This document shows, piece by piece, positions 1-64,000 of a stretch of DNA of 64,000 nucleotides. The notes beneath the pieces are model-generated. The model had not been told where the DNA came from. It searched no databases and saw nothing but the letters and a program-made list of their open reading frames with translations. The translations under genes and the position numbers were made by a program. Numbering within the stretch: position 1 is the stretch's first letter; every line of letters starts with the position of its first letter. Source of the DNA: Bradyrhizobium guangzhouense (GTDB lineage: Bacteria; Pseudomonadota; Alphaproteobacteria; Rhizobiales; Xanthobacteraceae); NCBI RefSeq assembly GCF_004114955.1, contig NZ_CP030053.1:6674001-6738000 (forward strand), written 5' to 3'.

Positions 1-223
1 GGACCCGCAGCAGACGCATCCCAAGACTCCCGCAAATCGTCATTTCTCTAAGCCTTTGAGAGCTAGGTCACTTCACCCATCACGTCGAAGCCCGCGTAGC
101 AGGTGCATTAGAGGTTAGCGACCGAGTTCGTCACGAATCGATGTTGACAACGGCCCTCTGAAAGGACAACATTAGCGTGTATTATGGGCATTGTACTATC
201 ACGAGAGATTAAGGGAGAGAAAC

Positions 224-397
224 ATGGCTACCGGTCCTCACGTACAATTAAAGCCGGAAGAGATTACCATCGACAAGGACGGGAAAGTGGTGATCAACAA
301 CCATTCGTTGTCTTCACAGCTGTCGTCTGAATTGCAGAAGATCAAGAACGGCGGCCCTGTCACAACCGGCTTTATCAAGATCGATATCATTTGTTGA
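224..397 (+). CDS. Putative RiPP precursor peptide (57 aa)
   Basis: A 57-residue ORF starts at an ATG with a strong AGGGAGAG ribosome site 6 nt upstream; an in-frame TTG at 191 is less likely. The N-terminal part is charged and polar (ITIDKDGKVVINN, then LSSQLSSELQKIK) like a recognition leader. A Gly-Gly follows, then a short C-terminal stretch PVTTGFIKIDIIC rich in beta-branched residues, with one aromatic and a terminal Cys. A radical SAM gene follows 118 bp downstream on the same strand, the usual layout of a RiPP precursor and its maturase. I know no named family for it. That Gly-Gly is a cleavage site and the last 13 residues the core is inference. It could instead be a small unrelated protein. 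Confidence 0.6.
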   Translation: MATGPHVQLKPEEITIDKDGKVVINNHSLSSQLSSELQKIKNGGPVTTGFIKIDIIC

Positions 398-515
398 TCG
401 TCACCGCGCGTAGACCGCATCGCGCCGGTTAGCCGCTTGCGGTCTGCGACACGCTCAATGCCTTACGACATGACAATAGACTTTTTTCTCGGTTTGCCAT
501 CTCGAGGTTCCGAGC

Positions 516-1514
516 ATGTTAGATGCTGGCTTTTATCAGACCGATGCTTTCCGCTTTGCGATCAATGATAGAATCCTAGAACTTATCTTGCTCCCTACAG
601 AAGCGTGTAATTTTCGCTGCACATATTGTTACGAAGATTTCTTGCACGGTCAAATGAAAGACGAAATTGTGACGGGGATCAAGGCCCTGATTTCACGTCG
701 GATAAATGATCTCGACTGTTTAAAAATCAGCTGGTTTGGCGGTGAGCCGCTCCTCGCTCGGTCCACCGTTTTAGAAATTTCGAAGCACGGCAATGATTTG
801 TGCGCGGCCAACGGCTTAGTGTTCATATCTGACATCACGACTAATGGAGCTCTACTCTCACGCAGTCTGGTCAACCAGTTGTGGTCTGTGGGGGTGAGAG
901 ATTTCCAAATATCACTAGATGGTCCGAAGTATAGACACGATGGCACTCGTCTACGCGCAAACGGGCGGGGATCCTTTGATCAAATCTGGGCCAATTTGCT
1001 AGGAATAAAGGAAAGCGGCTTAAGGTTGAACGTGACGTTGCGGGTTCATGTCACCACTGACAACCTTGGAGATATGCCTGATTTTTTTACAGAGCTTGAT
1101 CGCACATTCCTGAACGAGGACGACCGATTCTCTGTGATCCTAAAGCCGATCGAGCGCCTCGGCGGAAAAAATGATAATGCTATTGGTGTATTGTCGGCTG
1201 CGCAACGCAACGACCTAATCGCTACCTTCGGGCAATTGGTCCAGGCAAAAAGGTCATCCAGCGTCACCAAGAAGAACGAAGACCATTTAATCTGCTACGC
1301 TGCAAGACCAAATTCCCTCGTTATTAGATCTGACGGCCGAATCGCCAAATGCACAGTAGCGCTTAGAGATCGGCGCAATGTGATAGGAATGCTGTCAGAG
1401 GATGGTTTTTTGCAGGTTCAAAACGATAAACTGGCGCCTTGGGTTCGTGGCCTCGCCAGTCTTGATCCTTCGGAGCTAGAGTGTCCTTGGGCCAATTTTC
1501 CAATCACTGGATAA
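516..1514 (+). CDS. Radical SAM enzyme with shortened SPASM/twitch C-terminus
   Basis: A 332-residue radical SAM protein. The CxxxCxxC [4Fe-4S]/SAM motif is CNFRCTYC (Cys31, 35, 38), and a WFGGEP SAM-binding motif lies at 73-78, as in peptide-modifying SPASM enzymes. The C-terminal region has C260-x13-G274-x4-C279, the opening of a SPASM domain. After that only Cys323 remains before the protein stops at 332, so the usual CX2CX5CX3C block is absent. That suggests a twitch-like domain with one auxiliary cluster, or a truncated SPASM. It probably modifies the peptide encoded just upstream by a radical crosslink or similar. The start at 516 has GAGG nearby. Base composition is AT-richer than genes right of 5 kb. 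The exact chemistry cannot be told from sequence. Confidence 0.85.
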   Translation: MLDAGFYQTDAFRFAINDRILELILLPTEACNFRCTYCYEDFLHGQMKDEIVTGIKALISRRINDLDCLKISWFGGEPLLARSTVLEISKHGNDLCAANGLVFISDITTNGALLSRSLVNQLWSVGVRDFQISLDGPKYRHDGTRLRANGRGSFDQIWANLLGIKESGLRLNVTLRVHVTTDNLGDMPDFFTELDRTFLNEDDRFSVILKPIERLGGKNDNAIGVLSAAQRNDLIATFGQLVQAKRSSSVTKKNEDHLICYAARPNSLVIRSDGRIAKCTVALRDRRNVIGMLSEDGFLQVQNDKLAPWVRGLASLDPSELECPWANFPITG

Positions 1515-1529
1515 TTTTAGGATAAACGC

Positions 1530-2210
1530 TTGCCCCACATCGATGTCGACACAGATCAGCTGGATCAGTGTCGCTCACGGATTCTATCCGCGTGCGCATG
1601 CATCATGACGGGGTCTCGCGGGTGGCCAGCGGTCATTTCAGAGCTGGAGCCTTTTCCGCGAAAATGGCAGCTCTTTGTTCTAAGAAATGTTTCTAGCGAA
1701 TTGGCAACGGCAATGTTGCTTAGTAATACGGGCCTACAGATTGCACCGTACTTGGTTGAAAGCTTTCGGGCGTTTCCGCGTTCTGCTCTAACGGGAGCTA
1801 GAGGTTATGCCGCCAACTATGTCACTGCTGAACTATATCGAAGAGCCTGCGGCCAAGAACTTCTTAAGGCAGACATTGGCATCTTTCCTCTCCCTCCAAA
1901 AGGATTGGATGCTTTATCAGACTGGGCGAGCGACGCTGTGTCACTTGCTCTCCCGATGTTTGCAGACGTACACCAACAATTTCGACTAGACGCAACATCT
2001 TTGGCGCGCTGCGCGTGCCTTTCCGCCATGCGTGAGAATTTGCTAAACGCGGTCGCTTGCCTCCGCTGGTTACGACTGATGGTAGCTAAAGGCGAATTCC
2101 AAACCTTCGACAAACAGCTTACACAATATTTGACTCGGCCCGGACAGAGGGGAGACGTCCGCTTTCAACTCTCGATCCTGTATCATGCTAGTGCGCAGAC
2201 CAGCGATTGA
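1530..2210 (+). CDS. Hypothetical protein of the radical SAM cluster (226 aa)
   Basis: It begins at a TTG 16 nt after the radical SAM stop, with AGGAT about 8 nt upstream; the next in-frame ATG (about 1605) would remove some 25 residues. I do not recognise the family. The sequence looks mainly helical and soluble, with scattered Cys (two near the N-terminus in SACAC, two more around CAC at about 160) and no signal peptide or clear membrane segment. It overlaps the next gene by 26 bp, so translation is probably coupled. Sitting between a peptide maturase and two further unknown genes, it may be a cluster-specific partner or recognition protein; that is inference only. Confidence 0.6.
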   Translation: MPHIDVDTDQLDQCRSRILSACACIMTGSRGWPAVISELEPFPRKWQLFVLRNVSSELATAMLLSNTGLQIAPYLVESFRAFPRSALTGARGYAANYVTAELYRRACGQELLKADIGIFPLPPKGLDALSDWASDAVSLALPMFADVHQQFRLDATSLARCACLSAMRENLLNAVACLRWLRLMVAKGEFQTFDKQLTQYLTRPGQRGDVRFQLSILYHASAQTSD

Positions 2211-3126
2211 TACACCATCTCGTGTTGCCCTTGCGCAACGCGTGCTTGGATGGATCATAGCGCGAAAGGACTTATTCCGCTTAGCGATATCTGATGACGC
2301 TAGTCGCGTGCGGCTGGTGAAGCCGCTCGGCGAACTGACCATTCTCGCCGGCACTGCTAAGATGCTGTCCAAGCAAACGATAATTCCTAACGCTCTATCG
2401 GACCAGTTACTCCAATTTTGTTGGGACGAATTGAATGGGGGCGATCTGCTTGCCGAACTCATTCGGCGTTATCCATCCTGTCTCATTTTCGTGTCTGTCT
2501 ATGCCGTGTTATTTTCTAACGGCTTCTTTTGCGAGCGATTGCATGCAGCAATATTAGAGAAGACGAGCGTTAGAGGATATTGTGAAATCGAGCTTCCAGC
2601 TTGGCAGCAATTAGATGTAGGAGTTGCCCTCGACGAACTTGGTATTACATCTCCTTGGAACGTTACTGAGCTTTACGAACGTACTTGGCTCGGGCAGAGA
2701 CTCGAACCTTGGTCTGCATGGCCAGGGGCAGCGTATTCTGTTACTCATACCGTGTTCAGCGTCACACGAATGGGGCGAGCCACCGACAAACTTCCAGAAG
2801 CGTCCCAAGAGTATCTTCGTTTATGGATGCCCGTGTGGCAGGTCTTCTACGCCCAGCTGCAACAATTTGACTTACTTTCTGAGCTCGTAGCGACAGCACA
2901 TTGCGCAGGCTTTCAATGCGACGACGTCGACTTTTTTGAGATTCTTAAATCGCATCAATGCAAGGATGGACATATCCCCTCTCCAGAAGGAGCAACTCGC
3001 TCGGTTTGTATTGGTGAGACGGCCCCCGAAAGAATCTATTTCTTAGAGCAGTATCACACATCAATAGTTGCGCTTCTTGCGATGCTATTTGAGCTAGAGC
3101 ACGGGGCAGAAAGACCGGACAAATGA
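2185..3126 (+). CDS. DUF6895-like protein of the radical SAM cluster (313 aa)
   Basis: A 313-residue protein starting inside the 3' end of the previous gene. A conserved-looking central segment reads WPGAAYSVTHTVFSVTRMG (about residues 178-196). From memory this matches the AY-x-THxxF-x-T hallmark of the DUF6895 family, known mainly from actinomycetes; that link is recollection and was not searched. The rest looks helical, with two Trp-rich patches (LEPWSAWPG, LRLWMPVWQVFYAQL). There is no signal peptide or catalytic motif I can name. The stop overlaps the next ATG by 4 bp (ATGA), so it is cotranslated. The function is unknown; a role in peptide maturation or substrate binding is suggested only by context. 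Confidence 0.6.
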   Translation: MLVRRPAIDTPSRVALAQRVLGWIIARKDLFRLAISDDASRVRLVKPLGELTILAGTAKMLSKQTIIPNALSDQLLQFCWDELNGGDLLAELIRRYPSCLIFVSVYAVLFSNGFFCERLHAAILEKTSVRGYCEIELPAWQQLDVGVALDELGITSPWNVTELYERTWLGQRLEPWSAWPGAAYSVTHTVFSVTRMGRATDKLPEASQEYLRLWMPVWQVFYAQLQQFDLLSELVATAHCAGFQCDDVDFFEILKSHQCKDGHIPSPEGATRSVCIGETAPERIYFLEQYHTSIVALLAMLFELEHGAERPDK

Positions 3127-4241
3127 TTTTCGCCGAGGGCGAGAAGAGGTTTCTCACGCCGTGCGATCGACCTACCTTTTTGCCGTTTATCGATGAGGCC
3201 CAAAAGCTATCCGAATTTTACGATTGTAAAGCTTCTCTATTTGATAGGAGCGACCGCAGTCTGGAAGAGATATTTTGGTTCCTTAATAGAGTTGCCCTTG
3301 TCTGCCATAGGGCAAGCGAGACACGATTAGCGCGAAGATTGTGTTGTCAAGAGCTCAAGCTGTCTTCGAGTTTATATTCCGCGACCACTCGGGACTGGCC
3401 TCTCAAATTAAGTCTACAGCCGTGGATAAATCTCGCACGCTTGGATTTCTCTGCCGGGCATCTGGACACCGCTGTTTTTCGACTGAGGAAGCTTCAGTGG
3501 TGGAGCGAAGGCATTTGCTCATTCAAGCTTGGCCGCATTGAGGTGCCAAGCGAGTGGATTGACCGAATGGAGCAGATCGAGCCGGGACTACGGGCTTTTC
3601 TTGAGAACGCAACTACCGTTGAGATGCTTTGGTTTCTCGCAAAGTCGAACCGCTGGGATAGAGTTGTCTCACTGGTTGAGCTGTTACCCGAAAAGCTATC
3701 AAAGCTATCGGTGGCGCAGGAGGCCTATGTATTGGGCTTAACGGAAACGGCCGGCATTCAGCGTGGCCTGAATAGAGCGATAAAAAAGGTCAACGAAGAA
3801 ACAGGCTGGGGTCGATTAGTCTTCGCTGTACGAACCGCTCAGCTGCTGCAGAAGAAAGCAGACCCTTCTACCGGCATCTACGTTCTCGGTTTAATTGAAG
3901 CTGTGTTCGAGACACTTCACGGCTCCTTATCAGCCGAACAGGTGAAAATATTGCTCCAAGTTGCGCGGCTCGCCTTGGAGACAAAACTCTCCAGCGAATT
4001 AATAGAGCGATTTAATGTGGAACTGCTCAATCTCTGCCTCAATACAAAGGACGTACTTGTCGTGGCCGAAGCACGGGAATTTTTCCTGCGCTGCACCGAT
4101 GTCGATAAATCAGCTGTGAACAAATTGTGCGAGGGATGGCGTGCGAACACTGAAGCAGTGGGATCTAACATCGTCCTTGAGCAGCTTCTCCATCGGGCTC
4201 GAGAATGCGTCAATCTTGTCAAACTACCATTGGACTCGTGA
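3123..4241 (+). CDS. Hypothetical helical-repeat protein of the radical SAM cluster (372 aa)
   Basis: The ATG overlaps the preceding stop (ATGA). The protein is about 370 residues and mostly amphipathic helix. A TPR-like segment (WINLARLDFSAGHLDTAVFRLRKL, about residues 101-124) looks like a helical repeat or scaffold rather than an enzyme. No catalytic motif, signal peptide or membrane segment is seen. It is the last gene of the same-strand run that starts at 224. Base use is AT-richer than in genes right of 5 kb, as for the rest of the run. A scaffolding or protein-protein role in the putative peptide-modification system is an inference. Confidence 0.6.
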   Translation: MIFAEGEKRFLTPCDRPTFLPFIDEAQKLSEFYDCKASLFDRSDRSLEEIFWFLNRVALVCHRASETRLARRLCCQELKLSSSLYSATTRDWPLKLSLQPWINLARLDFSAGHLDTAVFRLRKLQWWSEGICSFKLGRIEVPSEWIDRMEQIEPGLRAFLENATTVEMLWFLAKSNRWDRVVSLVELLPEKLSKLSVAQEAYVLGLTETAGIQRGLNRAIKKVNEETGWGRLVFAVRTAQLLQKKADPSTGIYVLGLIEAVFETLHGSLSAEQVKILLQVARLALETKLSSELIERFNVELLNLCLNTKDVLVVAEAREFFLRCTDVDKSAVNKLCEGWRANTEAVGSNIVLEQLLHRARECVNLVKLPLDS

Positions 4242-4585
4242 ATCCAGCGTTGATCCGTAGCGGAGATCGTAGCAGGCACCCCAGACCTGCGCCGATTGAA
4301 ATTTTCTCCAATTGTCGGGCTTTACTCGCCTTCGACAGCCAACCTCGCCTTGGCTGACGGTCAAGTCGTGAAACCGTTGAAGGCAGGCACCTCTCCTCCG
4401 ATGGTCTAGCACGAGGTACTCATGATCCGTGCCGAGCGCGCCGCTAGCGCCCAGTGCTGGAGGTCCTTGGCGACGTGACGCTAGACGACGCCGCTTCGGG
4501 CGAACGCAACCGAGGCAAAGGAAGGACCTTCGTTGTCCTTCGTTCGTCGTCGCTGTTGGTTGCGAGTTCAGAGGTAGCAGAAGAC
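4242..4585. other. Gene-free junction between AT-rich block and tRNA-fMet
   Basis: 344 bp without a supportable gene. Short open frames on both strands (4224-4604 minus, 4429-4623 plus) have no recognisable homology and no good ribosome site. Composition rises here toward the high GC of the core chromosome. I looked for a tyrosine-integrase tail, which is common beside a tRNA-fMet insertion site, and could not recognise one. The stretch may be decayed island DNA. Confidence 0.4.
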
Positions 4586-4622
4586 AAAAAGCCCTCGAAA
4601 TCAAAATGATTTCAAGGGCTTA
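4586..4622 (-). terminator. Rho-independent terminator of tRNA-fMet
   Basis: Read on the minus strand, a hairpin with 15-nt arms (one internal mismatch; loop TTT) starts about 8 nt after the tRNA CCA end and is followed directly by TTTTTGTCTT. The arms are AAGCCCTTGAAATCA and TGATTTCGAGGGCTT. The position and T-run make it a convincing intrinsic terminator for the tRNA transcript. It would also stop rightward transcripts only weakly, since the plus-strand T-run is displaced. Confidence 0.85.
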
Positions 4623-4630
4623 ATGTTTTT

Positions 4631-4707
<77 letters not shown>

Positions 4708-5015
4708 TTAAACCGTTGCGCGCCTTCTGAAAGTGCCGGGGACGGTGGATTGAGGGCCAGCGCGGTGCGCGCGGCTTGCTTCTCCCGTCCCGAAGGCTTC
4801 CCTGGAAGGCAACCCCGGGCAGAGCCCGTCGGGTGCGGGGGGTATGTACCAACCCGGGCTGTCTTTGGAAAGGGCTGTGGGGACGTTTTTTTCGACTTTG
4901 TGACAGCTAACGGGTGCCGATTCCGGCCGATTTGCCGCACACTTGCCAGAAGTTCCACAAACCGCCAGCTTGCGGCAACAAAACAGCGGCCAGACGCCGG
5001 ACAGGGAGGAGCGCC
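4708..5015. other. Intergenic region between tRNA-fMet and aldehyde dehydrogenase
   Basis: 308 bp with no gene I can support. It must hold the tRNA promoter (reading left) and that of the aldehyde dehydrogenase (reading right), but no clear -35/-10 pair stands out. The open minus-strand frame that crosses it also runs through the tRNA and is a shadow. Confidence 0.4.
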
Positions 5016-6461
5016 ATGGACAAGATTGTGGACCGCCCCCCGGCGAGCGCCCCGCTGGCTGCGCTGACGGACGCCTTCCAGGCCATGGTTGCCCGCTCGC
5101 GGGCCGAGGCGCCGGCCGATTGCGCCGAGCGGCTCGACCGGCTGGCGCGGTTGCGCGCCGTGGTCGCCGACAATGAAGAGCGTTTCCGGCAAGCGATCTC
5201 CGCCGATTTCGGCCACCGTTCGGCGGTCGAGACCACCATTGCCGAGGCGATGCTGGTATTCTCGGAAATCCGGCACGCCGCGAAGCATTTGAAGACCTGG
5301 ATGGCGCCGCAGCGCGTGGCAACCGCGCTGCAATTCCTGCCCGCACGCAACCGGCTGATGCCGCAGCCGCTCGGCGTCGTCGGCATCATCGCGCCCTGGA
5401 ATTACCCGCTGCAGCTCACGCTCGCGCCCGCGATCGGCGCGATCGCGGCCGGCAACCGAATCATCATCAAGCCGAGCGAGCTCGTGCCGCACTTTTCGGC
5501 GTTGCTGAAGGAGACAGTCGCCGAGAAGTTCGATGCCGGCGAGTTGCTCGTCACCGGCGTCGAGGACGAAGTCGCGAAGGGTTTCGCACATCTGCCCTTC
5601 GATCATCTCGTCTTCACCGGCTCGACCCGGGTCGGGCGGCTGGTCGCGGAAGCCGCCGGGCGCAATCTCACGCCTGTCACGCTCGAGCTCGGCGGCAAGT
5701 CGCCCGCGATCATCGATGCGTCAGCCGATCTCGACGAAGCGGCCGAGCGCATCGCCTATGGCAAGCTGCTCAATGCCGGGCAGACCTGCATCGCGCCCGA
5801 CTATGTGCTGGTGCCGGAATCCACGATGCAGGGTTTCGCCGAGAAGGTGCGTGCCGCGATGCGGCGCATGTTCGGCGCTGACCCCGCCAACAAGGACTAC
5901 ACCTCGATCATTTCCGACCGGCACTATGCACGGCTCGAGGCGCTGGTCGCTGAAGCAGCGCAGCATGGCGCAAAGATCCTGCAACCGGCGAAGGCCGACG
6001 ATCCCAACTGGAAGGCGCACCGCAAATTTCCACCGACACTGATCCTCGGCGCGACCGAAGACATGGCGGTGATGCGGGAGGAGATCTTTGGTCCCGTGCT
6101 GCCGGTGCTGGGCACGCGCGAGCCGGCCGACGCCATCACCTTCATCAACCGCCGTGACCGGCCGCTCGCGCTGTACTGGTTCGGCAAGGATCGCGCGGCC
6201 CGTGACGAAGTGCTGACGCGCACCGTCTCCGGCGGCGTTACCATCAACGACTGCCTGTTTCACTTCGCGCAGACCAACCAGCCGATGGGCGGCGTCGGCG
6301 CATCGGGCACCGGCGCCTATCACGGCGAATGGGGATTCAAGACCTTCAGCAAGCTGAAGCCGGTGTTCTATCGCTCCAAGTTCAACCGCCTTGCCGATCT
6401 CTATCCGCCCTATGGCGGCAAGATCGCGCGGCTGGAGAAGATGATGCGGTTCATGTCGTAG
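5016..6461 (+). CDS. Coniferyl-aldehyde-dehydrogenase-like aldehyde dehydrogenase
   Basis: A 481-residue NAD(P)-dependent aldehyde dehydrogenase that oxidises an aldehyde to the acid in the cytosol. The catalytic Cys258 lies in NAGQTCIAPDYVLV and the general base Glu224 in TLELGGKSP. The N-terminal part has the APWNYPLQLTLAPAIGAIAAGN cofactor segment (about 120-140), and the C-terminus carries the MMRFMS-type tail of the CalB group. I chose ATG 5016 because AGGGAGGAG lies 7 nt before it; the frame is open to 4914 but has no ribosome site there. The next gene is a GMC alcohol oxidoreductase, so the two could oxidise an alcohol to the acid in sequence. The substrate is not fixed by sequence. 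Confidence 0.9.
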   Translation: MDKIVDRPPASAPLAALTDAFQAMVARSRAEAPADCAERLDRLARLRAVVADNEERFRQAISADFGHRSAVETTIAEAMLVFSEIRHAAKHLKTWMAPQRVATALQFLPARNRLMPQPLGVVGIIAPWNYPLQLTLAPAIGAIAAGNRIIIKPSELVPHFSALLKETVAEKFDAGELLVTGVEDEVAKGFAHLPFDHLVFTGSTRVGRLVAEAAGRNLTPVTLELGGKSPAIIDASADLDEAAERIAYGKLLNAGQTCIAPDYVLVPESTMQGFAEKVRAAMRRMFGADPANKDYTSIISDRHYARLEALVAEAAQHGAKILQPAKADDPNWKAHRKFPPTLILGATEDMAVMREEIFGPVLPVLGTREPADAITFINRRDRPLALYWFGKDRAARDEVLTRTVSGGVTINDCLFHFAQTNQPMGGVGASGTGAYHGEWGFKTFSKLKPVFYRSKFNRLADLYPPYGGKIARLEKMMRFMS

Positions 6462-6472
6462 GTCTCAACGCT

Positions 6473-6551
6473 GTCATTGCGAGCGCAGCCAAGCAATCCG
6501 GACTGTCACGGTGGAGGGATTCTGGATTGCTTCGCTGCGCTCGCAATGACG
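6473..6551. repeat. Dispersed inverted repeat, family CATTGCGAG/CTCGCAATGAC, copy 1
   Basis: An imperfect palindrome of about 79 bp between the aldehyde dehydrogenase and GMC genes. The left arm reads TCATTGCGAGCGCAGCCAAG and the right arm is its near complement ending CTCGCAATGACG, with AGCAATCC/GGATTGCTT in the middle. Related copies lie at 12448-12562 and 25371-25456. It has a BIME-like layout and probably folds in RNA. Confidence 0.8.
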
Positions 6552-6583
6552 AAAAACAAAGAACCTTAATGGGGGGAAAATCA

Positions 6584-8176
6584 GTGACTGACACATTCGA
6601 TTTCATCGTGGTGGGCGCGGGTTCCGGCGGCTGCGCCGTGGCGGGGCGGCTGACGGAGGATGCGGCGACATCAGTGGCGCTGCTCGATGCCGGCGGGCGC
6701 AACGACAGTTGGCGGATCACCACCCCGTTCGGGCTCGCGCTGCCGTACAGCGCGGCCAACTGGGCCTTCGATACCGTGCCCCAGAGGGGCTTGAACGGCC
6801 GCATCGGCTATCAACCGCGTGGCAAGGGCCTTGGCGGCTCCTCGGCGATCAATGCCATGGTCTATATCCGCGGTCACCAATGGGACTACGACCACTGGGC
6901 CTCGCTCGGCAATGACGGCTGGTCGTATGCGGACGTGCTGCCCTATTTCAAGCGCTCGGAGAACAATTCCGATTTCGACGGCGAATATCACGGCAAGGGC
7001 GGCCCGCTCCATGTCAACCGGCTGCGCTCGGACAATCCGATCCATGACATCTTCCATCAGGCCGCGCGCGAGGCGCAATTCCGCATCCGCGACGATTTCA
7101 ACGCGGAGGACCACGAAGGCCTCGGCAGCTACCAGGTGACGCAGCACAAGGGCGAGCGCTGGAGCGCGGCGCGCGCTTATGTGAATCCCCACCTGGACAA
7201 GCGCACGAACTTACGCGTCGAGACGGGGGCGCACGCCACGAAAATCCTGTTCGAGGGTGGACGCGCGGTCGGCGTCGAATATGTGCAGGGCAAGCAAAGG
7301 AAGCAGCTGCGCGCCGGCCGCGAGGTGATCCTCGCCGGCGGCGCGTTCCAATCGCCGCAACTCCTGATGCTGTCGGGCATCGGCGATGGCGAGGCGCTGG
7401 GCAGGCACGGTATCGGCGTCACGCATCATCTGCCGGGCGTCGGGCGCAATCTTCAGGACCATCCGGATTTCGTGTTCGTCTACGCCTCCGACTATCCGCA
7501 CTTCGTTCACGCCTCGCTCGGTCGATTGCCATCGCTGCTGCGCGGCATCCAGCAGTACCGCAAGGAGAGACGTGGCCTGATGACCACCAATTTCGCCGAG
7601 TGCGGCGGCTTTCTGAAGACGCGGCCCGATCTCGACGTGCCTGACATTCAGCTCCACTTCGTCATCGCGATGCTCGACGATCACGGCCGCAAGAAGCACA
7701 AGGAGGCAGGCTTCTCATGCCACGTCTGCCTGCTCAGGCCGAAGAGCCGCGGCAGCGTGTGGCTCAGAAGCGCCGATCCGCTCGCTGCACCGATGATCGA
7801 TCCGAATTTTCTGGGCGAGCCGGAGGATCTCGAGTCGATGGTCGCGGGCTTCAAGACCACGCGGCGGCTGATGGAGACGCCTGCGCTGCGCGCGCTGCAG
7901 AAGAAGGACATGTTCACGTCGGACGTGCGCACCGATGACGACATCCGCAACGTTTTGCGCAACCGCGTCGACACGGTCTATCACCCCGTCGGCACCTGCA
8001 AGATGGGCACCGACGCCATGGCCGTGGTCGATCCGAAGCTGAAGGTGCACGGCGTGGACGGCTTGCGCATCGTCGACGCCTCGATCATGCCGACGCTGAT
8101 CGGCGGCAACACCAATGCGCCGACGATTATGATCGGGGAGAAGGCGGCGGATATGATCAAGGGAGAGATGCGGTAG
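6584..8176 (+). CDS. GMC family FAD oxidoreductase (choline-dehydrogenase-like)
   Basis: A 530-residue flavoprotein that oxidises a primary alcohol. The N-terminal FAD motif FIVVGAGSGGCAVAGRL is followed by the GMC signature 1 GKGLGGSSAINAMVYIRG (about 77-94) and signature 2 GAFQSPQLLMLSGIG. The C-terminal active-site His lies in YHPVGTCKMG. GTG 6584 is preferred because GGGGGGAAAA precedes it; an ATG five codons upstream overlaps that ribosome site. Length fits alcohol/choline dehydrogenases of this family (about 530-550). It lies 122 bp after an aldehyde dehydrogenase, suggesting a two-step alcohol-to-acid route. The substrate is unknown, and similarity to BetA does not prove choline use. 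Confidence 0.9.
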   Translation: MTDTFDFIVVGAGSGGCAVAGRLTEDAATSVALLDAGGRNDSWRITTPFGLALPYSAANWAFDTVPQRGLNGRIGYQPRGKGLGGSSAINAMVYIRGHQWDYDHWASLGNDGWSYADVLPYFKRSENNSDFDGEYHGKGGPLHVNRLRSDNPIHDIFHQAAREAQFRIRDDFNAEDHEGLGSYQVTQHKGERWSAARAYVNPHLDKRTNLRVETGAHATKILFEGGRAVGVEYVQGKQRKQLRAGREVILAGGAFQSPQLLMLSGIGDGEALGRHGIGVTHHLPGVGRNLQDHPDFVFVYASDYPHFVHASLGRLPSLLRGIQQYRKERRGLMTTNFAECGGFLKTRPDLDVPDIQLHFVIAMLDDHGRKKHKEAGFSCHVCLLRPKSRGSVWLRSADPLAAPMIDPNFLGEPEDLESMVAGFKTTRRLMETPALRALQKKDMFTSDVRTDDDIRNVLRNRVDTVYHPVGTCKMGTDAMAVVDPKLKVHGVDGLRIVDASIMPTLIGGNTNAPTIMIGEKAADMIKGEMR

Positions 8177-8203
8177 CGCGCGGCTGTCGCGTCATTCTCC
8201 GCT

Positions 8204-8334
8204 GTCGTCCCGGCGAAGGCCGGGACCCGTGGCCACAGGGAGTAGTTTGGCGAAAACTGGTCGTGGCGCGGTATTGTCACCTACGCTTCATCGATAGATA
8301 ACGCGGTATGGGTCCCGGCCTTCGCCGGGACGAC
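8204..8334. repeat. Inverted pair of 25-bp GTCGTCCCGGCGAAGG elements
   Basis: 8204-8228 and 8310-8334 are exact reverse complements of 25 bp, separated by 81 bp, and each arm is itself partly palindromic (CCCGGCGAAGGCCGGG). They fill most of the 307-bp gap between the GMC gene and cvpA. No gene is seen in this gap. It is probably a dispersed BIME-like element that also ends transcription. Confidence 0.85.
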
Positions 8335-8483
8335 AACCAAAGATATTTTCTTTACCGACGTTGAATAGTCATGGAGCGGATGCAGTCTTTCAGCCACGGA
8401 GCCGCAAAATACAGACGATTTTAGCGATCTGAAACCGGAACGATCGGTTCGGCGTTCATTCGTTCCATGGCAGGGTTTCGCTC

Positions 8484-8996
8484 ATGAACAGTTTCGATCT
8501 CGCGGTCTATGCGGCGCTCGCAATCGCCATCGGCTTCGGCTTCAGGACCGGCCTGCTCGGCAGCGCCATGACCATCCTCGCTTATCTCCTCGCGGCTCCC
8601 ATTGCGGTAGCGCTGATGCCGCTGATCGTGCCGCAGATCGCCGGCAATCCGAACGCGCCGCTCGTTCAAAACTGGACCTGGTTCTTCGGCATCTTCATCG
8701 TCGTCGGCATGCTGTTCGGCTATATCGGCCGCCTCGCGCTGAGCGACACGATCCGTGACGCCGGCATCGGCGACCGTCTCGGCGGCGCCGCGCTTGGCGC
8801 CGTCAGGGTCGGGCTCGTCGCCACCACGCTGGTGCTGGTGTTCGACCAGATCGTGCCGCCGAACCACCAGCCGCCCTTCCTCGTCGGCTCGCATCTGCGG
8901 CCGCTGTTCTCGGCGGTCGGGCAGATGGGCTTCAAGTCGCTGCCGCCGGAAGCCGCCGAGGCGATCGACCGCCTCAAGCAGGAGCGGCGCATCTAG
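8484..8996 (+). CDS. CvpA family membrane protein
   Basis: A 170-residue inner membrane protein with about four hydrophobic segments (residues 7-25, 29-52, 65-85, 100-118). It has the CvpA-type N-terminus (FDLAVYAALAIAIGFGFRTGLLGSAMTIL) and the GDRLGGAALGAVRVGL loop typical of this family. CvpA proteins were named from colicin V production in E. coli and are linked to envelope stress; the biochemical role is unclear. ATG 8484 follows GGGTTTCGCTC with a poor ribosome site. It stands alone between a repeat element and an SDR gene. Confidence 0.85.
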   Translation: MNSFDLAVYAALAIAIGFGFRTGLLGSAMTILAYLLAAPIAVALMPLIVPQIAGNPNAPLVQNWTWFFGIFIVVGMLFGYIGRLALSDTIRDAGIGDRLGGAALGAVRVGLVATTLVLVFDQIVPPNHQPPFLVGSHLRPLFSAVGQMGFKSLPPEAAEAIDRLKQERRI

Positions 8997-9112
8997 TGCA
9001 TCGCCGCAGCTCACGCCATGCATTTTGACGCGGGCATTTCCCTTATCAGCGGCGCTGATGTTGGCTAGAGTGCGCCCGTTCAAAACCTGCTGCTATTTTC
9101 GGGAGTGAAACA

Positions 9113-9895
9113 GTGGATCTTGGGATCAAAGGTCGCCGCGCCATCATCTGCGCATCCAGCAAGGGCCTGGGCCGCGCTTGCGCCTTCTCGCTGGCGGACG
9201 CCGGCGTCGATGTCACGCTGACCGCGCGCGGCGCTGACGCGTTGAAGAAGACGGCCGACGAGATCCGGAAGGCCTATCCAAACGTGAAGGTCACCGAGAT
9301 CGTCGGCGACATCACGACGCCTGCGGGGCGCGAGGCCGTGCTCAAGGCCTGCCCCGAGCCCGATATCCTGATCAACAATGCCGGCGGCCCGCCGCCCGGC
9401 GATTTCCGCAACTGGACCCGCGACGACTGGATCAAGGCGATCGACGCCAACATGCTGACGCCGATCGAACTGATCAAGGCGACCGTCGACGGCATGATGG
9501 CGCGCAAGTTCGGCCGCATCGTCAACATCACCTCGGCCGCGGTGAAAGCGCCGATCGACATTCTCGGCCTCTCCAACGGCGCGCGCGCCGGCCTCACCGG
9601 CTTCATCGCCGGCCTGTCGCGCAAGACCGTGATCAACAACGTCACCATCAACGGCCTGTTGCCGGGCCCGTTCGAGACCGATCGCCTGACCGGCACCGCG
9701 AAGGCCGAGGCCGACAAGCGCGGCACGACGCCGGAAGCGATCCTGGCCGAGCGCGCCAAGCTCAATCCCGCCGGCCGCTTCGGCCAGCCCGACGAGTTCG
9801 GCTATGCCTGCGCCTTCCTCTGTGGCGCCAAGGCCGGCTTCATCACCGGCCAGAACATCCTGCTCGACGGCGGTGCCTTCCCCGGCACGCTGTGA
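9113..9895 (+). CDS. SDR family oxidoreductase lacking the Tyr/Lys catalytic pair
   Basis: A 260-residue Rossmann-fold protein of short-chain dehydrogenase type. It starts at GTG 9113 with GGGAG upstream. NAD(P)-binding signs are ICASSKGLGRA (a variant TGxxxGxG) and INNAGG; the C-terminus has FITGQNILLDGG. Where the active site YxxxK should sit, 13 residues after the Ser of NITS, the sequence reads S-NGA-R (LSNGARAGLTGF), so both Tyr and Lys are missing. Relatives with this change are annotated as 3-oxoacyl-ACP-reductase-like. The protein may be non-catalytic or use another mechanism. Confidence 0.85.
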   Translation: MDLGIKGRRAIICASSKGLGRACAFSLADAGVDVTLTARGADALKKTADEIRKAYPNVKVTEIVGDITTPAGREAVLKACPEPDILINNAGGPPPGDFRNWTRDDWIKAIDANMLTPIELIKATVDGMMARKFGRIVNITSAAVKAPIDILGLSNGARAGLTGFIAGLSRKTVINNVTINGLLPGPFETDRLTGTAKAEADKRGTTPEAILAERAKLNPAGRFGQPDEFGYACAFLCGAKAGFITGQNILLDGGAFPGTL

Positions 9896-10006
9896 GAGCG
9901 GTCTGGTCCGAGCAGACGGGACCGGCGGTCGACGTTTTCACCCATGGTGAGATGGCGACGCCGGTCGCAGCCCCGGGCGGCATGACGACCTGACGTCCAT
10001 CGATGG

Positions 10007-10438
10007 CTACGCTACCGGCGTCGTCCGCTCGTCGCTCCAGTCGATGCCGAGTTCGTCCATGCCGTCGGCAAGAAGATCGCCCAGCATCGGCTCGCCCAGG
10101 AGGTACTGCACCGCCTCGCGGCGGGGCGCCTTGTATTCGGCGCGAGCCTCGATGGCGCGGGCGCGGAGATCGTCCCACTCGTCGACATCGCCATCGCCGC
10201 GGCCGAGCCACATCAGCGTGACGAGGTCAAGCTGCTCGTCCTCGTTCAGCGCCTGAATGAAGCCGGAAAGCTCGGCTGCGACCGGATCGGACGAGCTATC
10301 TTCGAGCACGTCGATCTCGTCATCATCAGAGGGATTCGATCCCGAGTCCGGGTCGGAGGCCCCCTCCTTGACGTCGAATTCGCGGGCCTTCTCGATGATG
10401 AAGGCGACCTTGTCGGCGGAAATCGCAAGCTCTGGCAT
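10007..10438 (-). CDS. DUF3775 domain-containing protein
   Basis: A 143-residue acidic cytosolic protein starting MPELAISADKVAFIIEKARE. It carries an acidic linker (PSDDDEIDVLED), then AELSGFIQALNEDEQLDLVTLMWLGRGD and a C-terminal YLLGEPMLGDLLADGMDELG segment, the layout I know from DUF3775. The function is not known. The frame is open further upstream to 10894, but that part is antisense to the MBL gene, and ATG 10438 fits the family start. It is transcribed divergently from the MBL-fold gene. Confidence 0.8.
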   Translation of the reverse strand: MPELAISADKVAFIIEKAREFDVKEGASDPDSGSNPSDDDEIDVLEDSSSDPVAAELSGFIQALNEDEQLDLVTLMWLGRGDGDVDEWDDLRARAIEARAEYKAPRREAVQYLLGEPMLGDLLADGMDELGIDWSDERTTPVA

Positions 10439-10559
10439 GGGCTCCCCCTGGGATTTCGATGGGTTCCTCACATAACGCAACATCGCGACAGATGATCCAT
10501 TGCGTTCGCCCGCGGAAGACCGCATCTTTCGCGAAAGCAAGAAAATGGGGGCGCGCCGC

Positions 10560-11411
10560 ATGCCATGGACAGTGGGCAAGGTCAAAATCACCAAGGTCGT
10601 CGAAATGGAGACGGTCGGCTCGACCCGCTTCATCCTGCCGGCCGCGACCAATGATGAAATCCTCAAGCTGCCCTGGCTGATGCCGCATTTCGCCACCGAG
10701 GAGGGCCGGCTGAAAATGTCGATCCATTCGCTGGTGGTGGAGACGCCGGCGCGCCGCATCGTGGTCGACACCGGCCTTGGCAACGACAAGCAGGGCCGCG
10801 GCGTCCCGGCCTGGAATAGCCGAAATACGCCGTTCCTGGAGATGATGACGGAAGCGGACTTTCCGCCCGAGAGCATCGACACGGTGCTGTGCACGCATCT
10901 GCACGTCGATCATGTCGGCTGGAATACGAAGCTGGTCGATGGCAAATGGGTGCCGACGTTCCCCAATGCGCGCTACCTGTTCGGTAAGACCGAATATGAC
11001 TATTGGCGTGACTATACGGCCGAGCCGGACAAGGTCGCGGTGTTCAACGATTCCGTGAAGCCTATCGTCGATGCAGGCCTGGCCGAAACGATCCCGAGCG
11101 ATCACCGGATCTGCGAGGAGGTCAGCGTGATCCCGACCCCGGGCCATAGCCCAGGGCATATGAGCGTCCTGATCGACTCCGGCGGCGAGCAGGCACTGCT
11201 CAGCGGCGACGTCGCTCATCACCCCTGCCAGATGGCCCATCTGGACTGGTGCTCGGTCGTCGATACCGACATCGTTCAATCGGCGGCGTCCAGGCACAAG
11301 GTATTCTCGCGCTTTGCCGACACTCCGACGCTGGTGATCGGCGGGCACTTCTCGGCCGGGCACATCAAACGGGACGGCGACGCGTTCAGGTTCGAGGCGC
11401 TGCAATCGTAG
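10560..11411 (+). CDS. MBL-fold metallo-hydrolase, paralogue 1
   Basis: A metallo-beta-lactamase-fold hydrolase of 283 residues from ATG 10560 (MPWTVGKVKITKVVEME); ATG 10545 and TTG 10500 are in frame but have weaker support. Metal ligands are in CTHLHVDHVGWNTKL (HxHxDH), PTPGHSPGH, SGDVAHHP and the final GGHFSAGHI. The arrangement is like AHL-lactonase and related hydrolases; the substrate is unknown. It is paralogous to the gene at 13315-14184 (shared CTHLHVDHVGWNT, WVPTFP-ARYLF), with FAH and GST genes between them. Confidence 0.85.
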   Translation: MPWTVGKVKITKVVEMETVGSTRFILPAATNDEILKLPWLMPHFATEEGRLKMSIHSLVVETPARRIVVDTGLGNDKQGRGVPAWNSRNTPFLEMMTEADFPPESIDTVLCTHLHVDHVGWNTKLVDGKWVPTFPNARYLFGKTEYDYWRDYTAEPDKVAVFNDSVKPIVDAGLAETIPSDHRICEEVSVIPTPGHSPGHMSVLIDSGGEQALLSGDVAHHPCQMAHLDWCSVVDTDIVQSAASRHKVFSRFADTPTLVIGGHFSAGHIKRDGDAFRFEALQS

Positions 11412-11468
11412 GGTGGGTTAGACCTGCGGCTGCGCGAAGCGCAGTCGAGGGCGTAACCCACCCTACGA
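11407..11468. repeat. Dispersed inverted repeat, family GTAGGGTGGGTTA, copy 1
   Basis: CGTAGGGTGGGTTAG at the left end is mirrored by CGTAACCCACCCTACGA at the right, with the inner hairpin CTGCGGCTGCGCGAAGCGCAG. It overlaps the stop of the first MBL gene. Other copies are at 14202-14332, 36103-36193 and 49609-49723. Confidence 0.85.
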
Positions 11469-11587
11469 TCCGGGGCCACCCTACAATGTAAGGGCTGCAA
11501 TGCACCCCTTTTCGGCGGTTGAATTTCCCGCCGCGCTGTTCCATGAAGCTGTTTAACCGATCAGTCCATCTCAAGGGAGAAACGAGA

Positions 11588-12430
11588 ATGAAGCTTGTTC
11601 GTTACGGCGAAAAGGGTGCGGAAAAGCCCGGCCTGATCGACAAATCCGGCCAATTGCGCGACCTGTCGGCGCATCTGAAGGACCTGACCGGCGAGGCCTA
11701 TTCGCCTGATACCCTGAAGAAGCTCGCTGCCATCGACCCCGCCTCGCTGCCCGCCGTCTCCGGCAAGCCGCGCTTCGGCGCGCCCGTCACCGGCATCTCG
11801 AAATTCGTCGCGATCGGCCTCAACTACAGCGACCACGCCAAGGAGACCGGCGCCGCCATTCCGACCGAGCCTATCATCTTCATGAAGGCCAACACCTCGC
11901 TGTCAGGCCCGAACGACAACGTCGAGAAACCGCGCGGCTCGACCAAGCTCGACTGGGAGGTCGAGATCGCCGCCATCATCGGCACCCGCGCCAAATATGT
12001 CTCTGAAGCCGATGCGCTGAACTACGTCGCCGGCTATTGCGTCTGCAACGACGTCTCCGAGCGCAACTTCCAGACCGAGCGCCTGGGTCAGTGGACCAAG
12101 GGCAAGTCGCACGACACGTTCGGCCCGCTCGGCCCCTGGCTCGCCACCAAGGACGAGATCAACGACGTGCAGAACCTGTCGATGTGGCTCGACGTCAACG
12201 GTCAGCGCCGCCAGACCGGCTCGACCAAGACCATGATCTTCTCCATGGCCAAGTGCGTCTCCTACGTCTCGCAGTTCATGACGCTGCTGCCGGGCGACAT
12301 CATCACCACGGGCACCCCGCCCGGCGTCGGCCTCGGCATGAAGCCGCCGACCTTCCTCAATGTCGGCGACGTCATCACGCTCGGCATCGAAGGCCTCGGC
12401 GAGCAGCGCCAGGAGATCGTTGCGGCGTAA
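11588..12430 (+). CDS. Fumarylacetoacetate hydrolase family protein
   Basis: A 280-residue FAH-fold enzyme that cleaves C-C bonds or hydrates/tautomerises keto acids in ring-cleavage pathways. The N-terminal short domain (MKLVRYGEKGAEKPGLID) is followed by the FAH core. Metal-binding acids lie in KLDWEVEIAAIIG, with the downstream YCVCNDVSERNFQ and GDIITTGTPPGVGLGMKPP motifs. ATG 11588 is preceded by AAGGGAGAAACGAGA. The neighbours (MBL hydrolases, GST, epoxide hydrolase, all same strand) suggest a degradative gene set, but the substrate cannot be named. Confidence 0.9.
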   Translation: MKLVRYGEKGAEKPGLIDKSGQLRDLSAHLKDLTGEAYSPDTLKKLAAIDPASLPAVSGKPRFGAPVTGISKFVAIGLNYSDHAKETGAAIPTEPIIFMKANTSLSGPNDNVEKPRGSTKLDWEVEIAAIIGTRAKYVSEADALNYVAGYCVCNDVSERNFQTERLGQWTKGKSHDTFGPLGPWLATKDEINDVQNLSMWLDVNGQRRQTGSTKTMIFSMAKCVSYVSQFMTLLPGDIITTGTPPGVGLGMKPPTFLNVGDVITLGIEGLGEQRQEIVAA

Positions 12431-12447
12431 GGCTTTGCTCTCTCCCC

Positions 12448-12562
12448 GTCATTGCGAGGAGCCCGCGACAAAATTGCGAAGCAATCTTGCGCTGGCGACG
12501 AAGCAATCCAGACTATTTCCACGGAGACGGACTGGATTGCTTCGCTTTGCTCGCAATGACGG
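12448..12562. repeat. Dispersed inverted repeat, family CATTGCGAG/CTCGCAATGAC, copy 2
   Basis: GTCATTGCGAGGAG on the left and TTTGCTCGCAATGACGG on the right, with AAGCAATCCAGA and GGACTGGATTGCTTCG as inner arms. This copy is longer than the one at 6473 because of an extra segment (GACAAAATTGCGAAGCAATC). It occupies most of the FAH-GST gap. Confidence 0.8.
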
Positions 12563-12597
12563 AAACCAATTGTCGGTCATCGCCGAGGACATTTCCC

Positions 12598-13209
12598 ATG
12601 AAACTCTCCTTCTCCGCCGCCTCGCCCTTCGCCCGCAAGGTGCGCATTGCCGCGATCGAACTCGGGCTGATCGACAAGATCGAGTTCACATCGGCGACCG
12701 TCGCACCTGGCACGGTCAACGAGGACTATTCGAAGATCACCCCGCTGAAGAAGCTGCCGGTGCTGATCACCGATGACGGCGACGTCATTCTGGATTCCTA
12801 CGTCATCGTCGAATATCTCAACGAGATGGCCGGCGGCAGCCTGATCCCGGACTATGGTCCGCGGCGCTGGAAGGCCAAGACCAATCATTCGCTGCTCAAC
12901 GGCATGCTCGATTCCATGCTGCTGTGCCGCTACGAGAAGATGGTGCGGCCGCAGGGGCTGCAATGGCAGGCGTGGTCGGACGACCATTGGAACCGGGCCT
13001 GGACCGGCATGGCGCGCTTCGAGAACATGCCCGAGGTGCTGAACGGGCCGTTCGACATTTCGCAGATCGGCCTTGTTTGCGTGCTCGGCTATGCCGACTT
13101 CCGCTTCGCCGATTGCGGCTGGCGCAAGGCCTATCCGAAGCTCGACGCCTTCCATCAGAAGATGCTGGAGCGTCCCTCGGTGAAGATCTCGGTGCCGCCG
13201 GCCGCCTGA
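12598..13209 (+). CDS. Glutathione S-transferase family protein
   Basis: A 203-residue GST. The thioredoxin-fold N-terminus has SAASPFARKVRIAAIELGL (Ser in the catalytic region) and KKLPVLITDDGDVILDSYVIVEYLNE, the cis-Pro and glutathione-binding ES/DS segment. An alpha-helical C-terminal domain ends with a typical YPKLDAFHQKMLERPSVK helix. It probably conjugates or isomerises an electrophile with glutathione in the cytosol. It shares strand with the FAH gene before and the MBL gene after, consistent with a detoxification or aromatic-degradation set. Confidence 0.9.
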   Translation: MKLSFSAASPFARKVRIAAIELGLIDKIEFTSATVAPGTVNEDYSKITPLKKLPVLITDDGDVILDSYVIVEYLNEMAGGSLIPDYGPRRWKAKTNHSLLNGMLDSMLLCRYEKMVRPQGLQWQAWSDDHWNRAWTGMARFENMPEVLNGPFDISQIGLVCVLGYADFRFADCGWRKAYPKLDAFHQKMLERPSVKISVPPAA

Positions 13210-13214
13210 AGCGA

Positions 13215-13295
13215 GATGATGATCGTCTCGCTTTAGGCTTGTTGTTTGAGCATGATCTTGTCGGAAAACCGCGGCACACTTTTCCGGATCATGCC
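13215..13295. repeat. Rhizobiales palindromic element (CATGATC...TTTTCCGGATCATGC type)
   Basis: GATGATGATCGTCTCGCTTTAGG leads into GAGCATGATCTTGTCGGAAAACC, then CACTTTTCCGGATCATGCC, the mirrored arms CATGATC-GGAAAA and TTTTCCGGATCATG. From memory this resembles the widespread palindromic elements of rhizobial genomes. It lies between the GST and second MBL genes. Confidence 0.7.
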
Positions 13296-13314
13296 GTAAC
13301 CAGCGGGTGTTCTC

Positions 13315-14184
13315 ATGAGCCTGAAATACGCGGTCGGCAATCTCACCATTCAGCGCATCATCGAGCAGGAGACCTCGTTCGTCCCGGCCCTGGAAATGTT
13401 GCCGGGATTGACGCCGGAAATCCTGGCCGAGAACCGGGCATGGATGCGGCAGGCACGCGCGCTCGACGATCAGGACGTGCTGATGCTGTGCTTCCAGTCC
13501 TACGTGGTGAAGACGCCGCACCACACGATTTTGATCGACAGCTGCATCGGCAACGACAAGCCGCGGCCCAATCGGCCGAAATGGAACATGAAGACCGACG
13601 ATACGTACATGCGCGCGCTCGATGCCGCAGGCGTTTCGGTCGATGACATCGACTTCGTGATGTGCACGCATCTGCATGTCGACCACGTCGGCTGGAACAC
13701 GCGGCTGGAGAACGGCCGCTGGGTGCCGACCTTCCCAAGGGCGCGGTACCTTTTCGCCAAGCAGGAATACGACCACTGGTTCGCGGAGAATGCCAAGGCC
13801 GAGATACCGCCCTTCGCCGACAGCGTGCTGCCCGTGGTCGAGGCCTCCAGGCACGAGCTGATCGGCAATGATCATCAGATCGGCGACCATGTCCGCATCG
13901 TGCCGACGCCGGGCCATACGCCCGGCCACGTCGCCATCGCAATGGGACGGGGCAAGGACGATGCGGTGTTTTCAGGCGATCTCATGCACTCGCCCGTGCA
14001 GACGCTCTATCCTGAGCTGTCGATCAAGTTCGATGTCGATCCGGCCAAGGCGGCCACGACGCGGCGCAGCTTTCTCGAGCGTTATTGCGACACCGACACG
14101 CTGTGCTGCACCGCGCACTTCCCCTCGCCGTCGGTGGGCAAGATCAAGCGCAAGGGCAGCGCGTTCGTGTGCGCGGCGGTGTGA
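13315..14184 (+). CDS. MBL-fold metallo-hydrolase, paralogue 2
   Basis: A 289-residue metallo-beta-lactamase-fold hydrolase. HxHxDH is in CTHLHVDHVGWNTRL, the third His in PTPGHTPGH, the bridging Asp in SGDLMHSP, and the last His in CCTAHFPSPSVG. It is longer at the N-terminus than the paralogue at 10560 but shares the WVPTFPRARYLFAKQEYDHW block. The substrate is unknown; lactone or ester hydrolysis is plausible from the fold. It is same-strand with GST and the downstream epoxide hydrolase. Confidence 0.87.
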   Translation: MSLKYAVGNLTIQRIIEQETSFVPALEMLPGLTPEILAENRAWMRQARALDDQDVLMLCFQSYVVKTPHHTILIDSCIGNDKPRPNRPKWNMKTDDTYMRALDAAGVSVDDIDFVMCTHLHVDHVGWNTRLENGRWVPTFPRARYLFAKQEYDHWFAENAKAEIPPFADSVLPVVEASRHELIGNDHQIGDHVRIVPTPGHTPGHVAIAMGRGKDDAVFSGDLMHSPVQTLYPELSIKFDVDPAKAATTRRSFLERYCDTDTLCCTAHFPSPSVGKIKRKGSAFVCAAV

Positions 14185-14201
14185 TTTGGCTGAGATGCCG
14201 A

Positions 14202-14332
14202 AGGGTGGGTTGGCTCTGCGGCTGCGCGAAGCGGAGACGCCGAGCATAACCCGCCTCTTTGGGTTCTGCGGAGACAGAAGTGGTGGGTTACGCCCCGCGC
14301 CGCGCAATCCGCGGGGCTAACCCACCCTACGA
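14202..14332. repeat. Dispersed inverted repeat, family GTAGGGTGGGTTA, copy 2
   Basis: A long copy. AGGGTGGGTTGG at the left and GGGCTAACCCACCCTACGA at the right enclose two further hairpins (CTGCGGCTGCGCGAAGC, GTGGTGGGTTACGCCC). It fills the gap between the second MBL gene and the epoxide hydrolase. Confidence 0.8.
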
Positions 14333-14354
14333 TTCCACCCGTGTGGAGACAGCG

Positions 14355-15512
14355 ATGACGACACTCCCCGACATTCCCCTCCCGGCCGGCATCCGCTCGC
14401 GTTATGTCGACGGCATCAACGGCCTGCGCATGCATGTGCTCGAGGCCGGCTTCGAGACCAAGGGCCGGCCCTGCATCCTGCTGCTGCACGGCTTTCCCGA
14501 GCTTGCCTTCTCCTGGCGCAAGGTGATGCCGACGCTGGCCGAGGCCGGCTATCATGTGCTCGCACCGGACCAACGCGGCTATGGCCGCACCACCGGGTGG
14601 ACCGCAGACTACGATGGCGATCTGACGCCGTTCTCGCTCCTCAATCTGCTGCGCGATGCGCTCTCCCTGGTCTCTGCGTTCGGCTACAAGCAGGTCGATC
14701 TCGCCGGGCACGATTTCGGCAGTCCGGTAGCTGCCTGGTGTGCGTTGGTCCGCCCCGATGTGTTTCGCTCGGTAACGCTGATGAGCGCGCCCTTCGGTGG
14801 GGCGCCGTCGTTACCTTTCAACACGGTCGATGCTCCGGCCAAGCCTGCCGTCGAAGATCCCGTGCATCGCGAGCTCGCTTCGCTGCCGCGACCGCGCATC
14901 CACTATCAATGGTACTATTCGACACGCGCGGCGAATGCCGACCTGCTGCACGCACCGCAAGGCCTGCATGATTTCCTGCGCGCTTATTATCATCACAAGA
15001 GCGCTGACTGGGCGGACAACAAGCCGTATCCGCTGAAATCATGGTCGGCGAGCGAGCTTGCAAAGCTGCCGACCTACTACGTGATGGACCTTCACGAGAC
15101 CATGCCTGAGACGGTCGCAAAGGAGATGCCATCGCGCGCCGCGATCGCTTCCAACCAATGGCTGCCGGACAGCGACCTCGCTTTTTACGGCGCCGAATAT
15201 AGCCGCACCGGATTCCAGGGCGGGCTGCAATGGTATCGCTACGGTACGTCGGGGATGCTCAATAGCGAGATGTGCCTGTTTGCCGGCCGCAGCATCGACG
15301 TGCCCTCCTGCTTCATCTCGGGCCAGCAGGATTGGGGCACATATCAGCGCCCCGGCGTGTTCGAAGCGATGCAAGCCGGCGGGTGCACCAAAATGCTCGG
15401 CTGCCATCTCGTCGACGGCGCCGGCCACTGGGTGCAACAGGAGCAGCCGGCCGAGGTCAGCCGATTGCTGCTGCAATTTCTCCGCCGCGCCGCAGCAGCC
15501 TCCGCGAACTGA
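14355..15512 (+). CDS. Epoxide-hydrolase-like alpha/beta hydrolase
   Basis: A 385-residue alpha/beta-fold hydrolase. The oxyanion motif HGFPELAFSWRKVMP is at about 43-57 and the nucleophile elbow is AGHDFGSPVAAW, where the nucleophile is Asp as in epoxide hydrolases and haloalkane dehalogenases. The C-terminal GAGHWVQQEQP supplies the base His. A long cap region lies between (about residues 170-310). HGFPE and GHDFG favour an epoxide hydrolase over a dehalogenase. ATG 14355 follows GGAGACAGCG. With the GST and FAH genes just upstream, a degradation or detoxification role is likely. Confidence 0.87.
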   Translation: MTTLPDIPLPAGIRSRYVDGINGLRMHVLEAGFETKGRPCILLLHGFPELAFSWRKVMPTLAEAGYHVLAPDQRGYGRTTGWTADYDGDLTPFSLLNLLRDALSLVSAFGYKQVDLAGHDFGSPVAAWCALVRPDVFRSVTLMSAPFGGAPSLPFNTVDAPAKPAVEDPVHRELASLPRPRIHYQWYYSTRAANADLLHAPQGLHDFLRAYYHHKSADWADNKPYPLKSWSASELAKLPTYYVMDLHETMPETVAKEMPSRAAIASNQWLPDSDLAFYGAEYSRTGFQGGLQWYRYGTSGMLNSEMCLFAGRSIDVPSCFISGQQDWGTYQRPGVFEAMQAGGCTKMLGCHLVDGAGHWVQQEQPAEVSRLLLQFLRRAAAASAN

Positions 15513-15621
15513 CCAACGCCACCCTCCCGCCACAAGGCATTAATCTGCAGTTCAGGGAACATTCGGCAATGTCTGACGTTGCGGGATACCGGAGCTGCGT
15601 CCGGCGACCATGGAGACGACA

Positions 15622-15987
15622 ATGGACAAGAAGATCGCTGGACTATTGGGAGCGGTGGCGACGCTCGGAACGCTCGGTGCCGCACAGGCTGCGCCGGCGC
15701 CGACAGACGCCCTGCAGGCGAACTCATACGCCGACCTGCTCGAGCCGATTGCGAACGCGAGCGCGTTGCTGCAAGCCATCGATGAATCGGCTCCGCCAAA
15801 AACGAGCGAAAATGTTCAGCTCGCTCAGTTTTTCTATCACCATCATCATCACCACCATCACCATCACAGCTTCTATCGTCGTCGCTATTACGATGCGCCG
15901 GTCGTGGTGGTCCCGCGCTATCGGCGGTACCATCACCATCATCACCACCACCACCATCATCACAGCTTCTATCGCCGCGACTACTGA
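15622..15987 (+). CDS. Secreted polyhistidine protein (121 aa)
   Basis: A small exported protein. A signal peptide ends near AQA at residue 22. The mature part has an ordinary linker, then a run of 10 His (73-82) followed by SFYRRRYY, and a second run of 11 His (104-114) followed by SFYRRDY at the C-terminus. The two His runs and their tails look like an internal duplication. The codons mix CAT and CAC, so the runs are not a pure trinucleotide slippage tract. I chose ATG 15622 because GGAG lies 6 nt before it; an ATG at 15610 overlaps that site. Periplasmic binding of Ni, Zn or Cu is the obvious guess, with no direct evidence. Confidence 0.75.
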   Translation: MDKKIAGLLGAVATLGTLGAAQAAPAPTDALQANSYADLLEPIANASALLQAIDESAPPKTSENVQLAQFFYHHHHHHHHHHSFYRRRYYDAPVVVVPRYRRYHHHHHHHHHHHSFYRRDY

Positions 15988-16093
15988 GGTCGCAGCGGGC
16001 CGGGAATGGACGAACAGGACCTGCGGGTCCTGTTTGCTTTTGGTGACGGGAAACCGGGAAAGCTCGGCAGGTCCGCAGCAGGACCGGAAACGA

Positions 16094-16819
16094 TTATCCG
16101 TTTCGAGCCTTGTCCTTCGCCGCGCGGTGCAGGTGCCGGTAAGTGCCATCGAATACCGTATCGGATGACGACGTCCACTCGGTGCCGGCCGCCAGTTTGG
16201 GCCGATTGGCGTAGATCCGGCGGGCCTGCAGCTCGCGCTCGGCTGCTTCCTCCTCGCCCATGGGCTCGAGCTCGAAATTCGCTTCCTCGGGGATGACGAT
16301 GATCTGAGCGAAAGGCTCGTTGGGCCTGAAGATGTGGGTTCGGCCCTCGGCCGGCGCCTTGAAGACGCAAAAGAACATCATGGGCCACCAATTGCGGATC
16401 AACGCAGGGACGGCAATCGGCACGGTGTCAGTCGGATCGGCATAGAATCGCGGATGCGGCTCGGTGCGAACAGCCATGCCTTTTGCGACCTTGAGATCGA
16501 GCAGGATCTGATAGGTGTAGAAGGCGTCACCAAACTTGCGAAACGGCGGCCATTCCGCGCCGCCTTCAGGCGGCTCACCCCAATCGGCCTCGAGCACCAG
16601 GTGGCCGTCCCTGGTCGTGACGTGAAGCTCGAAATCATAGGGATAGAACAGCTCGATGCCGTATTGCGCGCCCTCGGAAAAGGGCACGCAGTGCCAGACC
16701 TGCTCACGCGAACCGTCAGCGCGTGGTTCGCGCTTGCCGGCCCATCCGGGAATCTCGAGCTTGGTCCGGCGCGGCGCCAGCCGCGGATCATTCAGACGAA
16801 ATTTGACCTTGTCCATCAT
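16094..16819 (-). CDS. Conserved hypothetical protein (241 aa)
   Basis: A soluble protein with alternating aromatic beta-strand-like stretches (YGIELFYPYDFELHVTTRDG, YTYQILLDLKVAKG, NWWPMMFFCVFKAP, FAQIIVIPEE) and a charged C-terminal helix. The order of motifs vaguely resembles DUF6065 proteins, but I am not sure. No signal peptide or catalytic motif is seen. Two adjacent ATG codons at 16819 and 16816 are possible starts after GGGTGA; an upstream ATG at 16876 is also in frame. It is divergent from mbfA and convergent with the polyhistidine gene. Confidence 0.65.
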   Translation of the reverse strand: MMDKVKFRLNDPRLAPRRTKLEIPGWAGKREPRADGSREQVWHCVPFSEGAQYGIELFYPYDFELHVTTRDGHLVLEADWGEPPEGGAEWPPFRKFGDAFYTYQILLDLKVAKGMAVRTEPHPRFYADPTDTVPIAVPALIRNWWPMMFFCVFKAPAEGRTHIFRPNEPFAQIIVIPEEANFELEPMGEEEAAERELQARRIYANRPKLAAGTEWTSSSDTVFDGTYRHLHRAAKDKARNG

Positions 16820-16966
16820 TTCACCCGTCCACCCACATTCAAAGCTTCGAACCTGTACTTCGGGACCTGGTTCCATGCACCCACGCGTCGTTGTGACGGC
16901 CCTTGGGATGCAAGCCTTCGCGCGGCTCGCGTGAATTGACCCTGAACGAATTGCAGCCTATATCGA

Positions 16967-16983
16967 TTTAGAACGTTTCTAAA
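16967..16983 (+). promoter_or_regulatory. Irr box / iron control element upstream of mbfA
   Basis: TTTAGAACGTTTCTAAA is a 17-bp palindrome with perfect 7-bp arms and matches the known iron control element pattern TTTAGAA-N3-TTCTAAA bound by Irr in Bradyrhizobium. It ends 18 bp before the GTG start of the membrane ferritin gene. Irr acts at low iron, so repression of an iron exporter when iron is short fits established biology. Confidence 0.9.
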
Positions 16984-17001
16984 CTACATCAGGCACCGTC
17001 A

Positions 17002-17973
17002 GTGAAGAATTTTGCCGATTTGACCGAGCGTGAAGTGCTGGCGGTCGCGATTTCCTCCGAAGAGGAGGACAGCCGCATCTACATGACTTTCGCCGAAGAT
17101 CTCAAGGAGCGCTATCCGGATTCGGCCAAGCTCTTCGAGCAGATGGCCGAGGAGGAGCGCAGCCATCGCCACATGCTGCTGGAAATGTACGAGCAGCGCT
17201 TCGGCCAGCATCTGCCCCCGATCCGCCGCGAGGACGTCAAGGGATTCCTGAAGCGCCGCCCGGTCTGGCTTACCAAGAACCTGCCGCTCGACACCATCCG
17301 CAGGGAGGTCGAGACCATGGAATTGCAGGCCGAGCGCTTTTACGTGAAGGCTGCCGAACAAGCCCAGGATGTCGGCGTGCGCCGCCTGCTCGGCGATCTC
17401 GCGGAAGCCGAGAAAGGCCACGAAGAGACCGCTGCCAAACTGACAGACCAGATCCTGAGCTCCGACGTGCGCGCGGAAGAAGACCGCACCAACCGCCGTA
17501 TGTTCGTGCTGCAATATGTGCAGCCGGGCCTCGCCGGCCTGATGGACGGCTCGGTCTCGACACTGGCGCCGTTGTTCGCCGCGGCCTTCGCCACGCACCA
17601 GAACTGGCAGACGTTCCTGGTCGGCCTTGCCGCCTCGATCGGTGCCGGCATCAGCATGGGCTTTGCCGAAGCGCTGTCCGACGACGGCTCGCTCACAGGG
17701 CGCGGATCCCCCTGGCTGCGCGGTATCACCTGCGGCGCGATGACGACGCTCGGCGGGCTCGGCCACACCGCGCCCTATCTCGTGCCCGACCACTGGGCCA
17801 ACGCATTCTGGATCGCGACCGGTATCGCCGGCATCGTCGTGTTCTTCGAATTGTGGGCGATCGCCTTCATCCGTGCCCGCTACATGGATACGCCGTTCCT
17901 TCAGGCCGTGTTCCAGATCGTGCTCGGCGGCGCGATCGTGCTGGCGGTGGGAATATTGATCGGGGCGGCATAG
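17002..17973 (+). CDS. mbfA: Membrane-bound ferritin-like iron exporter MbfA
   Basis: A 323-residue inner membrane protein that exports iron. The N-terminal ferritin-like domain (1-155) shows the di-iron Glu/His pattern: EEEDSR, MAEEERSHRHMLLE, EVETMELQAERFY, EAEKGHEE. The C-terminal VIT1-like domain (about 165-323) has several membrane segments (for example FLVGLAASIGAGISMGFAEAL). This is the layout of MbfA described in Bradyrhizobium and Agrobacterium. GTG 17002 gives the expected N-terminus MKNFADLTEREVLAVAISSE. The Irr box immediately upstream implies repression under iron limitation. The next gene begins 3 bp after its stop, so an operon is likely. Confidence 0.94.
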   Translation: MKNFADLTEREVLAVAISSEEEDSRIYMTFAEDLKERYPDSAKLFEQMAEEERSHRHMLLEMYEQRFGQHLPPIRREDVKGFLKRRPVWLTKNLPLDTIRREVETMELQAERFYVKAAEQAQDVGVRRLLGDLAEAEKGHEETAAKLTDQILSSDVRAEEDRTNRRMFVLQYVQPGLAGLMDGSVSTLAPLFAAAFATHQNWQTFLVGLAASIGAGISMGFAEALSDDGSLTGRGSPWLRGITCGAMTTLGGLGHTAPYLVPDHWANAFWIATGIAGIVVFFELWAIAFIRARYMDTPFLQAVFQIVLGGAIVLAVGILIGAA

Positions 17974-17976
17974 GCG

Positions 17977-18840
17977 ATGGCGTTGAAGCTGATACGCTCA
18001 TACATTGCGGTCGCGAACCTGACCGGCGCAATGGTCCTGCTTGCGTCGAACGCCCATGCCACCGACGAGATTCAGGTCTACAATGCCGGCATCGCCGAAA
18101 TCGGCCAATTCACCATCCAGCAACACCTCAACTATGTCGCGCTTGGACAGAAGGATCCGCCGTTTCCCGGCGGCCTCGCCTCCAACCACAGCCTCAACGG
18201 CACCCCGGAATTCGCCTACGGCGTGACCGATTGGTGGGAGGTCGGGCTCTATCTGCCGTTCTCCGTTCAGGACGAGCGCTTTTATTCGGACGCCTTCAAG
18301 CTGAGAACGCTGTTCGTTTCGCCGCACGCCGAGCAGCGCAATTTCTTCTACGGTGTGAACTTCGAATTCAGCAACGAGACGCCGCCTTTCTCCCAATCCC
18401 GTTTCTCGATGGAGATTCGCCCCATCATCGGCGTGCGGAACAGCGACTACGAATTCATCGTCAATCCGATCGTCGACGTCCATTTCGGGAAATTCGCGGA
18501 ACAGCATTTCACTCCGGCCGCTCGCATTGCGCGGAAGTTCGGCGACGATTTGTTCGCGGGATTCGAGTACTACAGCGATCTCGGCCAGATCGGAAATTTC
18601 GACAAGCTCTCCGACCAGCAGCACACGCTGTTTGCCGTCACCGACTTCAAAGCCGGTGTGTTCGATGTGAACTTTGGCGTCGGCTACGGGTTGACACCGG
18701 CGTCCGACCGGCTCGTGGTCAAGACCATCATCGGCTACGCCTTTCCCGTGCCGGGGCAAAAGCCGGACGGCTCCACGCGGATGAGCAGCGGGCCGATCAA
18801 TCCGTTCACTCATGCCGCAGCTCGGAGCTTCCAGCCCTGA
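17977..18840 (+). CDS. Outer membrane beta-barrel-like protein
   Basis: A 287-residue exported protein. A signal peptide (to about SNAHA, residue 28) precedes a chain of alternating beta strands rich in aromatic residues (EFAYGVTDWWEVGLYLPF, NFFYGVNFEFSNE, FAGFEYYSDLGQI, FDVNFGVGYGLTP), as in small outer membrane barrels. The exact family is not clear. It starts 3 bp after the mbfA stop and is very likely cotranscribed under the Irr box. A role in envelope passage of iron or in response to iron excess is inferred from that position only. Confidence 0.75.
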   Translation: MALKLIRSYIAVANLTGAMVLLASNAHATDEIQVYNAGIAEIGQFTIQQHLNYVALGQKDPPFPGGLASNHSLNGTPEFAYGVTDWWEVGLYLPFSVQDERFYSDAFKLRTLFVSPHAEQRNFFYGVNFEFSNETPPFSQSRFSMEIRPIIGVRNSDYEFIVNPIVDVHFGKFAEQHFTPAARIARKFGDDLFAGFEYYSDLGQIGNFDKLSDQQHTLFAVTDFKAGVFDVNFGVGYGLTPASDRLVVKTIIGYAFPVPGQKPDGSTRMSSGPINPFTHAAARSFQP

Positions 18841-18870
18841 CCGGCGCTGCACCAACCTCAGGTCTCCTCC

Positions 18871-19401
18871 ATGATGCGCCACCTCCAATACGGCACTCCG
18901 GCCAAAATCTTCCATTGGTGCATCGTCGCGCTGCTTGCCGTGCAATATCCGATCGGCTGGCTGATGCCCGATCTCCATCGCGGTATGACCCCAGGTGCCG
19001 GCATGACGTTCCATGTGTCGATCGGGATCACGATCCTGGTGCTGACCGCTCTCCGCCTTGTCTGGCGGCTCACTCATCCGGTCGCGCCCGAAAGTTCTCT
19101 TCCCGCCTGGCAGCGCCTGAGCTCCGAGGTCGTGCACTGGCTCCTCTACGCGCTGGTGCTGGCGACGACGATTTCGGGCTGGCTGTTTGCCTCCTTCCGC
19201 GGCTGGACCTTGTCATTCTTCTATCTCGTGCCGCTACCGATGCTGGCGTCCGACAACGCCGCGGCGGGCCGGACCATCGACGGCCTGCACCAGGCGATGG
19301 AATGGGCGCTCCTCGTCACCATCGTTGTTCACATCGCGGCCGCGCTGGCGCACATCTTCTTCTATCGCGACCGCGTGATGCAGCGAATGCTCCCCGGATA
19401 G
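18871..19401 (+). CDS. Cytochrome b561 family protein
   Basis: A 176-residue inner membrane di-heme protein. Four membrane segments carry the heme-ligand His residues: AKIFHWCIVALLAVQYPIGW, FHVSIGITILVLTALRLVWRLTHP, VVHWLLYALVLATTISGW, and LHQAMEWALLVTIVVHIAAALAHIF. It moves electrons between quinol and periplasmic acceptors. It lies 30 bp after the outer membrane protein gene and is probably the third gene of the mbfA operon, where a ferric/ferrous redox role would make sense but is unproven. Start 18871 or 18874 (two ATGs). Confidence 0.9.
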   Translation: MMRHLQYGTPAKIFHWCIVALLAVQYPIGWLMPDLHRGMTPGAGMTFHVSIGITILVLTALRLVWRLTHPVAPESSLPAWQRLSSEVVHWLLYALVLATTISGWLFASFRGWTLSFFYLVPLPMLASDNAAAGRTIDGLHQAMEWALLVTIVVHIAAALAHIFFYRDRVMQRMLPG

Positions 19402-19514
19402 CGCCCAAGACAGCATCGGGACAGCGTCAGGACAGATCAACCGCGATCAAACGGCGGTTGCGGCATCGGTTAAAACTGCGCATCATCGCAACCAATGAAG
19501 CGCAGGAGCATGTC

Positions 19515-20987
19515 GTGGCGAAATCGGAATGGAGTTTCAAGAGCGCGCTCGAGCTGTCGGCCGCATTGAGGGCGAGGAAGGTCTCCGCCGTCGAGCTCAC
19601 GCAGGATGCAATCGGTCGCATCGAACGTCACGACGGCAAGGTCAACGCGATCTGCGTCCGGGATTTCGACCGTGCGCTCGATCAGGCACGCGCGGCCGAC
19701 GCGGCGCTGACCCGCGGCGAGCGCAAGCCGCTGCTCGGCCTGCCGATGACGGTGAAGGAATCCTACAACATTGCCGGCCTGCCCACGACCTGGGGCAATC
19801 CGGCGCAGAAGGATTTCATCGCCAAGGAAGATTCGCTGCCGGTCACGCGGGTGAAGGAGGCTGGCACCATCGTGCTCGGCAAGACCAACGTGCCGCTCGC
19901 GCTCGCGGACTGGCAGAGCTACAACGACATCTACGGCACCACCAACAACCCCTATGACCTCGGCCGCACGCCGGGCGGCTCCTCCGGCGGCTCGTCTGCG
20001 GCGCTCGCCGCCGGCTATGGCCCGCTTTCACTCGGTTCGGATATCGGCGGCTCGCTGCGCGTGCCGGCCTTTCACTGCGGTGTCTACGCGCACAAGCCGA
20101 GCTTCGATCTGTTGCCCTCGCGCGGCCATACGCCGCCGCCGGCGCCGCCGCTGGCTTATGAGCGTGATCTCGCAGTGATCGGCCCGATGGCGCGGAGCGC
20201 CGGCGATCTATCCTTGTTGCTCGACGTCATGGCCGGCCCGGACCCGCTCGACAACGGCAAGGCCTACAGGCTCGAGCTGCCTGCGGCACGTCACGGCACG
20301 CTGAAGGATTTCCGCGTCCTCGTGGTCGATACCGATGCGGTTCTGCCGACCGACGCCACCGTGCGCGGGAGCATCAATACGCTCGCCGACAATCTTGCCA
20401 AGGCCGGCGTCAAGATCGAGCGCAACAGTCCGCTGCTGCCGGATTTCGCCGCGTCCTCGCGCCTCTATATGCGCACGCTGCTGTCGTTCCTCGCCGCCAG
20501 CTTCACGCCCGAAGTCTACGCGGGCGCAGTTGCAACGGCAGCCACATTGCCGGCCGGCAACGATAGCCTGCAGGCCGAACGCCTGCGCGGCATCGCGCTC
20601 AGCCATCGTGACTGGCTGATAGCGCGCGGCGGCCGGACACGGCTGCGCGCGCAATGGCACGAGCTGTTCAAATCCTTCGATGCAGTGATCTGTCCTATCA
20701 TGCCGACACCGGCGTATCCCCACGATCACTCGGAGGACCAGGAGCAGCGCCGGATCAGGATCGACGGCAAGGAGCACGTCTATACCGACCAGCTCGCCTG
20801 GCCCGGCATCGCCACGCTGCCCGGCCTGCCCTCGACTGCGATCCCGACCGGCTTTGCGCCTGATGGGCTTCCGGTCGGCGTCCAGATCGTCGGCCCCTGG
20901 CTGGAGGACCGCACGCCGCTCAAGCTGGCCGAGCTGATCGAACGCGAGTTCGGCGGGTTCGTGCCGCCGAAGATGTTTGATGATTGA
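19515..20987 (+). CDS. Amidase signature family enzyme
   Basis: A 490-residue amidase of the Ser-cisSer-Lys family. The Lys is in PMTVKESYNIAG, the Gly/Ser-rich signature is TPGGSSGGSSAALAAG, and the nucleophile Ser is in GSDIGGSLRVPAFHCG. It hydrolyses a carboxamide to acid and ammonia in the cytosol; the substrate is not known. GTG 19515 is chosen because CAGGAGCATGTC precedes it; the frame is open far upstream through mbfA but that part is a shadow. An NTF2-like gene begins 21 bp after its stop, so the pair is probably an operon. Confidence 0.9.
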   Translation: MAKSEWSFKSALELSAALRARKVSAVELTQDAIGRIERHDGKVNAICVRDFDRALDQARAADAALTRGERKPLLGLPMTVKESYNIAGLPTTWGNPAQKDFIAKEDSLPVTRVKEAGTIVLGKTNVPLALADWQSYNDIYGTTNNPYDLGRTPGGSSGGSSAALAAGYGPLSLGSDIGGSLRVPAFHCGVYAHKPSFDLLPSRGHTPPPAPPLAYERDLAVIGPMARSAGDLSLLLDVMAGPDPLDNGKAYRLELPAARHGTLKDFRVLVVDTDAVLPTDATVRGSINTLADNLAKAGVKIERNSPLLPDFAASSRLYMRTLLSFLAASFTPEVYAGAVATAATLPAGNDSLQAERLRGIALSHRDWLIARGGRTRLRAQWHELFKSFDAVICPIMPTPAYPHDHSEDQEQRRIRIDGKEHVYTDQLAWPGIATLPGLPSTAIPTGFAPDGLPVGVQIVGPWLEDRTPLKLAELIEREFGGFVPPKMFDD

Positions 20988-21007
20988 CGTCGCCTGAGGA
21001 GAGCACC

Positions 21008-21361
21008 ATGAGCCGGGACCTCGAACAGCTCACCGCACTCAACCGCACCTATGTCGCTTCCGTGCAGAACTGCGACGTCAAGCGCTTCGACGAGATCCTG
21101 GCGCCGGAGTTTTACTGCTCCAACCCTGATAAGACGCTGGTCGACCGTGCCGCCTTCCTGGAGCAAACCGCGCGGCCGATCGCGATCCGGAACCTGCACG
21201 CATTCGACGTCATCGTCCGCATCATGGGCGACTTCGCCATCATCCATGCGGCGACGAGCTACACCACGGCGGACGGCCAGCAGGCGACCGGGCGATATAC
21301 CGATTGCTGGGCGAAGAAGAACGGGACGTGGCTGGCGGTGTCGGCGCATGTGTCGCGGTGA
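21008..21361 (+). CDS. NTF2-like (SnoaL/DUF4440-type) protein
   Basis: A 117-residue cone-shaped NTF2-fold protein: N-terminal helix LEQLTALNRTYVASVQNCDVKRFDEILAPEFYCSNPD, then strands DFAIIHAATSYTTADGQQATGRYTDCWAKKNGTWLAVSAHVS. Members serve as small-molecule isomerases, hydrolases or binding proteins. ATG 21008 has GAGGAGAGCACC before it. It follows the amidase by 21 bp and may act on the same compound. Confidence 0.85.
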   Translation: MSRDLEQLTALNRTYVASVQNCDVKRFDEILAPEFYCSNPDKTLVDRAAFLEQTARPIAIRNLHAFDVIVRIMGDFAIIHAATSYTTADGQQATGRYTDCWAKKNGTWLAVSAHVSR

Positions 21362-21388
21362 TGTAAGGTAACCCCTCCCCGCACTCCG

Positions 21389-21497
21389 CTGTCATGCCCC
21401 GCGAAGGCGGGGCATCCAGTATGCCGCGACGGAAATTGGGTCACACAGCTATCGCCGCGGCGTACTGGATCGCCCGGTCGAGCCGGGCGATGACACC
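21389..21497. repeat. Dispersed inverted repeat, family CATGCCCCGCGAAGGCGGGGCAT, copy 1
   Basis: CTGTCATGCCCCGCGAAGGCGGGGCATCCAGTA forms its own hairpin and is mirrored loosely by GTACTGGATCGCCCGGTCGAGCCGGGCGATGACACC. A near-identical left half occurs at 33354-33403. It lies between convergent genes and may terminate both. Confidence 0.8.
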
Positions 21498-21510
21498 GTC
21501 ATCGTGGCAA

Positions 21511-22599
21511 CTAGTTGTCAAACACGATCACGCTGCGCAGCGTCTTGCCGGCCTTCATGTTGGCAAAGCCCTCGTTGATCTCGGAGAGCTTCAGCTTGGC
21601 CGAGATCCAGTCCTCCAGGTGCAGCCGGCCGCGCAGGTAGAAATCGACCAGGCGCGGCATGTCGACGCGGAAATGGTTCGAGCCCATCGAGGAGCCCTGG
21701 ATCCGGCGCTCCCTCAGGAAGTCGAAGCCGTGCAGCTCGATCTTCTGGCCGAACGGGATCATGCCGACGATGGTGGCGGTGCCGCCGGAGGCCAGCATGG
21801 CGAAGGCCTGCTCGGCGGTCTCCTTGCGGCCGAGCACCTCGAAGGAATGATGCACGCCGCCATTGGTGAGATCGCGCACCTGCTTCACCACATCGCCGTC
21901 GGCCGGGTTGATGATGTCGGTCGCGCCCAGCTTGGTCGCGAGCTGAAGTTTTGCCGGATTGGTATCGATGGCGATGATGCGGCCGGCGCCGGCGATCTGC
22001 GCGCCGTTGATCGCTGCCATGCCGACGCCGCCGCAGCCGATCACCGCCACGGTCTCGCCGGCCGTGACCTTCGCGGTGTTCACCACCGCGCCATAGCCGG
22101 TGATGACGCCGCAGCCGATCAGCGCGGCGAGATCGAGCGGCATCTCCTTCCTGATTTTGACGATGGCGTTTTCATGCACCAGCATCTGCTCGGCGAAGGA
22201 CGAAAGATTGAGGAACTGGTGCAGCTTCTCCGGCTTCGACCACTGCATCCGGTCTGAAACGCCGGGCAGCATCTTCACCGTGGTGTCGGTGCAGAGCACG
22301 GTGCGGCCGGTGGTGCAATTGTCGCAAGTGCCGCAGAACACGGACAAGCAGGTGACGACGTGGTCGCCGGGCTTCACATAAGTGACATCAGAGCCGACCT
22401 GCTCGACGATGCCGGCGGACTCATGTCCGAGCACCGCGGGCAGCGGATGCGGATACAGGCCTTCCATGAAGTGCAAATCGGAATGACAAAGCCCGGCGAC
22501 AGCGGTGCGGATCAGGACCTCGCGCGGCCCCGGCTTCGGCAGGCTGACATCCTCAATGACCAGAGGCTTGTTGACTTCATAGAGGACGGCGGCCTTCAT
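21511..22599 (-). CDS. Zinc-dependent alcohol dehydrogenase (MDR family)
   Basis: A 362-residue medium-chain dehydrogenase that oxidises an alcohol with NAD(P). Catalytic zinc ligands are Cys in AVAGLCHSDLHFMEG and His in VLGHESAGIV; the structural zinc site is the four-Cys loop CGTCDNCTTGRTVLC. The cofactor fold has AVIGCGGVGMAAINGAQIAGA. The sequence resembles class III-type or NDMA-linked alcohol dehydrogenases. It starts after AGGGAGTGCTCG. It lies 41 bp downstream of the acyl-CoA dehydrogenase gene on the same strand, so the two are probably cotranscribed. Confidence 0.92.
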   Translation of the reverse strand: MKAAVLYEVNKPLVIEDVSLPKPGPREVLIRTAVAGLCHSDLHFMEGLYPHPLPAVLGHESAGIVEQVGSDVTYVKPGDHVVTCLSVFCGTCDNCTTGRTVLCTDTTVKMLPGVSDRMQWSKPEKLHQFLNLSSFAEQMLVHENAIVKIRKEMPLDLAALIGCGVITGYGAVVNTAKVTAGETVAVIGCGGVGMAAINGAQIAGAGRIIAIDTNPAKLQLATKLGATDIINPADGDVVKQVRDLTNGGVHHSFEVLGRKETAEQAFAMLASGGTATIVGMIPFGQKIELHGFDFLRERRIQGSSMGSNHFRVDMPRLVDFYLRGRLHLEDWISAKLKLSEINEGFANMKAGKTLRSVIVFDN

Positions 22600-22640
22600 C
22601 GAGCACTCCCTGTCGCTTTTCTTGGTTGGTGGCGCGCAGC

Positions 22641-24425
22641 CTACGCTGACAGAACGAGTTCGCCAACCTCGCTCATGCCGGCTGAACTGTCGCCGAGCAG
22701 GAGCGATCCGATCCTCGCCTGCACGACATTTTCCGTCAGCCGGAACGGATCGCTCGGCGACACCCGGTGATCGATCACCAGCCGCGACAACAGCAACCGG
22801 CGCGCATCGCCGCGCATGTCGTGGATGCGATGCGCCTCCCAGGCGAGCGTCACCGCACTGGCGACATGATAGAGCAGGCTGGTGGCGCGGCGCGCATCGG
22901 CCTCGTTCTCGGACTTGCCCGCGACCTCCCGCGCGAAGCCGACCGCGCGATCGACGAGGCCGCGCAGATGATCGCGCCAGGCTTGCGGCACCGAGGCACT
23001 GTCATCGAGACGCGCATGCAGATCAGCCGCAAGCGCAGCTTCGGCGCCGTGGCGGCCGACCGCGCGCCGGAGCGCATCGATGGCGACGATGTTGCCGGTG
23101 CCCTCCCAGACCGAGCCGAGATGCGCGTCGCGCAGCAGTCGGGGCGTCGCGAACTCCTCGATATAGCCGATGCCGCCGCGCATCTCGAGCGCATCGCCGC
23201 AGACCTTTCGTGCATCGCGCGTGGCGCGGAACTTCAACGTCGGCGTCAGGATGCGGAGCAGCGCCGCCGCATCCTGGCTGCCGGCCTCGGCGCGGTCGAG
23301 CGCATCGGCGGTGAGGAAGCTCATCGACAGTGCCTGCTCGACCGGCAGCATGATCTTCAACATCTGGCGGCGGCCGAGCGGAAGATCGATGATCCGGCGG
23401 CCGAACACGACACGGTTCTTCGCCACGATCATCGCGTCATGACAGGCGCGGCGCATCAGCGCGGTGGATTTGACGCCGTTGGAGAGCCGCGAGGAGTTCA
23501 CCATCTCGGCCATCTGCACGAAGCCGCGATCGAGCTTGCCGACGGCGTAGGCGATCGCTCCTTCGAGCTTGATCTCGCCCGAAGCCATCGAGCGGGTGCC
23601 GAGCTTGTCCTTCAGGCGGACGATCCGGTAGTGATTCTGCGAACCGTCATCGAGGAAGCGCGGCATCAGGAACAAGCCGACGCCCCGCGTGCCGGGGCCG
23701 GCGCCCTCGGGGCGCGCCAGCAGCATCACGACCTTCGCGTCGGCGTTCGAGCAAAACCATTTTTCGCCGTAGAGGCGCCAATGATCGCCTTCCTGCACCG
23801 CGCGCGTCGTCAGTGTGCCGACGTCCGAGCCGCCTTCCTTCTCGGTCATGAACTGGCCGCCTTGCGTCAGCTTGCTCATGTCGGTCGAGGTCAGGCCGTC
23901 GAGATACTTTGCCTTCAATGCTTCGCTGCCGAAATTGGCCAGCAGTTTTGCGCAGCCGTCGGTGACGTTGATCGGGCAGCCCATGCCGAATTCGGTCTGG
24001 TTGAACAGAAACGTGAAAGCGTGCTTGGCAACCACAGGATATTTGTCCGGCCAGCCCATGATGCCCGTGGCGATCGAGAGCGCATGGATGCCGAACTCGC
24101 CGAAGGCGGCATTCTCCAACTCGCGATAGGCCGGATGATATTCGATCCACTGCACGTCGCGGCCGAATTTGTCGCGCTGGTGCAACACCGGTGTGTGCCG
24201 GTCGGCGAGCCGCGCACATTCGTCGAGCCGGCCGCCGGCGAGTTCGCCGAGGCGGTCGAGATGCGGCTCGATGTGACGGAAAAGCGCCTCCGGCAGATGG
24301 ATGCGCAGGAGGTCCGTCAGCGCCTGGTCGGCGCGGTAGAAATTCATGCCCGACGTATCGGGCGCCAGCAGGCCGGGTTGCTCGGCCGCGATATCGTTTG
24401 GCTGCGCTGCGACCGGCGTGTGCAT
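22641..24425 (-). CDS. Acyl-CoA dehydrogenase family protein (594 aa)
   Basis: A flavoprotein of 594 residues, longer than classic acyl-CoA dehydrogenases (about 380-400) and nearer to AidB/DmdC-type members. The FAD and substrate segment has FMTEKEGGSDVGTLTTRAV (about 195-213), YGEKWFCSNADAKVVMLLARPEG, and the C-terminal core ALEMRGGIGYIEEFATPRLLRDAHLGSVWEGTGNI, the region with the FAD-contacting and base-carrying helix. An extra C-terminal helical domain follows (about 470-594). It probably dehydrogenates an acyl-CoA and passes electrons to ETF. It heads a likely operon with the alcohol dehydrogenase. Confidence 0.9.
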   Translation of the reverse strand: MHTPVAAQPNDIAAEQPGLLAPDTSGMNFYRADQALTDLLRIHLPEALFRHIEPHLDRLGELAGGRLDECARLADRHTPVLHQRDKFGRDVQWIEYHPAYRELENAAFGEFGIHALSIATGIMGWPDKYPVVAKHAFTFLFNQTEFGMGCPINVTDGCAKLLANFGSEALKAKYLDGLTSTDMSKLTQGGQFMTEKEGGSDVGTLTTRAVQEGDHWRLYGEKWFCSNADAKVVMLLARPEGAGPGTRGVGLFLMPRFLDDGSQNHYRIVRLKDKLGTRSMASGEIKLEGAIAYAVGKLDRGFVQMAEMVNSSRLSNGVKSTALMRRACHDAMIVAKNRVVFGRRIIDLPLGRRQMLKIMLPVEQALSMSFLTADALDRAEAGSQDAAALLRILTPTLKFRATRDARKVCGDALEMRGGIGYIEEFATPRLLRDAHLGSVWEGTGNIVAIDALRRAVGRHGAEAALAADLHARLDDSASVPQAWRDHLRGLVDRAVGFAREVAGKSENEADARRATSLLYHVASAVTLAWEAHRIHDMRGDARRLLLSRLVIDHRVSPSDPFRLTENVVQARIGSLLLGDSSAGMSEVGELVLSA

Positions 24426-24647
24426 GGCCGTCCTCTTGGTTTCCGCCCGGCGGCGATTCTTATCGCTTGCCGCTTGAGATGATGTCGATCATGCTCCCGT
24501 CGCGAGAGGCGATAAAGCCGCAAATTGTCAGGGAGGCATGATCGCCGTGAAGGAGCAATTCGCTCTGCGGAATTGTGATCGGCCCCGCTGGTTGTCCGCG
24601 ATGGCCATGCATAGATCAACGCTATCCCGTCCCCGAGAGATCACATC

Positions 24648-25349
24648 ATGGAACATCCGAAATACAAGATCGCGCTCATTGTCGGCGCCGGCGAAGGCCT
24701 GAGCGCCTCGCTGGCGCGGCTGCTCTCCGCGCAGGGCATTCGCGTCGCGCTGGCCGCGCGCAAGATCGAGAAGCTGGGTGCGCTCTGCAGCCAGACCGGC
24801 GCCAAGGCCTATGCCTGCAATGCCATCGAGCCTGAGGAGGTCGAGCGCCTGTTTGGTCTCGTCGAACGCGAGATCGGCACGCCCGACCTCGTCGTCTACA
24901 ACGCCAGCGGCCGCTCGCGCGGGCCGTTCGTCGACCTCGTCCCTGCCGACGTCGCCAACGCCATCGCCGTCAGCGCCTATGGCGGCTTCCTGGTCGCGCA
25001 GCAGGCCGCCAAACGCATGCTGCCGAACCAGCACGGCGCGATCCTGTTCACCGGCGCCTCGGCCAGCGTCAAGGGGTACGCGCAGTCGGCTCCGTTCGCG
25101 ATGGGCAAGTTCGCGCTGCGCGGCCTCGCACAGAGCATGGCGCGCGAATTGTCTCCGCAAGGCATTCATGTCGCGCATTTCGTGATCGACGGCGGTATCC
25201 GCAGCGCGGCGCGCACGGAAGCAGCGGATAGGCCGGATTCGATGCTCGACCCCGATGCGATCGCGGAGAGCTACTGGAACGTGCTGCAGCAGCCGCGCAG
25301 CGCCTGGAGCTGGGAGCTCGAGCTGCGGCCCTGGGTCGAGAAGTTTTGA
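24648..25349 (+). CDS. SDR family protein with Tyr-to-Phe active site
   Basis: A 233-residue short-chain dehydrogenase fold. The N-terminal cofactor motif is VGAGEGLSASLARLL and the N-A-S-G motif VYNASGRS is in place of NNAG. The catalytic Ser is in FTGASASVKG, but the expected YxxxK is FAMGK, so the proton-donating Tyr is replaced by Phe while Lys remains. A glucose-dehydrogenase-like C-terminus follows (HVAHFVIDGGIRS). It may bind a nucleotide without turnover or act on an unusual substrate. The next gene encodes an enoyl-CoA hydratase, separated by a repeat element. Confidence 0.87.
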   Translation: MEHPKYKIALIVGAGEGLSASLARLLSAQGIRVALAARKIEKLGALCSQTGAKAYACNAIEPEEVERLFGLVEREIGTPDLVVYNASGRSRGPFVDLVPADVANAIAVSAYGGFLVAQQAAKRMLPNQHGAILFTGASASVKGYAQSAPFAMGKFALRGLAQSMARELSPQGIHVAHFVIDGGIRSAARTEAADRPDSMLDPDAIAESYWNVLQQPRSAWSWELELRPWVEKF

Positions 25350-25370
25350 AATGATAACGTAACCACAACC

Positions 25371-25456
25371 GTCATTGCGAGCGAAGCGAAGCAATCCAGG
25401 AATATCTCCGCGGAAACAGACTGGATTGCTTCGTCGCTTCGCTCCTCGCAATGACG
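25371..25456. repeat. Dispersed inverted repeat, family CATTGCGAG/CTCGCAATGAC, copy 3
   Basis: GTCATTGCGAGCGAAGCGAAGCAATCCAGGA pairs with GACTGGATTGCTTCGTCGCTTCGCTCCTCGCAATGACG. It ends 15 bp before the enoyl-CoA hydratase start, so an RNA hairpin here could affect ribosome loading. It is the cleanest of the three copies. Confidence 0.85.
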
Positions 25457-25471
25457 AGAGGAGAAAGCGGA

Positions 25472-26302
25472 ATGACCACCGAAACCACCGTCGACACCGG
25501 CACCAATGAGCTCCTCTGCGTCATCCGTGACCGCGTCGCCATCATCACGCTGAACCGGCCCGACGCCCGCAATTCGCTGTCGGATGCGCTGACGCCGGCG
25601 TTGCGCACGATGATCCGCAGATGGGGCGAGAGCCCTGACGTCGGCGCGCTGCTCATCACCGGCGCGGGCGAGGCGTTCTGCGCCGGCGGCAACGTCAAGG
25701 GCATGGGTGCGCATCGCGATCCCAGGAAACTGGAGATGTCGCAGGAAGAGCGCATCGCCGATCTCCAGGAGCGGCAGCGGCTGCTCACCGGCGCGTTGGT
25801 CTCGGTGCGCAAGCCGACCATCGCCGCCCTGCCCGGCCCCGCAGTCGGCGCCGGGCTCGCCATCGCCATGGCCTGCGACATCCGCATCGCCGCGCAATCG
25901 GCCTTCGTCGCCACCGGCTATGCGCGCATCGCTCTGTCGGGCGATTACGGCATCGCATGGCTGCTGACGCGGCTGGTCGGCACCGCGCGGGCGCGCGAGC
26001 TGCTGTTCACCGGCGACCGCGTCGACGCCGCGCGTGCCGAAGCCATCGGTCTCGTCAACCGCGTCGTGCCCGACGATAAATTGCAGACCGAAGCGTTCGC
26101 ATTGGCAAAGTCGCTCGCCGAAGGCCCGCGCCTGGCGCTGCGCTACATGAAGGACAATCTCGACGAGGCTCTGCTGTTCGATTTCGAGACCGCCAGGGAT
26201 CACGAGGCCGAACGGCTGGTGCGCCTGACCACGACCGCCGATCACAAGGAGGCGGTGCAGGCGTTCATCGAGAAGCGGAAGGCGGTGTTTACGGGGAAGT
26301 AG
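25472..26302 (+). CDS. Enoyl-CoA hydratase/isomerase family protein
   Basis: A 276-residue crotonase-fold enzyme. The oxyanion-hole segments are AFCAGGNVKGM (about 68-78) and ALPGPAVGAGLAIAMACDIRIA (about 115-136). The catalytic region GYARIALSGDYGIAWLLTRLVG has Asp where classical hydratases have the second Glu, as in PaaG-like isomerases. A C-terminal helix EAVQAFIEKRKAVFTGK closes the trimer fold. ATG 25472 has GAGGAGAAAGCGG upstream. It probably acts on an unsaturated acyl-CoA in beta-oxidation or ring degradation; the exact reaction is open. Confidence 0.9.
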   Translation: MTTETTVDTGTNELLCVIRDRVAIITLNRPDARNSLSDALTPALRTMIRRWGESPDVGALLITGAGEAFCAGGNVKGMGAHRDPRKLEMSQEERIADLQERQRLLTGALVSVRKPTIAALPGPAVGAGLAIAMACDIRIAAQSAFVATGYARIALSGDYGIAWLLTRLVGTARARELLFTGDRVDAARAEAIGLVNRVVPDDKLQTEAFALAKSLAEGPRLALRYMKDNLDEALLFDFETARDHEAERLVRLTTTADHKEAVQAFIEKRKAVFTGK

Positions 26303-26320
26303 GACCGTAACAAGGACCGC

Positions 26321-26443
26321 CATTCCGGGGCGATGCGCAGCATCGAGCCCGGAATCCATTGGGCTGCAAAACGCGCGGCGAAATGGATTCTCAGGTGCGC
26401 AATTGCGCACCATAGATTCGCGCTACGCGCGCCCCGGAATGAC
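26321..26443. repeat. Dispersed inverted repeat, family CATTCCGGGGCG, copy 1
   Basis: CATTCCGGGGCGATGCGCAGC and GCGCTACGCGCGCCCCGGAATG mirror each other across inner arms GGAATCCATT and AATGGATTCTC. It lies between convergent genes (enoyl-CoA hydratase and GNAT). A second copy is at 29909-30015. Confidence 0.85.
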
Positions 26444-26512
26444 GATAGGTGAGGACCGCAAAAACAAAAAAATGCCCGGCGCTGGCTTGGCCAGGCCGGG
26501 CTTGGAGTGGTG

Positions 26513-27136
26513 TCAGGCCGAGGCTGAGGGGCGTTCGACCTGACGGGAAAGCGCGGCGAGACGCCAGCTCGCGCAAGGAATGTCAATTGGCGCGATATCG
26601 ATCTCCTTGTCGAAGCGCACCAGCTTCCAGTCGTCGGGATGATTGACGAAGGCAAAACCGGATTTGCGCGCAAGCGAGATCATGGTCTGGTTCGAGCGCA
26701 GCGTGTCGCCGAAGATGTGCTCGGCGCCGAGCGCCGCAGCGCGGCATTCGAGGTTCTTCATCAGCGCGGTGGCGATGCCGTTGCCTTGCCAACGATCGTC
26801 GACCGAAAGGCCAAACTCGAGCGTCGATGTCTCGGCGTGGAAGGCGTAGCGCGCCTCGGCAACGATCGTCTCGAAGCCATCGACCATCTTGGTTACGACC
26901 ACGGTAAAACGCTCGCGCGTTCCGACGTCGAGAAACTCGTTCAACAGCCCGTTCGGCAGTTCACTCAGCGCGCCGAAGAAGCGGTTGTAGCGGGAGCGTG
27001 TCGTCAGCGAACGGAAATAGTGCTGAAGCTCGTCGGTGTCACCAGGCTCGACGAAGCGCACGTTGAGCGGCTCGCCCTGCCGGGTGTGCAGCGTATCCGA
27101 GTATTGCTTCAGATCTTCCAGGCGATAGGTGCTCAT
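26513..27136 (-). CDS. GNAT family N-acetyltransferase
   Basis: A 207-residue acetyl-CoA-dependent acyltransferase. The GNAT core is at about 95-160, with the acetyl-CoA loop in GLSVDDRWQGNGIATALMKNLE (R/Q-x-x-G-x-G/A motif A) and HIFGDTLRSNQTMISLARKSGF (motif B). The N-terminus MSTYRLEDLKQYSDTLHTRQGE suits ATG 27136. The substrate is unknown. It lies 67 bp after the DUF1127 gene on the same strand, opposite a LysR-type regulator. Confidence 0.87.
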   Translation of the reverse strand: MSTYRLEDLKQYSDTLHTRQGEPLNVRFVEPGDTDELQHYFRSLTTRSRYNRFFGALSELPNGLLNEFLDVGTRERFTVVVTKMVDGFETIVAEARYAFHAETSTLEFGLSVDDRWQGNGIATALMKNLECRAAALGAEHIFGDTLRSNQTMISLARKSGFAFVNHPDDWKLVRFDKEIDIAPIDIPCASWRLAALSRQVERPSASA

Positions 27137-27203
27137 GACACGAGACCTCGAAAGAGGGACCGCCGGCGCCCCTGTGAACAGGCGGCGCCGGCCTGACGGC
27201 CTA

Positions 27204-27407
27204 TCAGGCCCGCCAGAAGGGTTTGTCGGCCTCATAGGCAATGTCGGTCCAGGACAGGCCGACGTCGTGGAGATCGCGGGCGGTCCAGTTGGTCAGCTCG
27301 CGCCGGGTGCGGTAGCGCTCGTGCCAGACATGGAGGGTCTCGCTAACCTGCTGGATCAGGCCAGGTGCATGATGATTTGTCATCGAATTCTGGGTCAACG
27401 TAGACAT
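27204..27407 (-). CDS. DUF1127 small protein
   Basis: A 67-residue protein with the DUF1127 core: VWHERYRTRRELTNWTARDLHDVGLSWTDIAYEADKPFW, an Arg-rich helix followed by the L-x-D-I/V-G-L hallmark. Small DUF1127 proteins bind RNA in some alphaproteobacteria and affect phosphate and carbon use. The ribosome site AAGGAGCT before ATG 27407 is strong. It is first in a likely two-gene unit with the GNAT gene and faces a LysR regulator. Confidence 0.9.
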   Translation of the reverse strand: MSTLTQNSMTNHHAPGLIQQVSETLHVWHERYRTRRELTNWTARDLHDVGLSWTDIAYEADKPFWRA

Positions 27408-27485
27408 TTTCAGCTCCTTGAGCTAACTTGACGGCTAATATCTGCCTTCGAGTGCGCTGCGACAAACGACAATTTGTACCTCTTC

Positions 27486-27504
27486 GCATGAAATAAACTC
27501 ATGC
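27486..27504 (+). promoter_or_regulatory. Inverted repeat in the LysR/DUF1127 intergenic region
   Basis: GCATGA-AATAAAC-TCATGC is a perfect 6-bp inverted repeat with a 7-nt AT-rich spacer in a 110-bp divergent gap, 13 bp before the regulator start. Placement suits an operator for the LysR protein acting on itself or on the DUF1127-GNAT pair. It has no direct proof. Confidence 0.4.
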
Positions 27505-27517
27505 ATCCTGTTGCCAA

Positions 27518-28411
27518 ATGACTGCCAGATTGCCGTCCCTGAACGGATTGCGGGCGTTCGAGGCTGCCGCGCGCCATCTCAGCTTCACGCTGGCCGCCGG
27601 CGAGCTGAACGTGACCCAGACCGCGATCAGCCATCAGATCCGCAGGCTCGAGGAGGAGCTCGGCGTCCGTCTGTTCATCCGGCAGAACCGCGCGCTGGCC
27701 TTGACGCCGGAGGCGCGCGACTATCTCCCGGGCGTTCGCGCCGCCTTCAACGACCTTCGCCTGGCCACCGACAGGCTGCTGCGCAAGGACGACGACAAGG
27801 TGCTGACGGTCTCAACGATCGCTTCGCTCGCCGCGAAATGGCTGCTGCCGCGCCTGACCGATTTCCAGGAGACCCATCCCGGCATCGACGTCCGCATCAC
27901 CACCTCCACCAGCCTCGTCGACTTCCAGCGCGACAATGTCGATGCCGCGATCCGCTACGGCAGAGGCCAGTGGCCCGGCGTGCGCGCCGACTGGCTCATG
28001 GCTGACGAGCTGTTTCCGGTGTGCAGCCCTTCTCTCCTTCGCAACGACAAACCGCTGCGCACGCCGGAGGACCTGAAGGATCATGTACTGCTGCACACCA
28101 ACAACGGTGATGACTGGCGTCTCTGGCTGACGGCGGCAGGCCTGTCGACCGGCATCTCGCGGCAGCCCGGCATCACCTTCGACATGACCTTCGTGACGGT
28201 GCAGGCTGCGATCGACGGCATGGGCGTGGCGATGGGACGAACCTCCTACGTCAAGGACGACATCGCCAAGGGCCGGCTCGTGGTTCCCTTCAAGATCGCG
28301 CTGCCGGCCGACGCCGGTTTCTATCTCGTCTCCCCGGAGGGCCGTCGCGAGGCGCCGAAGCTTGCCGCCTTCCGCCAATGGATGATTGCGGCAACGCATA
28401 ATAAAGCCTGA
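27518..28411 (+). CDS. LysR-type transcriptional regulator (GcvA-like)
   Basis: A 297-residue regulator. The winged helix-turn-helix is at 5-65 (LNGLRAFEAAARHLSFTLAAGELNVTQTAISHQIRRLEEELG), the GcvA-type N-terminus. The effector-binding domain (about 90-295) includes VRITTSTSLVDFQRDNVDAAIRYGRGQWPG. Such proteins bind divergent promoters and respond to a small molecule. The likely targets are the divergent DUF1127 and GNAT genes and itself. The ligand is unknown. Confidence 0.92.
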   Translation: MTARLPSLNGLRAFEAAARHLSFTLAAGELNVTQTAISHQIRRLEEELGVRLFIRQNRALALTPEARDYLPGVRAAFNDLRLATDRLLRKDDDKVLTVSTIASLAAKWLLPRLTDFQETHPGIDVRITTSTSLVDFQRDNVDAAIRYGRGQWPGVRADWLMADELFPVCSPSLLRNDKPLRTPEDLKDHVLLHTNNGDDWRLWLTAAGLSTGISRQPGITFDMTFVTVQAAIDGMGVAMGRTSYVKDDIAKGRLVVPFKIALPADAGFYLVSPEGRREAPKLAAFRQWMIAATHNKA

Positions 28412-28554
28412 AAAATCATCAGCTTCCGGAGCAAAATGGGTTGACTCGCAAAGCCTCGCGCGAGAGGGGTTAGTCAGATTGTCGCAGCAACAATCTGTCG
28501 CCTTGCCGTGAAAATGAGTTCCGGTCCGGCCACGTCTTCCAGGGGAGCAACGTC

Positions 28555-29901
28555 ATGGCTGGACCAGCAGCATCATCAAATCCGGTAGAGCTCAGGTCGC
28601 GCCTCGGCGCGATCCTGCGCGCAACATCAGGTAATTTCCTCGAGCAGTTCGACTTCTTCCTGTTCGGCTTCTATGCGCAGGATATCGCAAAGGCGTTCTT
28701 CCCCGCCGCGGACGACACTGCGGCCCTGCTCAACGCTTACGGCGTGTTCTGGCTTGGCGCGCTGATGCGCCCCGTCGGCGCCATCGTCCTCGGCTCCTAT
28801 ATCGACCGTATCGGCCGCCGCCAGGGCCTGATCGTCACGCTCGCGCTCATGGCGCTAGGAACCGTGGTGATCGCCTTCTGCCCGTCTTATGCAGCGATCG
28901 GCGTTGCCGCCCCGGCCATTGTGCTGATTGGCCGGTTGATTCAGGGTTTTTCCGCTGGCGTGGAGCTGGGCGGTGTCTCCGTTTATCTGTCCGAGATCGC
29001 AACACCGGGCAATCGCGGCTTCTACACCTCCTTCCAGTCCTCCAGTCAGCAGGTCGCGATCTTCGTCGCGGCGATCCTCGGCTTTATCCTGCGGGAAGCC
29101 ATGCCCGGTGACACCTTCCTGGATGTCTTCGGGGGCGTCGCGAAGTGGCGCATCCCGTTCTTCGTCGGCTGCATCATCATCCCCGTGATTTTCTTCCTGC
29201 GGCGTTCGCTCGAGGAAACGCCGGCGTTCCTGGCCATGAAGAAGCATCCGACCGCACGCGAGGTGTTCGCGTCGGCGATCGCGAACTGGCGCATCGTCAT
29301 CCTCGGCATGATGATCGCGGTGCTGACCACGACGACCTTCTACTTCATCACGGTGTATGCGCCCGGCTTCGGCAAGCAGCTCAACCTCTCGCCGACCGGA
29401 ACATTGCTCGTGACCCTGCTCGTTGCGGTGACCAACTTCATCTGGAATCCGGTCGGGGGCGCACTGTCCGACCGGATCGGCCGCAAGCCCGTGCTGGTGA
29501 CCATCGCGGTCCTGTCATTCCTGACCGCCTACCCCGCGCTGTCCTGGCTCGCGGCAGCTCCCACGCTGGGGAAACTGCTGGCCGTCCAGATGATGTTCTC
29601 GTTCTACTTCGGCGTTTACAGCGGCACGATGCTGGGATGTCTGGTCGAGATCGTGCCGGCCCATGTCCGGACCACCTGCTTCTCGATCGCCTTCGCGCTG
29701 GCTGCCGGCATCTTCGGCACGTCGACCCCCGCCGTCGCGACCAAGCTGATCAGCATGACCAACGGCGACAAGGCCTCGCCGGCGTACTGGCTCATGTTCG
29801 GTGCCGCGCTCGGCATCATCGCCGCGCTGATCGTCTATCGCGGCGGCAGGCAGAGCGTGCCGGTCTATGATACGGCCGTCGAGCCGGCGACAGGGCATTA
29901 G
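28555..29901 (+). CDS. MFS transporter, metabolite:proton symporter type
   Basis: A 448-residue inner membrane carrier with about 12 membrane segments. The MFS signature after TM2 is [23 protein letters not shown], and the mirrored loop is [21 protein letters not shown]. The N-terminus [24 protein letters not shown] and the central loop [30 protein letters not shown] match the citrate/tricarballylate/alpha-ketoglutarate symporter group. It likely takes up a di- or tricarboxylate with protons. ATG 28555 is preceded by AGGGGAGCAACGTC. Confidence 0.88.
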
Positions 29902-29908
29902 GATGGTG

Positions 29909-30015
29909 TCATTCCGGGGCGCGACGAAGTCGCGAACCCGGAATCCATTTCTCCAAGCATTCCTGACGCGCGATGGAGTCCGGGCTCGATGCTTTGCATC
30001 GCCCCGGAACGACGG
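29909..30015. repeat. Dispersed inverted repeat, family CATTCCGGGGCG, copy 2
   Basis: TCATTCCGGGGCGCGACGAAG at the left and CATCGCCCCGGAACGACGG at the right, with GGAATCCATTT and CGATGGAGTCCGGGCTCG inside. It separates the MFS gene from the convergent Rieske gene. Confidence 0.8.
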
Positions 30016-30021
30016 CGGGAC

Positions 30022-30435
30022 CTACAGCTCCACCACCACGTAGTCGCTTTCGACCTTCACGGGTATCGTCTCCGCGACATACGGACCCTTCACCACACTC
30101 GCGCCCGGCTCGACATGGGCGGGATAGGCCTTCACGCGGAAACGGCGAGGGTCGCAATAGGACTGGCCGGTGCGGATGTCGAACTCCCAACCATGCCAGG
30201 GACAGCGGATGATCTCACCCAATTTGGTGTATTCGATCTCGCCGGGATCCTTTGACTGCGCGAGACCGATCAGCGGGCCCTCGCACAAGGCCGCACCCTG
30301 ATGCGGGCAGCGGTTCATCAGGCCGAAATACTCGCCCTTGATGTTGAAGACCGCGATCGGCCGTCCGTCGATCTCCAGAAATTTTCGCGTGCCGGGCGGC
30401 AATTCGTCGACCGCGGCAACCACATGCCGCGCCAT
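30022..30435 (-). CDS. Rieske [2Fe-2S] ferredoxin-like protein
   Basis: A 137-residue Rieske protein. Cluster ligands are CPHQG (about 44-48) and CPWHGWEFD (about 79-87), the C-x-H and C-x2-H pair. There is no oxygenase catalytic domain, so it is a stand-alone ferredoxin that would carry electrons to a partner, or a truncated oxygenase component. Its ATG overlaps the stop of the upstream amidohydrolase (TGATG), so translation is coupled. No terminal oxygenase is in the neighbourhood. Confidence 0.9.
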   Translation of the reverse strand: MARHVVAAVDELPPGTRKFLEIDGRPIAVFNIKGEYFGLMNRCPHQGAALCEGPLIGLAQSKDPGEIEYTKLGEIIRCPWHGWEFDIRTGQSYCDPRRFRVKAYPAHVEPGASVVKGPYVAETIPVKVESDYVVVEL

Positions 30436-31544
30436 CAAGCAATCCCGTACAGCTTCTTGGCATTGCCGAGATAGAACGCCTCGCGATTGGCTTCGCTGAC
30501 ACCTGCCGGCAGCACGCGCGACGGCTCGTCATAATCCCAATGCGGATAGTCGGTCGCGAACAACAGACGGTCCCAGCCGATCCACTTGATGACGTCGAAC
30601 AGATCCTCGCGGTTTTCAGGATCCTCCATCGGCTGTGTGGTCCACCACACCTGCTCGCGGATATATTCCGACGGCGGCCGCTTCACATGCGGCACTTCGC
30701 TCCTGAGCCGCTGCCAGACCTTGTCGAGCCGCCACGCCAGTGACGGCGCCCAGCCGAAGCCGGCCTCGATCATCACCATCTTCAGTTTCGGGAAACGCTC
30801 GAACACGCCCTCCAGCACGAGGCTCGCCAGCGCCGATTGCTGGCACTGCGAATGGCCGACCATCTCCTCGATGTAGTAGGACGGCCAGCCCGATGGCGTG
30901 ATCGGATTGCCGCCGAAGCCGAAGGCGTGGACGCCGACCGGAAGCCCCGCCTCTTCCGCGGCCTGATAAATCGGCCAGTAGCGGCGCTGGCCGAGCGGCT
31001 CGACATTGCGGCTGAGCAGCAGCACCTGAACGAAGTTCTTGTCGCCGGCTCGCTCGCGAATCTCCGCAGCGGCCGACAGCCCGTCCTCATTGCCGACGAC
31101 AATGGACGCCTTCAGCCGCTTGTCCTTGCTGGTCCATTTGTCGATCTGCCAGTCGTTGATCGCCGAGCACAGAGCCGCCGAAAGCTCGTGATTGCGGATG
31201 CCCTGCCCGGTGTTGAGCGGATTGAGCACACCTAACTGCACGTTGTTGGGATCGAGCAGTTGCTTCTGCATGAAGGAGAGTGAGGAGCCCTGCGGGCCGC
31301 CTTCGGGCGGATAGGCATCGCGGCGCGAGGCGTTTGGCTGGGCCTTCGGGTAGGGAGGGCCTTCCATCATGCCCTGATAGGCATGGACGCCGTAGATCTC
31401 GAGATGATGCTGCCAGCGTTTGGCGAGGTAAGGATAAAGCTCGGTCCGGGTCGCGCGTGCCGGATGGATGTCGCAGTCCGCGATCGCGGTCTTTGTCGTC
31501 GGAGGGGAAGCGGCTTCTAGGCTCTCGCGGAACTGGATATTCAT
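30435..31544 (-). CDS. Amidohydrolase family protein (Amidohydro_2 type), copy A
   Basis: A 369-residue TIM-barrel metal hydrolase. The N-terminal ligand motif is ADCDIHPAR, a central His is in GLPVGVHAFGFG, and the C-terminal metal Asp is in LLFATDYPHWDYD. This is the ACMSD/gamma-resorcylate decarboxylase-like group, which may decarboxylate or hydrolyse aromatic or cyclic acids. It starts 26 bp after a paralogue (31570-32628) and overlaps the Rieske gene, giving a three-gene operon. Confidence 0.9.
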   Translation of the reverse strand: MNIQFRESLEAASPPTTKTAIADCDIHPARATRTELYPYLAKRWQHHLEIYGVHAYQGMMEGPPYPKAQPNASRRDAYPPEGGPQGSSLSFMQKQLLDPNNVQLGVLNPLNTGQGIRNHELSAALCSAINDWQIDKWTSKDKRLKASIVVGNEDGLSAAAEIRERAGDKNFVQVLLLSRNVEPLGQRRYWPIYQAAEEAGLPVGVHAFGFGGNPITPSGWPSYYIEEMVGHSQCQQSALASLVLEGVFERFPKLKMVMIEAGFGWAPSLAWRLDKVWQRLRSEVPHVKRPPSEYIREQVWWTTQPMEDPENREDLFDVIKWIGWDRLLFATDYPHWDYDEPSRVLPAGVSEANREAFYLGNAKKLYGIA

Positions 31545-31569
31545 CGCCTTGCCTCCTTTGGCAGCGGGC

Positions 31570-32628
31570 TCATTTCAGGCGGGGATAGGTAGCGAGCGGA
31601 TTGTCGATCATGATCTTGCGCACGAGATCGGGGGTGAGACCCTCGGGCAGCGCGTCCTGGCCGTCGAACTGCCAGTGCGGATAGTCCGTGGAGAATAGGA
31701 CCAATTCGTCGGACTGCATATGATCAAACAGGCGAATTAATGTCGCCTGGTCCGGCGGCGCATCAAATGGCTGTAATGAGAAGCGGATGTTGCTGCGCAC
31801 AATGTCCAGCGGCGCGCGATCCACCCAAGGCGTCTCCATCCGCACTCCGCGCCAGAACTTGTGCAGGCGCCAGAGATAGGGCGAGATCCAGGAGACGCCG
31901 GACTCCAGCATCACCATCTTCAGCCGCGGATATTTTGCGAACACGCCCTCGACGATCAGGCTGGTGAGCTGGGTCTGGAACGCCTGGGCCTGACCGACAT
32001 AGTCCTCGATGTGATAGGAACCCCAGCCGACGGCGGTCGGCGGATTGTGATAGGCGGAACCGGCGTGGATGCCGACCGGCAGGTCGAGCCGCTCCGCAGC
32101 CTCGTAGATCGGCCACAGCGCGCGCTTGCCGAGCGGGATGTCGCCCATGACAAGCATCAGCACCTGTACGAAGCGCTTGTCCTCAGCACAGCGCTCGATC
32201 TCGGCGACCGATTTCTCGACGCTTTGCGTCGGGATCACGATCGAGCCCCGCAGCCGGGAGTCGCGATCGAGCCATTCCCTGGCGAGCCATTCGTTCAGCG
32301 CGCGGCAGAAGGCGGCCTGCATGTCTTCGGAGAACACCATCTGCACGCCGTAAAGCGGATTGCAGATGGCGTGCTTGAGTTGGAAGGGATCGAGCACGTG
32401 GCGCTGCATGTCCTCCAGGCTTCCGCCCGGCTTGCCAGTCTCGGGACGCCAATCGGGCCGCGCCACGATCGGCGAGTTCTTCGGATAGGATTGCGAGACG
32501 AGGTCGACCATCCCGCGCGTCGTCACCTGGTCGCGCCAATAATCGTTCAGGTAGGGCAGCAGGCTGGTCAGATGCGGCACGGCCGGATGCACATCGCAAT
32601 CCACCGCGCCGGCGATCAGGGACGCCAT
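31570..32628 (-). CDS. Amidohydrolase family protein (Amidohydro_2 type), copy B
   Basis: A 352-residue paralogue of the next gene. It has AVDCDVHPAV near the N-terminus, DLPVGIHAGSAYHN in the middle, and VLFSTDYPHWQFD near the C-terminus, the same metal-ligand pattern. ATG 32628 is chosen because GGGAGACGTC lies just before it. The frame stays open upstream to an ATG at 32727 through a 45-bp pentanucleotide repeat; that longer start has no good ribosome site. It heads the operon with copy A and the Rieske protein, and the two copies may act on related compounds. Confidence 0.87.
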   Translation of the reverse strand: MASLIAGAVDCDVHPAVPHLTSLLPYLNDYWRDQVTTRGMVDLVSQSYPKNSPIVARPDWRPETGKPGGSLEDMQRHVLDPFQLKHAICNPLYGVQMVFSEDMQAAFCRALNEWLAREWLDRDSRLRGSIVIPTQSVEKSVAEIERCAEDKRFVQVLMLVMGDIPLGKRALWPIYEAAERLDLPVGIHAGSAYHNPPTAVGWGSYHIEDYVGQAQAFQTQLTSLIVEGVFAKYPRLKMVMLESGVSWISPYLWRLHKFWRGVRMETPWVDRAPLDIVRSNIRFSLQPFDAPPDQATLIRLFDHMQSDELVLFSTDYPHWQFDGQDALPEGLTPDLVRKIMIDNPLATYPRLK

Positions 32629-32649
32629 GACGTCTCCCTTCTCACGTTT

Positions 32650-32694
32650 TCTCGTCTTGTCTTGTCTTGTCTCGTCTCGTCTCGTCTTGTCTTG
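32650..32694 (-). repeat. Pentanucleotide microsatellite upstream of an amidohydrolase gene
   Basis: Nine 5-bp units in a row, TCTCG/TCTTG on the plus strand (CGAGA/CAAGA read toward the gene), start 22 bp before the amidohydrolase start. Units vary only at one base. A 5-bp unit is a classical slippage tract, and at this position it would change promoter-to-gene distance or the frame of an upstream start. Confidence 0.9.
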
Positions 32695-32823
32695 GGCAGC
32701 GCTTGGCCGCCCCGCTTTGTCAGCCATTCAAGCAGGCCTGACCCTCGCCTGCAACTCGGCCAAAACAGCTGTCATATGCTAGGAAGGCTGAGCTCGGTTG
32801 CCAAGGGAACAAGGGGTGCGGGG

Positions 32824-33306
32824 ATGAAAGAGCTCGTCGGCATTGCGGAACAGGTCGCTGCGAAACTGATCGCGCGCCAACAGACCATTGCGGTTGCGGA
32901 ATCCTCGGCCGGAGGCCTGATCGCTGCAAGCCTGCTCGCAGTGCCCGGAGCCTCGGCCTATTTCCTCGGCGGCGCCGTGGTCTACACCCGCGACGCCAGA
33001 CGCGTGTTGATGGATATTTCGGACGACGGCATGAAGGGCTTTCGCTCGTCCTCGGAGCCCTACGCAAAACTCCTCGCCGAGCAGATGCGCGGCCGCTTCG
33101 GCGCCGACTGGGGCTTGTCCGAGACCGGTGCAGCCGGCCCGACCGGCAACCGCTACGGCGATGCCGCCGGCCACAGCTGCATGGCGGTGGCGGGACCAGC
33201 GACGGACGTCATGACGCTGGAGACGGGCAGTCATGATCGCTTCGCCAACATGCAGGTGTTCGCGGCGACGGCGCTGAAGTTGTTGCTGAAGAAGCTGGAG
33301 GGGTGA
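32824..33306 (+). CDS. CinA C-terminal family protein (nicotinamide-nucleotide amidase, PncC-like)
   Basis: A 160-residue single-domain CinA/PncC protein. Hallmarks are AESSAGGLIAASLLAVPGASAYFLGGAVVYT (about 22-52) and LSETGAAGPTGNRYGDAAGHSCMAVAGP (about 100-127). It deamidates NMN to nicotinic acid mononucleotide in NAD recycling. ATG 32824 follows a GGGGTGCGGGG ribosome site; the upstream open frame overlaps the amidohydrolase operon antisense and is rejected. The N-terminal competence domain of full CinA is absent, as in many short members. Confidence 0.9.
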   Translation: MKELVGIAEQVAAKLIARQQTIAVAESSAGGLIAASLLAVPGASAYFLGGAVVYTRDARRVLMDISDDGMKGFRSSSEPYAKLLAEQMRGRFGADWGLSETGAAGPTGNRYGDAAGHSCMAVAGPATDVMTLETGSHDRFANMQVFAATALKLLLKKLEG

Positions 33307-33353
33307 ACTGCTCTTGCGGCTCTCGTGAGTCGGGACGCTATCGCCGCATACTC

Positions 33354-33403
33354 TCTGTCATGCCCCGCGAAGGCGGGGCATCCAGTACGCCGCGGCTTAT
33401 CGA
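33354..33403. repeat. Dispersed repeat, family CATGCCCCGCGAAGGCGGGGCAT, copy 2
   Basis: CTGTCATGCCCCGCGAAGGCGGGGCATCCAGTA is nearly identical to the left half of the element at 21389-21497 and folds into a strong hairpin. It lies between convergent cinA-like and DUF1488-like genes. Confidence 0.8.
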
Positions 33404-33429
33404 TTCAACAGCGGAGTATGGCGCGATAG

Positions 33430-33705
33430 CTACCGCCCCAAATGCCGCACAAAAATCCGCACCACATAGCCTTTGAACCGCGGCGCCTCGTCGTAGAGGT
33501 CTGATGCGATCCGTTCGATGGTTTCGCGTAGCGAGGTGAACTGCGCTTGCCGGGCGCTGCTTTCAGTGCCCTGCATGCCCGCGAGCTCATCCATTGCAGC
33601 GTCGCTGATCTGGCAGTCCACGACGTCATCATCATTCAACATGGTGAAACGGAAGGCCAGACGTTCGAGGTCGTGGCCGATGATCCTGTCGCTCAAAAGC
33701 GGCAT
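33430..33705 (-). CDS. DUF1488-like small protein
   Basis: A 91-residue protein from ATG 33705 (MPLLSDRIIGHDLERLAFRF). It has a V-x-C-x-I-S-x-x-A-M-x-x-L pattern (VVDCQISDAAMDELAG) and a C-terminal helix ending in a basic stretch, which from memory fits DUF1488. An in-frame frame extends upstream to 33780 without a ribosome site. The function is unknown. It lies alone between a repeat and the polyglycine TPR gene. Confidence 0.6.
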   Translation of the reverse strand: MPLLSDRIIGHDLERLAFRFTMLNDDDVVDCQISDAAMDELAGMQGTESSARQAQFTSLRETIERIASDLYDEAPRFKGYVVRIFVRHLGR

Positions 33706-33801
33706 GCAATTGTCCCGTTCGCGCCCCCGAACGGGACAATGCTGAAATTTACGTGACTTGTCACCTCGCTGGTGGTTCATAGCCGGCCTTCCTGGCCGAC
33801 T

Positions 33802-34434
33802 TCAGTACGCGAGAGCAGTTCCAGTGGGCTTGTTCAACGCGGCTGCCAGGGACTTGTACTCCTCGCAATCCGTCCCGCAGATGGCCGCGATCCGGCTGAG
33901 ATGAAACATCGCTTGCTCGCGATTGCCCTGCTCGAGCTGCCACAGACCATAATATTGCCAGGTCAGCACGTGGTTCGGGTCGATCGTCAGCGCGTGCTCG
34001 TACCAGATCTGCGATTGTTTGTAGTCACCGAGCTTGCGGTAGGAGTAACCGATCAGGTTCGCGACATTCGCATTGTCGTCGTGGCCGAGCGACTTCAACT
34101 GGGCGATCGCAGCCGTGTAGTCGTTGCGATCGTAGATGGTGTCGTAGGCGACGCGATATCCGGCGGCAAAAGCCGGATCATCGATACTCGACTGGTTGTT
34201 GGCCTTCTTGCCCTTCTGGGTCGCTTTGGTGTGGCTGCGCCCAGGATAGGTCGGGGCCGGCGTGTTCTGGCTGGAAGCGGGATGCGCGAAGGGATCCATA
34301 CCGCCTCCGCCACCACCACCACCGCCGCCTCCACCTCCGCCGCCTGCGGCCCAAACAGGTGCAGATCCGGCTGCGGCAACGAGCGCCGCGAGATACGCGC
34401 CGCGAACGGCAAGCCTGATGATCGGACTGACCAT
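33802..34434 (-). CDS. Secreted TPR protein with polyglycine tract
   Basis: A 210-residue exported protein. A signal peptide (to about WAA, residue 30) is followed at once by 15 consecutive Gly (31-45), then a Pro/Ser/Lys linker and two TPR-like repeats (AAGYRVAYDTIYDRNDYTAAIAQLKSLG; IGYSYRKLGDYKQSQIWYEHALTIDP). TPR proteins in the periplasm hold complexes together. AGGAG lies 6 nt before ATG 34434. The Gly codons are mixed GGT, GGC and GGA, so the tract is not simple slippage. The partner is unknown. Confidence 0.8.
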   Translation of the reverse strand: MVSPIIRLAVRGAYLAALVAAAGSAPVWAAGGGGGGGGGGGGGGGMDPFAHPASSQNTPAPTYPGRSHTKATQKGKKANNQSSIDDPAFAAGYRVAYDTIYDRNDYTAAIAQLKSLGHDDNANVANLIGYSYRKLGDYKQSQIWYEHALTIDPNHVLTWQYYGLWQLEQGNREQAMFHLSRIAAICGTDCEEYKSLAAALNKPTGTALAY

Positions 34435-34578
34435 TGTGGTCTCCTGATGTCTGCTCAAACACGCCCCGGACGAGATGATAACCCTGCTTCGGCAAGGATA
34501 TTCCCGCGACAGGCACGCGGGCACACCACGAGCGCGGCACGACAGGCGTGCTGCCATTGTTAGGCAGCCCGGGCCGGC

Positions 34579-36048
34579 TTACTGGAACGCGACTTCGGCA
34601 AAGCTACGAAGCTTGCGCGAATGCAGCCGCTCCGATTCCTGCTGTTTGAGCCGTTCCAGTGCCTTGAGACCGATTTCGAGATGCTGGCCGACGCGGCGGC
34701 GATAAAATTCGCTGGCCATGCCGGCAAGCTTGATCTCGCCGTGCAGCGGCTTGTCGGAGACGCAGAGCAGCGTGCCATAGGGCACGCGGAAGCGGTAACC
34801 GTTGGCAGCGATCGCGGCCGATTCCATATCGAGCGCGACCGCGCGCGATTGCGACAGGCGGCGAATGACCTCGGACCCCGAGATCTCCCAATTGCGGTTG
34901 TCGACGCTGGCCACTGTCCCGGTACGCATCAGACGCTTGAGCTCGAAACCTTCGAGACCCGTGACGTCCTCAACCGCCTGCTCCAGCGCGACCTGCGTCT
35001 CGGCCAGCGCCGGGATCGGCACCCACAGCGGCAGCTCGCGATCGAGCACATGGTCCTCCCGCACATAGCCATGCGCGAGCACGTAGTCGCCGAGCCGTTG
35101 GGTGTTGCGCAAGCCGGCGCAGTGTCCGAGCATCAGCCAGGCATGCGGCCGCAGCACCGCAACGTGATCGGTGACGTTGCGCGCATTGGACGGACCGGTG
35201 CCGATGTTGATTAATGTGATGCCGCGATAACCGGGCGCGACCAGATGGAAGGCCGGCATGTTCGGCGTGCGTGCAGGCGCGGCCCCGGTCGTGCTTCCGT
35301 CGCCGCGCGTGATGACGTTGCCAGGTGCAACGAACGCGTCGAGCCCGGCTTCGCCGGACTGCAGCCGCTGCTGGCAGAGCTCGGCGAAGGCATCGACATA
35401 GAATTGGTAGTTGGTAAAGATCACAAAGTTCTGGAAATGCTCGGGGTCCGTGCCGGTGTAGTGGTAGAGCCGGCGCAGCGAGTAGTCGACGCGGGCGGCG
35501 CGGAACAGCGAGAGCGGCTCGGGTGCGCCTGCCTGAAGCTGGAACGTACCGTCGGCGATGGAATCGTCCATCGTGCCGAGATCAGGAACGTCGAACGCGT
35601 CGCGCAGCGAACGCGTGACCGGTGAATTCTCGCTGGTGGTGATGGCCGCTTCGATGTTGATGTCGCGGCGATAGGCGAAATGGATCGGGATCGGCTCCGC
35701 GGATTCGCCGATCTCGACGGGCACGCCGTGGTTCTGGATCAAGAGACCAATCTGTTCGGTGAGATAGGCCCGGAACAGATCCGGCCGCGTCACGCTGGTC
35801 TCGTGCACGCCCGGTCCCGCGACGAAGCCGTAGGAGAGACGCGAATCCAGTCGCGCATGCGTCGCGGTGGTGAGACGGACGAAGGGATAGTAGGCCCGCA
35901 CCCGCGTCGTGATCGCCTCGCCCGAGACATAGGCCTCGAACCGGTCGCGCAGGAATTTTGTGTTGCGCTCGTAGATCTCTTCGAGGCGCGCGACGGCCGC
36001 GGATGCATCGGAGAAGGACTTCGTGGCGATAGCGGACGGGGTTTGCAT
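34579..36048 (-). CDS. amn: AMP nucleosidase
   Basis: A 489-residue enzyme that cleaves AMP to adenine and ribose 5-phosphate, controlling adenylate pools. Length is close to E. coli Amn (484). The N-terminal Amn-specific domain (about 1-190) includes RAYYPFVRLTTATHARLDSRLSYGFVAGPGVHETSVTRPDLF. The C-terminal phosphorylase-like domain includes GITLINIGTGPSNARNVTDHVAVLRPHAWLMLGHCAGLRN and ALDMESAAIAANGYRFRVPYGTLLCVSDKPLHGE with the catalytic Asp/Glu. ATG 36048 (MQTPSA) is chosen; the longer open frame enters a repeat element. Confidence 0.95.
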   Translation of the reverse strand: MQTPSAIATKSFSDASAAVARLEEIYERNTKFLRDRFEAYVSGEAITTRVRAYYPFVRLTTATHARLDSRLSYGFVAGPGVHETSVTRPDLFRAYLTEQIGLLIQNHGVPVEIGESAEPIPIHFAYRRDINIEAAITTSENSPVTRSLRDAFDVPDLGTMDDSIADGTFQLQAGAPEPLSLFRAARVDYSLRRLYHYTGTDPEHFQNFVIFTNYQFYVDAFAELCQQRLQSGEAGLDAFVAPGNVITRGDGSTTGAAPARTPNMPAFHLVAPGYRGITLINIGTGPSNARNVTDHVAVLRPHAWLMLGHCAGLRNTQRLGDYVLAHGYVREDHVLDRELPLWVPIPALAETQVALEQAVEDVTGLEGFELKRLMRTGTVASVDNRNWEISGSEVIRRLSQSRAVALDMESAAIAANGYRFRVPYGTLLCVSDKPLHGEIKLAGMASEFYRRRVGQHLEIGLKALERLKQQESERLHSRKLRSFAEVAFQ

Positions 36049-36102
36049 CGTTCGACCGGCGGGATGTTGGACCTGAGTCGAACTATAGCAAGAAGCAGGT
36101 GC

Positions 36103-36193
36103 CGTAGGGTGGGTTAGCGCAGCGTAACCCACCACTTCCGCTTCGGCGGATAGAGAATTGGTGGGTTACGGCTTCGCCTAACCCACCCTACGA
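36103..36193. repeat. Dispersed inverted repeat, family GTAGGGTGGGTTA, copy 3
   Basis: CGTAGGGTGGGTTAGCGCAG and TTCGCCTAACCCACCCTACG mirror each other, with the inner pair GTAACCCACCACTTC and GAATTGGTGGGTTAC. It lies between the AMP nucleosidase and HlyD genes. Confidence 0.85.
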
Positions 36194-36221
36194 GATCGGC
36201 GAGATCGATCTACGGCGCGCG

Positions 36222-37556
36222 TCACTTCTCGCGGAAGGCCCGCATGAACTGGTCATGCAGCGGCTTCAATAGGTAGGACAGCATGGTGCGGTCGCCGGTC
36301 TGCACGAAGGCCTCCACCGGCATGCCGGGGATCAGCTTGGAATCACCGAGCTTGGCGACCTCTTCCGCCGACATCGAGACGCGGATGGTGTAGTAGCTCT
36401 GGCCCGTGCGCTGGTCGGTGGTGACGTCGGGCGAGACGCGGCTGACGACGCCAGTGAGCTCCGGCGTGGTGCGCTGGTTGAAGGCGGACAGACGCAGCAG
36501 CGTCTTCTGGCCGATCTGCAGCTTGTCGATATCGACCGGATTGACCTTGGCCTCGACCTGGAGGTCGTCGGTCTGCGGCACGATCAGCATCAAGGTGTCG
36601 CCGGCGGTGACGACGCCGCCGACGGTATGCACCGTCGATTGCAGCACCATGCCGTCCTGCGGGGCGCGGATGTCGACGCGCCGGAGCTGGTCTTCGGCCG
36701 CAACCTTGCGCTCGATCAGCTCGCCGCTCTTGTCGTTGGTCTCGCGCAGATCCTTGGAGACCTCGCTCACCATGTCCTTGTCGACCTGGATGATCTGCAG
36801 CTCGGTCTCGGTGATCTTGCCCTTGGCCTGCGCCCGCGAGGCGATGTACTGCGCGCGCTCGCCGTTGAGGCGGGCGGAGTCGCGCTCCAGCGTGGTCAGG
36901 CGCGAGATCTGCACCAGGTGCTTGTCGTAGAGATCGCGCACGCCCGTGAGCTCCTGCTGCACCAGCGCGATCTCCTTGTCTTTGGCTTTCTCCTGCGCGA
37001 CGAGGCCTTCGATCTCCTCGTTGAGCTGCTGGATGCGCTCGCGAAGCTGGGCCTTCTGGCCGGCCCTGCCGTTGACGCGGACGTCGAAAAGCTTGCTTTC
37101 GCTGTCGAGCAGCGCCTTGACGTCGGGATCGTCGGCGCGATCAAGCAGCGAAGCCGGGAATTGGATCTTGTCGAGACCGCGCTGCTCGGCCTGGAGGCGT
37201 GCCGCACGCGCCTGCGCGGCATCGAGATTCTTGGTCACGATGGCGAGATTGGCCCTGGTGACGGTGTCGTCGAGCCGCACCACGATATCGCCGGCCTTGA
37301 CCACGTCACCGTCGCGGGCGCGCACCTCGCCGACGACGCCGCCGGTCGGATGCTGCACCTTCTTGACGTTGGATTCGACCACGATCTGACCGGGCGCGAT
37401 CAGCGCGCCCGAGATCAGCACCGTCGAGGCCCAGCCGCCGAGGCCGACGGCGAGAAACGCCACGATTCCGAGCCCGAGCAACAGGTGAAACCGGATCGAG
37501 TCCCGCACGGTCTTCGTCGCGGCGGGCTTTGTCCCGCCAACCGTCATCGTGCTCAT
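36222..37556 (-). CDS. Type I secretion membrane fusion protein (HlyD family)
   Basis: A 444-residue periplasmic adaptor. One N-terminal membrane segment (about 25-48, FHLLLGLGIVAFLAVGLGGWASTVL), a lipoyl-like half GALIAPGQIVVESNVKKVQHPTGGVVGEVRARDGDVVKAGDIV, a long coiled coil (about 100-290), the second lipoyl half VDIRAPQDGMVLQSTVHTVGGVV, and the HlyD C-terminal barrel. It links the ABC exporter to a TolC-like channel. Its ATG overlaps the ABC gene stop by 4 bp. No outer membrane channel gene is in the window. Confidence 0.93.
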   Translation of the reverse strand: MSTMTVGGTKPAATKTVRDSIRFHLLLGLGIVAFLAVGLGGWASTVLISGALIAPGQIVVESNVKKVQHPTGGVVGEVRARDGDVVKAGDIVVRLDDTVTRANLAIVTKNLDAAQARAARLQAEQRGLDKIQFPASLLDRADDPDVKALLDSESKLFDVRVNGRAGQKAQLRERIQQLNEEIEGLVAQEKAKDKEIALVQQELTGVRDLYDKHLVQISRLTTLERDSARLNGERAQYIASRAQAKGKITETELQIIQVDKDMVSEVSKDLRETNDKSGELIERKVAAEDQLRRVDIRAPQDGMVLQSTVHTVGGVVTAGDTLMLIVPQTDDLQVEAKVNPVDIDKLQIGQKTLLRLSAFNQRTTPELTGVVSRVSPDVTTDQRTGQSYYTIRVSMSAEEVAKLGDSKLIPGMPVEAFVQTGDRTMLSYLLKPLHDQFMRAFREK

Positions 37557-39301
37557 GCTTTGGCCACTCCGCCTTCGCTGACGACCTTGATCGGCGCCGG
37601 CGGCGCGACGCGGGGTTGCAGCACCTGGGCGAGCACCTGCTCCTTCGGACCGAAGGCCTGCATGCGACCGTCGCGCAGCACCAGGATCTGGTCGACCGCC
37701 TCGACGCCGATGGGACGGTGCGCCACCACGATGACGATCGCGCCGCGCTCGCGCGCGCTGCGAATGGCACGGGTCAGCGCTTCGTCGCCTTCGGTGTCGA
37801 GATTGGAATTGGGCTCGTCCAGCACGATCAGGAACGGATGGCCGTAGAGCGCGCGCGCCAGCGCCACGCGCTGGGCCTGGCCGGCCGAGAGCGAATTGCC
37901 CTGCTCGCCGACTTGGGTGTTGTAGCCCTCGCGCATCTTGATGATCATCTCATGCACGCCGGCCTCCTTGGCCGCCGCGATGATGCCGTCGGAGCTCGCC
38001 TCGGGATCGAACCGGCTGATGTTCTGCGCGATGGTGCCGCCGAACAATTCGACGTCCTGCGGCAGATAGCCGATGTGGCGGCCGAGCACGTCACTCGACC
38101 ATTGGTCGAGCGCCGCGCCATCGAGCCGGACCTTGCCGCGGACCGGTTGCCAGACGCCGACCAGCGCGCGGATCAGCGAGGATTTGCCGGAGCCGCTCGG
38201 CCCGATCACGCCGAGGCCGTTGCCGGCTTCGAGTGCAAAATTGACGTCCTGGACGATAAGGCGCTGGTCGCCCGGCGCCACCATGGCAACGCCTTCGACC
38301 GAGAGGCGGCTGGTGGGCGCCTGCAGCTGGGTCGGAATCGTCTGCGCCGGCATCTGCTCCAGCAGACGGCTGAGGCGGTGCCAGCTCTGGCGCGCGGCGA
38401 CGAAGGATTTCCAGTGCGCGATCGCGAGATCCACCGGCGCCAGCGCGCGGGCGGACAGGATCGAGCCGGCGATGATGATGCCGGCGGTCGCCTCCTGCTT
38501 GATGACGAGCGTGGCGCCGACCGCGAGCACGGCCGATTGCAGCATCATGCGCAGCACTTTGGCGATCGCGCCGAGGCCGCCGGAGACGTCGCTCGCATGC
38601 TGATTGCCGGCGAGGTATTTTTCATTGGCCGCGCTCCAGCGCGCGTTGAGCCGGCCGGCCATGCCCATCGACACCAGCACTTCGGCGTTGCGGCGGCTGG
38701 ATTGAGCGAGGTCGTTGCGCTGGGCGGCAAGGCCCATGGCCTCCTTCGCCGGCTGGCGGGACAGGAACTCGGTGACGAGCGTCAGGCCGACCAGGATGGT
38801 GGCGCCGACCAAGGCGGTCAGGCCGATCCAGACGTGGAAGGCGAAGCAGATGCCGAGATAGAGCGGCAGCCAGGGCAGGTCGAAGAACGCGCTCGGTCCC
38901 ATGCTGCCGAGGAAGGAGCGGACATTGTCGAGGTCGCGCAGCGGCTGCAGGCCTTCGTTGCGGTTGCCGACCACGAGCGGCAGCCGCACGATAGTGTCGA
39001 ACACGCGCTTGTTCAGGGCTTCATCGAGCGCGGTGCCGACCCGTCCCAGGATGCGGCTGCGGATCATGTCGAGCACGCCCTGCGCCATATAGAGGCCGCC
39101 GGCGAGGACGATCAGGCCGACCAGGGTCGGGATGCTGCGGCTCGGCAGCACCCGGTCGTAAACCTCCAGCATGAAGATCGACCCGGTCAGATAGAGCAGG
39201 TTGATCATGCAGCTCATGAAGGCGACGCCGACGAATGCGGTGCGGCAGGCACGCAGCGCGTCACCGAGCTCTGAACGGCGGAGGCCGGGAACGGCTGCCA
39301 T
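37553..39301 (-). CDS. Type I secretion ABC transporter (PrtD/HlyB-like)
   Basis: A 582-residue fused permease-ATPase. About five or six membrane segments fill residues 20-310. The ATPase domain has Walker A GPSGSGKSSLIRAL, signature LSAGQAQRVALARALYG and Walker B LIVLDEPNSNLD. LSAGQ instead of LSGGQ is usual in the PrtD family. There is no N-terminal C39 peptidase domain, so substrates keep their C-terminal signal. The HlyD gene overlaps it by 4 bp. The large RTX-tailed protein at 52-64 kb is a candidate substrate, which is inference. Confidence 0.93.
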   Translation of the reverse strand: MAAVPGLRRSELGDALRACRTAFVGVAFMSCMINLLYLTGSIFMLEVYDRVLPSRSIPTLVGLIVLAGGLYMAQGVLDMIRSRILGRVGTALDEALNKRVFDTIVRLPLVVGNRNEGLQPLRDLDNVRSFLGSMGPSAFFDLPWLPLYLGICFAFHVWIGLTALVGATILVGLTLVTEFLSRQPAKEAMGLAAQRNDLAQSSRRNAEVLVSMGMAGRLNARWSAANEKYLAGNQHASDVSGGLGAIAKVLRMMLQSAVLAVGATLVIKQEATAGIIIAGSILSARALAPVDLAIAHWKSFVAARQSWHRLSRLLEQMPAQTIPTQLQAPTSRLSVEGVAMVAPGDQRLIVQDVNFALEAGNGLGVIGPSGSGKSSLIRALVGVWQPVRGKVRLDGAALDQWSSDVLGRHIGYLPQDVELFGGTIAQNISRFDPEASSDGIIAAAKEAGVHEMIIKMREGYNTQVGEQGNSLSAGQAQRVALARALYGHPFLIVLDEPNSNLDTEGDEALTRAIRSARERGAIVIVVAHRPIGVEAVDQILVLRDGRMQAFGPKEQVLAQVLQPRVAPPAPIKVVSEGGVAKA

Positions 39302-39567
39302 CAGTCTGATCTCTTTCGGGTGTGGGGCAGAACCCCTGAATTCAAAGGCAAATCGAGGCGTACGCGCCGCGGATTAATATCGGGTTCTCCCCGCTTGCAA
39401 TGCAATCAAATTCATCCGGGCCTCGCCACATCTACTGCGGTCAGCCCAATCCGCAAGTCCGGTATTTCACAGTCATTGCGGCTTTTTCGAGTAAAGACAA
39501 GCGCCTCCCGCCAAGGGCGCTGGAAGGCGCGCGGGGGAGAGGCGCAAGGTTCCGATCGATCGAACCG

Positions 39568-39837
39568 CTAGAGCCGGCCGCCGCCGCGGACCAGCCGGAC
39601 CACCAGCAGCAGGATGATGGCGCCGATGGCGGAATAGATGATCTCCGAGACCAGCCCGACGCCGATATGGATGCCGAGCCTTGGGAACAGGAAGGTCGCG
39701 ACGAACGCACCGGCGATGCCGATCACGATGTCGCCGATGATGCCGAACCCGGCGCCGCGCACAACCTTGCCAGCGAGCCAGCCGGCCACCAGGCCGACGA
39801 ACAGGATGACGATGAGGCTTTGACCTGAAATGTACAT
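39568..39837 (-). CDS. GlsB/YeaQ/YmgE family membrane protein
   Basis: An 89-residue inner membrane protein with three hydrophobic segments and the family pattern GLVAGWLAGKVVRGAGFGIIGDIVIGIAGAFVATFLFP. Members are induced in envelope or general stress; the molecular role is unclear. ATG 39837 has GAGGGACTTCATC before it. It is a single gene between T1SS and the peptide importer operon. Confidence 0.9.
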   Translation of the reverse strand: MYISGQSLIVILFVGLVAGWLAGKVVRGAGFGIIGDIVIGIAGAFVATFLFPRLGIHIGVGLVSEIIYSAIGAIILLLVVRLVRGGGRL

Positions 39838-40025
39838 AAGATGAAGTCCCTCTCCGTGAACGCCGCCATGGAACCGGAACCGGGATGAATGGGGTCTGAA
39901 TGCCCCCCCGGAGGCCCCCTCACGGCAAAATCGCGAAAACAACCCCATGCACAGTAGAAATGGCCTTGCCGCGATGCGCGGGGCGGATTGTGCCAAGGGC
40001 GTACCGGCGCAAGGGATTTTTGGAT

Positions 40026-40997
40026 TCAGGAGGGCACCGGCTCCGCCAGCACGCACCTTGCCGTCCTCCCCGGACCGACCTCGACATTGTCAGGCAGCTG
40101 CTCGAGGCAGCGGGGCTGGGCTACGGCGCAGCGGGGCGCGAAGGAGCAGGTGTGCGGCTTTTCGGCCAGCGAGGGCGGGGTGCCGGGGATGGTTTCGAGC
40201 CGCTGGCCCCGGCTGGCGCCGTGGATGGTCGAGGCGAGCAGGCCCCTGGCATAGGGGTGCACCGGGGTGCGGACGATATCGCGAAGAGTCCCCTGCTCCA
40301 CGATCTGGCCGGCATACATCACCGCAACGCGGTCGCAGATCTCGATCGCGACGCCGATGTCGTGGGTGACGAAGATGACGGACATGCCGAACTCGCGCTG
40401 CAATTCGCGCAGCAGCAGCAGGATCTGGATCTGCACGGTGGCATCGAGCGCGGTGGTGGGTTCATCCGCCAGCAGGATCCTGGGACGGCAGGCGAGCGCG
40501 AGCGCAATCATCGCGCGCTGGCGCATGCCGCCGGACATTTCGTGCGGATACGCATCGAGCCGGCGCTTTGCCGAGGGGATGCGCACGATGTCGAGCATCT
40601 CCAGCGCGCGTGCGCGCCCTTCCGCATGAGACTTGCCCTCGTGGCGCACCACGCTTTCGGCGATCTGCGCGCCGATGGTGTAGACAGGGTCGAGCGCGAG
40701 CGCCGGCTCCTGGAAGATCATCGACACGGTCTGGCCACGGAACGAGGACAGCTCCTCGTCGCTCATCGCGAGCACATCGCGGCCCATGACGTTGACCTTG
40801 CCCGCGATCTGCGTGCGCTTCTTCGGCAATAGCCGCATCAGCGCGCGCAGGGTCACGCTCTTGCCCGAACCGGACTCGCCGAGCAGGCCCAGCACCTCGC
40901 CGTCACCGAGCGAGAGATTGAGATCGTTCACGGCATAGACCGTGCGCTCGCCGGTGAAGCGGATGTTGAGGCCTGAGATCTCGACGAGCTTTGTCAT
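40026..40997 (-). CDS. Peptide-type ABC transporter ATPase (DppD-like)
   Basis: A 323-residue ABC ATPase of the oligopeptide family. Walker A GESGSGKSVTLRAL, signature EMSGGMRQRAMIALAL, Walker B PRILLADEPTTALD, then the C-terminal OppD/F segment with HPYARGLLASTI and the Cys-containing zinc/cluster-like tail (PHTCSFAPRCAVAQPRCLEQ). It couples ATP hydrolysis to import. It is last in the operon and its start overlaps the amidase stop by 4 bp. Confidence 0.93.
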   Translation of the reverse strand: MTKLVEISGLNIRFTGERTVYAVNDLNLSLGDGEVLGLLGESGSGKSVTLRALMRLLPKKRTQIAGKVNVMGRDVLAMSDEELSSFRGQTVSMIFQEPALALDPVYTIGAQIAESVVRHEGKSHAEGRARALEMLDIVRIPSAKRRLDAYPHEMSGGMRQRAMIALALACRPRILLADEPTTALDATVQIQILLLLRELQREFGMSVIFVTHDIGVAIEICDRVAVMYAGQIVEQGTLRDIVRTPVHPYARGLLASTIHGASRGQRLETIPGTPPSLAEKPHTCSFAPRCAVAQPRCLEQLPDNVEVGPGRTARCVLAEPVPS

Positions 40998-42409
40998 GAC
41001 GGCAGTTTTGGCAACCTCTCGTGATAGTCGGTGGCGCGCTGGAACGCGGCGCCGATGGTCAGCAAAGTCGCCTCATCGAAGGAGCGGCCGATCAGTTGCA
41101 TGCCGACCGGGAGGCCGCTTCTGGTAAAGCCTGATGGCACCGTCAGCGACGGCAGGCCCAAGAAGTTCACCGGGCGCGTGAACAGCGCCAGCCGCTGCAA
41201 CAGTGCCGGCGCATCCGGTCCGCCGCCGACATCGCTCTCCTCGATCGTCGGCGCCGGCACCGGGGAGGCGGGCGCGATCACCGCGTCGACGCCGGCGGTC
41301 GCCGCATTGTGCGCAGCGAGCGCCGGGCCACGCCAGCGCATCGCCTCGAGATAGGTGATAGCGGGAACGGCAAGGCCGTTCTGAAGCCGCATCAAGGTTT
41401 GTGGGCCATAGTCCTGCGGCCGCTCGATCATCCAGCGCTTGTGGAAGGCGGCCGCCTCCACGGCGAGCACGAGCTGGGCTGCGGCCTGCAATTGCCGCTG
41501 ATCCGGCAGTTCGACCTTGACGATGTCGGCGCCCTCGCGCTTGAGCACCGCGATGGTCTCGTCCAGCACGCGCGCGACCTCGCCGTCGAGATCATCGACA
41601 TAGTAGGATGCTGGCACGCCGATCTTGAGACCTTTGAGCGAGCCCTTGGTCGCGGCGACGTAGTCCGAGAGCGGCTCCTGGCTCGTGGTCGAATCCTCGG
41701 GATCGGGACCGGCGATCAAGGCCAGCAGCAGCGCGCAATCTTCCGCGGTGCGGGCGAGCGGGCCGACCGTGTCGAGCGATTGCGACAGCGGCATCGCGCC
41801 GGCGCGGCTGACACGGCCGACCGTGGTCTTCAGCCCCGTGACGCCGCAGAAATGCGCGGGGAAGCGGATCGAGCCGCCGGTGTCCGAGCCGAGCGCCGCA
41901 TAGGTCAGACGCGCGGCGACCGCCGACCCGGAGCCCGAGGACGAGCCGCCGGTGATATGCGCAACGTTCCAGGGATTGCGCACCGGGCCGTAATGGGCGT
42001 TGTGGCCGGTCGGGCCATAGGCGAATTCGGCCAGATGCAGCGTGCCGAGCCTGACCTGGCCGGCGTCCTTCAGCCGCTGCAACGCCGTCGACGTCACTGA
42101 TGGCACGAAATCGCGGCGGATCAGCGAGCCGCAGGTCGCGACCTTGCCGGCATCGTAATACATGTCCTTGTGGGCCAGCGGCACGCCATGCAGCGGGCCA
42201 CGCACCTCGCCTTTCGCAAGCTGGGCGTCGGCAGCGTCAGCCGCCTTCAGCGCGGCTTCAGACTCGATCGACATGAAGGCATTGAGATGCGGCTGCCACT
42301 GCGCAATGCGATGCAGCAGCGCGCGCGTCACCTCATGCGAGGAGACCTGCTTCATCGCGATCGCACGCGCGACCTCGGTGAGCGTCATCAGGGCGGGCTC
42401 AGTGCTCAT
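40994..42409 (-). CDS. Amidase, AtzE-like, within an ABC importer operon
   Basis: A 471-residue amidase-signature enzyme. The Lys is in GVPLAHKDMYYDAG, the Gly/Ser signature is HITGGSSSGSGSAVAA, and the nucleophile Ser in GSDTGGSIRFPAHFCG. Starts at ATG 42409. A 65-residue AtzG-like gene overlaps it by 4 bp upstream and the DppD-like ATPase by 4 bp downstream. In known biuret/cyanurate systems, AtzG binds AtzE, so this pair may form a similar complex. The substrate probably comes in through the transporter. That it acts on biuret itself is not shown. Confidence 0.87.
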   Translation of the reverse strand: MSTEPALMTLTEVARAIAMKQVSSHEVTRALLHRIAQWQPHLNAFMSIESEAALKAADAADAQLAKGEVRGPLHGVPLAHKDMYYDAGKVATCGSLIRRDFVPSVTSTALQRLKDAGQVRLGTLHLAEFAYGPTGHNAHYGPVRNPWNVAHITGGSSSGSGSAVAARLTYAALGSDTGGSIRFPAHFCGVTGLKTTVGRVSRAGAMPLSQSLDTVGPLARTAEDCALLLALIAGPDPEDSTTSQEPLSDYVAATKGSLKGLKIGVPASYYVDDLDGEVARVLDETIAVLKREGADIVKVELPDQRQLQAAAQLVLAVEAAAFHKRWMIERPQDYGPQTLMRLQNGLAVPAITYLEAMRWRGPALAAHNAATAGVDAVIAPASPVPAPTIEESDVGGGPDAPALLQRLALFTRPVNFLGLPSLTVPSGFTRSGLPVGMQLIGRSFDEATLLTIGAAFQRATDYHERLPKLPS

Positions 42410-42603
42410 TTCGACACCTTCGTGGCTTGCGCGAGCGGATAGAGCGCGGGCTCGAGATCGAACGGCAGCGTGCCGGCGATGGCCGCAAAGCCTTCGAAAG
42501 CAGGCCCGATGGAATTGGAGATGCGCGTCGCAATCTCCTCGTCCACGGGGACGCCGGCGACTTGCGTCGTCGCCTGGATTTCCTTTGCCGTTGGTCTCGT
42601 CAT
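42406..42603 (-). CDS. AtzG-like (DUF4089) small amidase partner
   Basis: A 65-residue protein MTRPTAKEIQATTQVAGVPV... with a helical core, ending GTLPFDLEPALYPLAQATKVSK; the F-x-L/D-x-E-P-A pattern is typical of AtzG/DUF4089 proteins, which are structurally GatC-like subunits of an amidase. It overlaps the ABC ATPase before it and the amidase after it by 4 bp each. Family assignment is from motif memory and length. Confidence 0.65.
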   Translation of the reverse strand: MTRPTAKEIQATTQVAGVPVDEEIATRISNSIGPAFEGFAAIAGTLPFDLEPALYPLAQATKVSK

Positions 42604-43661
42604 GCGGTTTCCTCTCTGGGGGCACGGCTATGGCCTGATCCCGGAATGGCCATGTAGCAGGCGGCCTCATGGCCCATTCTATCCAGCGCGGTGAGCTTTG
42701 GCGTCGCATTTGCGCAGAGCGGCTCCGCAAAGGGACATCTGGTGTGGAAGCGGCAGCCCGTGGGCGGGTCGATCGGATTGGGCGGATCGCCCGAGATCGG
42801 CGGCTTCTCGGTGCGGCGGTCGGGGTCCGGGGACGGCATCGCAGCAAGCAGCGCGCGCGTATAGGGATGCGCAGGCGCATCCCAGACCTGGTCGACCGGA
42901 CCGAGCTCGACGACCTCGCCGAGATACATCACCAGCACACGGTCCGAGATGTAGCGGACGACGTTGAGATCGTGGCTGATGAAGAGGTAGGTCAGCCCGA
43001 ACTCGCGCTTGAGGTCGGCGAGCAGGTTGAGCACCTGCGCCTCGACGGATTTGTCGAGCGCGGAGACGGCCTCGTCCAGGATCACCAGCCGCGGCGACAA
43101 CGCCAGCGCGCGGGCGATGTTGACGCGCTGGCGCTGGCCGCCGGAGATCTCGTGCGGATAGCGATTGGCGAAATTTGCCGGGACCAGGCCGACCTTGCCA
43201 AGCAGCTCGCGCGCCAGCGCGCGCGCCGCGCCATCGGCCATGCCATGGACCTTGGGGCCGAACGCGATCGACTCCTCGATGGTCAGGCGCGGATTGAGCG
43301 AGGCATAGGAGTCCTGGAACACCATCTGCATGCCGCGGCGCAGCTCGCGCAAGGACAACGACTGTCCGACGGTCATGCCGTCGTAGATGATGTCGCCGTC
43401 ATCGCGCGGCATCAGATGCATCAAGAGGCGCGCGGTGGTGGACTTGCCGCAGCCGGATTCACCGACGATGCCGACCGTCTCACCCTTGGCGACGGAGAAA
43501 GAGACATTGTCGACGGCGCGCACGGTGCGCTTGGCGGCGAACAGGCCACCACGCACCGGGAAGTGTTTTGTCAGCCCGTTGACCTGCAACAGCGGCTGCG
43601 CGACGCCGCCGACGTCCTCGACCGGCTCCAGCATGGCGACAGATCTTGTGGTCTCAGTCAT
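42600..43661 (-). CDS. Peptide-type ABC transporter ATPase (DppF-like)
   Basis: A 353-residue ABC ATPase with Walker A GESGCGKSTTARLLMHL, signature EISGGQRQRVNIARALAL, Walker B RLVILDEAVSALD, and the OppF C-terminus with PTGCRFHTRCPFAEPLCANA. It pairs with the DppD-like protein to power the permeases. Between the two ATPase genes sit the small subunit and the amidase. ATG 43661 begins MTETTRSVAMLEPVED. Confidence 0.93.
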   Translation of the reverse strand: MTETTRSVAMLEPVEDVGGVAQPLLQVNGLTKHFPVRGGLFAAKRTVRAVDNVSFSVAKGETVGIVGESGCGKSTTARLLMHLMPRDDGDIIYDGMTVGQSLSLRELRRGMQMVFQDSYASLNPRLTIEESIAFGPKVHGMADGAARALARELLGKVGLVPANFANRYPHEISGGQRQRVNIARALALSPRLVILDEAVSALDKSVEAQVLNLLADLKREFGLTYLFISHDLNVVRYISDRVLVMYLGEVVELGPVDQVWDAPAHPYTRALLAAMPSPDPDRRTEKPPISGDPPNPIDPPTGCRFHTRCPFAEPLCANATPKLTALDRMGHEAACYMAIPGSGHSRAPREETA

Positions 43662-43675
43662 CGCGGCGGTCTCCC

Positions 43676-43804
43676 ACCTCTCCCCGACGGGGAGAGGTCG
43701 CGCCGAAGGCGCGGGTGAGGGGGCGCGGCAAACTCGGTGGAGCGTAACCCCTCACCCGGATTGCATCTTGCGATGCAATCCGACCTCTCCCTTCGGGAGA
43801 GGTG
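43676..43804. repeat. Dispersed inverted repeat, family CACCTCTCCCC...GGGAGAGGTG, copy 1
   Basis: CACCTCTCCCCGACGGGGAGAGGTC forms one hairpin, and ATTGCATCTTGCGATGCAATCCGACCTCTCCCTTCGGGAGAGGTG forms two more at the right end. It lies between two genes of the importer operon, so it may modulate relative expression. Confidence 0.8.
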
Positions 43805-43846
43805 TACGGAGGACCCCGCGCCAGTGTGCATCTGCGTCATCACTCG

Positions 43847-44743
43847 CTAGTTCCTGATGTCCATGGCGCTGCGCAGGCCGTCCGAGAGCAAATTGAAGCA
43901 GATCGAGACCGCGAAGATCATCGCGCCCGGCAGTGCGGCCACCCAGGGATTGACGTAGATCGCGGTCCTCAGCGTGTTGAGCATCAGGCCCCATTCCGGC
44001 TCCGGCGGCTTGGTGCCGAGGCCGAGGAAGGAGAGACCGGCCGCCAGGATCATCGAGACCGAGATGAGGCTGGTGGCATAGACGAAGATCGCGCCGAGCA
44101 CGTTGCCGAGGATGTGCACGCGCATGATGGTGAGCGGCCCGGCGCCGGAGGCGCGCGCGGCTTCGACGAAATCCATGACGCGCACGCCCGTCGTGACGCT
44201 CTCGGCAACGCGGGTGATCTGCGGCACGAACACGATGGTGAGCGCCACGATGGAGTTGAGGATGCCGGCACCCAGCGCACCGGAGATTGCAATCGCCAGC
44301 AGCACGGAGGGGAAGGCGTAGAACACGTCCACCGTGCGCATGATCGCGGTGTTCAGCTTGCCGCCGACATAGCCGGCAATGATGCCGAGCGAGGTGCCGA
44401 TGCCGAAGGCGAGAATCACGGGCAAAATGCCGATCATCAGGGACAGCCGCCCGCCATAGACCAGCCGCGCCAGCATGTCGCGGCCGAGCTCGTCGGTGCC
44501 GAGAGGATAGCCCGATGTGCCGATGTGGCGGAGCCGGCGGATCATCGAGCCCTTGTAGGGATCTTCCAGGCCAAGCCAGGGCGCGAGGATCGCGGCGACG
44601 AAGATCAACAGCAGCACGATCGCGCAGGCCATGCTGACCTTGTCGCGCAGGATACGACGGCCGACGGTCGCCCAATAGCCGCGCGCCTTGGTCGCGGGCG
44701 CGCCCTGCAGCGCGGCGGCGGCGGATAGCGGGAACTCGCTCAT
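43847..44743 (-). CDS. Peptide-type ABC transporter permease (DppC-like)
   Basis: A 298-residue inner membrane permease with about six segments. The cytoplasmic EAA-type loop is FVEAARASGAGPLTIMRVHILGNV. The N-terminus has the OppC-type segment with RILRDKVSMACAIVLLLIFVAAILAPWLG. Starts at ATG 44743 (MSEFPL). It is flanked by repeat elements on both sides inside the operon. Confidence 0.92.
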   Translation of the reverse strand: MSEFPLSAAAALQGAPATKARGYWATVGRRILRDKVSMACAIVLLLIFVAAILAPWLGLEDPYKGSMIRRLRHIGTSGYPLGTDELGRDMLARLVYGGRLSLMIGILPVILAFGIGTSLGIIAGYVGGKLNTAIMRTVDVFYAFPSVLLAIAISGALGAGILNSIVALTIVFVPQITRVAESVTTGVRVMDFVEAARASGAGPLTIMRVHILGNVLGAIFVYATSLISVSMILAAGLSFLGLGTKPPEPEWGLMLNTLRTAIYVNPWVAALPGAMIFAVSICFNLLSDGLRSAMDIRN

Positions 44744-44791
44744 GGCCGCGCTTCCATCGCGTGAAGTCGGTGGAAGCCGCGGGCTCGCCTA

Positions 44792-44911
44792 ACCTCTCCC
44801 GCTTGCGGGAGAGGTCGGCGCGCAGCGCCGGGTGAGGGTTTTCTCCTCTGGGGGGATCTCGCGAGAGGAGACACCCTCTCCCCAACCCTCCCCCGCAGGC
44901 GGGGGAGGGAG
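44792..44911. repeat. Dispersed inverted repeat, family CACCTCTCCCC...GGGAGAGGTG, copy 2
   Basis: AACCTCTCCCGCTTGCGGGAGAGGTCGGCGCGCAGC, then GGTGAGGGTTTTCTCC and the mirrored CACCCTCTCCCCAACCCTCCCCCGCAGGCGGGGGAGGG. It lies between the two permease genes of the operon. Confidence 0.8.
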
Positions 44912-44947
44912 CGCACCTTTTGCGTGGTTACAACCGGGTTCATCCCG

Positions 44948-45901
44948 CTAGCCCCGCTTGATGCGCGGATCGATCGCGGCTTGGGCGATGTCGACCAGGA
45001 GATTGAGAAAGACGAAGAACAGCGCCAGCACCAGGATCGTGCCCTGCAACAGCGGCAGATCGCGCTGGAAGATTGCGGAGTTGAGCAGGAAGCCCGAGCC
45101 CGGCCAGGAGAACACGGTCTCGATCAGGATCGAGCCGCCGAGCATGTATCCAAGCTGAAGACCCATCACGGCCAGCGCGGTGGGCGCGGCGTTCTTGATG
45201 ACGTGGCGGAAGACGCCGCGCTCATGCAGGCCCTTGGCACGCAGCGCCTCGACGAAATCCTGACTGAGAATATCGCCGGTGAGCGCACGCACGGTGCGGG
45301 TGACGATGCCCATCGGGATGACCGACGTCGTGATCGCGGGCAGCACCAGATATCTCAGATGCGCCCAGTCCCAGCCCCAGGAGTTGGAGCCGTTCGGCCC
45401 GGCCCCGACCGCGGGCAGCCAGTTCAGCTCCACCGAGAAGACGATGACGAGCACCATGCCGAGCCAGTAATGCGGCACTGAGACGCCGGCGATGGCGAAC
45501 GATGTCGCGAGCTTGTCGATCCAGGTCTCGCGGAAATAGCCGGCGATCAGGCCGAGCAGGATGCCCATAGTGAAGCCGATGACGGCGGCCGCAATCGCCA
45601 GCGTCACGGTGTTGCCGACCGCGCGCATGACTTCGGCGAGCACGGGGCGCCCCGTGGCGATGGAATTGCCGAGATCGCCATGCAGCGCGCGCAAGAGCCA
45701 GAGGCCGAACTGCACCGGCAGCGGCCGGTCGAAGCCATAGGCGGCGCGGAGCTGCGCCGCGAGCTCCTGCGAGGCATCGGCGGGGAGCACCGCGACCAGC
45801 GGATCGCCCGGCGTGATGTGCACGAGCAGGAAGCACACCAGGGCCACGCTGATGACGATCGGGATGACATAGACGATGCGTCTGGCGATGTAGGCGAGCA
45901 C
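44948..45901 (-). CDS. Peptide-type ABC transporter permease (DppB-like)
   Basis: A 317-residue permease with six membrane segments. The N-terminus VLAYIARRIVYVIPIVISVALVCFLLVHITPGDP and the EAA loop DFVEALRAKGLHERGVFRHVIKNAAP are those of OppB/DppB. GTG 45901 is chosen because GGAAGAGAAGAAAAAA precedes it; the upstream frame enters a repeat. It forms the channel together with the DppC-like protein. Confidence 0.92.
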   Translation of the reverse strand: MLAYIARRIVYVIPIVISVALVCFLLVHITPGDPLVAVLPADASQELAAQLRAAYGFDRPLPVQFGLWLLRALHGDLGNSIATGRPVLAEVMRAVGNTVTLAIAAAVIGFTMGILLGLIAGYFRETWIDKLATSFAIAGVSVPHYWLGMVLVIVFSVELNWLPAVGAGPNGSNSWGWDWAHLRYLVLPAITTSVIPMGIVTRTVRALTGDILSQDFVEALRAKGLHERGVFRHVIKNAAPTALAVMGLQLGYMLGGSILIETVFSWPGSGFLLNSAIFQRDLPLLQGTILVLALFFVFLNLLVDIAQAAIDPRIKRG

Positions 45902-45913
45902 TTTTTTCTTCTC

Positions 45914-46077
45914 TTCCCTTCCCCCTTGTGGGGGAAGGTGGCGCGAAGCGCCGGATGAGGGGTATCTATCCGCGGATACAGCATCATCAAACAAGAGAGA
46001 GGGCCATCCGCGGAGAGATACCCCCTCACCCGGCTTCGCTTCGCGAAGCCACCCTCTCCCACGAGGGGAGAGGGTGC
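45914..46077. repeat. Dispersed inverted repeat, family CACCTCTCCCC...GGGAGAGGTG, copy 3
   Basis: TTCCCTTCCCCCTTGTGGGGGAAGGTGGCGCGAAGCG is mirrored by CGCTTCGCGAAGCCACCCTCTCCCACGAGGGGAGAGGGTG, with ATCCGCGGATA and CATCCGCGGAGAGATA inside. It occupies most of the gap between the first solute-binding protein gene and the DppB-like gene. Confidence 0.8.
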
Positions 46078-46096
46078 ACCGAGTTCGTTGCTACAC

Positions 46097-47755
46097 TTAC
46101 GGCACCATCGTAATCGGCGAGAAGTCGATGAACCAGCTCTTCGGCTGGATCACGCCTGTCACTTTCGGGCTCATGGCGCGCGGGCCGACGTCGTGGGCGA
46201 CGTAGAGGAAGGCGGCGTCATCGACGGAGGCTGCGTGCAGCTCGGCGAGCGCGGCGTCGCGCGCGGCGGGATCGAAGGTCTGCCGCGCCTTCTTGACCAG
46301 CTCGTCGAACTTGGGATCGTTGATGAAACCCCAATTGTTCGAGACCGGCGGGGCCATGCCCGATTGCAGGAAGCGCACCAGCGCGAAGAACGGGTCCATC
46401 GCCGCATAGGTGACGTTGATCGCGTTCGCGCCATTGGCGCTGGGGTCCTTGGCGCCGCGGCGCCAGTTGGTGAACAGCGTGTTCCACTCGATGACGTCGA
46501 GCTGCACGTCGAAATAGCATTCGGCGAGCGCCTGCTGGAGGTATTCGTTCATCGGCAGCGGCTGCATCTGGCCCGAGCCTGACGCAGACGTCTGGATCTT
46601 CACCGTCAGCTTCTTGTTCGGACCGAAGCCCGCCTCCTGCATCAGCTTCTGCGCGGCCGGCTTGTCGTATTTGATCTCGAAGGTCGGCTTACCCCGCCAG
46701 GGATGGCCGGGCTCGAACGTGCCCGTCGCCGGCACCATCAGGCCCGCGAGCAAGCCGTCCCTGAGGCCTTCGCGATCGATGCAGAGATTGGCGGCCTTGC
46801 GGACGCGGATGTCGTTCCAGGGCGAGCCTTCGACGCGCGAGAACTGCCACGGCCAGACATGCGGCTGCTCATTGGCATAGAGCTTGAAGCCGCGCTGCTT
46901 GAGCTCGGGCAGCGCATCGGGCGCCGGCGCCTCGATCCAATCGACTTGACCGGACAACAGGGCCGCGGTGCGGGCATTGGCCTCCGGCATCGGCAAGAGC
47001 ACCATCTTGTCGATCTTGGGCACGCGGGCCTTGTCCCAATAGTCAGCGTTCTTGACCAGCTCGAGCCGCTCGCGCGGCGTGAAGCTTGCCATCTTCCACG
47101 GGCCGGTGCCGGCGGCGTCCTTGGCAAAGGCGGCCCAGGCGGCCTGCGACTTGGCCTTGGCGTCCGCGCCTTCCGCCTTGTCATAGAAGTGCTGCCACTT
47201 CGCCGGGCTCGCCATGAAGAGATTGGTGAGGTTGATCGGCAGGAAGCTGTCGGGCTCCCTGGTGGTGAGCTCGACCGTCATGTCGTCGATCTTCCTCGCG
47301 GAGGCCAGCGTCGGCATGCGCGAGGCCGTGACGCCGACCTGGCTCGGATCGAATTGCGGCGCGTCCTGCTTCAAGACCTTGTCGACGTTCCACACCACGG
47401 CATCGGCATTGAACGGCGTGCCGTCATGGAAGGTGACGCCGGGTCGCAGCTTGAAGGTCCATCTGGTCTTGTCTGACTCGTCGACCTTCCATTCGGTGGC
47501 AAGGCCTGGAATCACCACGCTCGGCTTGTCGGCGGAGGACAGGTCCCAGCCGGTGAGCGCGTCATACATGGTAACGCCGGTGAAGCGGTTGCCTTCAAAA
47601 CCCTGATCGGGCTGGCCGAGCGTGCGCGGAATGTCCGCCGCGGTCATGCCGATGCGCAGCACGCTCTCGGCGCTGGCCGCGCGCGGCCATGCGGCCGCGG
47701 TCGCGAGGGCGAGCGCAGCGATCAATGCTGCACGCGCCGTTGTTTTGATAAGCAT
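46097..47755 (-). CDS. Peptide-type ABC transporter solute-binding protein, operon copy
   Basis: A 552-residue periplasmic binding protein of the SBP_bac_5 family. A Sec signal peptide ends near SAE (about residue 29). The core has VIPGLATEWKVDESDKTRWTFKLRPGVTFHDGTPFNADAVVWNVDKVL and YGMP-like lobes as in DppA/OppA/NikA. ATG 47755 follows AAGGACGACGGCA. It is the first gene of the importer operon; a paralogue is transcribed divergently. It probably binds a peptide or amide-bearing compound. Confidence 0.92.
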   Translation of the reverse strand: MLIKTTARAALIAALALATAAAWPRAASAESVLRIGMTAADIPRTLGQPDQGFEGNRFTGVTMYDALTGWDLSSADKPSVVIPGLATEWKVDESDKTRWTFKLRPGVTFHDGTPFNADAVVWNVDKVLKQDAPQFDPSQVGVTASRMPTLASARKIDDMTVELTTREPDSFLPINLTNLFMASPAKWQHFYDKAEGADAKAKSQAAWAAFAKDAAGTGPWKMASFTPRERLELVKNADYWDKARVPKIDKMVLLPMPEANARTAALLSGQVDWIEAPAPDALPELKQRGFKLYANEQPHVWPWQFSRVEGSPWNDIRVRKAANLCIDREGLRDGLLAGLMVPATGTFEPGHPWRGKPTFEIKYDKPAAQKLMQEAGFGPNKKLTVKIQTSASGSGQMQPLPMNEYLQQALAECYFDVQLDVIEWNTLFTNWRRGAKDPSANGANAINVTYAAMDPFFALVRFLQSGMAPPVSNNWGFINDPKFDELVKKARQTFDPAARDAALAELHAASVDDAAFLYVAHDVGPRAMSPKVTGVIQPKSWFIDFSPITMVP

Positions 47756-47941
47756 TGCCGTCGTCCTTTTCCTGGAAACGATGATTATTTTTGATGCAAA
47801 CGTATGCAATGGCTATGCCAGCGGGGACACTTATTCTGCAAATTGCCCCTGCGACGACAAGTCCTTGTGATCCCGCGTGTGCATGGGCATCGCGCTGCCT
47901 ATTCTGGCATCAAGATTGCAACGTTTGAGCCCGACCTCTGC

Positions 47942-47976
47942 TTGAGTTTTCGCTCGAGTTTTCGCTTGAGTTTTTC
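47942..47976 (+). repeat. 12-bp tandem repeat before the second binding-protein gene
   Basis: TTGAGTTTTCGC, TCGAGTTTTCGC and TTGAGTTTTTCC are three consecutive 12-bp units (one or a few mismatches) that end 16 bp before the ATG and overlap where a promoter is expected. They are AT-rich compared with the surroundings. Role unknown; a regulator-binding array is possible. Confidence 0.75.
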
Positions 47977-47992
47977 CTGGGAGCTTTGGGCC

Positions 47993-49588
47993 ATGCGTAT
48001 TCGTTTAACGACCTGTCTCGCCGCGTTTGCGCTGGCGATATCAGCACTCTCGGCGCGCGCCGAAACGGTGGTGCGCTACGGCATCTCGATGGCGGATATT
48101 CCGCTAACGACGGGCCAGCCCGATCGCGGTGCCGGCGCCTATCAGTTCACGGCCTACACGATCTACGATCCGCTGGTGGCGTGGGAGATGGACGTCGCTG
48201 ACCGCCCGGGCAAGCTGGTGCCGGGGCTCGCGACCGAATGGAAGGTCGACGACACGGACAAGACCAAGTGGCGCTTCACCCTTCGCAAGGGCGTGAAGTT
48301 TCACGACGGCAGCGACTTCAACGCCGATGCGGTGATCTGGAATCTGGACAAGGTGCTCAACGACAAGGCGCCGCAATTCGACAAGCGCCAGAGCGCGCAG
48401 GTGAAGACCCGCCTGCCCTCGGTCGCCAGCTACGCCAAGATCGACGATTTCACCGTGGAGATCACCACCAAAACCGTCGATTCCTTCTTCCCCTATCAGA
48501 TGCTGTGGTTCCTGGTCTCGAGCCCGGCACAATATGAGAAGCTCGGCAGGGATTGGGACAAGTTCGCAAGCCAGCCCTCCGGCACCGGTCCGTTCAAGCT
48601 GACCAAGCTGGTGCCGCGCGAGCTCGCCGAGCTCAGCAGGAATCCGGACTATTGGAATCCGAAGCGCATTCCCAAGGTCGACAAGATCGTGCTGGTGCCG
48701 ATGCCGGAGGCGCTGACGCGCACCAATGCGCTGCTTGCCGGTCAAGTCGACCTGATCGAGACGCCGGCGCCGGACGCCGTGCCGCAGCTCAAGGCCGCCG
48801 GCATGAAGATCGTCGACAACGTCACGCCGCATGTCTGGAATTATCACCTCAGCGTGCTGCCGGGTTCGCCCTGGACCGACATCCGGCTGCGCAAGGCGCT
48901 CAACCTCGCGATCAACCGCGACGAGGTCGTCGGCCTGATGAACGGGCTTGCCAAGCCGGCCAAGGGCCAGGTCGACCCGTCGAGCCCGTGGTTCGGCAAG
49001 CCGACTTTCGACATCAAGTACGATCTCGCTGCGGCAAAGAAACTGGTCGAGGAAGCCGGCTATTCAAAGGAAAAGCCGCTGAAAACCACCTTCATCATCG
49101 CGCAAGGCGGCACCGGCCAGATGCTGTCGCTGCCGATGAACGAATTCCTGCAGCAGAGCTTCAAGGAGATCGGCATCGACATCGACTTCAAGGTGGTCGA
49201 GCTCGAGACGCTCTATACGCATTGGCGCAAGGGCGCGGCCGACGAGATGAACGCCGGCATCACCGCCAACAACATCGCTTACGTCACGTCCGATCCGCTC
49301 TACGCCATCGTGCGCTTCTTCGCCTCCGACCAGATCGCACCCGTCGGCGTCAACTGGGGCGGCTACAAGAACCCGGAGGTCGATGCCCTGATCAACCAGG
49401 CCAAGCAGACCTTCGACACCGCCAAGCAGGACGAGTTGATCGCGAAGGCGCATGCGCTCGTCGTCGACGACGCCGCGCTGGTCTGGGTCGTCCACGACAC
49501 CAACCCGCACGCGCTGTCGCCGAAGATCAAGCAATTCGTGCAAGCGCAGCACTGGTTCCAGGATCTGACCACGATCGGGGTGGAGTGA
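47993..49588 (+). CDS. Peptide-type ABC transporter solute-binding protein, divergent copy
   Basis: A 531-residue SBP_bac_5 protein, paralogous to the operon copy at 46097. Signal peptide to about ARA (residue 23), then ETVVRYGISMADIPLTTGQPDRGAGAYQFTAYTIYDPLVAWEM. Shared segments include LVPGLATEWKVDDTDKTKWRFTLRKGVKFHDGSDFNADAVIWNLDKVL. ATG 47993 has GGGAGCTTTGGGCC before it. It probably feeds the same membrane complex with a related ligand. No other transporter genes follow it. Confidence 0.9.
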   Translation: MRIRLTTCLAAFALAISALSARAETVVRYGISMADIPLTTGQPDRGAGAYQFTAYTIYDPLVAWEMDVADRPGKLVPGLATEWKVDDTDKTKWRFTLRKGVKFHDGSDFNADAVIWNLDKVLNDKAPQFDKRQSAQVKTRLPSVASYAKIDDFTVEITTKTVDSFFPYQMLWFLVSSPAQYEKLGRDWDKFASQPSGTGPFKLTKLVPRELAELSRNPDYWNPKRIPKVDKIVLVPMPEALTRTNALLAGQVDLIETPAPDAVPQLKAAGMKIVDNVTPHVWNYHLSVLPGSPWTDIRLRKALNLAINRDEVVGLMNGLAKPAKGQVDPSSPWFGKPTFDIKYDLAAAKKLVEEAGYSKEKPLKTTFIIAQGGTGQMLSLPMNEFLQQSFKEIGIDIDFKVVELETLYTHWRKGAADEMNAGITANNIAYVTSDPLYAIVRFFASDQIAPVGVNWGGYKNPEVDALINQAKQTFDTAKQDELIAKAHALVVDDAALVWVVHDTNPHALSPKIKQFVQAQHWFQDLTTIGVE

Positions 49589-49608
49589 CGGGCGGCAAGC
49601 ACAGGTGT

Positions 49609-49723
49609 CGTAGGGTGGGTTAGCCGCAGGCGTAACCCACCTCTTCTGTCCCCGCGGAAACCAAAGTGGTGGGTTACGCCTTACAGACGCGCTTCGCGCA
49701 TCTGCAAGGCTAACCCACCCTAC
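49609..49723. repeat. Dispersed inverted repeat, family GTAGGGTGGGTTA, copy 4
   Basis: CGTAGGGTGGGTTAGCCGCAGG and CTGCAAGGCTAACCCACCCTACA are the outer arms; GTGGTGGGTTACGCC and GGCGTAACCCACCTC are the inner pair. It lies between convergent genes (solute-binding protein and CHASE2 cyclase). Confidence 0.85.
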
Positions 49724-49735
49724 AAACCACATCCC

Positions 49736-51970
49736 CTACTTCGTCAGCAGCGCGTACGCCCCGGTCCAGTCCTGCGGTGGCGGATTGGCCTCGAAATTCC
49801 TGATGCGCGCTTCGTACAGCTTGAACAGCTTTTCCAGCGTGTCGGCGTCCTCGCTGCGGCGGCCGCGCTCGATGGCGTCGAGTGCGCCCTGCCAATCGCG
49901 GTTGCGGTAGCAGCCGAGCATCTCGATGGTGATGTTGCGCAGGCGCTGGAACGCGGCCGAATGCATCACATCCTCGCGGCCGGCGATGGCATAGATCACC
50001 TCCGGCTCGGTCTTGCCCTTGACCATGATGAAGTCGAGCTCGAGGATCGCGAACTTGTCCTTGGCGGCCAGCGCCGTGCGGGAGCCGACGATGATGGGGA
50101 AGCCGTATTCCTTGGTCTGGCCTTCCAGGCGCGAGGCGAGGTTCACGCTGTCGCCGAGCACCGAATAGTTCTTCTTCAGGTCGGAGCCCATGTTGCCGAC
50201 CACGCCGATGCCGGTGTTGAGGCCGATACCGACATTGAGCGGGATGTAGACGTGGCCGCCGTCGGCCGCTTCCTGCTCGCGCTCCTTGTTGACGACGTCG
50301 ATCTTCTCCAGCATCTGGATCGCGGCCTCGCAGGCGTGGACCTGATGCCCGGCATCGTCGAGCGGCGCGTTCCAGAACGCCATGATGGCGTCGCCCATGT
50401 ACTTGTCGACGTAACCCTTCTGTTCGATGATCACGTCCGTGAGCGGAGTCAGGAAGCGGTTCATCAGCGTGATCAGGCCTTGCGGATCGTGCTTGTAGCT
50501 CTCCGAGATCGTGGTGAAGCCGCGCACGTCGGAGAACATGATCGTCATCTCGCGTTCCTCGCCACCGAGCACGACCTTCTCCGGCGATTGCGCGAGCTGC
50601 TCGACCAGCACCGGCGACATGTACTGGGCGAAGATGCCGCGGATCTGCACGCGCTGGCGCTGCTCGCGCACGAAGCTCGAGAAGATGAAGGTGAGGTAGA
50701 TCGCCGTGGTCGACAGCAGCGGATAGGTGAAGTCGATGAGATAGCGGTACTTCGCGTAGAAGAACCAGGACACGCCGATCAGGATCGCGGCGAACAACGC
50801 GCCTGCCAGCACCAGTCTGACAGGTCCGAGGTTCGGCGTGAAGATGATGACGAGGATGCCTATGATCAGCGCGGTGATCAATTCGACGCCGAGCGCATAG
50901 TTCGGCCGGGAGATCGCGGCGCCGGTCAGCACGCTTTCGAGCACCTGGGCGTGAATCTCGACACCCGGCATGGCCCGCGACACCGGCGTGGTCTTGATGT
51001 CGTTCAGGCCGACCGCGGAGGTGCCGATCAGCACCAGCTTGCCGGCAAGCTTGCCCCGCGACACCGTGTTGTCGAGCACGTCCGCCGCCGAGACGTAGAT
51101 CGAGGGGTCGTGGCGGGCATAATGCACCCAGAGCTGGCCGTTCTCGTCGGTCGGAATCTCGACACCCTTGATGCGGATGGCGCGAATACCGGTCTTGTCC
51201 GTGCGCACCAGCAGTGTCGGTGTCCCCGTGACCACGCGCAGGATCTCGAGGCTGAGCGACGGCATGGTCTGGCCCTGCGCGCGCATGATCATCGGCACGC
51301 GCCGGATCAGGCCGTCACGTTCAGTTCTGATCGTGAACAGGCCGCGGCCCGCCGCAACCTGCTCGATGATCGGCACGTTGCGCAACAGGCCCGGAAATTC
51401 GAACAGGAAACGCTCGGCACCGGCCTCACCGACCGTTGCCACGCCGGTGAAGGGAAGCGTCTTGTCGATCTCCGACGTGATCGCCGACTGCCCGGTCTCG
51501 CCCAGCACCACACGTGAGCGCTTGATCGCCTCCGAAAGGACTTGGTCGTTGCTCGGCAGCTCGCGCAGCCTGGTGCGGGTAACGTCGTCGAGATAGCGCA
51601 TCTGGCTGGCGACCAGATCCGGATTGAGCCGGTCCGGTTCGGAAAACACCACGTCGAAGCCGATCGCCACCGCACCGTTGTTGGTGAGGTCGGTGATCAA
51701 GTCCGCGATCCGCGTGCGCGGCCATGGCCATTGGCCGAGTTTGGCGAGACTCCTGTCGTCGATGTCGACGATGGTGACCGGCCGCACCCCCTTCTTGTCG
51801 CGCGGATCGACCAGCTGGAACATGTCGAAGGTGCGCAGCCGCAGCTCCTGGACCGGCGGCGGATCCCAGACGCGCAGACCTGCGAAGACGACCAGCAGCC
51901 CAAGGCACAGCAGCCGCGCCAAGCCGAACTTTCGCGCAAACCACCGGCGCAGGATCTTGAGACGTTTCAT
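49736..51970 (-). CDS. CHASE2 domain adenylate/guanylate cyclase
   Basis: A 744-residue membrane cyclase. TM1 is at about 16-34, then a periplasmic CHASE2 sensor (about 40-340, including VTIVDIDDRSLAKLGQWPWPRTRIADL), then about three more membrane segments (360-450, YALGVELITALIIGILVIIF and following). The class III catalytic domain is at about 470-670: TIMFSDVRGFTTISESYKHD holds the first metal Asp and YMGDAIMAFWNAP the second, with GDSVNLASRLEGQTKEYG for the Asn/Arg transition-state residues. It makes cAMP or cGMP in response to an envelope signal. It is 146 bp downstream of the FecR-type giant protein gene. Confidence 0.93.
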   Translation of the reverse strand: MKRLKILRRWFARKFGLARLLCLGLLVVFAGLRVWDPPPVQELRLRTFDMFQLVDPRDKKGVRPVTIVDIDDRSLAKLGQWPWPRTRIADLITDLTNNGAVAIGFDVVFSEPDRLNPDLVASQMRYLDDVTRTRLRELPSNDQVLSEAIKRSRVVLGETGQSAITSEIDKTLPFTGVATVGEAGAERFLFEFPGLLRNVPIIEQVAAGRGLFTIRTERDGLIRRVPMIMRAQGQTMPSLSLEILRVVTGTPTLLVRTDKTGIRAIRIKGVEIPTDENGQLWVHYARHDPSIYVSAADVLDNTVSRGKLAGKLVLIGTSAVGLNDIKTTPVSRAMPGVEIHAQVLESVLTGAAISRPNYALGVELITALIIGILVIIFTPNLGPVRLVLAGALFAAILIGVSWFFYAKYRYLIDFTYPLLSTTAIYLTFIFSSFVREQRQRVQIRGIFAQYMSPVLVEQLAQSPEKVVLGGEEREMTIMFSDVRGFTTISESYKHDPQGLITLMNRFLTPLTDVIIEQKGYVDKYMGDAIMAFWNAPLDDAGHQVHACEAAIQMLEKIDVVNKEREQEAADGGHVYIPLNVGIGLNTGIGVVGNMGSDLKKNYSVLGDSVNLASRLEGQTKEYGFPIIVGSRTALAAKDKFAILELDFIMVKGKTEPEVIYAIAGREDVMHSAAFQRLRNITIEMLGCYRNRDWQGALDAIERGRRSEDADTLEKLFKLYEARIRNFEANPPPQDWTGAYALLTK

Positions 51971-52116
51971 GTCAGTCGCGCTTCCTGCCGCGCATCGCCT
52001 CCGATCGACCGATCATGGAGCCTCTCTGCGCGGTTGGCCATTGCCTGATGCGGAGGATTATGGATTTTTTGCCGCGGTCAAGCTTCGCGTTCATCGCCGG
52101 GCCGGTCCGGCGCTCA

Positions 52117-55100
52117 TCAGGTGATGTGGAAGATGAAATCGCTGGCCTTGAGATTTGCGGTCAATTTCGACAGCAGAAGGGACTCATGTTCCGTCACCGA
52201 GCCCTCGCCCGCGCTGATCTGCTGCTGCCAGGTGACCAGCGTATCGCCGGACTGCTGGGCGATCGTGAGATCGTGGATCGAGCCGACGTCCGAGAACTGG
52301 CGCAGGTCGATCCTGTCGACGCCCTCGATGAAATCGGTGATGGTGTGCGCGTAGTCGGCGACGGGATGCCCTTCGCCGTCGAACCCGGCCGAGCCCGGCG
52401 CGAACACGAACTGATCCTGGCCGCCGCCGCCGGTCAGCGTGTCGCCGGTCGTCGGCGCAAAGATCACGTCCTTGCCGCTGGTGCCGGTGAGGGTGATGCC
52501 CTGGCTGGTATCGCCAGCCTCGTCGAAGATGAAGTTGACGGTGTCGTGGGCACCGGTGGTCTTGTCGGTCACCGTGAGCGTGATCTGGTCCTGGTCGGGG
52601 GCCGGATCACCCGGTGAATAGGTGACACCGTCCGCCAAGCCGAGATTGATGGCGCTCAGCGAGCCCGATGTCGTCGGGAGATGGACGCTGCTGGTGTCGG
52701 TCGAGGGCGTGGGCGAGGTCGTCGCCGTGAGCGTGAAGGTGTCGGTCGAGGCGCCGGCATCGCTGTCGACAACCGACAGATCCTTGATGGTGTCGGTGCC
52801 GAGGTCTCCGTTGTGCGAGACGGTGAAATTGTCGGTGTCGATGACCGGCCCGCCACCGTCGACCTTGACGGCGACATCGCTGGTGAACGTGTTGGTGTCG
52901 CTCAGCGGCCCGGAGAGGCCGGTTGCCTGATCGACCACGGTGCCGCTGACATGCAGGCTGAACTCGCCGGTGTAGTCGGCCGGCGCCGTCATCGTCAGCG
53001 GAGAGGCACCGAGCGAATCGATATCCGCCGAACTGATCAGCCAGTGGCCGGCCTCGGCGCCGGTCCCGGGCTGACCGACCGAGAACGTCGCGCCATCCGG
53101 GAAGCCGGACAGGTCCAGCGACATGTGCTCCGACCCGTCGGTATCGGTGACCGCGGTGAGGCCCGACAGGGCGATGGGCACGCCGTGCTCGCCCTCGAAG
53201 GCATTGGAGATGGTGACGTTGCTGACCGTGGCGTCGTGCTGGCTGTCGTTCGCCTCACGGTTGGTGATGGTGACGAGATTGCCGGCCGCGTAGTCGCTGA
53301 AATCGGATGTATAGCTGCCGACGGCCTCGCCGGTGCCGTGATCGACGATCACCACCGTTTGATGCGAGCCGTCATCGGTGATGGTCGCGTCGTAGACCGT
53401 GCCCTGGCTGAGGCCAGCCGTCAGGTTGACGTTAGCGCCGGTGGCATTGTTGGTGATGATCAGGCCTTGGCCCCAGCCGAACATGAAGGACAGGCCGTTG
53501 GCCGGTGAGCCGAACGCGCCGGTCGTCCCGTCGGTGCCGTCGGTGACCGCGACATAGGGACCGATGCCGTCGTCGAGGCTGAAGCTCAGGCTGACATGCA
53601 GCGGCGTGGCTGCCGTCGGGGTGAAGCCTGACGTCGTCTCCAGATAGCCGTGATCGTGCAAGACCACGCCGTTGGCCGTTGGCGTCACCGACGCATCATC
53701 GGCGGTGCCGGGCACCGACGGCAGGACGACCTGCCATTTCGTCAGGTCGATGCTGTCACCGGTCAGGCTGTCCGCGACATAATTCACCGCGAGCGCCTTG
53801 AACGCCGGCGGGTCGGTCACCGGAGTGACTTCAGTGTTGAGCGTGGCCGGCAGGGTCGAGACGCTGGAGCCGATCGCGGGAGACGTGATGTCGATCAGGA
53901 CGGGCGTGGCGCCACTGGCGCCGCCGACATAGGTGTCATCAAGGGCGTGCACGTCGAGACTGCCCGGCACGCCGCTGTAGTTCGCTGCTGGCACGAAGCG
54001 GAGCAACGTGTCCGTGGCCAGGACCAGCGCACCGGTGTCGCTGACGCCGGAGACATCGATCCACTGATTGCCGCCCGCAACCTCGTACTGCCAGACGCCC
54101 TGCGCGGCGGTGGCGTGGTCGGCCGTGATGGCGACAGCTTTGAGGCTCGCGCCGTCGTCGACGTCGTGGAAGCCGGCGGCGAACAGCTTGCCGACGCTGG
54201 ACCCGGCCGGCGCGGCGGTATCTTCGCTGACCGCGGCGAGCGTCGCATTGTCGAGCGTCGGCGCATCGTTGCTGCCGGCGATGTTGATCGTGACGACGCC
54301 GTTGCCGGTGCCGGTCGGCGCGTGGCCGTCGTCGGGCACGATGGTGTATTGCAGCGACAGCGTGTGGCCCGCGGCGAGGAAGTCGAAGGCCTGGCTGCCG
54401 GAATTGAAGTTCCAGGTAAACTGGGCGTGGGTTGCGGTGCCGTTCAGGATGTCGCCGGACTGCACGGTGAGATAGTTCAACAGGTCTGTATTCGACAGCC
54501 CGTCGATGCCGTCGGCTTGCAGGGTGCCGTCGAGATAGACCGAGACGTGATCGCGCGCCACGGTGACGTGATCGGTGGCGTCGGGGTCGGACACGGTCAG
54601 CGTGCCGTTCGTGCCGAGCCCCGCATTGGTCTCGCTGAGATCGGCACCGGCGCTGTCGCCGGCCTTGGCCGCGATCGCGGGGGCGTCGTTCGCGCCTGAA
54701 ATCGTGACGGTGATCTGGGTCGTGTCGGTCTTGTGGCCGTCATCGAGCGTGACGGTGGAGACCACCGTCGCGGTCTGGTCCTGCCCGAGGAAATCCAGCG
54801 CGCTGTCGGCGATCGAATAGCTCCAGCCGACGGTGCCGTTGTTCTTGCCGCTCAGCTGCAGCGACAGGGCGCTTTCGAGTGCGCTGATCTGGTCCGGCGT
54901 CAGCGTCAGAGCGGTGTGGTCGCTGTTGAGCCAGGTCACATCCTGGTGGGTGACATTCACCGTCGGCCGATCGGTCAGGTCGACGTCGGTGAAGGCGATC
55001 GAGCCGGTCGCGGCAGGCGACGGATCGTATGTCGTGGAGGCACCGGTGGTGTCCGCGAGCTCGGCGAAGCTCGCCGTCAGCGTGGCGCCGTCGGTTGTGA

Positions 55101-58100
55101 ATTTCGGCGCGTCGTCGGCGGCGTTGACCGTGATCAGCGTATGATGCGAACCGTCATCGCTGCCCGCGAAGACCGCGTGGCTGTAGTCGGCGCCGGTCAG
55201 GGTCAGGCTGATGTGATTCCCCGCGGCATCGGTGATCGTCAGCGTACCGCCGGTGCTGGCGTCGTCATTGGCGAGATAGACCGCGCTGGTGCCGGGGCCG
55301 TAGTCGATGCTCGACAGGTCGATCTTGTCGGTGGCAGCCAATCCCGCGATCGATCCGCCGAAATCCGTGGTGTGGATGTCGAGCTCGGCGCCGGTGCCGC
55401 CGAAGGTGATTGTCTGCGACACCGCGGCGTCGACCACGAGCGTCGCGCCCGTATCGATCGTGACCGAGCCGGAGCCGGACAGCGAACCGAACAGCGACAG
55501 GGTTCCGTCGGTATGGATCTCGATCGTGTTGGTGTTGGTGATATTGCCGGTGATCGAGGCGGAGCCCCAACTCTCGATCTTGCCGGAATTGGTGATGCCA
55601 AAGGTCAAACCGTCCGCGCTCGAGACCAAGGCGCCGTCGTGGAGGTCGATCTCGCCGGCATTGTCGATCTTGGACAGCGTGCCGAACGCGCTGGTGCCGG
55701 ACACGGTCCAGATGCCGGCCGCCTTGTTATCGAAGGTGGCGCTGGCGACCCAGATGTTGCCGTCGATGTGCCCGCTGTTGTTGATCGCGATCGCGCCGCC
55801 GGTCTCGACGATGGCGTAGGTCGTCGATGCAACCGATGTGGCATCGACGGGCCCGATCGTGCCGGTATTGTCGATCGTCGCGATGCCGGTGTCGCTCGTA
55901 TTCTCCTGGATATAGATCGCAGCATGGCCGTCGGCGCCGACCACGTAGCCGTGGTTGGTGATGTATGTTGCGCCGGTCGCATTGTCGTCGTTCTGCGTGA
56001 CGCTGATGCCGGTCGCGCCTGTACCGGTGAGATGGCCATCATTGACGATGGTGATATTGCCGGCGCCGGTGGCAAGGGCGGACAGGCCGACGGCACCGGT
56101 AGCCGAGCCCTCGTTGGTCACACTGACGTCGCCGCCGCCGTGATCGGAGGCACGGATCGCGGTGCCGGCGGCGGTGATCGACGAGGTCTCGCCGGTCGAG
56201 ACCGTGACATTGCCGGCGCCCCAGGTGAATGCCTGGATGCCGTAGCCGGCGTCGGCCGTGATCGTGGCATCGCTGTCGACGATGACATCGCCATTGACCG
56301 CGCCCGAGAAAGTAGCGTTGCCGCCCGGCTTGTAGCCGGCGATGATTCCGCCCGGCGTGGCGCCGTCGTTGTTCGGCGTGGTGCCTGAATGGATCGTACC
56401 GTGGGCCTCGACCGTGATCGCGCTGTGCAGATCGCCGTCGATCGCGGTCGCGTAATTCACTGCGACGATGCCCGAGCTGTCCGCCGTGATGCTGTCGCCC
56501 GTCGCCAGCGTGACGGTGATGTCGCCGGCATCGATGCTGTAGGCCTTGATGCCGTAGGCCGTTGCACCCGAGATCGTGACGCCGGTGCCCAGCGTCACCG
56601 CGATGTCGCCGGTGCCGCCGCTGAGGGCGGAGGCCTGAATGCCGTAGCTCTTGGTGCCGGAGACAGAAATCGAGGTTCCGGCGAAGCTGTTCACCGTGAC
56701 GTCGCCGTTCCCGTAATTGTAGGCGTCGATGCCCGAGCCTGCCCCGGCGGTGATGTCGGCGTAATTGTTGACGACGACCGTGCCGCTGACGCCGGTATTG
56801 GCCGCGCTGCCATTCGTCGAGCCGGCATAGCCGGCCTGGATGCCGGCCGGCGGATTGCCACCGAGGTTTGTCGTGCCGCCGGAATGGATCGCGCCGTGCG
56901 CATTGACCGTGACCGTGCTGTCGTCGCCACCGTCGAGCGAGGTCGCGCGATTGACCGCCACGATGCCGGAGCTGCCCGAGGTCACGACACTGCCGGCCTC
57001 GGTGGTGACGGTTATGTCGCCGGTGCCGTAGCTGCGCGCCCGGATGCCATAGATCGAGGTCCCCGTGATATCGCCCCCGGCATCGATGCCGACGTCTCCG
57101 TCACCTTGGGTCGTCGCGTCGATGCCAAACGCGCCACCGGCGGCCCCGCCGAGCTGGGTGATCGAAATGTCGCCGGCGTTTGCGGCGTTGAAATTCTGGA
57201 CGAGGATGCCTTCGGAATTCGCACCGGTCCCGCTCGCCTTGCCCGTGACGTTGTTGATCGTGATGTTACCTGCGCCGGTCACATCATCGACCAGATAAAT
57301 CCCGCGGCCGGAAACACCGGCGATGTCTCCATTCACGGTGAACGAGATGGCGTCGCCCGCAGCAAGGCCGGTAATGTCTCCGGTCGCCGTCAACGAGATG
57401 TCGCCGGTGCCATTCTGGGTGACGGCGACGCCGCTGGCCGCTCCCGTCAGCGTGCCGGTCGGCGTTATCTCGATATCAGCGCGGCTGTCGCTCGTGCCGC
57501 CCGACGCCGTGAAGTCGAGGGCGTCGCCACTCGACGTGGCGATGTCGGCATCGCCCGTGACCGTGAATGTGCCGCCGGTCGACGACTGGCCGGCAATGGT
57601 GCCGGTGAAACCGAGACTGGTGTGGTCGAGCTTGAGCGTATCGGCGCCACCGGCAAAGGTGACGGTCTGGGCGTCCGCGCCGGCAAGCTCCAGCGTCGCC
57701 TTGTCGTCGATCACCAACTGACCGACGCCGGTGAGGCCGCCGGAGAGGTTCAGCGAGCCGGCCTGCACCTCGATGGTGCCGGTATTGGTCACGGCGGCCG
57801 AGATCGAGTTGGCGTTGGAGACGCTGAAGAGATGGCCGGAATTGCTCAGCTGACCGCCGTTGATCGCGACGATATCCGACAGATACAGCTTGGAGGTGCC
57901 GTCGACGGTGACAGTCCCGCCGTCGTTGGTGACGGTCAGCGACGTGAGCTTCAGGATGCCGCCGCCAACGGCCTTGAGATCGGCGGTGTTGACGATCAGC
58001 TCGCCGGAGATGTCCAGTTCGCCGCCATTGGCCTGGATCAGGTGGCTGTTGATGATCTTGTGGCTCACGAGGGGATCGATCGTCAGCTTGCCGCCGGTGA

Positions 58101-61100
58101 CGGTGATCGTTCCGGTGTTGGTGATGTCGGCATTGCTGATGGCGCTCGTGCCGGTGGATTCCAGCGTGCCGGCAATCGTCACGGTGCCGCCGTCGATCGT
58201 CGCGGTGGAGAGATCGAGTGTCGAGCCCGACTCGATCGACACGGCGCCGTCGGTGTTGGTCACATCAGTCGAGATCAGCTTCAGCGTGCCGTCGTTGATC
58301 GCAGCCAGCGTGCCGGTGTTGGTGACGGCCTCGGTGTTGATGTCGAGCTCGGCGTTGTTGGCCCTGATCGTGCCGCCGTCATTGGTGATCAAAGGGGTGG
58401 AACTCGTCGCCACCAGCGTCAGCAGTCCGCCGAGCGTCGATTCCAGCAGATAGAGGTTGGAGATGTTGGCGTCGGTAATCGTGGTCGTGCCGGACGAAGC
58501 GAGCGTCCCGACGATCGTGAGTGCGCCGCCTGTCAGGGTGGCGTCGGCCAGCGTCAGCTTCTTGCCGGTGTCGACCTTGACGGTGCCACCATTGGTGATC
58601 TTGCTCGCCGACACCGTGACGTCGTCGAGCTTGAGCGTGATGTCGCTCGCAACCGTCACGGCCCCCTTGTTCAGGCTTGCGTTGCCGTCGATCGTGCTGT
58701 CGCCCGTGACGTTGATCGTACCGCCCGAGAGGCCGCTGTAGATGTTGACGGTGCCGCCTGATATCTCGGTGCCCGAGAGGGTCAGGGTCTGGCCATCATC
58801 GACCTGCACCGTGTCGTTGTTGGTGACGATGTCGTTGAGCAGGGTTGCCGCGCCCGATATCTCCAGCGTGCCGTTATTGGTGACCGGGCCGCCCTGGATC
58901 TTGGCGCTGGCCTCGAGCTTGACGACGTCGTCGAGCTCGAGGCCGGCATTGTCGGTGATGACAGAGCTGGACACCGTGATGCCGTCCAGCGTCAGCTTCG
59001 CATTGGCGATGACTGCGCCGGTGCTCAGCGTCGCGCCGCCATCGATCTTGCTGGCGCCGGTGACATCGATCGTGCCGGCGCCGTTGACGGTGCCGCCAAT
59101 GATCTCTGTGCCGGAGAGCTGCAGCGTCTGGCTGCCGTCGACCTGCACCGAGCCGATGTTGGTGACGATATCGTTGAGCAGGGTCGCGGCGCCTGAGATC
59201 TCCAGCTTACCGTTGTTGACGATCGGGCCGCTGCCGCCGACCGAGGGACCTTCGGCAAATTCGACCGGGCCGATTGCGAAATCGTTCGGCGAATATGTCG
59301 CGCTGGTCAGCACAAATTTGACCATGGCGATGTCGGCGCTGCTGCTGATCAGGTCGATGAAGATCGCCGAACCGTCTGCGTTGCCGTTGCTCACGCCACC
59401 TTCAGTGACCGTGCCGATCACGTTGCCGCCGAGGTCGTACGCGATGATCTCGGCGGTGAAGCTGCCGTAGTAGTCGGCCTGTATCTGCGCACCCGCCGAA
59501 GAGACCGGCGTTGCGAATTTGATGGTGATGTCGGGCCCGTTCTGATCGTCCCACAGGAGGTGGGTTCCAGGCGCAAAATTCCCCGACCAGCCCGAACTTT
59601 GATCGAGCCGCGCAAAGACGCCGCCAGCGGAAGAGACCGTGCCGCCGGTGCCATCGGTCGCGACGATTTGGCGCGGACTGCCGACTATGGTGTATGGGGT
59701 GCCGAGTTGTCCCCAGTTGAACTCCGCCGTGGCGGGGCCCCCACCCGTGGGAGCGAAAACGCTCGAACTACCCTGGATCACTGCGCCGCCGGTGAGCTTC
59801 ACGGTGCCGTCGATCGTGATGCTGCCCTTGTCCGAGATCGTCGCGCCGTCGACCGTTGCGGTATCGAGCGTCAGGGTTGTGCCAGCCTCGACTGTTACCG
59901 CGCTCGTGCTCAGCGTCGCGCCGCCGTCGATCTTGCTGGCGCCGACGATGTCAATCGTGCCCGTGCCGTTGATGGCGCCGCCTGAAATCTCCGTGCCCGA
60001 CAACGTCAGCGTCTGACCGCCGTCGACCTTGACCGTGCTGTTGTTGGTGACGACATCGTTCGACAGCGTCGCAGCGCCTGATATCTCCAGCGTGCCGTTG
60101 TTGGTGACCGGACCGCCCTGGATCTTGGCGCCACCCTGAAGCTTGACGGTGTGATCGAGCTCGATGCTGGAATTGTCGGCGATGACGGAGCCGGACACCG
60201 TGATGCCGTCCAGTGTCAGCTTGGCTTCGGCCGTGACTGCGCTCGTGCTCAACGTGGCGCCGCCGTCGATCTTGCTGGCGCCAGTGACGTCGATCGTGCC
60301 TGTGCCGTCAATGGCCCCGCCGGATATCTCGGTGTTCGACAGCGTCAGCGTCTGGCTGCCGTCGACCTGCACCGTGCCTTGGTTGGTCACGACGTCGTTG
60401 AGGAGCGTCACGGGGCCCGCGATCTCCAGCGCGCCATTGTTGGTGACCGGGCCGCCCTGGATCTTGGCGCCGCCCTCGAGCTTGACGGTGTCGTCCAGCT
60501 CGATGCTGGAATTGTCGGTGATGACGGAGCCTGACACCGTGATGCCATCCAGCGTCAGCTTCGCATCGGCCGTGACCGTGGCGACGGTGAGCGTGGCAGC
60601 CTTGTCGATTTTGCTGGCGCCGGTGACGTCGATGCTGCCGTCGCCCTTGATAGTGCCGCCGCTGAGCGTGGCGCCGTTCAGGGTCAACGCGGCATCGACG
60701 ATGACGTTGCCGCTCGAATTGTCGACAACCGAGCCCGGACCGATCGCGAGTGCGCCTGCGAGCACCTCGATGGTGCCGGCATTGGCCACTTGCTCGCCGT
60801 CCAGCGCATTGCCGGTACCGGTAACGTTGAGGGTGCCGTTGTTCGTCAGGTTGCCGTTGCTGAGCACTCCGTCGCCGGTGAGGTCGAGCTCGCCATTGTT
60901 GGTGACGGTACCGCTCGTCGAGCTGTAAATGAAGGTGAACGTGCTGCCGCCGCCATCGCTCTCGGCATTGACCAGCACCGGTATCTCGGTGACGACGGTA
61001 ATCGCGCCGCCGTCGATCGTCGCGCCATTGACGGTCAGCTTGCTGTTGGCATCGACCTTGACGTCGCCGGCATTGTTGATGTGGGAGCCATGGTCGATCG

Positions 61101-63942
61101 TCAGCGTGTCATGCGCAAATACTTCGATGACGCCACCGGCGTTGTTGAAGCCGGTTTCGTCGGCGAACTCCGCCGCACCCTTGACATTGACCACGCCGGA
61201 ATTGTTCAGCGTGCCATTCTCGATCAGGTTGATGCCGTCGAGCTCCAGCGTGCCGGAAATATTGACCGTGCCGCCGTCAATCGTCACGGCGTTGGCGACC
61301 AGCGTCGCGCCGAAGCCGACCTTCACGGTACCGCCCGTGTTGGCGATGCCGGTATCCAGCGTCAGCGTGCCGCCGGAAAGGTTGATGGTGCCTGAATTGA
61401 CAATGGTGGTCAGGGTGTCGATCACGCCGCCCGCTTCCAGCGTTAGCGTGCCGGCGTTGTTGATCGCGGCGGTATTGGGGACGACCACGTTGGACTTCGG
61501 CCGGGTGATCGTCTCGACATCGATCGCGCCGCCGACGAAAACGGTGCCATCAGTCGCATTGGTGAACCGCGCGTCGGCATTGAGCGTGAGCGCCCCTGCA
61601 AGCGTCAACGTGCCGTGGTTGACCACCTGCGGCGCCGTGTGGTGCACCGTCGTGTCGTAATCATCCATCGTCAGCGACTTGCCGAATGCCGCGACGTCGA
61701 TCGTGACGGGATAGGACGGGGTCAGGCCATGCAGCTGATCGGTAATGACGATGACATCGTCGCTGCTGGTCGGGACCGTGCCGGTTTCCCAGTTCGCGGC
61801 GTCCTTCCAGAAACCGCCCGAGGGCAGGTTCGTCGCGATCCAGACCACCGCCGGGGCGTCCGTGCCCGTGATCGTGACGGTGATGGTCTGCGTTGAGGTC
61901 GCGTTGTGCTCGTCGGCGACCGTCACGGTGTAGACCAGCGTCAGCACCTCGCCCTTGGGAATGAAGTCTGCGAGGTAGACGGGCAGATCGGCCAGCGACC
62001 AGTTGATGGTGCCGGTACCGGTGCCGGTTGAATCGAGGCCGCTCGCGATCGCAACCGACATGGCGTTCTGGAACGCGGCAAGCGGGCCCGGCGGCACGGT
62101 GGTGCCATCAGGCAGGCTCGCACCGGTCAACGCCACCGATACGGTGTGGGTGTCGGTGAGGTCGACATCCGTGAACGTGAGCGTGCCAGTGGTCGGAACG
62201 TTGGTGGTGAGCGGCCCGCCCGGCACGCTGGTGCCGCCGGAGAAGGTGATGGTCGGCACGCTGGTCGTGATCACCGGCTTGTCGTTGCTGCCGGTGATCG
62301 TGATGGTGATCGGGATCTGCCTGATTTCGGGTTGGACCGAGAAATTGTTGTTGACGCTGACGATGTAGGTCAGCGTCAGCGTTTCGCCGTCGGCGAGGAA
62401 GTCGAAGGCGTGGTCGGCGATCGAGTAGGTCAGGGTCGCAGAACCGTTGTTGTTGTTGCCGCCGTCGGCAACCACGGCAATCCTGATCTGCGTCGCGGCA
62501 ATATCCTGCTTCTGCAGAGCGGTGAGCGAGGGGGTGACGTCGTGATGCCCCGAGTCGGTATAGGTGAATTTCGACGGATCGACGTCCACCGACACCGTCG
62601 GCCGATCGCCCAGGTTCTGGTCGAGGAAGTTGATCTTGAAGATGATGATATCGGCAGGCACGGCATCGCCGGTGACGTCGGCGCGGTCGCCGGTCGCGTG
62701 CGCGTGCTCAGGCATGACGAACGCGGTCACCACATTGCCGTTGGCGTCGAGGACGCTCGCGAAGGGCGCGCCGGGAATGCGGTCGACTCCCTTGTCCGAT
62801 CCGCCCTGCGCCAAATTGCCGCCGGTGCTGACGGTATTGACGAAGGTCGCGGTTGCGGTGGCACCGGTGTCCGTCTTGATCAGGACAATGTCGCCGTTCT
62901 GCGTGATCGAGTCGGTAGAGTTGTTGGTGAGCTTGGTGTTGGTGTTGTTGTCGGTGAACTTCAGCGTGAACACGTCATTGATCAGCTTCTGCACGTCAGG
63001 CGACAACAGCGCATTGGTGACCGAGACGTTGCCGCCGCTGATCTGGATCATCTGGCCGGCCTGGTTGACCGTCGCGATCGGCAGCAGCGTCAGCTTGTCG
63101 AACAGGATGTAGGAGCCGGTGGTGCCGTTCGGCTCGACCAGCACCTGGAAGTTCGCCTGCGGCTGCGGATCACCGCCGCCGGCGGGGACGACGAAATTGA
63201 TCTCGGTCAGCACCGCCGTACCGCGGATGCCCATGGTCGCGACCGGCGTGTCGATCTTCATGTCGCCGTGCTTGGCGGTCTCGCCGGCGACGAAGGTGAT
63301 GGTGCCCGCGACCAGGCTGAGCAGCGAGGAATTGTTCGACCCATTGGGGTCGTAGACCATCTCGTTCAGCACCATCCGCGCGTTGGAGGACAGGCCGAAC
63401 ACGGTGCCATCGATGAAGGTGATGCCGAGCGTCGAATCCGAGCCGGTCGAGACCACGTCGCCCTTCTCGACGTTGTCGCCGTTGTTGAGGATCACCGAGA
63501 CGCCGTTGCGGACCACGGTCGCGCTGCCGGTCAGCTTGGTGACGTGGCCGATGACCTGAGCCACTGCGGCGCCGGGCGCGGCCTGCGCGACCTGGACGTA
63601 ACCGGTGAGCGCACTGACAATGTCACCGGTGAGATGAGCGCCATCGGGCGAGGCGATCGCCGCGCGCTTGTCGCCCCTGAAATAATCGTGAACGACGAAG
63701 TCGTGGCCGTCGCGCGAGAGCACGAGATCGAGTCCGGCGCGCTTGAAGTCGCCGTGGAAGATCAGATTGGGGTCGGCGATGACGACCGCGCCGTCAGGCA
63801 CGTGGCCATGTGCCGTTGCAGTAAAAGACTTGGCGGTAAACGAATCGACGTGATCAGAGGCGGACGAACGAAAGCCTTGGCCATCCAAAAAGCCCTGGCC
63901 ATCCGAGGTGAGCGCGGCGTCAAATTTGCCAGCGTAATTCAA
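52117..63942 (-). CDS. Giant FecR/VCBS/beta-helix surface protein with T1SS tail (3941 aa)
   Basis: An 11.8-kb gene. It starts at TTG 63942; the frame is open another 45 nt upstream with no ATG/GTG, so the true start is uncertain and no ribosome site is visible. Domain order by residue: FecR-type domain about 127-245 (GTVFGLSSNARMVLNEMVYD, KIDTPVATMGIRGTAVL); two VCBS-like repeats about 440-696 (GSNDKPV, GTDAPAV ends); a long beta-helix/adhesin array about 700-2930 with ~113-residue repeats; two more VCBS-like repeats about 2936-3229; a cadherin-like unit to about 3350; a lectin/glucanase-like beta-sandwich about 3370-3585; then an RTX-like end about 3815-3941 (GTSGKDVIFAP, GDTLTGGGGQDQFVF) typical of type I secretion substrates. 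Export by the T1SS at 36-39 kb is inference. Likely a surface adhesin or biofilm matrix protein. Confidence 0.85.
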   Translation of the reverse strand: MNYAGKFDAALTSDGQGFLDGQGFRSSASDHVDSFTAKSFTATAHGHVPDGAVVIADPNLIFHGDFKRAGLDLVLSRDGHDFVVHDYFRGDKRAAIASPDGAHLTGDIVSALTGYVQVAQAAPGAAVAQVIGHVTKLTGSATVVRNGVSVILNNGDNVEKGDVVSTGSDSTLGITFIDGTVFGLSSNARMVLNEMVYDPNGSNNSSLLSLVAGTITFVAGETAKHGDMKIDTPVATMGIRGTAVLTEINFVVPAGGGDPQPQANFQVLVEPNGTTGSYILFDKLTLLPIATVNQAGQMIQISGGNVSVTNALLSPDVQKLINDVFTLKFTDNNTNTKLTNNSTDSITQNGDIVLIKTDTGATATATFVNTVSTGGNLAQGGSDKGVDRIPGAPFASVLDANGNVVTAFVMPEHAHATGDRADVTGDAVPADIIIFKINFLDQNLGDRPTVSVDVDPSKFTYTDSGHHDVTPSLTALQKQDIAATQIRIAVVADGGNNNNGSATLTYSIADHAFDFLADGETLTLTYIVSVNNNFSVQPEIRQIPITITITGSNDKPVITTSVPTITFSGGTSVPGGPLTTNVPTTGTLTFTDVDLTDTHTVSVALTGASLPDGTTVPPGPLAAFQNAMSVAIASGLDSTGTGTGTINWSLADLPVYLADFIPKGEVLTLVYTVTVADEHNATSTQTITVTITGTDAPAVVWIATNLPSGGFWKDAANWETGTVPTSSDDVIVITDQLHGLTPSYPVTIDVAAFGKSLTMDDYDTTVHHTAPQVVNHGTLTLAGALTLNADARFTNATDGTVFVGGAIDVETITRPKSNVVVPNTAAINNAGTLTLEAGGVIDTLTTIVNSGTINLSGGTLTLDTGIANTGGTVKVGFGATLVANAVTIDGGTVNISGTLELDGINLIENGTLNNSGVVNVKGAAEFADETGFNNAGGVIEVFAHDTLTIDHGSHINNAGDVKVDANSKLTVNGATIDGGAITVVTEIPVLVNAESDGGGSTFTFIYSSTSGTVTNNGELDLTGDGVLSNGNLTNNGTLNVTGTGNALDGEQVANAGTIEVLAGALAIGPGSVVDNSSGNVIVDAALTLNGATLSGGTIKGDGSIDVTGASKIDKAATLTVATVTADAKLTLDGITVSGSVITDNSSIELDDTVKLEGGAKIQGGPVTNNGALEIAGPVTLLNDVVTNQGTVQVDGSQTLTLSNTEISGGAIDGTGTIDVTGASKIDGGATLSTSAVTAEAKLTLDGITVSGSVIADNSSIELDHTVKLQGGAKIQGGPVTNNGTLEISGAATLSNDVVTNNSTVKVDGGQTLTLSGTEISGGAINGTGTIDIVGASKIDGGATLSTSAVTVEAGTTLTLDTATVDGATISDKGSITIDGTVKLTGGAVIQGSSSVFAPTGGGPATAEFNWGQLGTPYTIVGSPRQIVATDGTGGTVSSAGGVFARLDQSSGWSGNFAPGTHLLWDDQNGPDITIKFATPVSSAGAQIQADYYGSFTAEIIAYDLGGNVIGTVTEGGVSNGNADGSAIFIDLISSSADIAMVKFVLTSATYSPNDFAIGPVEFAEGPSVGGSGPIVNNGKLEISGAATLLNDIVTNIGSVQVDGSQTLQLSGTEIIGGTVNGAGTIDVTGASKIDGGATLSTGAVIANAKLTLDGITVSSSVITDNAGLELDDVVKLEASAKIQGGPVTNNGTLEISGAATLLNDIVTNNDTVQVDDGQTLTLSGTEISGGTVNIYSGLSGGTINVTGDSTIDGNASLNKGAVTVASDITLKLDDVTVSASKITNGGTVKVDTGKKLTLADATLTGGALTIVGTLASSGTTTITDANISNLYLLESTLGGLLTLVATSSTPLITNDGGTIRANNAELDINTEAVTNTGTLAAINDGTLKLISTDVTNTDGAVSIESGSTLDLSTATIDGGTVTIAGTLESTGTSAISNADITNTGTITVTGGKLTIDPLVSHKIINSHLIQANGGELDISGELIVNTADLKAVGGGILKLTSLTVTNDGGTVTVDGTSKLYLSDIVAINGGQLSNSGHLFSVSNANSISAAVTNTGTIEVQAGSLNLSGGLTGVGQLVIDDKATLELAGADAQTVTFAGGADTLKLDHTSLGFTGTIAGQSSTGGTFTVTGDADIATSSGDALDFTASGGTSDSRADIEITPTGTLTGAASGVAVTQNGTGDISLTATGDITGLAAGDAISFTVNGDIAGVSGRGIYLVDDVTGAGNITINNVTGKASGTGANSEGILVQNFNAANAGDISITQLGGAAGGAFGIDATTQGDGDVGIDAGGDITGTSIYGIRARSYGTGDITVTTEAGSVVTSGSSGIVAVNRATSLDGGDDSTVTVNAHGAIHSGGTTNLGGNPPAGIQAGYAGSTNGSAANTGVSGTVVVNNYADITAGAGSGIDAYNYGNGDVTVNSFAGTSISVSGTKSYGIQASALSGGTGDIAVTLGTGVTISGATAYGIKAYSIDAGDITVTLATGDSITADSSGIVAVNYATAIDGDLHSAITVEAHGTIHSGTTPNNDGATPGGIIAGYKPGGNATFSGAVNGDVIVDSDATITADAGYGIQAFTWGAGNVTVSTGETSSITAAGTAIRASDHGGGDVSVTNEGSATGAVGLSALATGAGNITIVNDGHLTGTGATGISVTQNDDNATGATYITNHGYVVGADGHAAIYIQENTSDTGIATIDNTGTIGPVDATSVASTTYAIVETGGAIAINNSGHIDGNIWVASATFDNKAAGIWTVSGTSAFGTLSKIDNAGEIDLHDGALVSSADGLTFGITNSGKIESWGSASITGNITNTNTIEIHTDGTLSLFGSLSGSGSVTIDTGATLVVDAAVSQTITFGGTGAELDIHTTDFGGSIAGLAATDKIDLSSIDYGPGTSAVYLANDDASTGGTLTITDAAGNHISLTLTGADYSHAVFAGSDDGSHHTLITVNAADDAPKFTTDGATLTASFAELADTTGASTTYDPSPAATGSIAFTDVDLTDRPTVNVTHQDVTWLNSDHTALTLTPDQISALESALSLQLSGKNNGTVGWSYSIADSALDFLGQDQTATVVSTVTLDDGHKTDTTQITVTISGANDAPAIAAKAGDSAGADLSETNAGLGTNGTLTVSDPDATDHVTVARDHVSVYLDGTLQADGIDGLSNTDLLNYLTVQSGDILNGTATHAQFTWNFNSGSQAFDFLAAGHTLSLQYTIVPDDGHAPTGTGNGVVTINIAGSNDAPTLDNATLAAVSEDTAAPAGSSVGKLFAAGFHDVDDGASLKAVAITADHATAAQGVWQYEVAGGNQWIDVSGVSDTGALVLATDTLLRFVPAANYSGVPGSLDVHALDDTYVGGASGATPVLIDITSPAIGSSVSTLPATLNTEVTPVTDPPAFKALAVNYVADSLTGDSIDLTKWQVVLPSVPGTADDASVTPTANGVVLHDHGYLETTSGFTPTAATPLHVSLSFSLDDGIGPYVAVTDGTDGTTGAFGSPANGLSFMFGWGQGLIITNNATGANVNLTAGLSQGTVYDATITDDGSHQTVVIVDHGTGEAVGSYTSDFSDYAAGNLVTITNREANDSQHDATVSNVTISNAFEGEHGVPIALSGLTAVTDTDGSEHMSLDLSGFPDGATFSVGQPGTGAEAGHWLISSADIDSLGASPLTMTAPADYTGEFSLHVSGTVVDQATGLSGPLSDTNTFTSDVAVKVDGGGPVIDTDNFTVSHNGDLGTDTIKDLSVVDSDAGASTDTFTLTATTSPTPSTDTSSVHLPTTSGSLSAINLGLADGVTYSPGDPAPDQDQITLTVTDKTTGAHDTVNFIFDEAGDTSQGITLTGTSGKDVIFAPTTGDTLTGGGGQDQFVFAPGSAGFDGEGHPVADYAHTITDFIEGVDRIDLRQFSDVGSIHDLTIAQQSGDTLVTWQQQISAGEGSVTEHESLLLSKLTANLKASDFIFHIT
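58400..60700 (-). repeat. Internal ~340-bp repeat array of the giant gene
   Basis: Protein repeats of about 113 residues share segments such as LTLDGITVSGSVI, LEISGAATLLNDIVTN and QTLTLSGTEISGG. Unit anchors on DNA lie near 60545, 60205, 59865, 58985 and 58620. Spacing is about 340 bp except for the 59865-58985 step, which is about 880 bp because an unrelated domain of about 540 bp sits between the units. Confidence 0.8.
59235..59775 (-). other. Domain inserted in the repeat array of the giant protein
   Basis: About 180 residues (protein positions about 1390-1570) differ from the surrounding beta-helix repeats: EFNWGQLGTPYTIVGSPRQI, GTHLLWDDQNGPDITIKFATP, GAQIQADYYGSFTAEIIAYD, and NDFAIGPVEFAEG. 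Aromatic and strand-like content suggests a compact beta-sandwich, possibly ligand-binding and reminiscent of PEP-CTERM-type extracellular domains. The repeat resumes in register after it. Confidence 0.6.
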
Positions 63943-64000
63943 CCGGGCACCGTGAAAAGGGTTAAAATCTAAGTAAGTATCGACCGCCTAAGCTTGCATA

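Follow-up and report, generated by a model that had tools for sequence, protein, structure and literature searches.

The question raised by positions 224 to 4241 of the window (the whole 64,000-nucleotide stretch of Bradyrhizobium guangzhouense DNA that was analysed) is whether a short peptide gene, a radical SAM (rSAM) gene and three further genes constitute a single peptide-modifying system and which chemistry this system may perform. The five genes of this RiPP-type operon are located on a single strand and all their reading frames are open. The rSAM gene and gene C are separated by a 15-bp gap, gene D overlaps C by 26 bp and gene E overlaps D by 4 bp, so the coordinates bear out the three same-strand genes with 26- and 4-bp overlaps described in the original prediction. 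The RiPP character proposed there has been supported by a conserved leader in the peptide and by the maturase-type best NCBIfam matches of the enzyme. The best overall reading is a compact hybrid RiPP operon that would combine one rSAM-dependent thioether with epimerization, a reading for which the chances are about even.

The peptide of 57 amino acids is encoded on the forward strand at positions 224-397 (ATG at 224, stop codon ending at 397), preceded by the strong ribosome site aagggagagaaac, as anticipated. It appears to comprise a leader of about residues 1-44 that ends in GG and the core PVTTGFIKIDIIC, with the border between both placed at the GG. A precursor profile was built, leaving out the window peptide, from 15 precursor-like ORFs found beside related enzymes at 12 loci (L004, L005, L057, L074, four ORFs at L082, L153, L154, L156, L158, L159, L221 and L222); the conservation among these 15 precursors is partly selected because some of them were first found by the leader motif or by eye. 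The window peptide scored 28.9 bits against this profile, the highest-scoring decoy out of 1,338 in total (338 further window ORFs and 1,000 shuffles) reached 6.5 bits, and no other window ORF of 40-130 amino acids scored above the shuffles as a second precursor. Conservation of the peptide beside homologous enzymes had been set beforehand as a test on which the proposal was to stand or fall, and the leader was found conserved. The short ORF next to a maturase gene, with a leader conserved across homologous loci and a variable core, has the characteristics of a RiPP precursor. Peptide and rSAM enzyme very probably belong together, and modification of the peptide by the short enzyme is very likely. 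At another locus with a short-form enzyme (L058) no precursor was recognised.

The number of core cysteines, counted as 2-6 in the other 15 precursors, is reduced to one in the window core, the C-terminal Cys57, and because of this single cysteine the multi-cysteine logic of the relatives is lost in the window peptide. When aligned by eye, the core GFIKIDIIC resembles GLIININC (S. canus) and GLNILC (Sinorhizobium), ending at their first cysteine; the pairing of Cys57 with the first core cysteine of several relatives comes from this alignment by eye, and MAFFT shifts Cys57. The core had been considered to fit no class, and it is unusual, mainly through ending where the relatives have their first cysteine.

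The rSAM gene (positions 516-1514, forward strand) encodes a short peptide maturase of 332 amino acids, as assessed by Pfam, NCBIfam, alignment and a structural model. All the motifs noticed in the original prediction were located: C31-x3-C35-x2-C38, GGEP at residues 75-78 and, in the C-terminal region, C260-x13-G-x4-C279 followed by C323, with the CX2CX5CX3C block absent. The enzyme scored 57.5 bits with the Pfam Radical_SAM model (gathering threshold 29.5 bits, E-value 2.4e-15, CX3CX2C at residues 31-38) and 14.1 bits with the SPASM model, below its threshold of 21.5 bits. The SPASM domain is given in PMC6231123 as a seven-cysteine motif (CX9-15GX4C-gap-CX2CX5CX3C-gap-C), of which only CX13-G-X4-C and one later cysteine are present in the window enzyme, a pattern that from the sequence would fit one auxiliary cluster of the Twitch-like (truncated SPASM) type. 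The best NCBIfam model was TIGR04463, with 140 bits, below the equivalog cut-off of 525 bits; the match covers residues 16-297 and starts at model position 77, which indicates that the N-terminal part is missing from the enzyme. Judged on length, there is no fused N-terminal RRE domain, as only 30 residues precede the first cluster cysteine and the long relatives mostly have 440-509 amino acids; a separate RRE protein may still exist. The 11 best NCBIfam matches correspond to peptide or protein maturases, with MoaA in 12th position, and this argues against a known non-peptide rSAM family, membership of which had been named as the other outcome that would count against the proposal; the MoaA, NirJ and viperin models are all below these 11 maturase models. 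A defence function of the viperin type was also considered from PADLOC matches, the best with 47 bits, which cover residues 28-173, and it was dropped because these matches lie on the shared barrel. A literature search on TIGR04463 gave nothing of use, and a search of viral contigs led nowhere.

Relatives of the enzyme, some of them from plasmids, occur in a short form (307-372 amino acids) and in a long form (mostly 440-509 amino acids, 383 in L157). Cysteines 260, 279 and 323 are conserved in 16/16 rows of alignment A5, and the residues invariant in A5 are kept in the window enzyme. In a 32-row alignment, the short rows keep the equivalents of these three cysteines; the CX2CX5C part and the final SPASM cysteine are missing from them, with extra cysteines near the end in L004 (two) and L158 (one). 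The tree of these 32 rows places the 13 short rows, a group defined by length that includes the window enzyme, together on one side of a moderately supported branch (63/94); the branch appears in 62% of the bootstrap trees, in a bootstrap that had not settled. The enzyme belongs to this short group, which is rare, is related to TIGR04463 and has moderate tree support for a single origin. It had been described as trimmed, which is correct, but the trimming is not singular, since 13 short rows share the pattern and cluster together. The short form was found in 3 of the 257 genus genomes (its own, G010 and G027, which are the three rows that build the profile, with a long form in the next match, G144) and in 2/200 Streptomycetaceae genomes, where the third match was also a long form. 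It occurs in four phyla beside cysteine-rich cores, in one of them solely via a MAG.

Gene D (positions 2185-3126, forward strand, 313 amino acids) scored 192.5 bits with DUF6895 (PF21836; gathering threshold 23.8 bits, E-value 1.3e-56), in agreement with the DUF6895-like partner named in the original prediction. In alignment A3, the residues invariant in 8 sequences include T187, H188, D229, E233 and H291. A lasso-peptide epimerase belonging to this same Pfam family has reportedly been described by Shi et al. (ACS Catal., 2026), and by analogy D is a putative peptide epimerase. Neither an asparagine-synthetase-like cyclase nor a peptidase, as looked for in a lasso-peptide system, was detected by Pfam and NCBIfam among the five island proteins. 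A structure of D predicted from one sequence showed a pLDDT of 37.3 and no usable fold, and a literature search for a heterodimeric linaridin epimerase led nowhere.

Gene C (positions 1530-2210, forward strand, 226 amino acids, TTG start at 1530 with agga upstream) is located directly 5' of the DUF6895 gene. Its product scored 19.6 bits in hmmsearch, over about 60 residues, with a profile of 47 partner sequences, the next sequence among about 3,260 decoys giving 8.3 bits; decoy d7, also with 19.6 bits, is presumably the copy of gene C in L028. The probability given by hhalign for C against the partner family was 0.2% with 5 sequences and 10% with 47. C is probably distantly homologous to the partner that accompanies DUF6895 in Streptomyces, and C and D are probably a conserved gene pair that has been joined here to an rSAM precursor system. 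The two genes, described originally as partners without clear function, gain a context as what looks like a pair present at other short-peptide loci.

The distribution of DUF6895 has been analysed in several genome sets, and hits over the cut-off were obtained in 14/265 genomes of the genus, 4/289 of the class and 9/349 of the phylum (overlapping sets, each including the genome under study), as well as in 7/112 genomes of the Nannocystis phylum and 107/200 Streptomycetaceae genomes. A C-type gene is located beside DUF6895 in 16 of 20 hand-picked Streptomycetaceae loci and in 28 of the 30 loci with the highest scores (1.5-kb flanks), with four loci common to both sets. Among 19 C-bearing loci (those 16 and three plasmid loci), a short peptide ORF with a ribosome site, chosen by eye, precedes C in all except L207 (18/19), and 16 of the 18 peptides contain, also by eye, SPK or SPP after a stretch rich in leucine. 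Streptomyces cassettes (such as L160, L202 and L208) present a short peptide, a C-type gene and DUF6895 in the same order as in the window; they differ from it in the LLLSPKPPK-like C-terminus of the peptide, in a second DUF6895 gene that is often present and in having no rSAM gene. Peptide-sized ORFs were also observed beside DUF6895 at L137, L162, L164, L215, L216, L240 and L241, and no peptide was recognised there at L214 and L218. The Bradyrhizobium-type DUF6895 genes (L138-L147) code for about 440-590 amino acids. There is good reason to expect C and D to share their peptide substrate with the rSAM enzyme.

Gene E (positions 3123-4241, forward strand) encodes a protein of 372 amino acids without relatives detected in Pfam, NCBIfam, PADLOC, plasmids or 148 other related genomes. 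Comparisons gave no support for grouping E with DUF6895, with the C-type proteins or with related helical proteins. The remark in the original prediction that no transporter or protease is present agrees with the Pfam and NCBIfam searches, in which no transporter, protease or exporter was detected among the five island proteins.

As regards the chemistry of the rSAM step, an AlphaFold2 model of the enzyme was obtained with a pLDDT of 83.8, and CteB (5why) was the top PDB match both by sequence and by fold (Foldseek), with 20-22% identity. CteB and SkfB, thioether synthases of the sactipeptide/ranthipeptide type (defined by a Cys thioether to an alpha, beta or gamma carbon), share with the window enzyme the rSAM barrel and probably an auxiliary-cluster domain, and differ from it in carrying an RRE leader-binding domain. 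In PMC6231123, SkfB is described with a one-cluster Twitch domain and CteB with two auxiliary clusters. The TIGR04463 (rSAM_vs_C_rich) maturases also resemble the window system in the adjacent peptide gene and in the SAM-cluster and three C-terminal cysteines, whereas the window enzyme lacks the N-terminal part and the Aux II cysteines, is accompanied by a core with one cysteine and scores 140 versus 525 bits. The thioether reading is supported by the retained cysteine pattern and by CteB ranking first in both the sequence and the structure comparison; that the enzyme acts like CteB is what we infer by analogy.

In the pathway proposed, the short rSAM enzyme would need no separate leader-binding domain to recognise the conserved leader and would use the SAM cluster together with one auxiliary cluster, whose free coordination site could hold Cys57. 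The sulphur of Cys57 would then be joined to an upstream residue, producing a single C-terminal thioether ring. C and D would invert one or more core residues, either after or before thioether formation, and the product of gene E may serve as a third helper.

The main alternative is that the rSAM enzyme introduces a carbon-carbon bond or another non-thioether change, for example at the Ile, Lys or Asp residues of FIKIDII, and that DUF6895 and C cleave or bind the peptide instead of epimerizing it. This could be envisaged for a core so poor in cysteine, and the chemistry is not readable from the family because the listed NCBIfam scores fall well short of the equivalog cut-offs; in addition, for DUF6895 the epimerase chemistry comes from Shi et al. 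as the single source. However, Cys57 aligns by eye with the first core cysteine of several relatives, the three conserved C-terminal cysteines are kept and CteB is the closest match, so this alternative is considered rather unlikely. Epimerization together with a single thioether, the chemistry preferred here, has an equal chance of being right or wrong.

The combination of genes has been searched for in other loci. Among the first 164 loci, many of them with just 1.5-kb flanks, rSAM and DUF6895 were found together only in the copies of the window. A later scan (L160-L223, L224, L225, L232 and L240-L245) yielded a single case, L214 (the same as L245), in which a different rSAM gene, with TIGR04463 as best model at 104 bits, is located between two DUF6895 genes. 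This rSAM protein falls outside the group of the window enzyme on the tree, on a very long branch, and therefore rSAM and DUF6895 may have become associated on more than one occasion. No further locus with the complete set of five genes emerged from those examined. The literature search, over partially available sources that included PMC13352647, PMC6231123 and PMC10676384, retrieved no description of an rSAM-DUF6895 hybrid RiPP. Hybrid RiPP pathways as such are not new, because in PMC10676384 a RiPP cluster is described in which an rSAM epimerase works beside azole and dehydration enzymes.

Two unrelated modules could in principle share the island, one formed by the peptide-rSAM pair and the other by a C-D-E operon for another peptide or for cell metabolism, as would be suggested by the peptide-rSAM pairs found without DUF6895 in the fetched DNA (L057, L151, L152, L153, L154, L156 and L158) and by the common occurrence of C-DUF6895 pairs without rSAM. 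The 15-bp gap and the 26- and 4-bp overlaps on one strand, the uniform low GC content, the lack of a second window ORF above the shuffles with the precursor profile and the similar placement of an rSAM gene between two DUF6895 genes at L214 argue against this explanation, which is improbable. A decayed locus without product, in which the core would have lost its cysteine-rich tail and the enzyme its second cluster, could be suggested by the single cysteine, the short core and the absence of an exporter; it is very improbable given the five open frames, the A5-invariant residues kept and the presence of the short enzyme form beside cysteine-rich cores in four phyla (one via MAG only).

The origin of the operon has also been considered. 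The genome that carries the window has 8.1 Mb in two contigs, and the left flank beyond the window edge was fetched as locus L002. The GC content of the five-gene island, uniformly low along its length, is 50.5%, compared with 64.2% in the 10 kb to the left and 65.8% in the right flank. Two copies of the exact 14-bp repeat TTTGGTTGCGGGGA bracket the island, the left one at L002 13990-14003 (its last three bases being positions 1-3 of the window) and the right one at window positions 4629-4642, not assigned to a strand. The right copy is carried by the 3' end of a tRNA-Met (CAT) gene located on the reverse strand at 4631-4707 (L002 18631-18707). With a right-flank query, the best match begins at query positions 324-332 (the repeat being at 330) for 52 of the 59 further members of the genus and earlier for the remaining 7, although a conserved tRNA gene end would give the same match start. 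In none of 9 relatives inspected did the left flank adjoin the tRNA, and no integrase was seen. The island reading is thus likely rather than proven, because a conserved tRNA end mimics the pattern and neither an integrase nor an empty site supports it; the tRNA-Met 3' end is the likely integration site, and the five genes were probably acquired horizontally. The left flank outside the window, the island borders and the probable association of C with D were beyond the view of the original prediction.

As a tentative proposal, somewhat doubtful in its entirety, the hybrid operon may represent a new RiPP subclass, in which an RRE-less rSAM enzyme with one auxiliary cluster would form a single thioether at the C-terminal Cys and a two-protein C-D complex with E would add D-residues to the same core. 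If so, a single mobile cassette of 4 kb would bring together radical cross-linking and non-radical epimerization. The rSAM enzyme would then be a minimal maturase, lacking both a leader-binding domain and a second auxiliary cluster, with which the requirements of thioether synthases could be probed, and it would be paired with a family only just linked to peptide epimerization. The presence of DUF6895 in more than half of the Streptomycetaceae genomes analysed and the peptides preceding nearly all the C-bearing loci suggest that DUF6895 and its partner C may be a widespread peptide-modifying module.

The peptides encoded upstream of C-type genes, probable remote homologues of the DUF6895 partner C that lies directly 5' of the DUF6895 gene in the window, look like a RiPP family in Streptomyces. 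In 18 peptide-bearing loci (L201-L206, L208-L213, L217, L219, L220, L160, L161 and L163), 16 of the 18 peptides have SPK or SPP after a stretch rich in leucine. Members of this family are about 53-79 residues long, and downstream of each peptide gene lie a C-type gene and either one or two genes for DUF6895 proteins. Peptide ORFs beside DUF6895 genes are also present in two genomes of the same phylum as the window, and the core motif GPWFVL is common to both: it occurs once at one locus (L240, 5946-6203), and the other (L241, 7437-7868) carries the motif twice, as GPWYIY and GPWFVL. In a Streptomyces-family genome, a radical SAM gene is flanked on either side by a DUF6895 gene (L214, 6032-9947, minus strand), and the C-terminal region of its product contains even fewer cysteines than that of the window enzyme.

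The left border of the low-GC island is directly adjoined, outside the window, by a gene pair (L002, 11457-13923) in which a gene for a copper chaperone (PpoB2) follows one for tyrosinase. On a Bradyrhizobium plasmid (L159, 7965-9733), a radical SAM gene of the short form adjoins an IS3-like transposase gene, and the plasmid annotation gives the radical SAM gene just 561 bp. A Deinococcus plasmid locus (L157, 3311-9255) groups a long-form relative of the window enzyme with an LLM-class oxidoreductase and lantibiotic dehydratase annotations, all adjacent to one another.

In Luteibacter, a single short radical SAM enzyme is surrounded by four Cys-rich precursor-like peptides, all different (L082, 7471-9839). 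Another precursor (L074, 7592-7945) carries three copies in total of VGIFDNCDC or VGIFDNCNC, a repetition in sequence which suggests that several products may arise from a single peptide.
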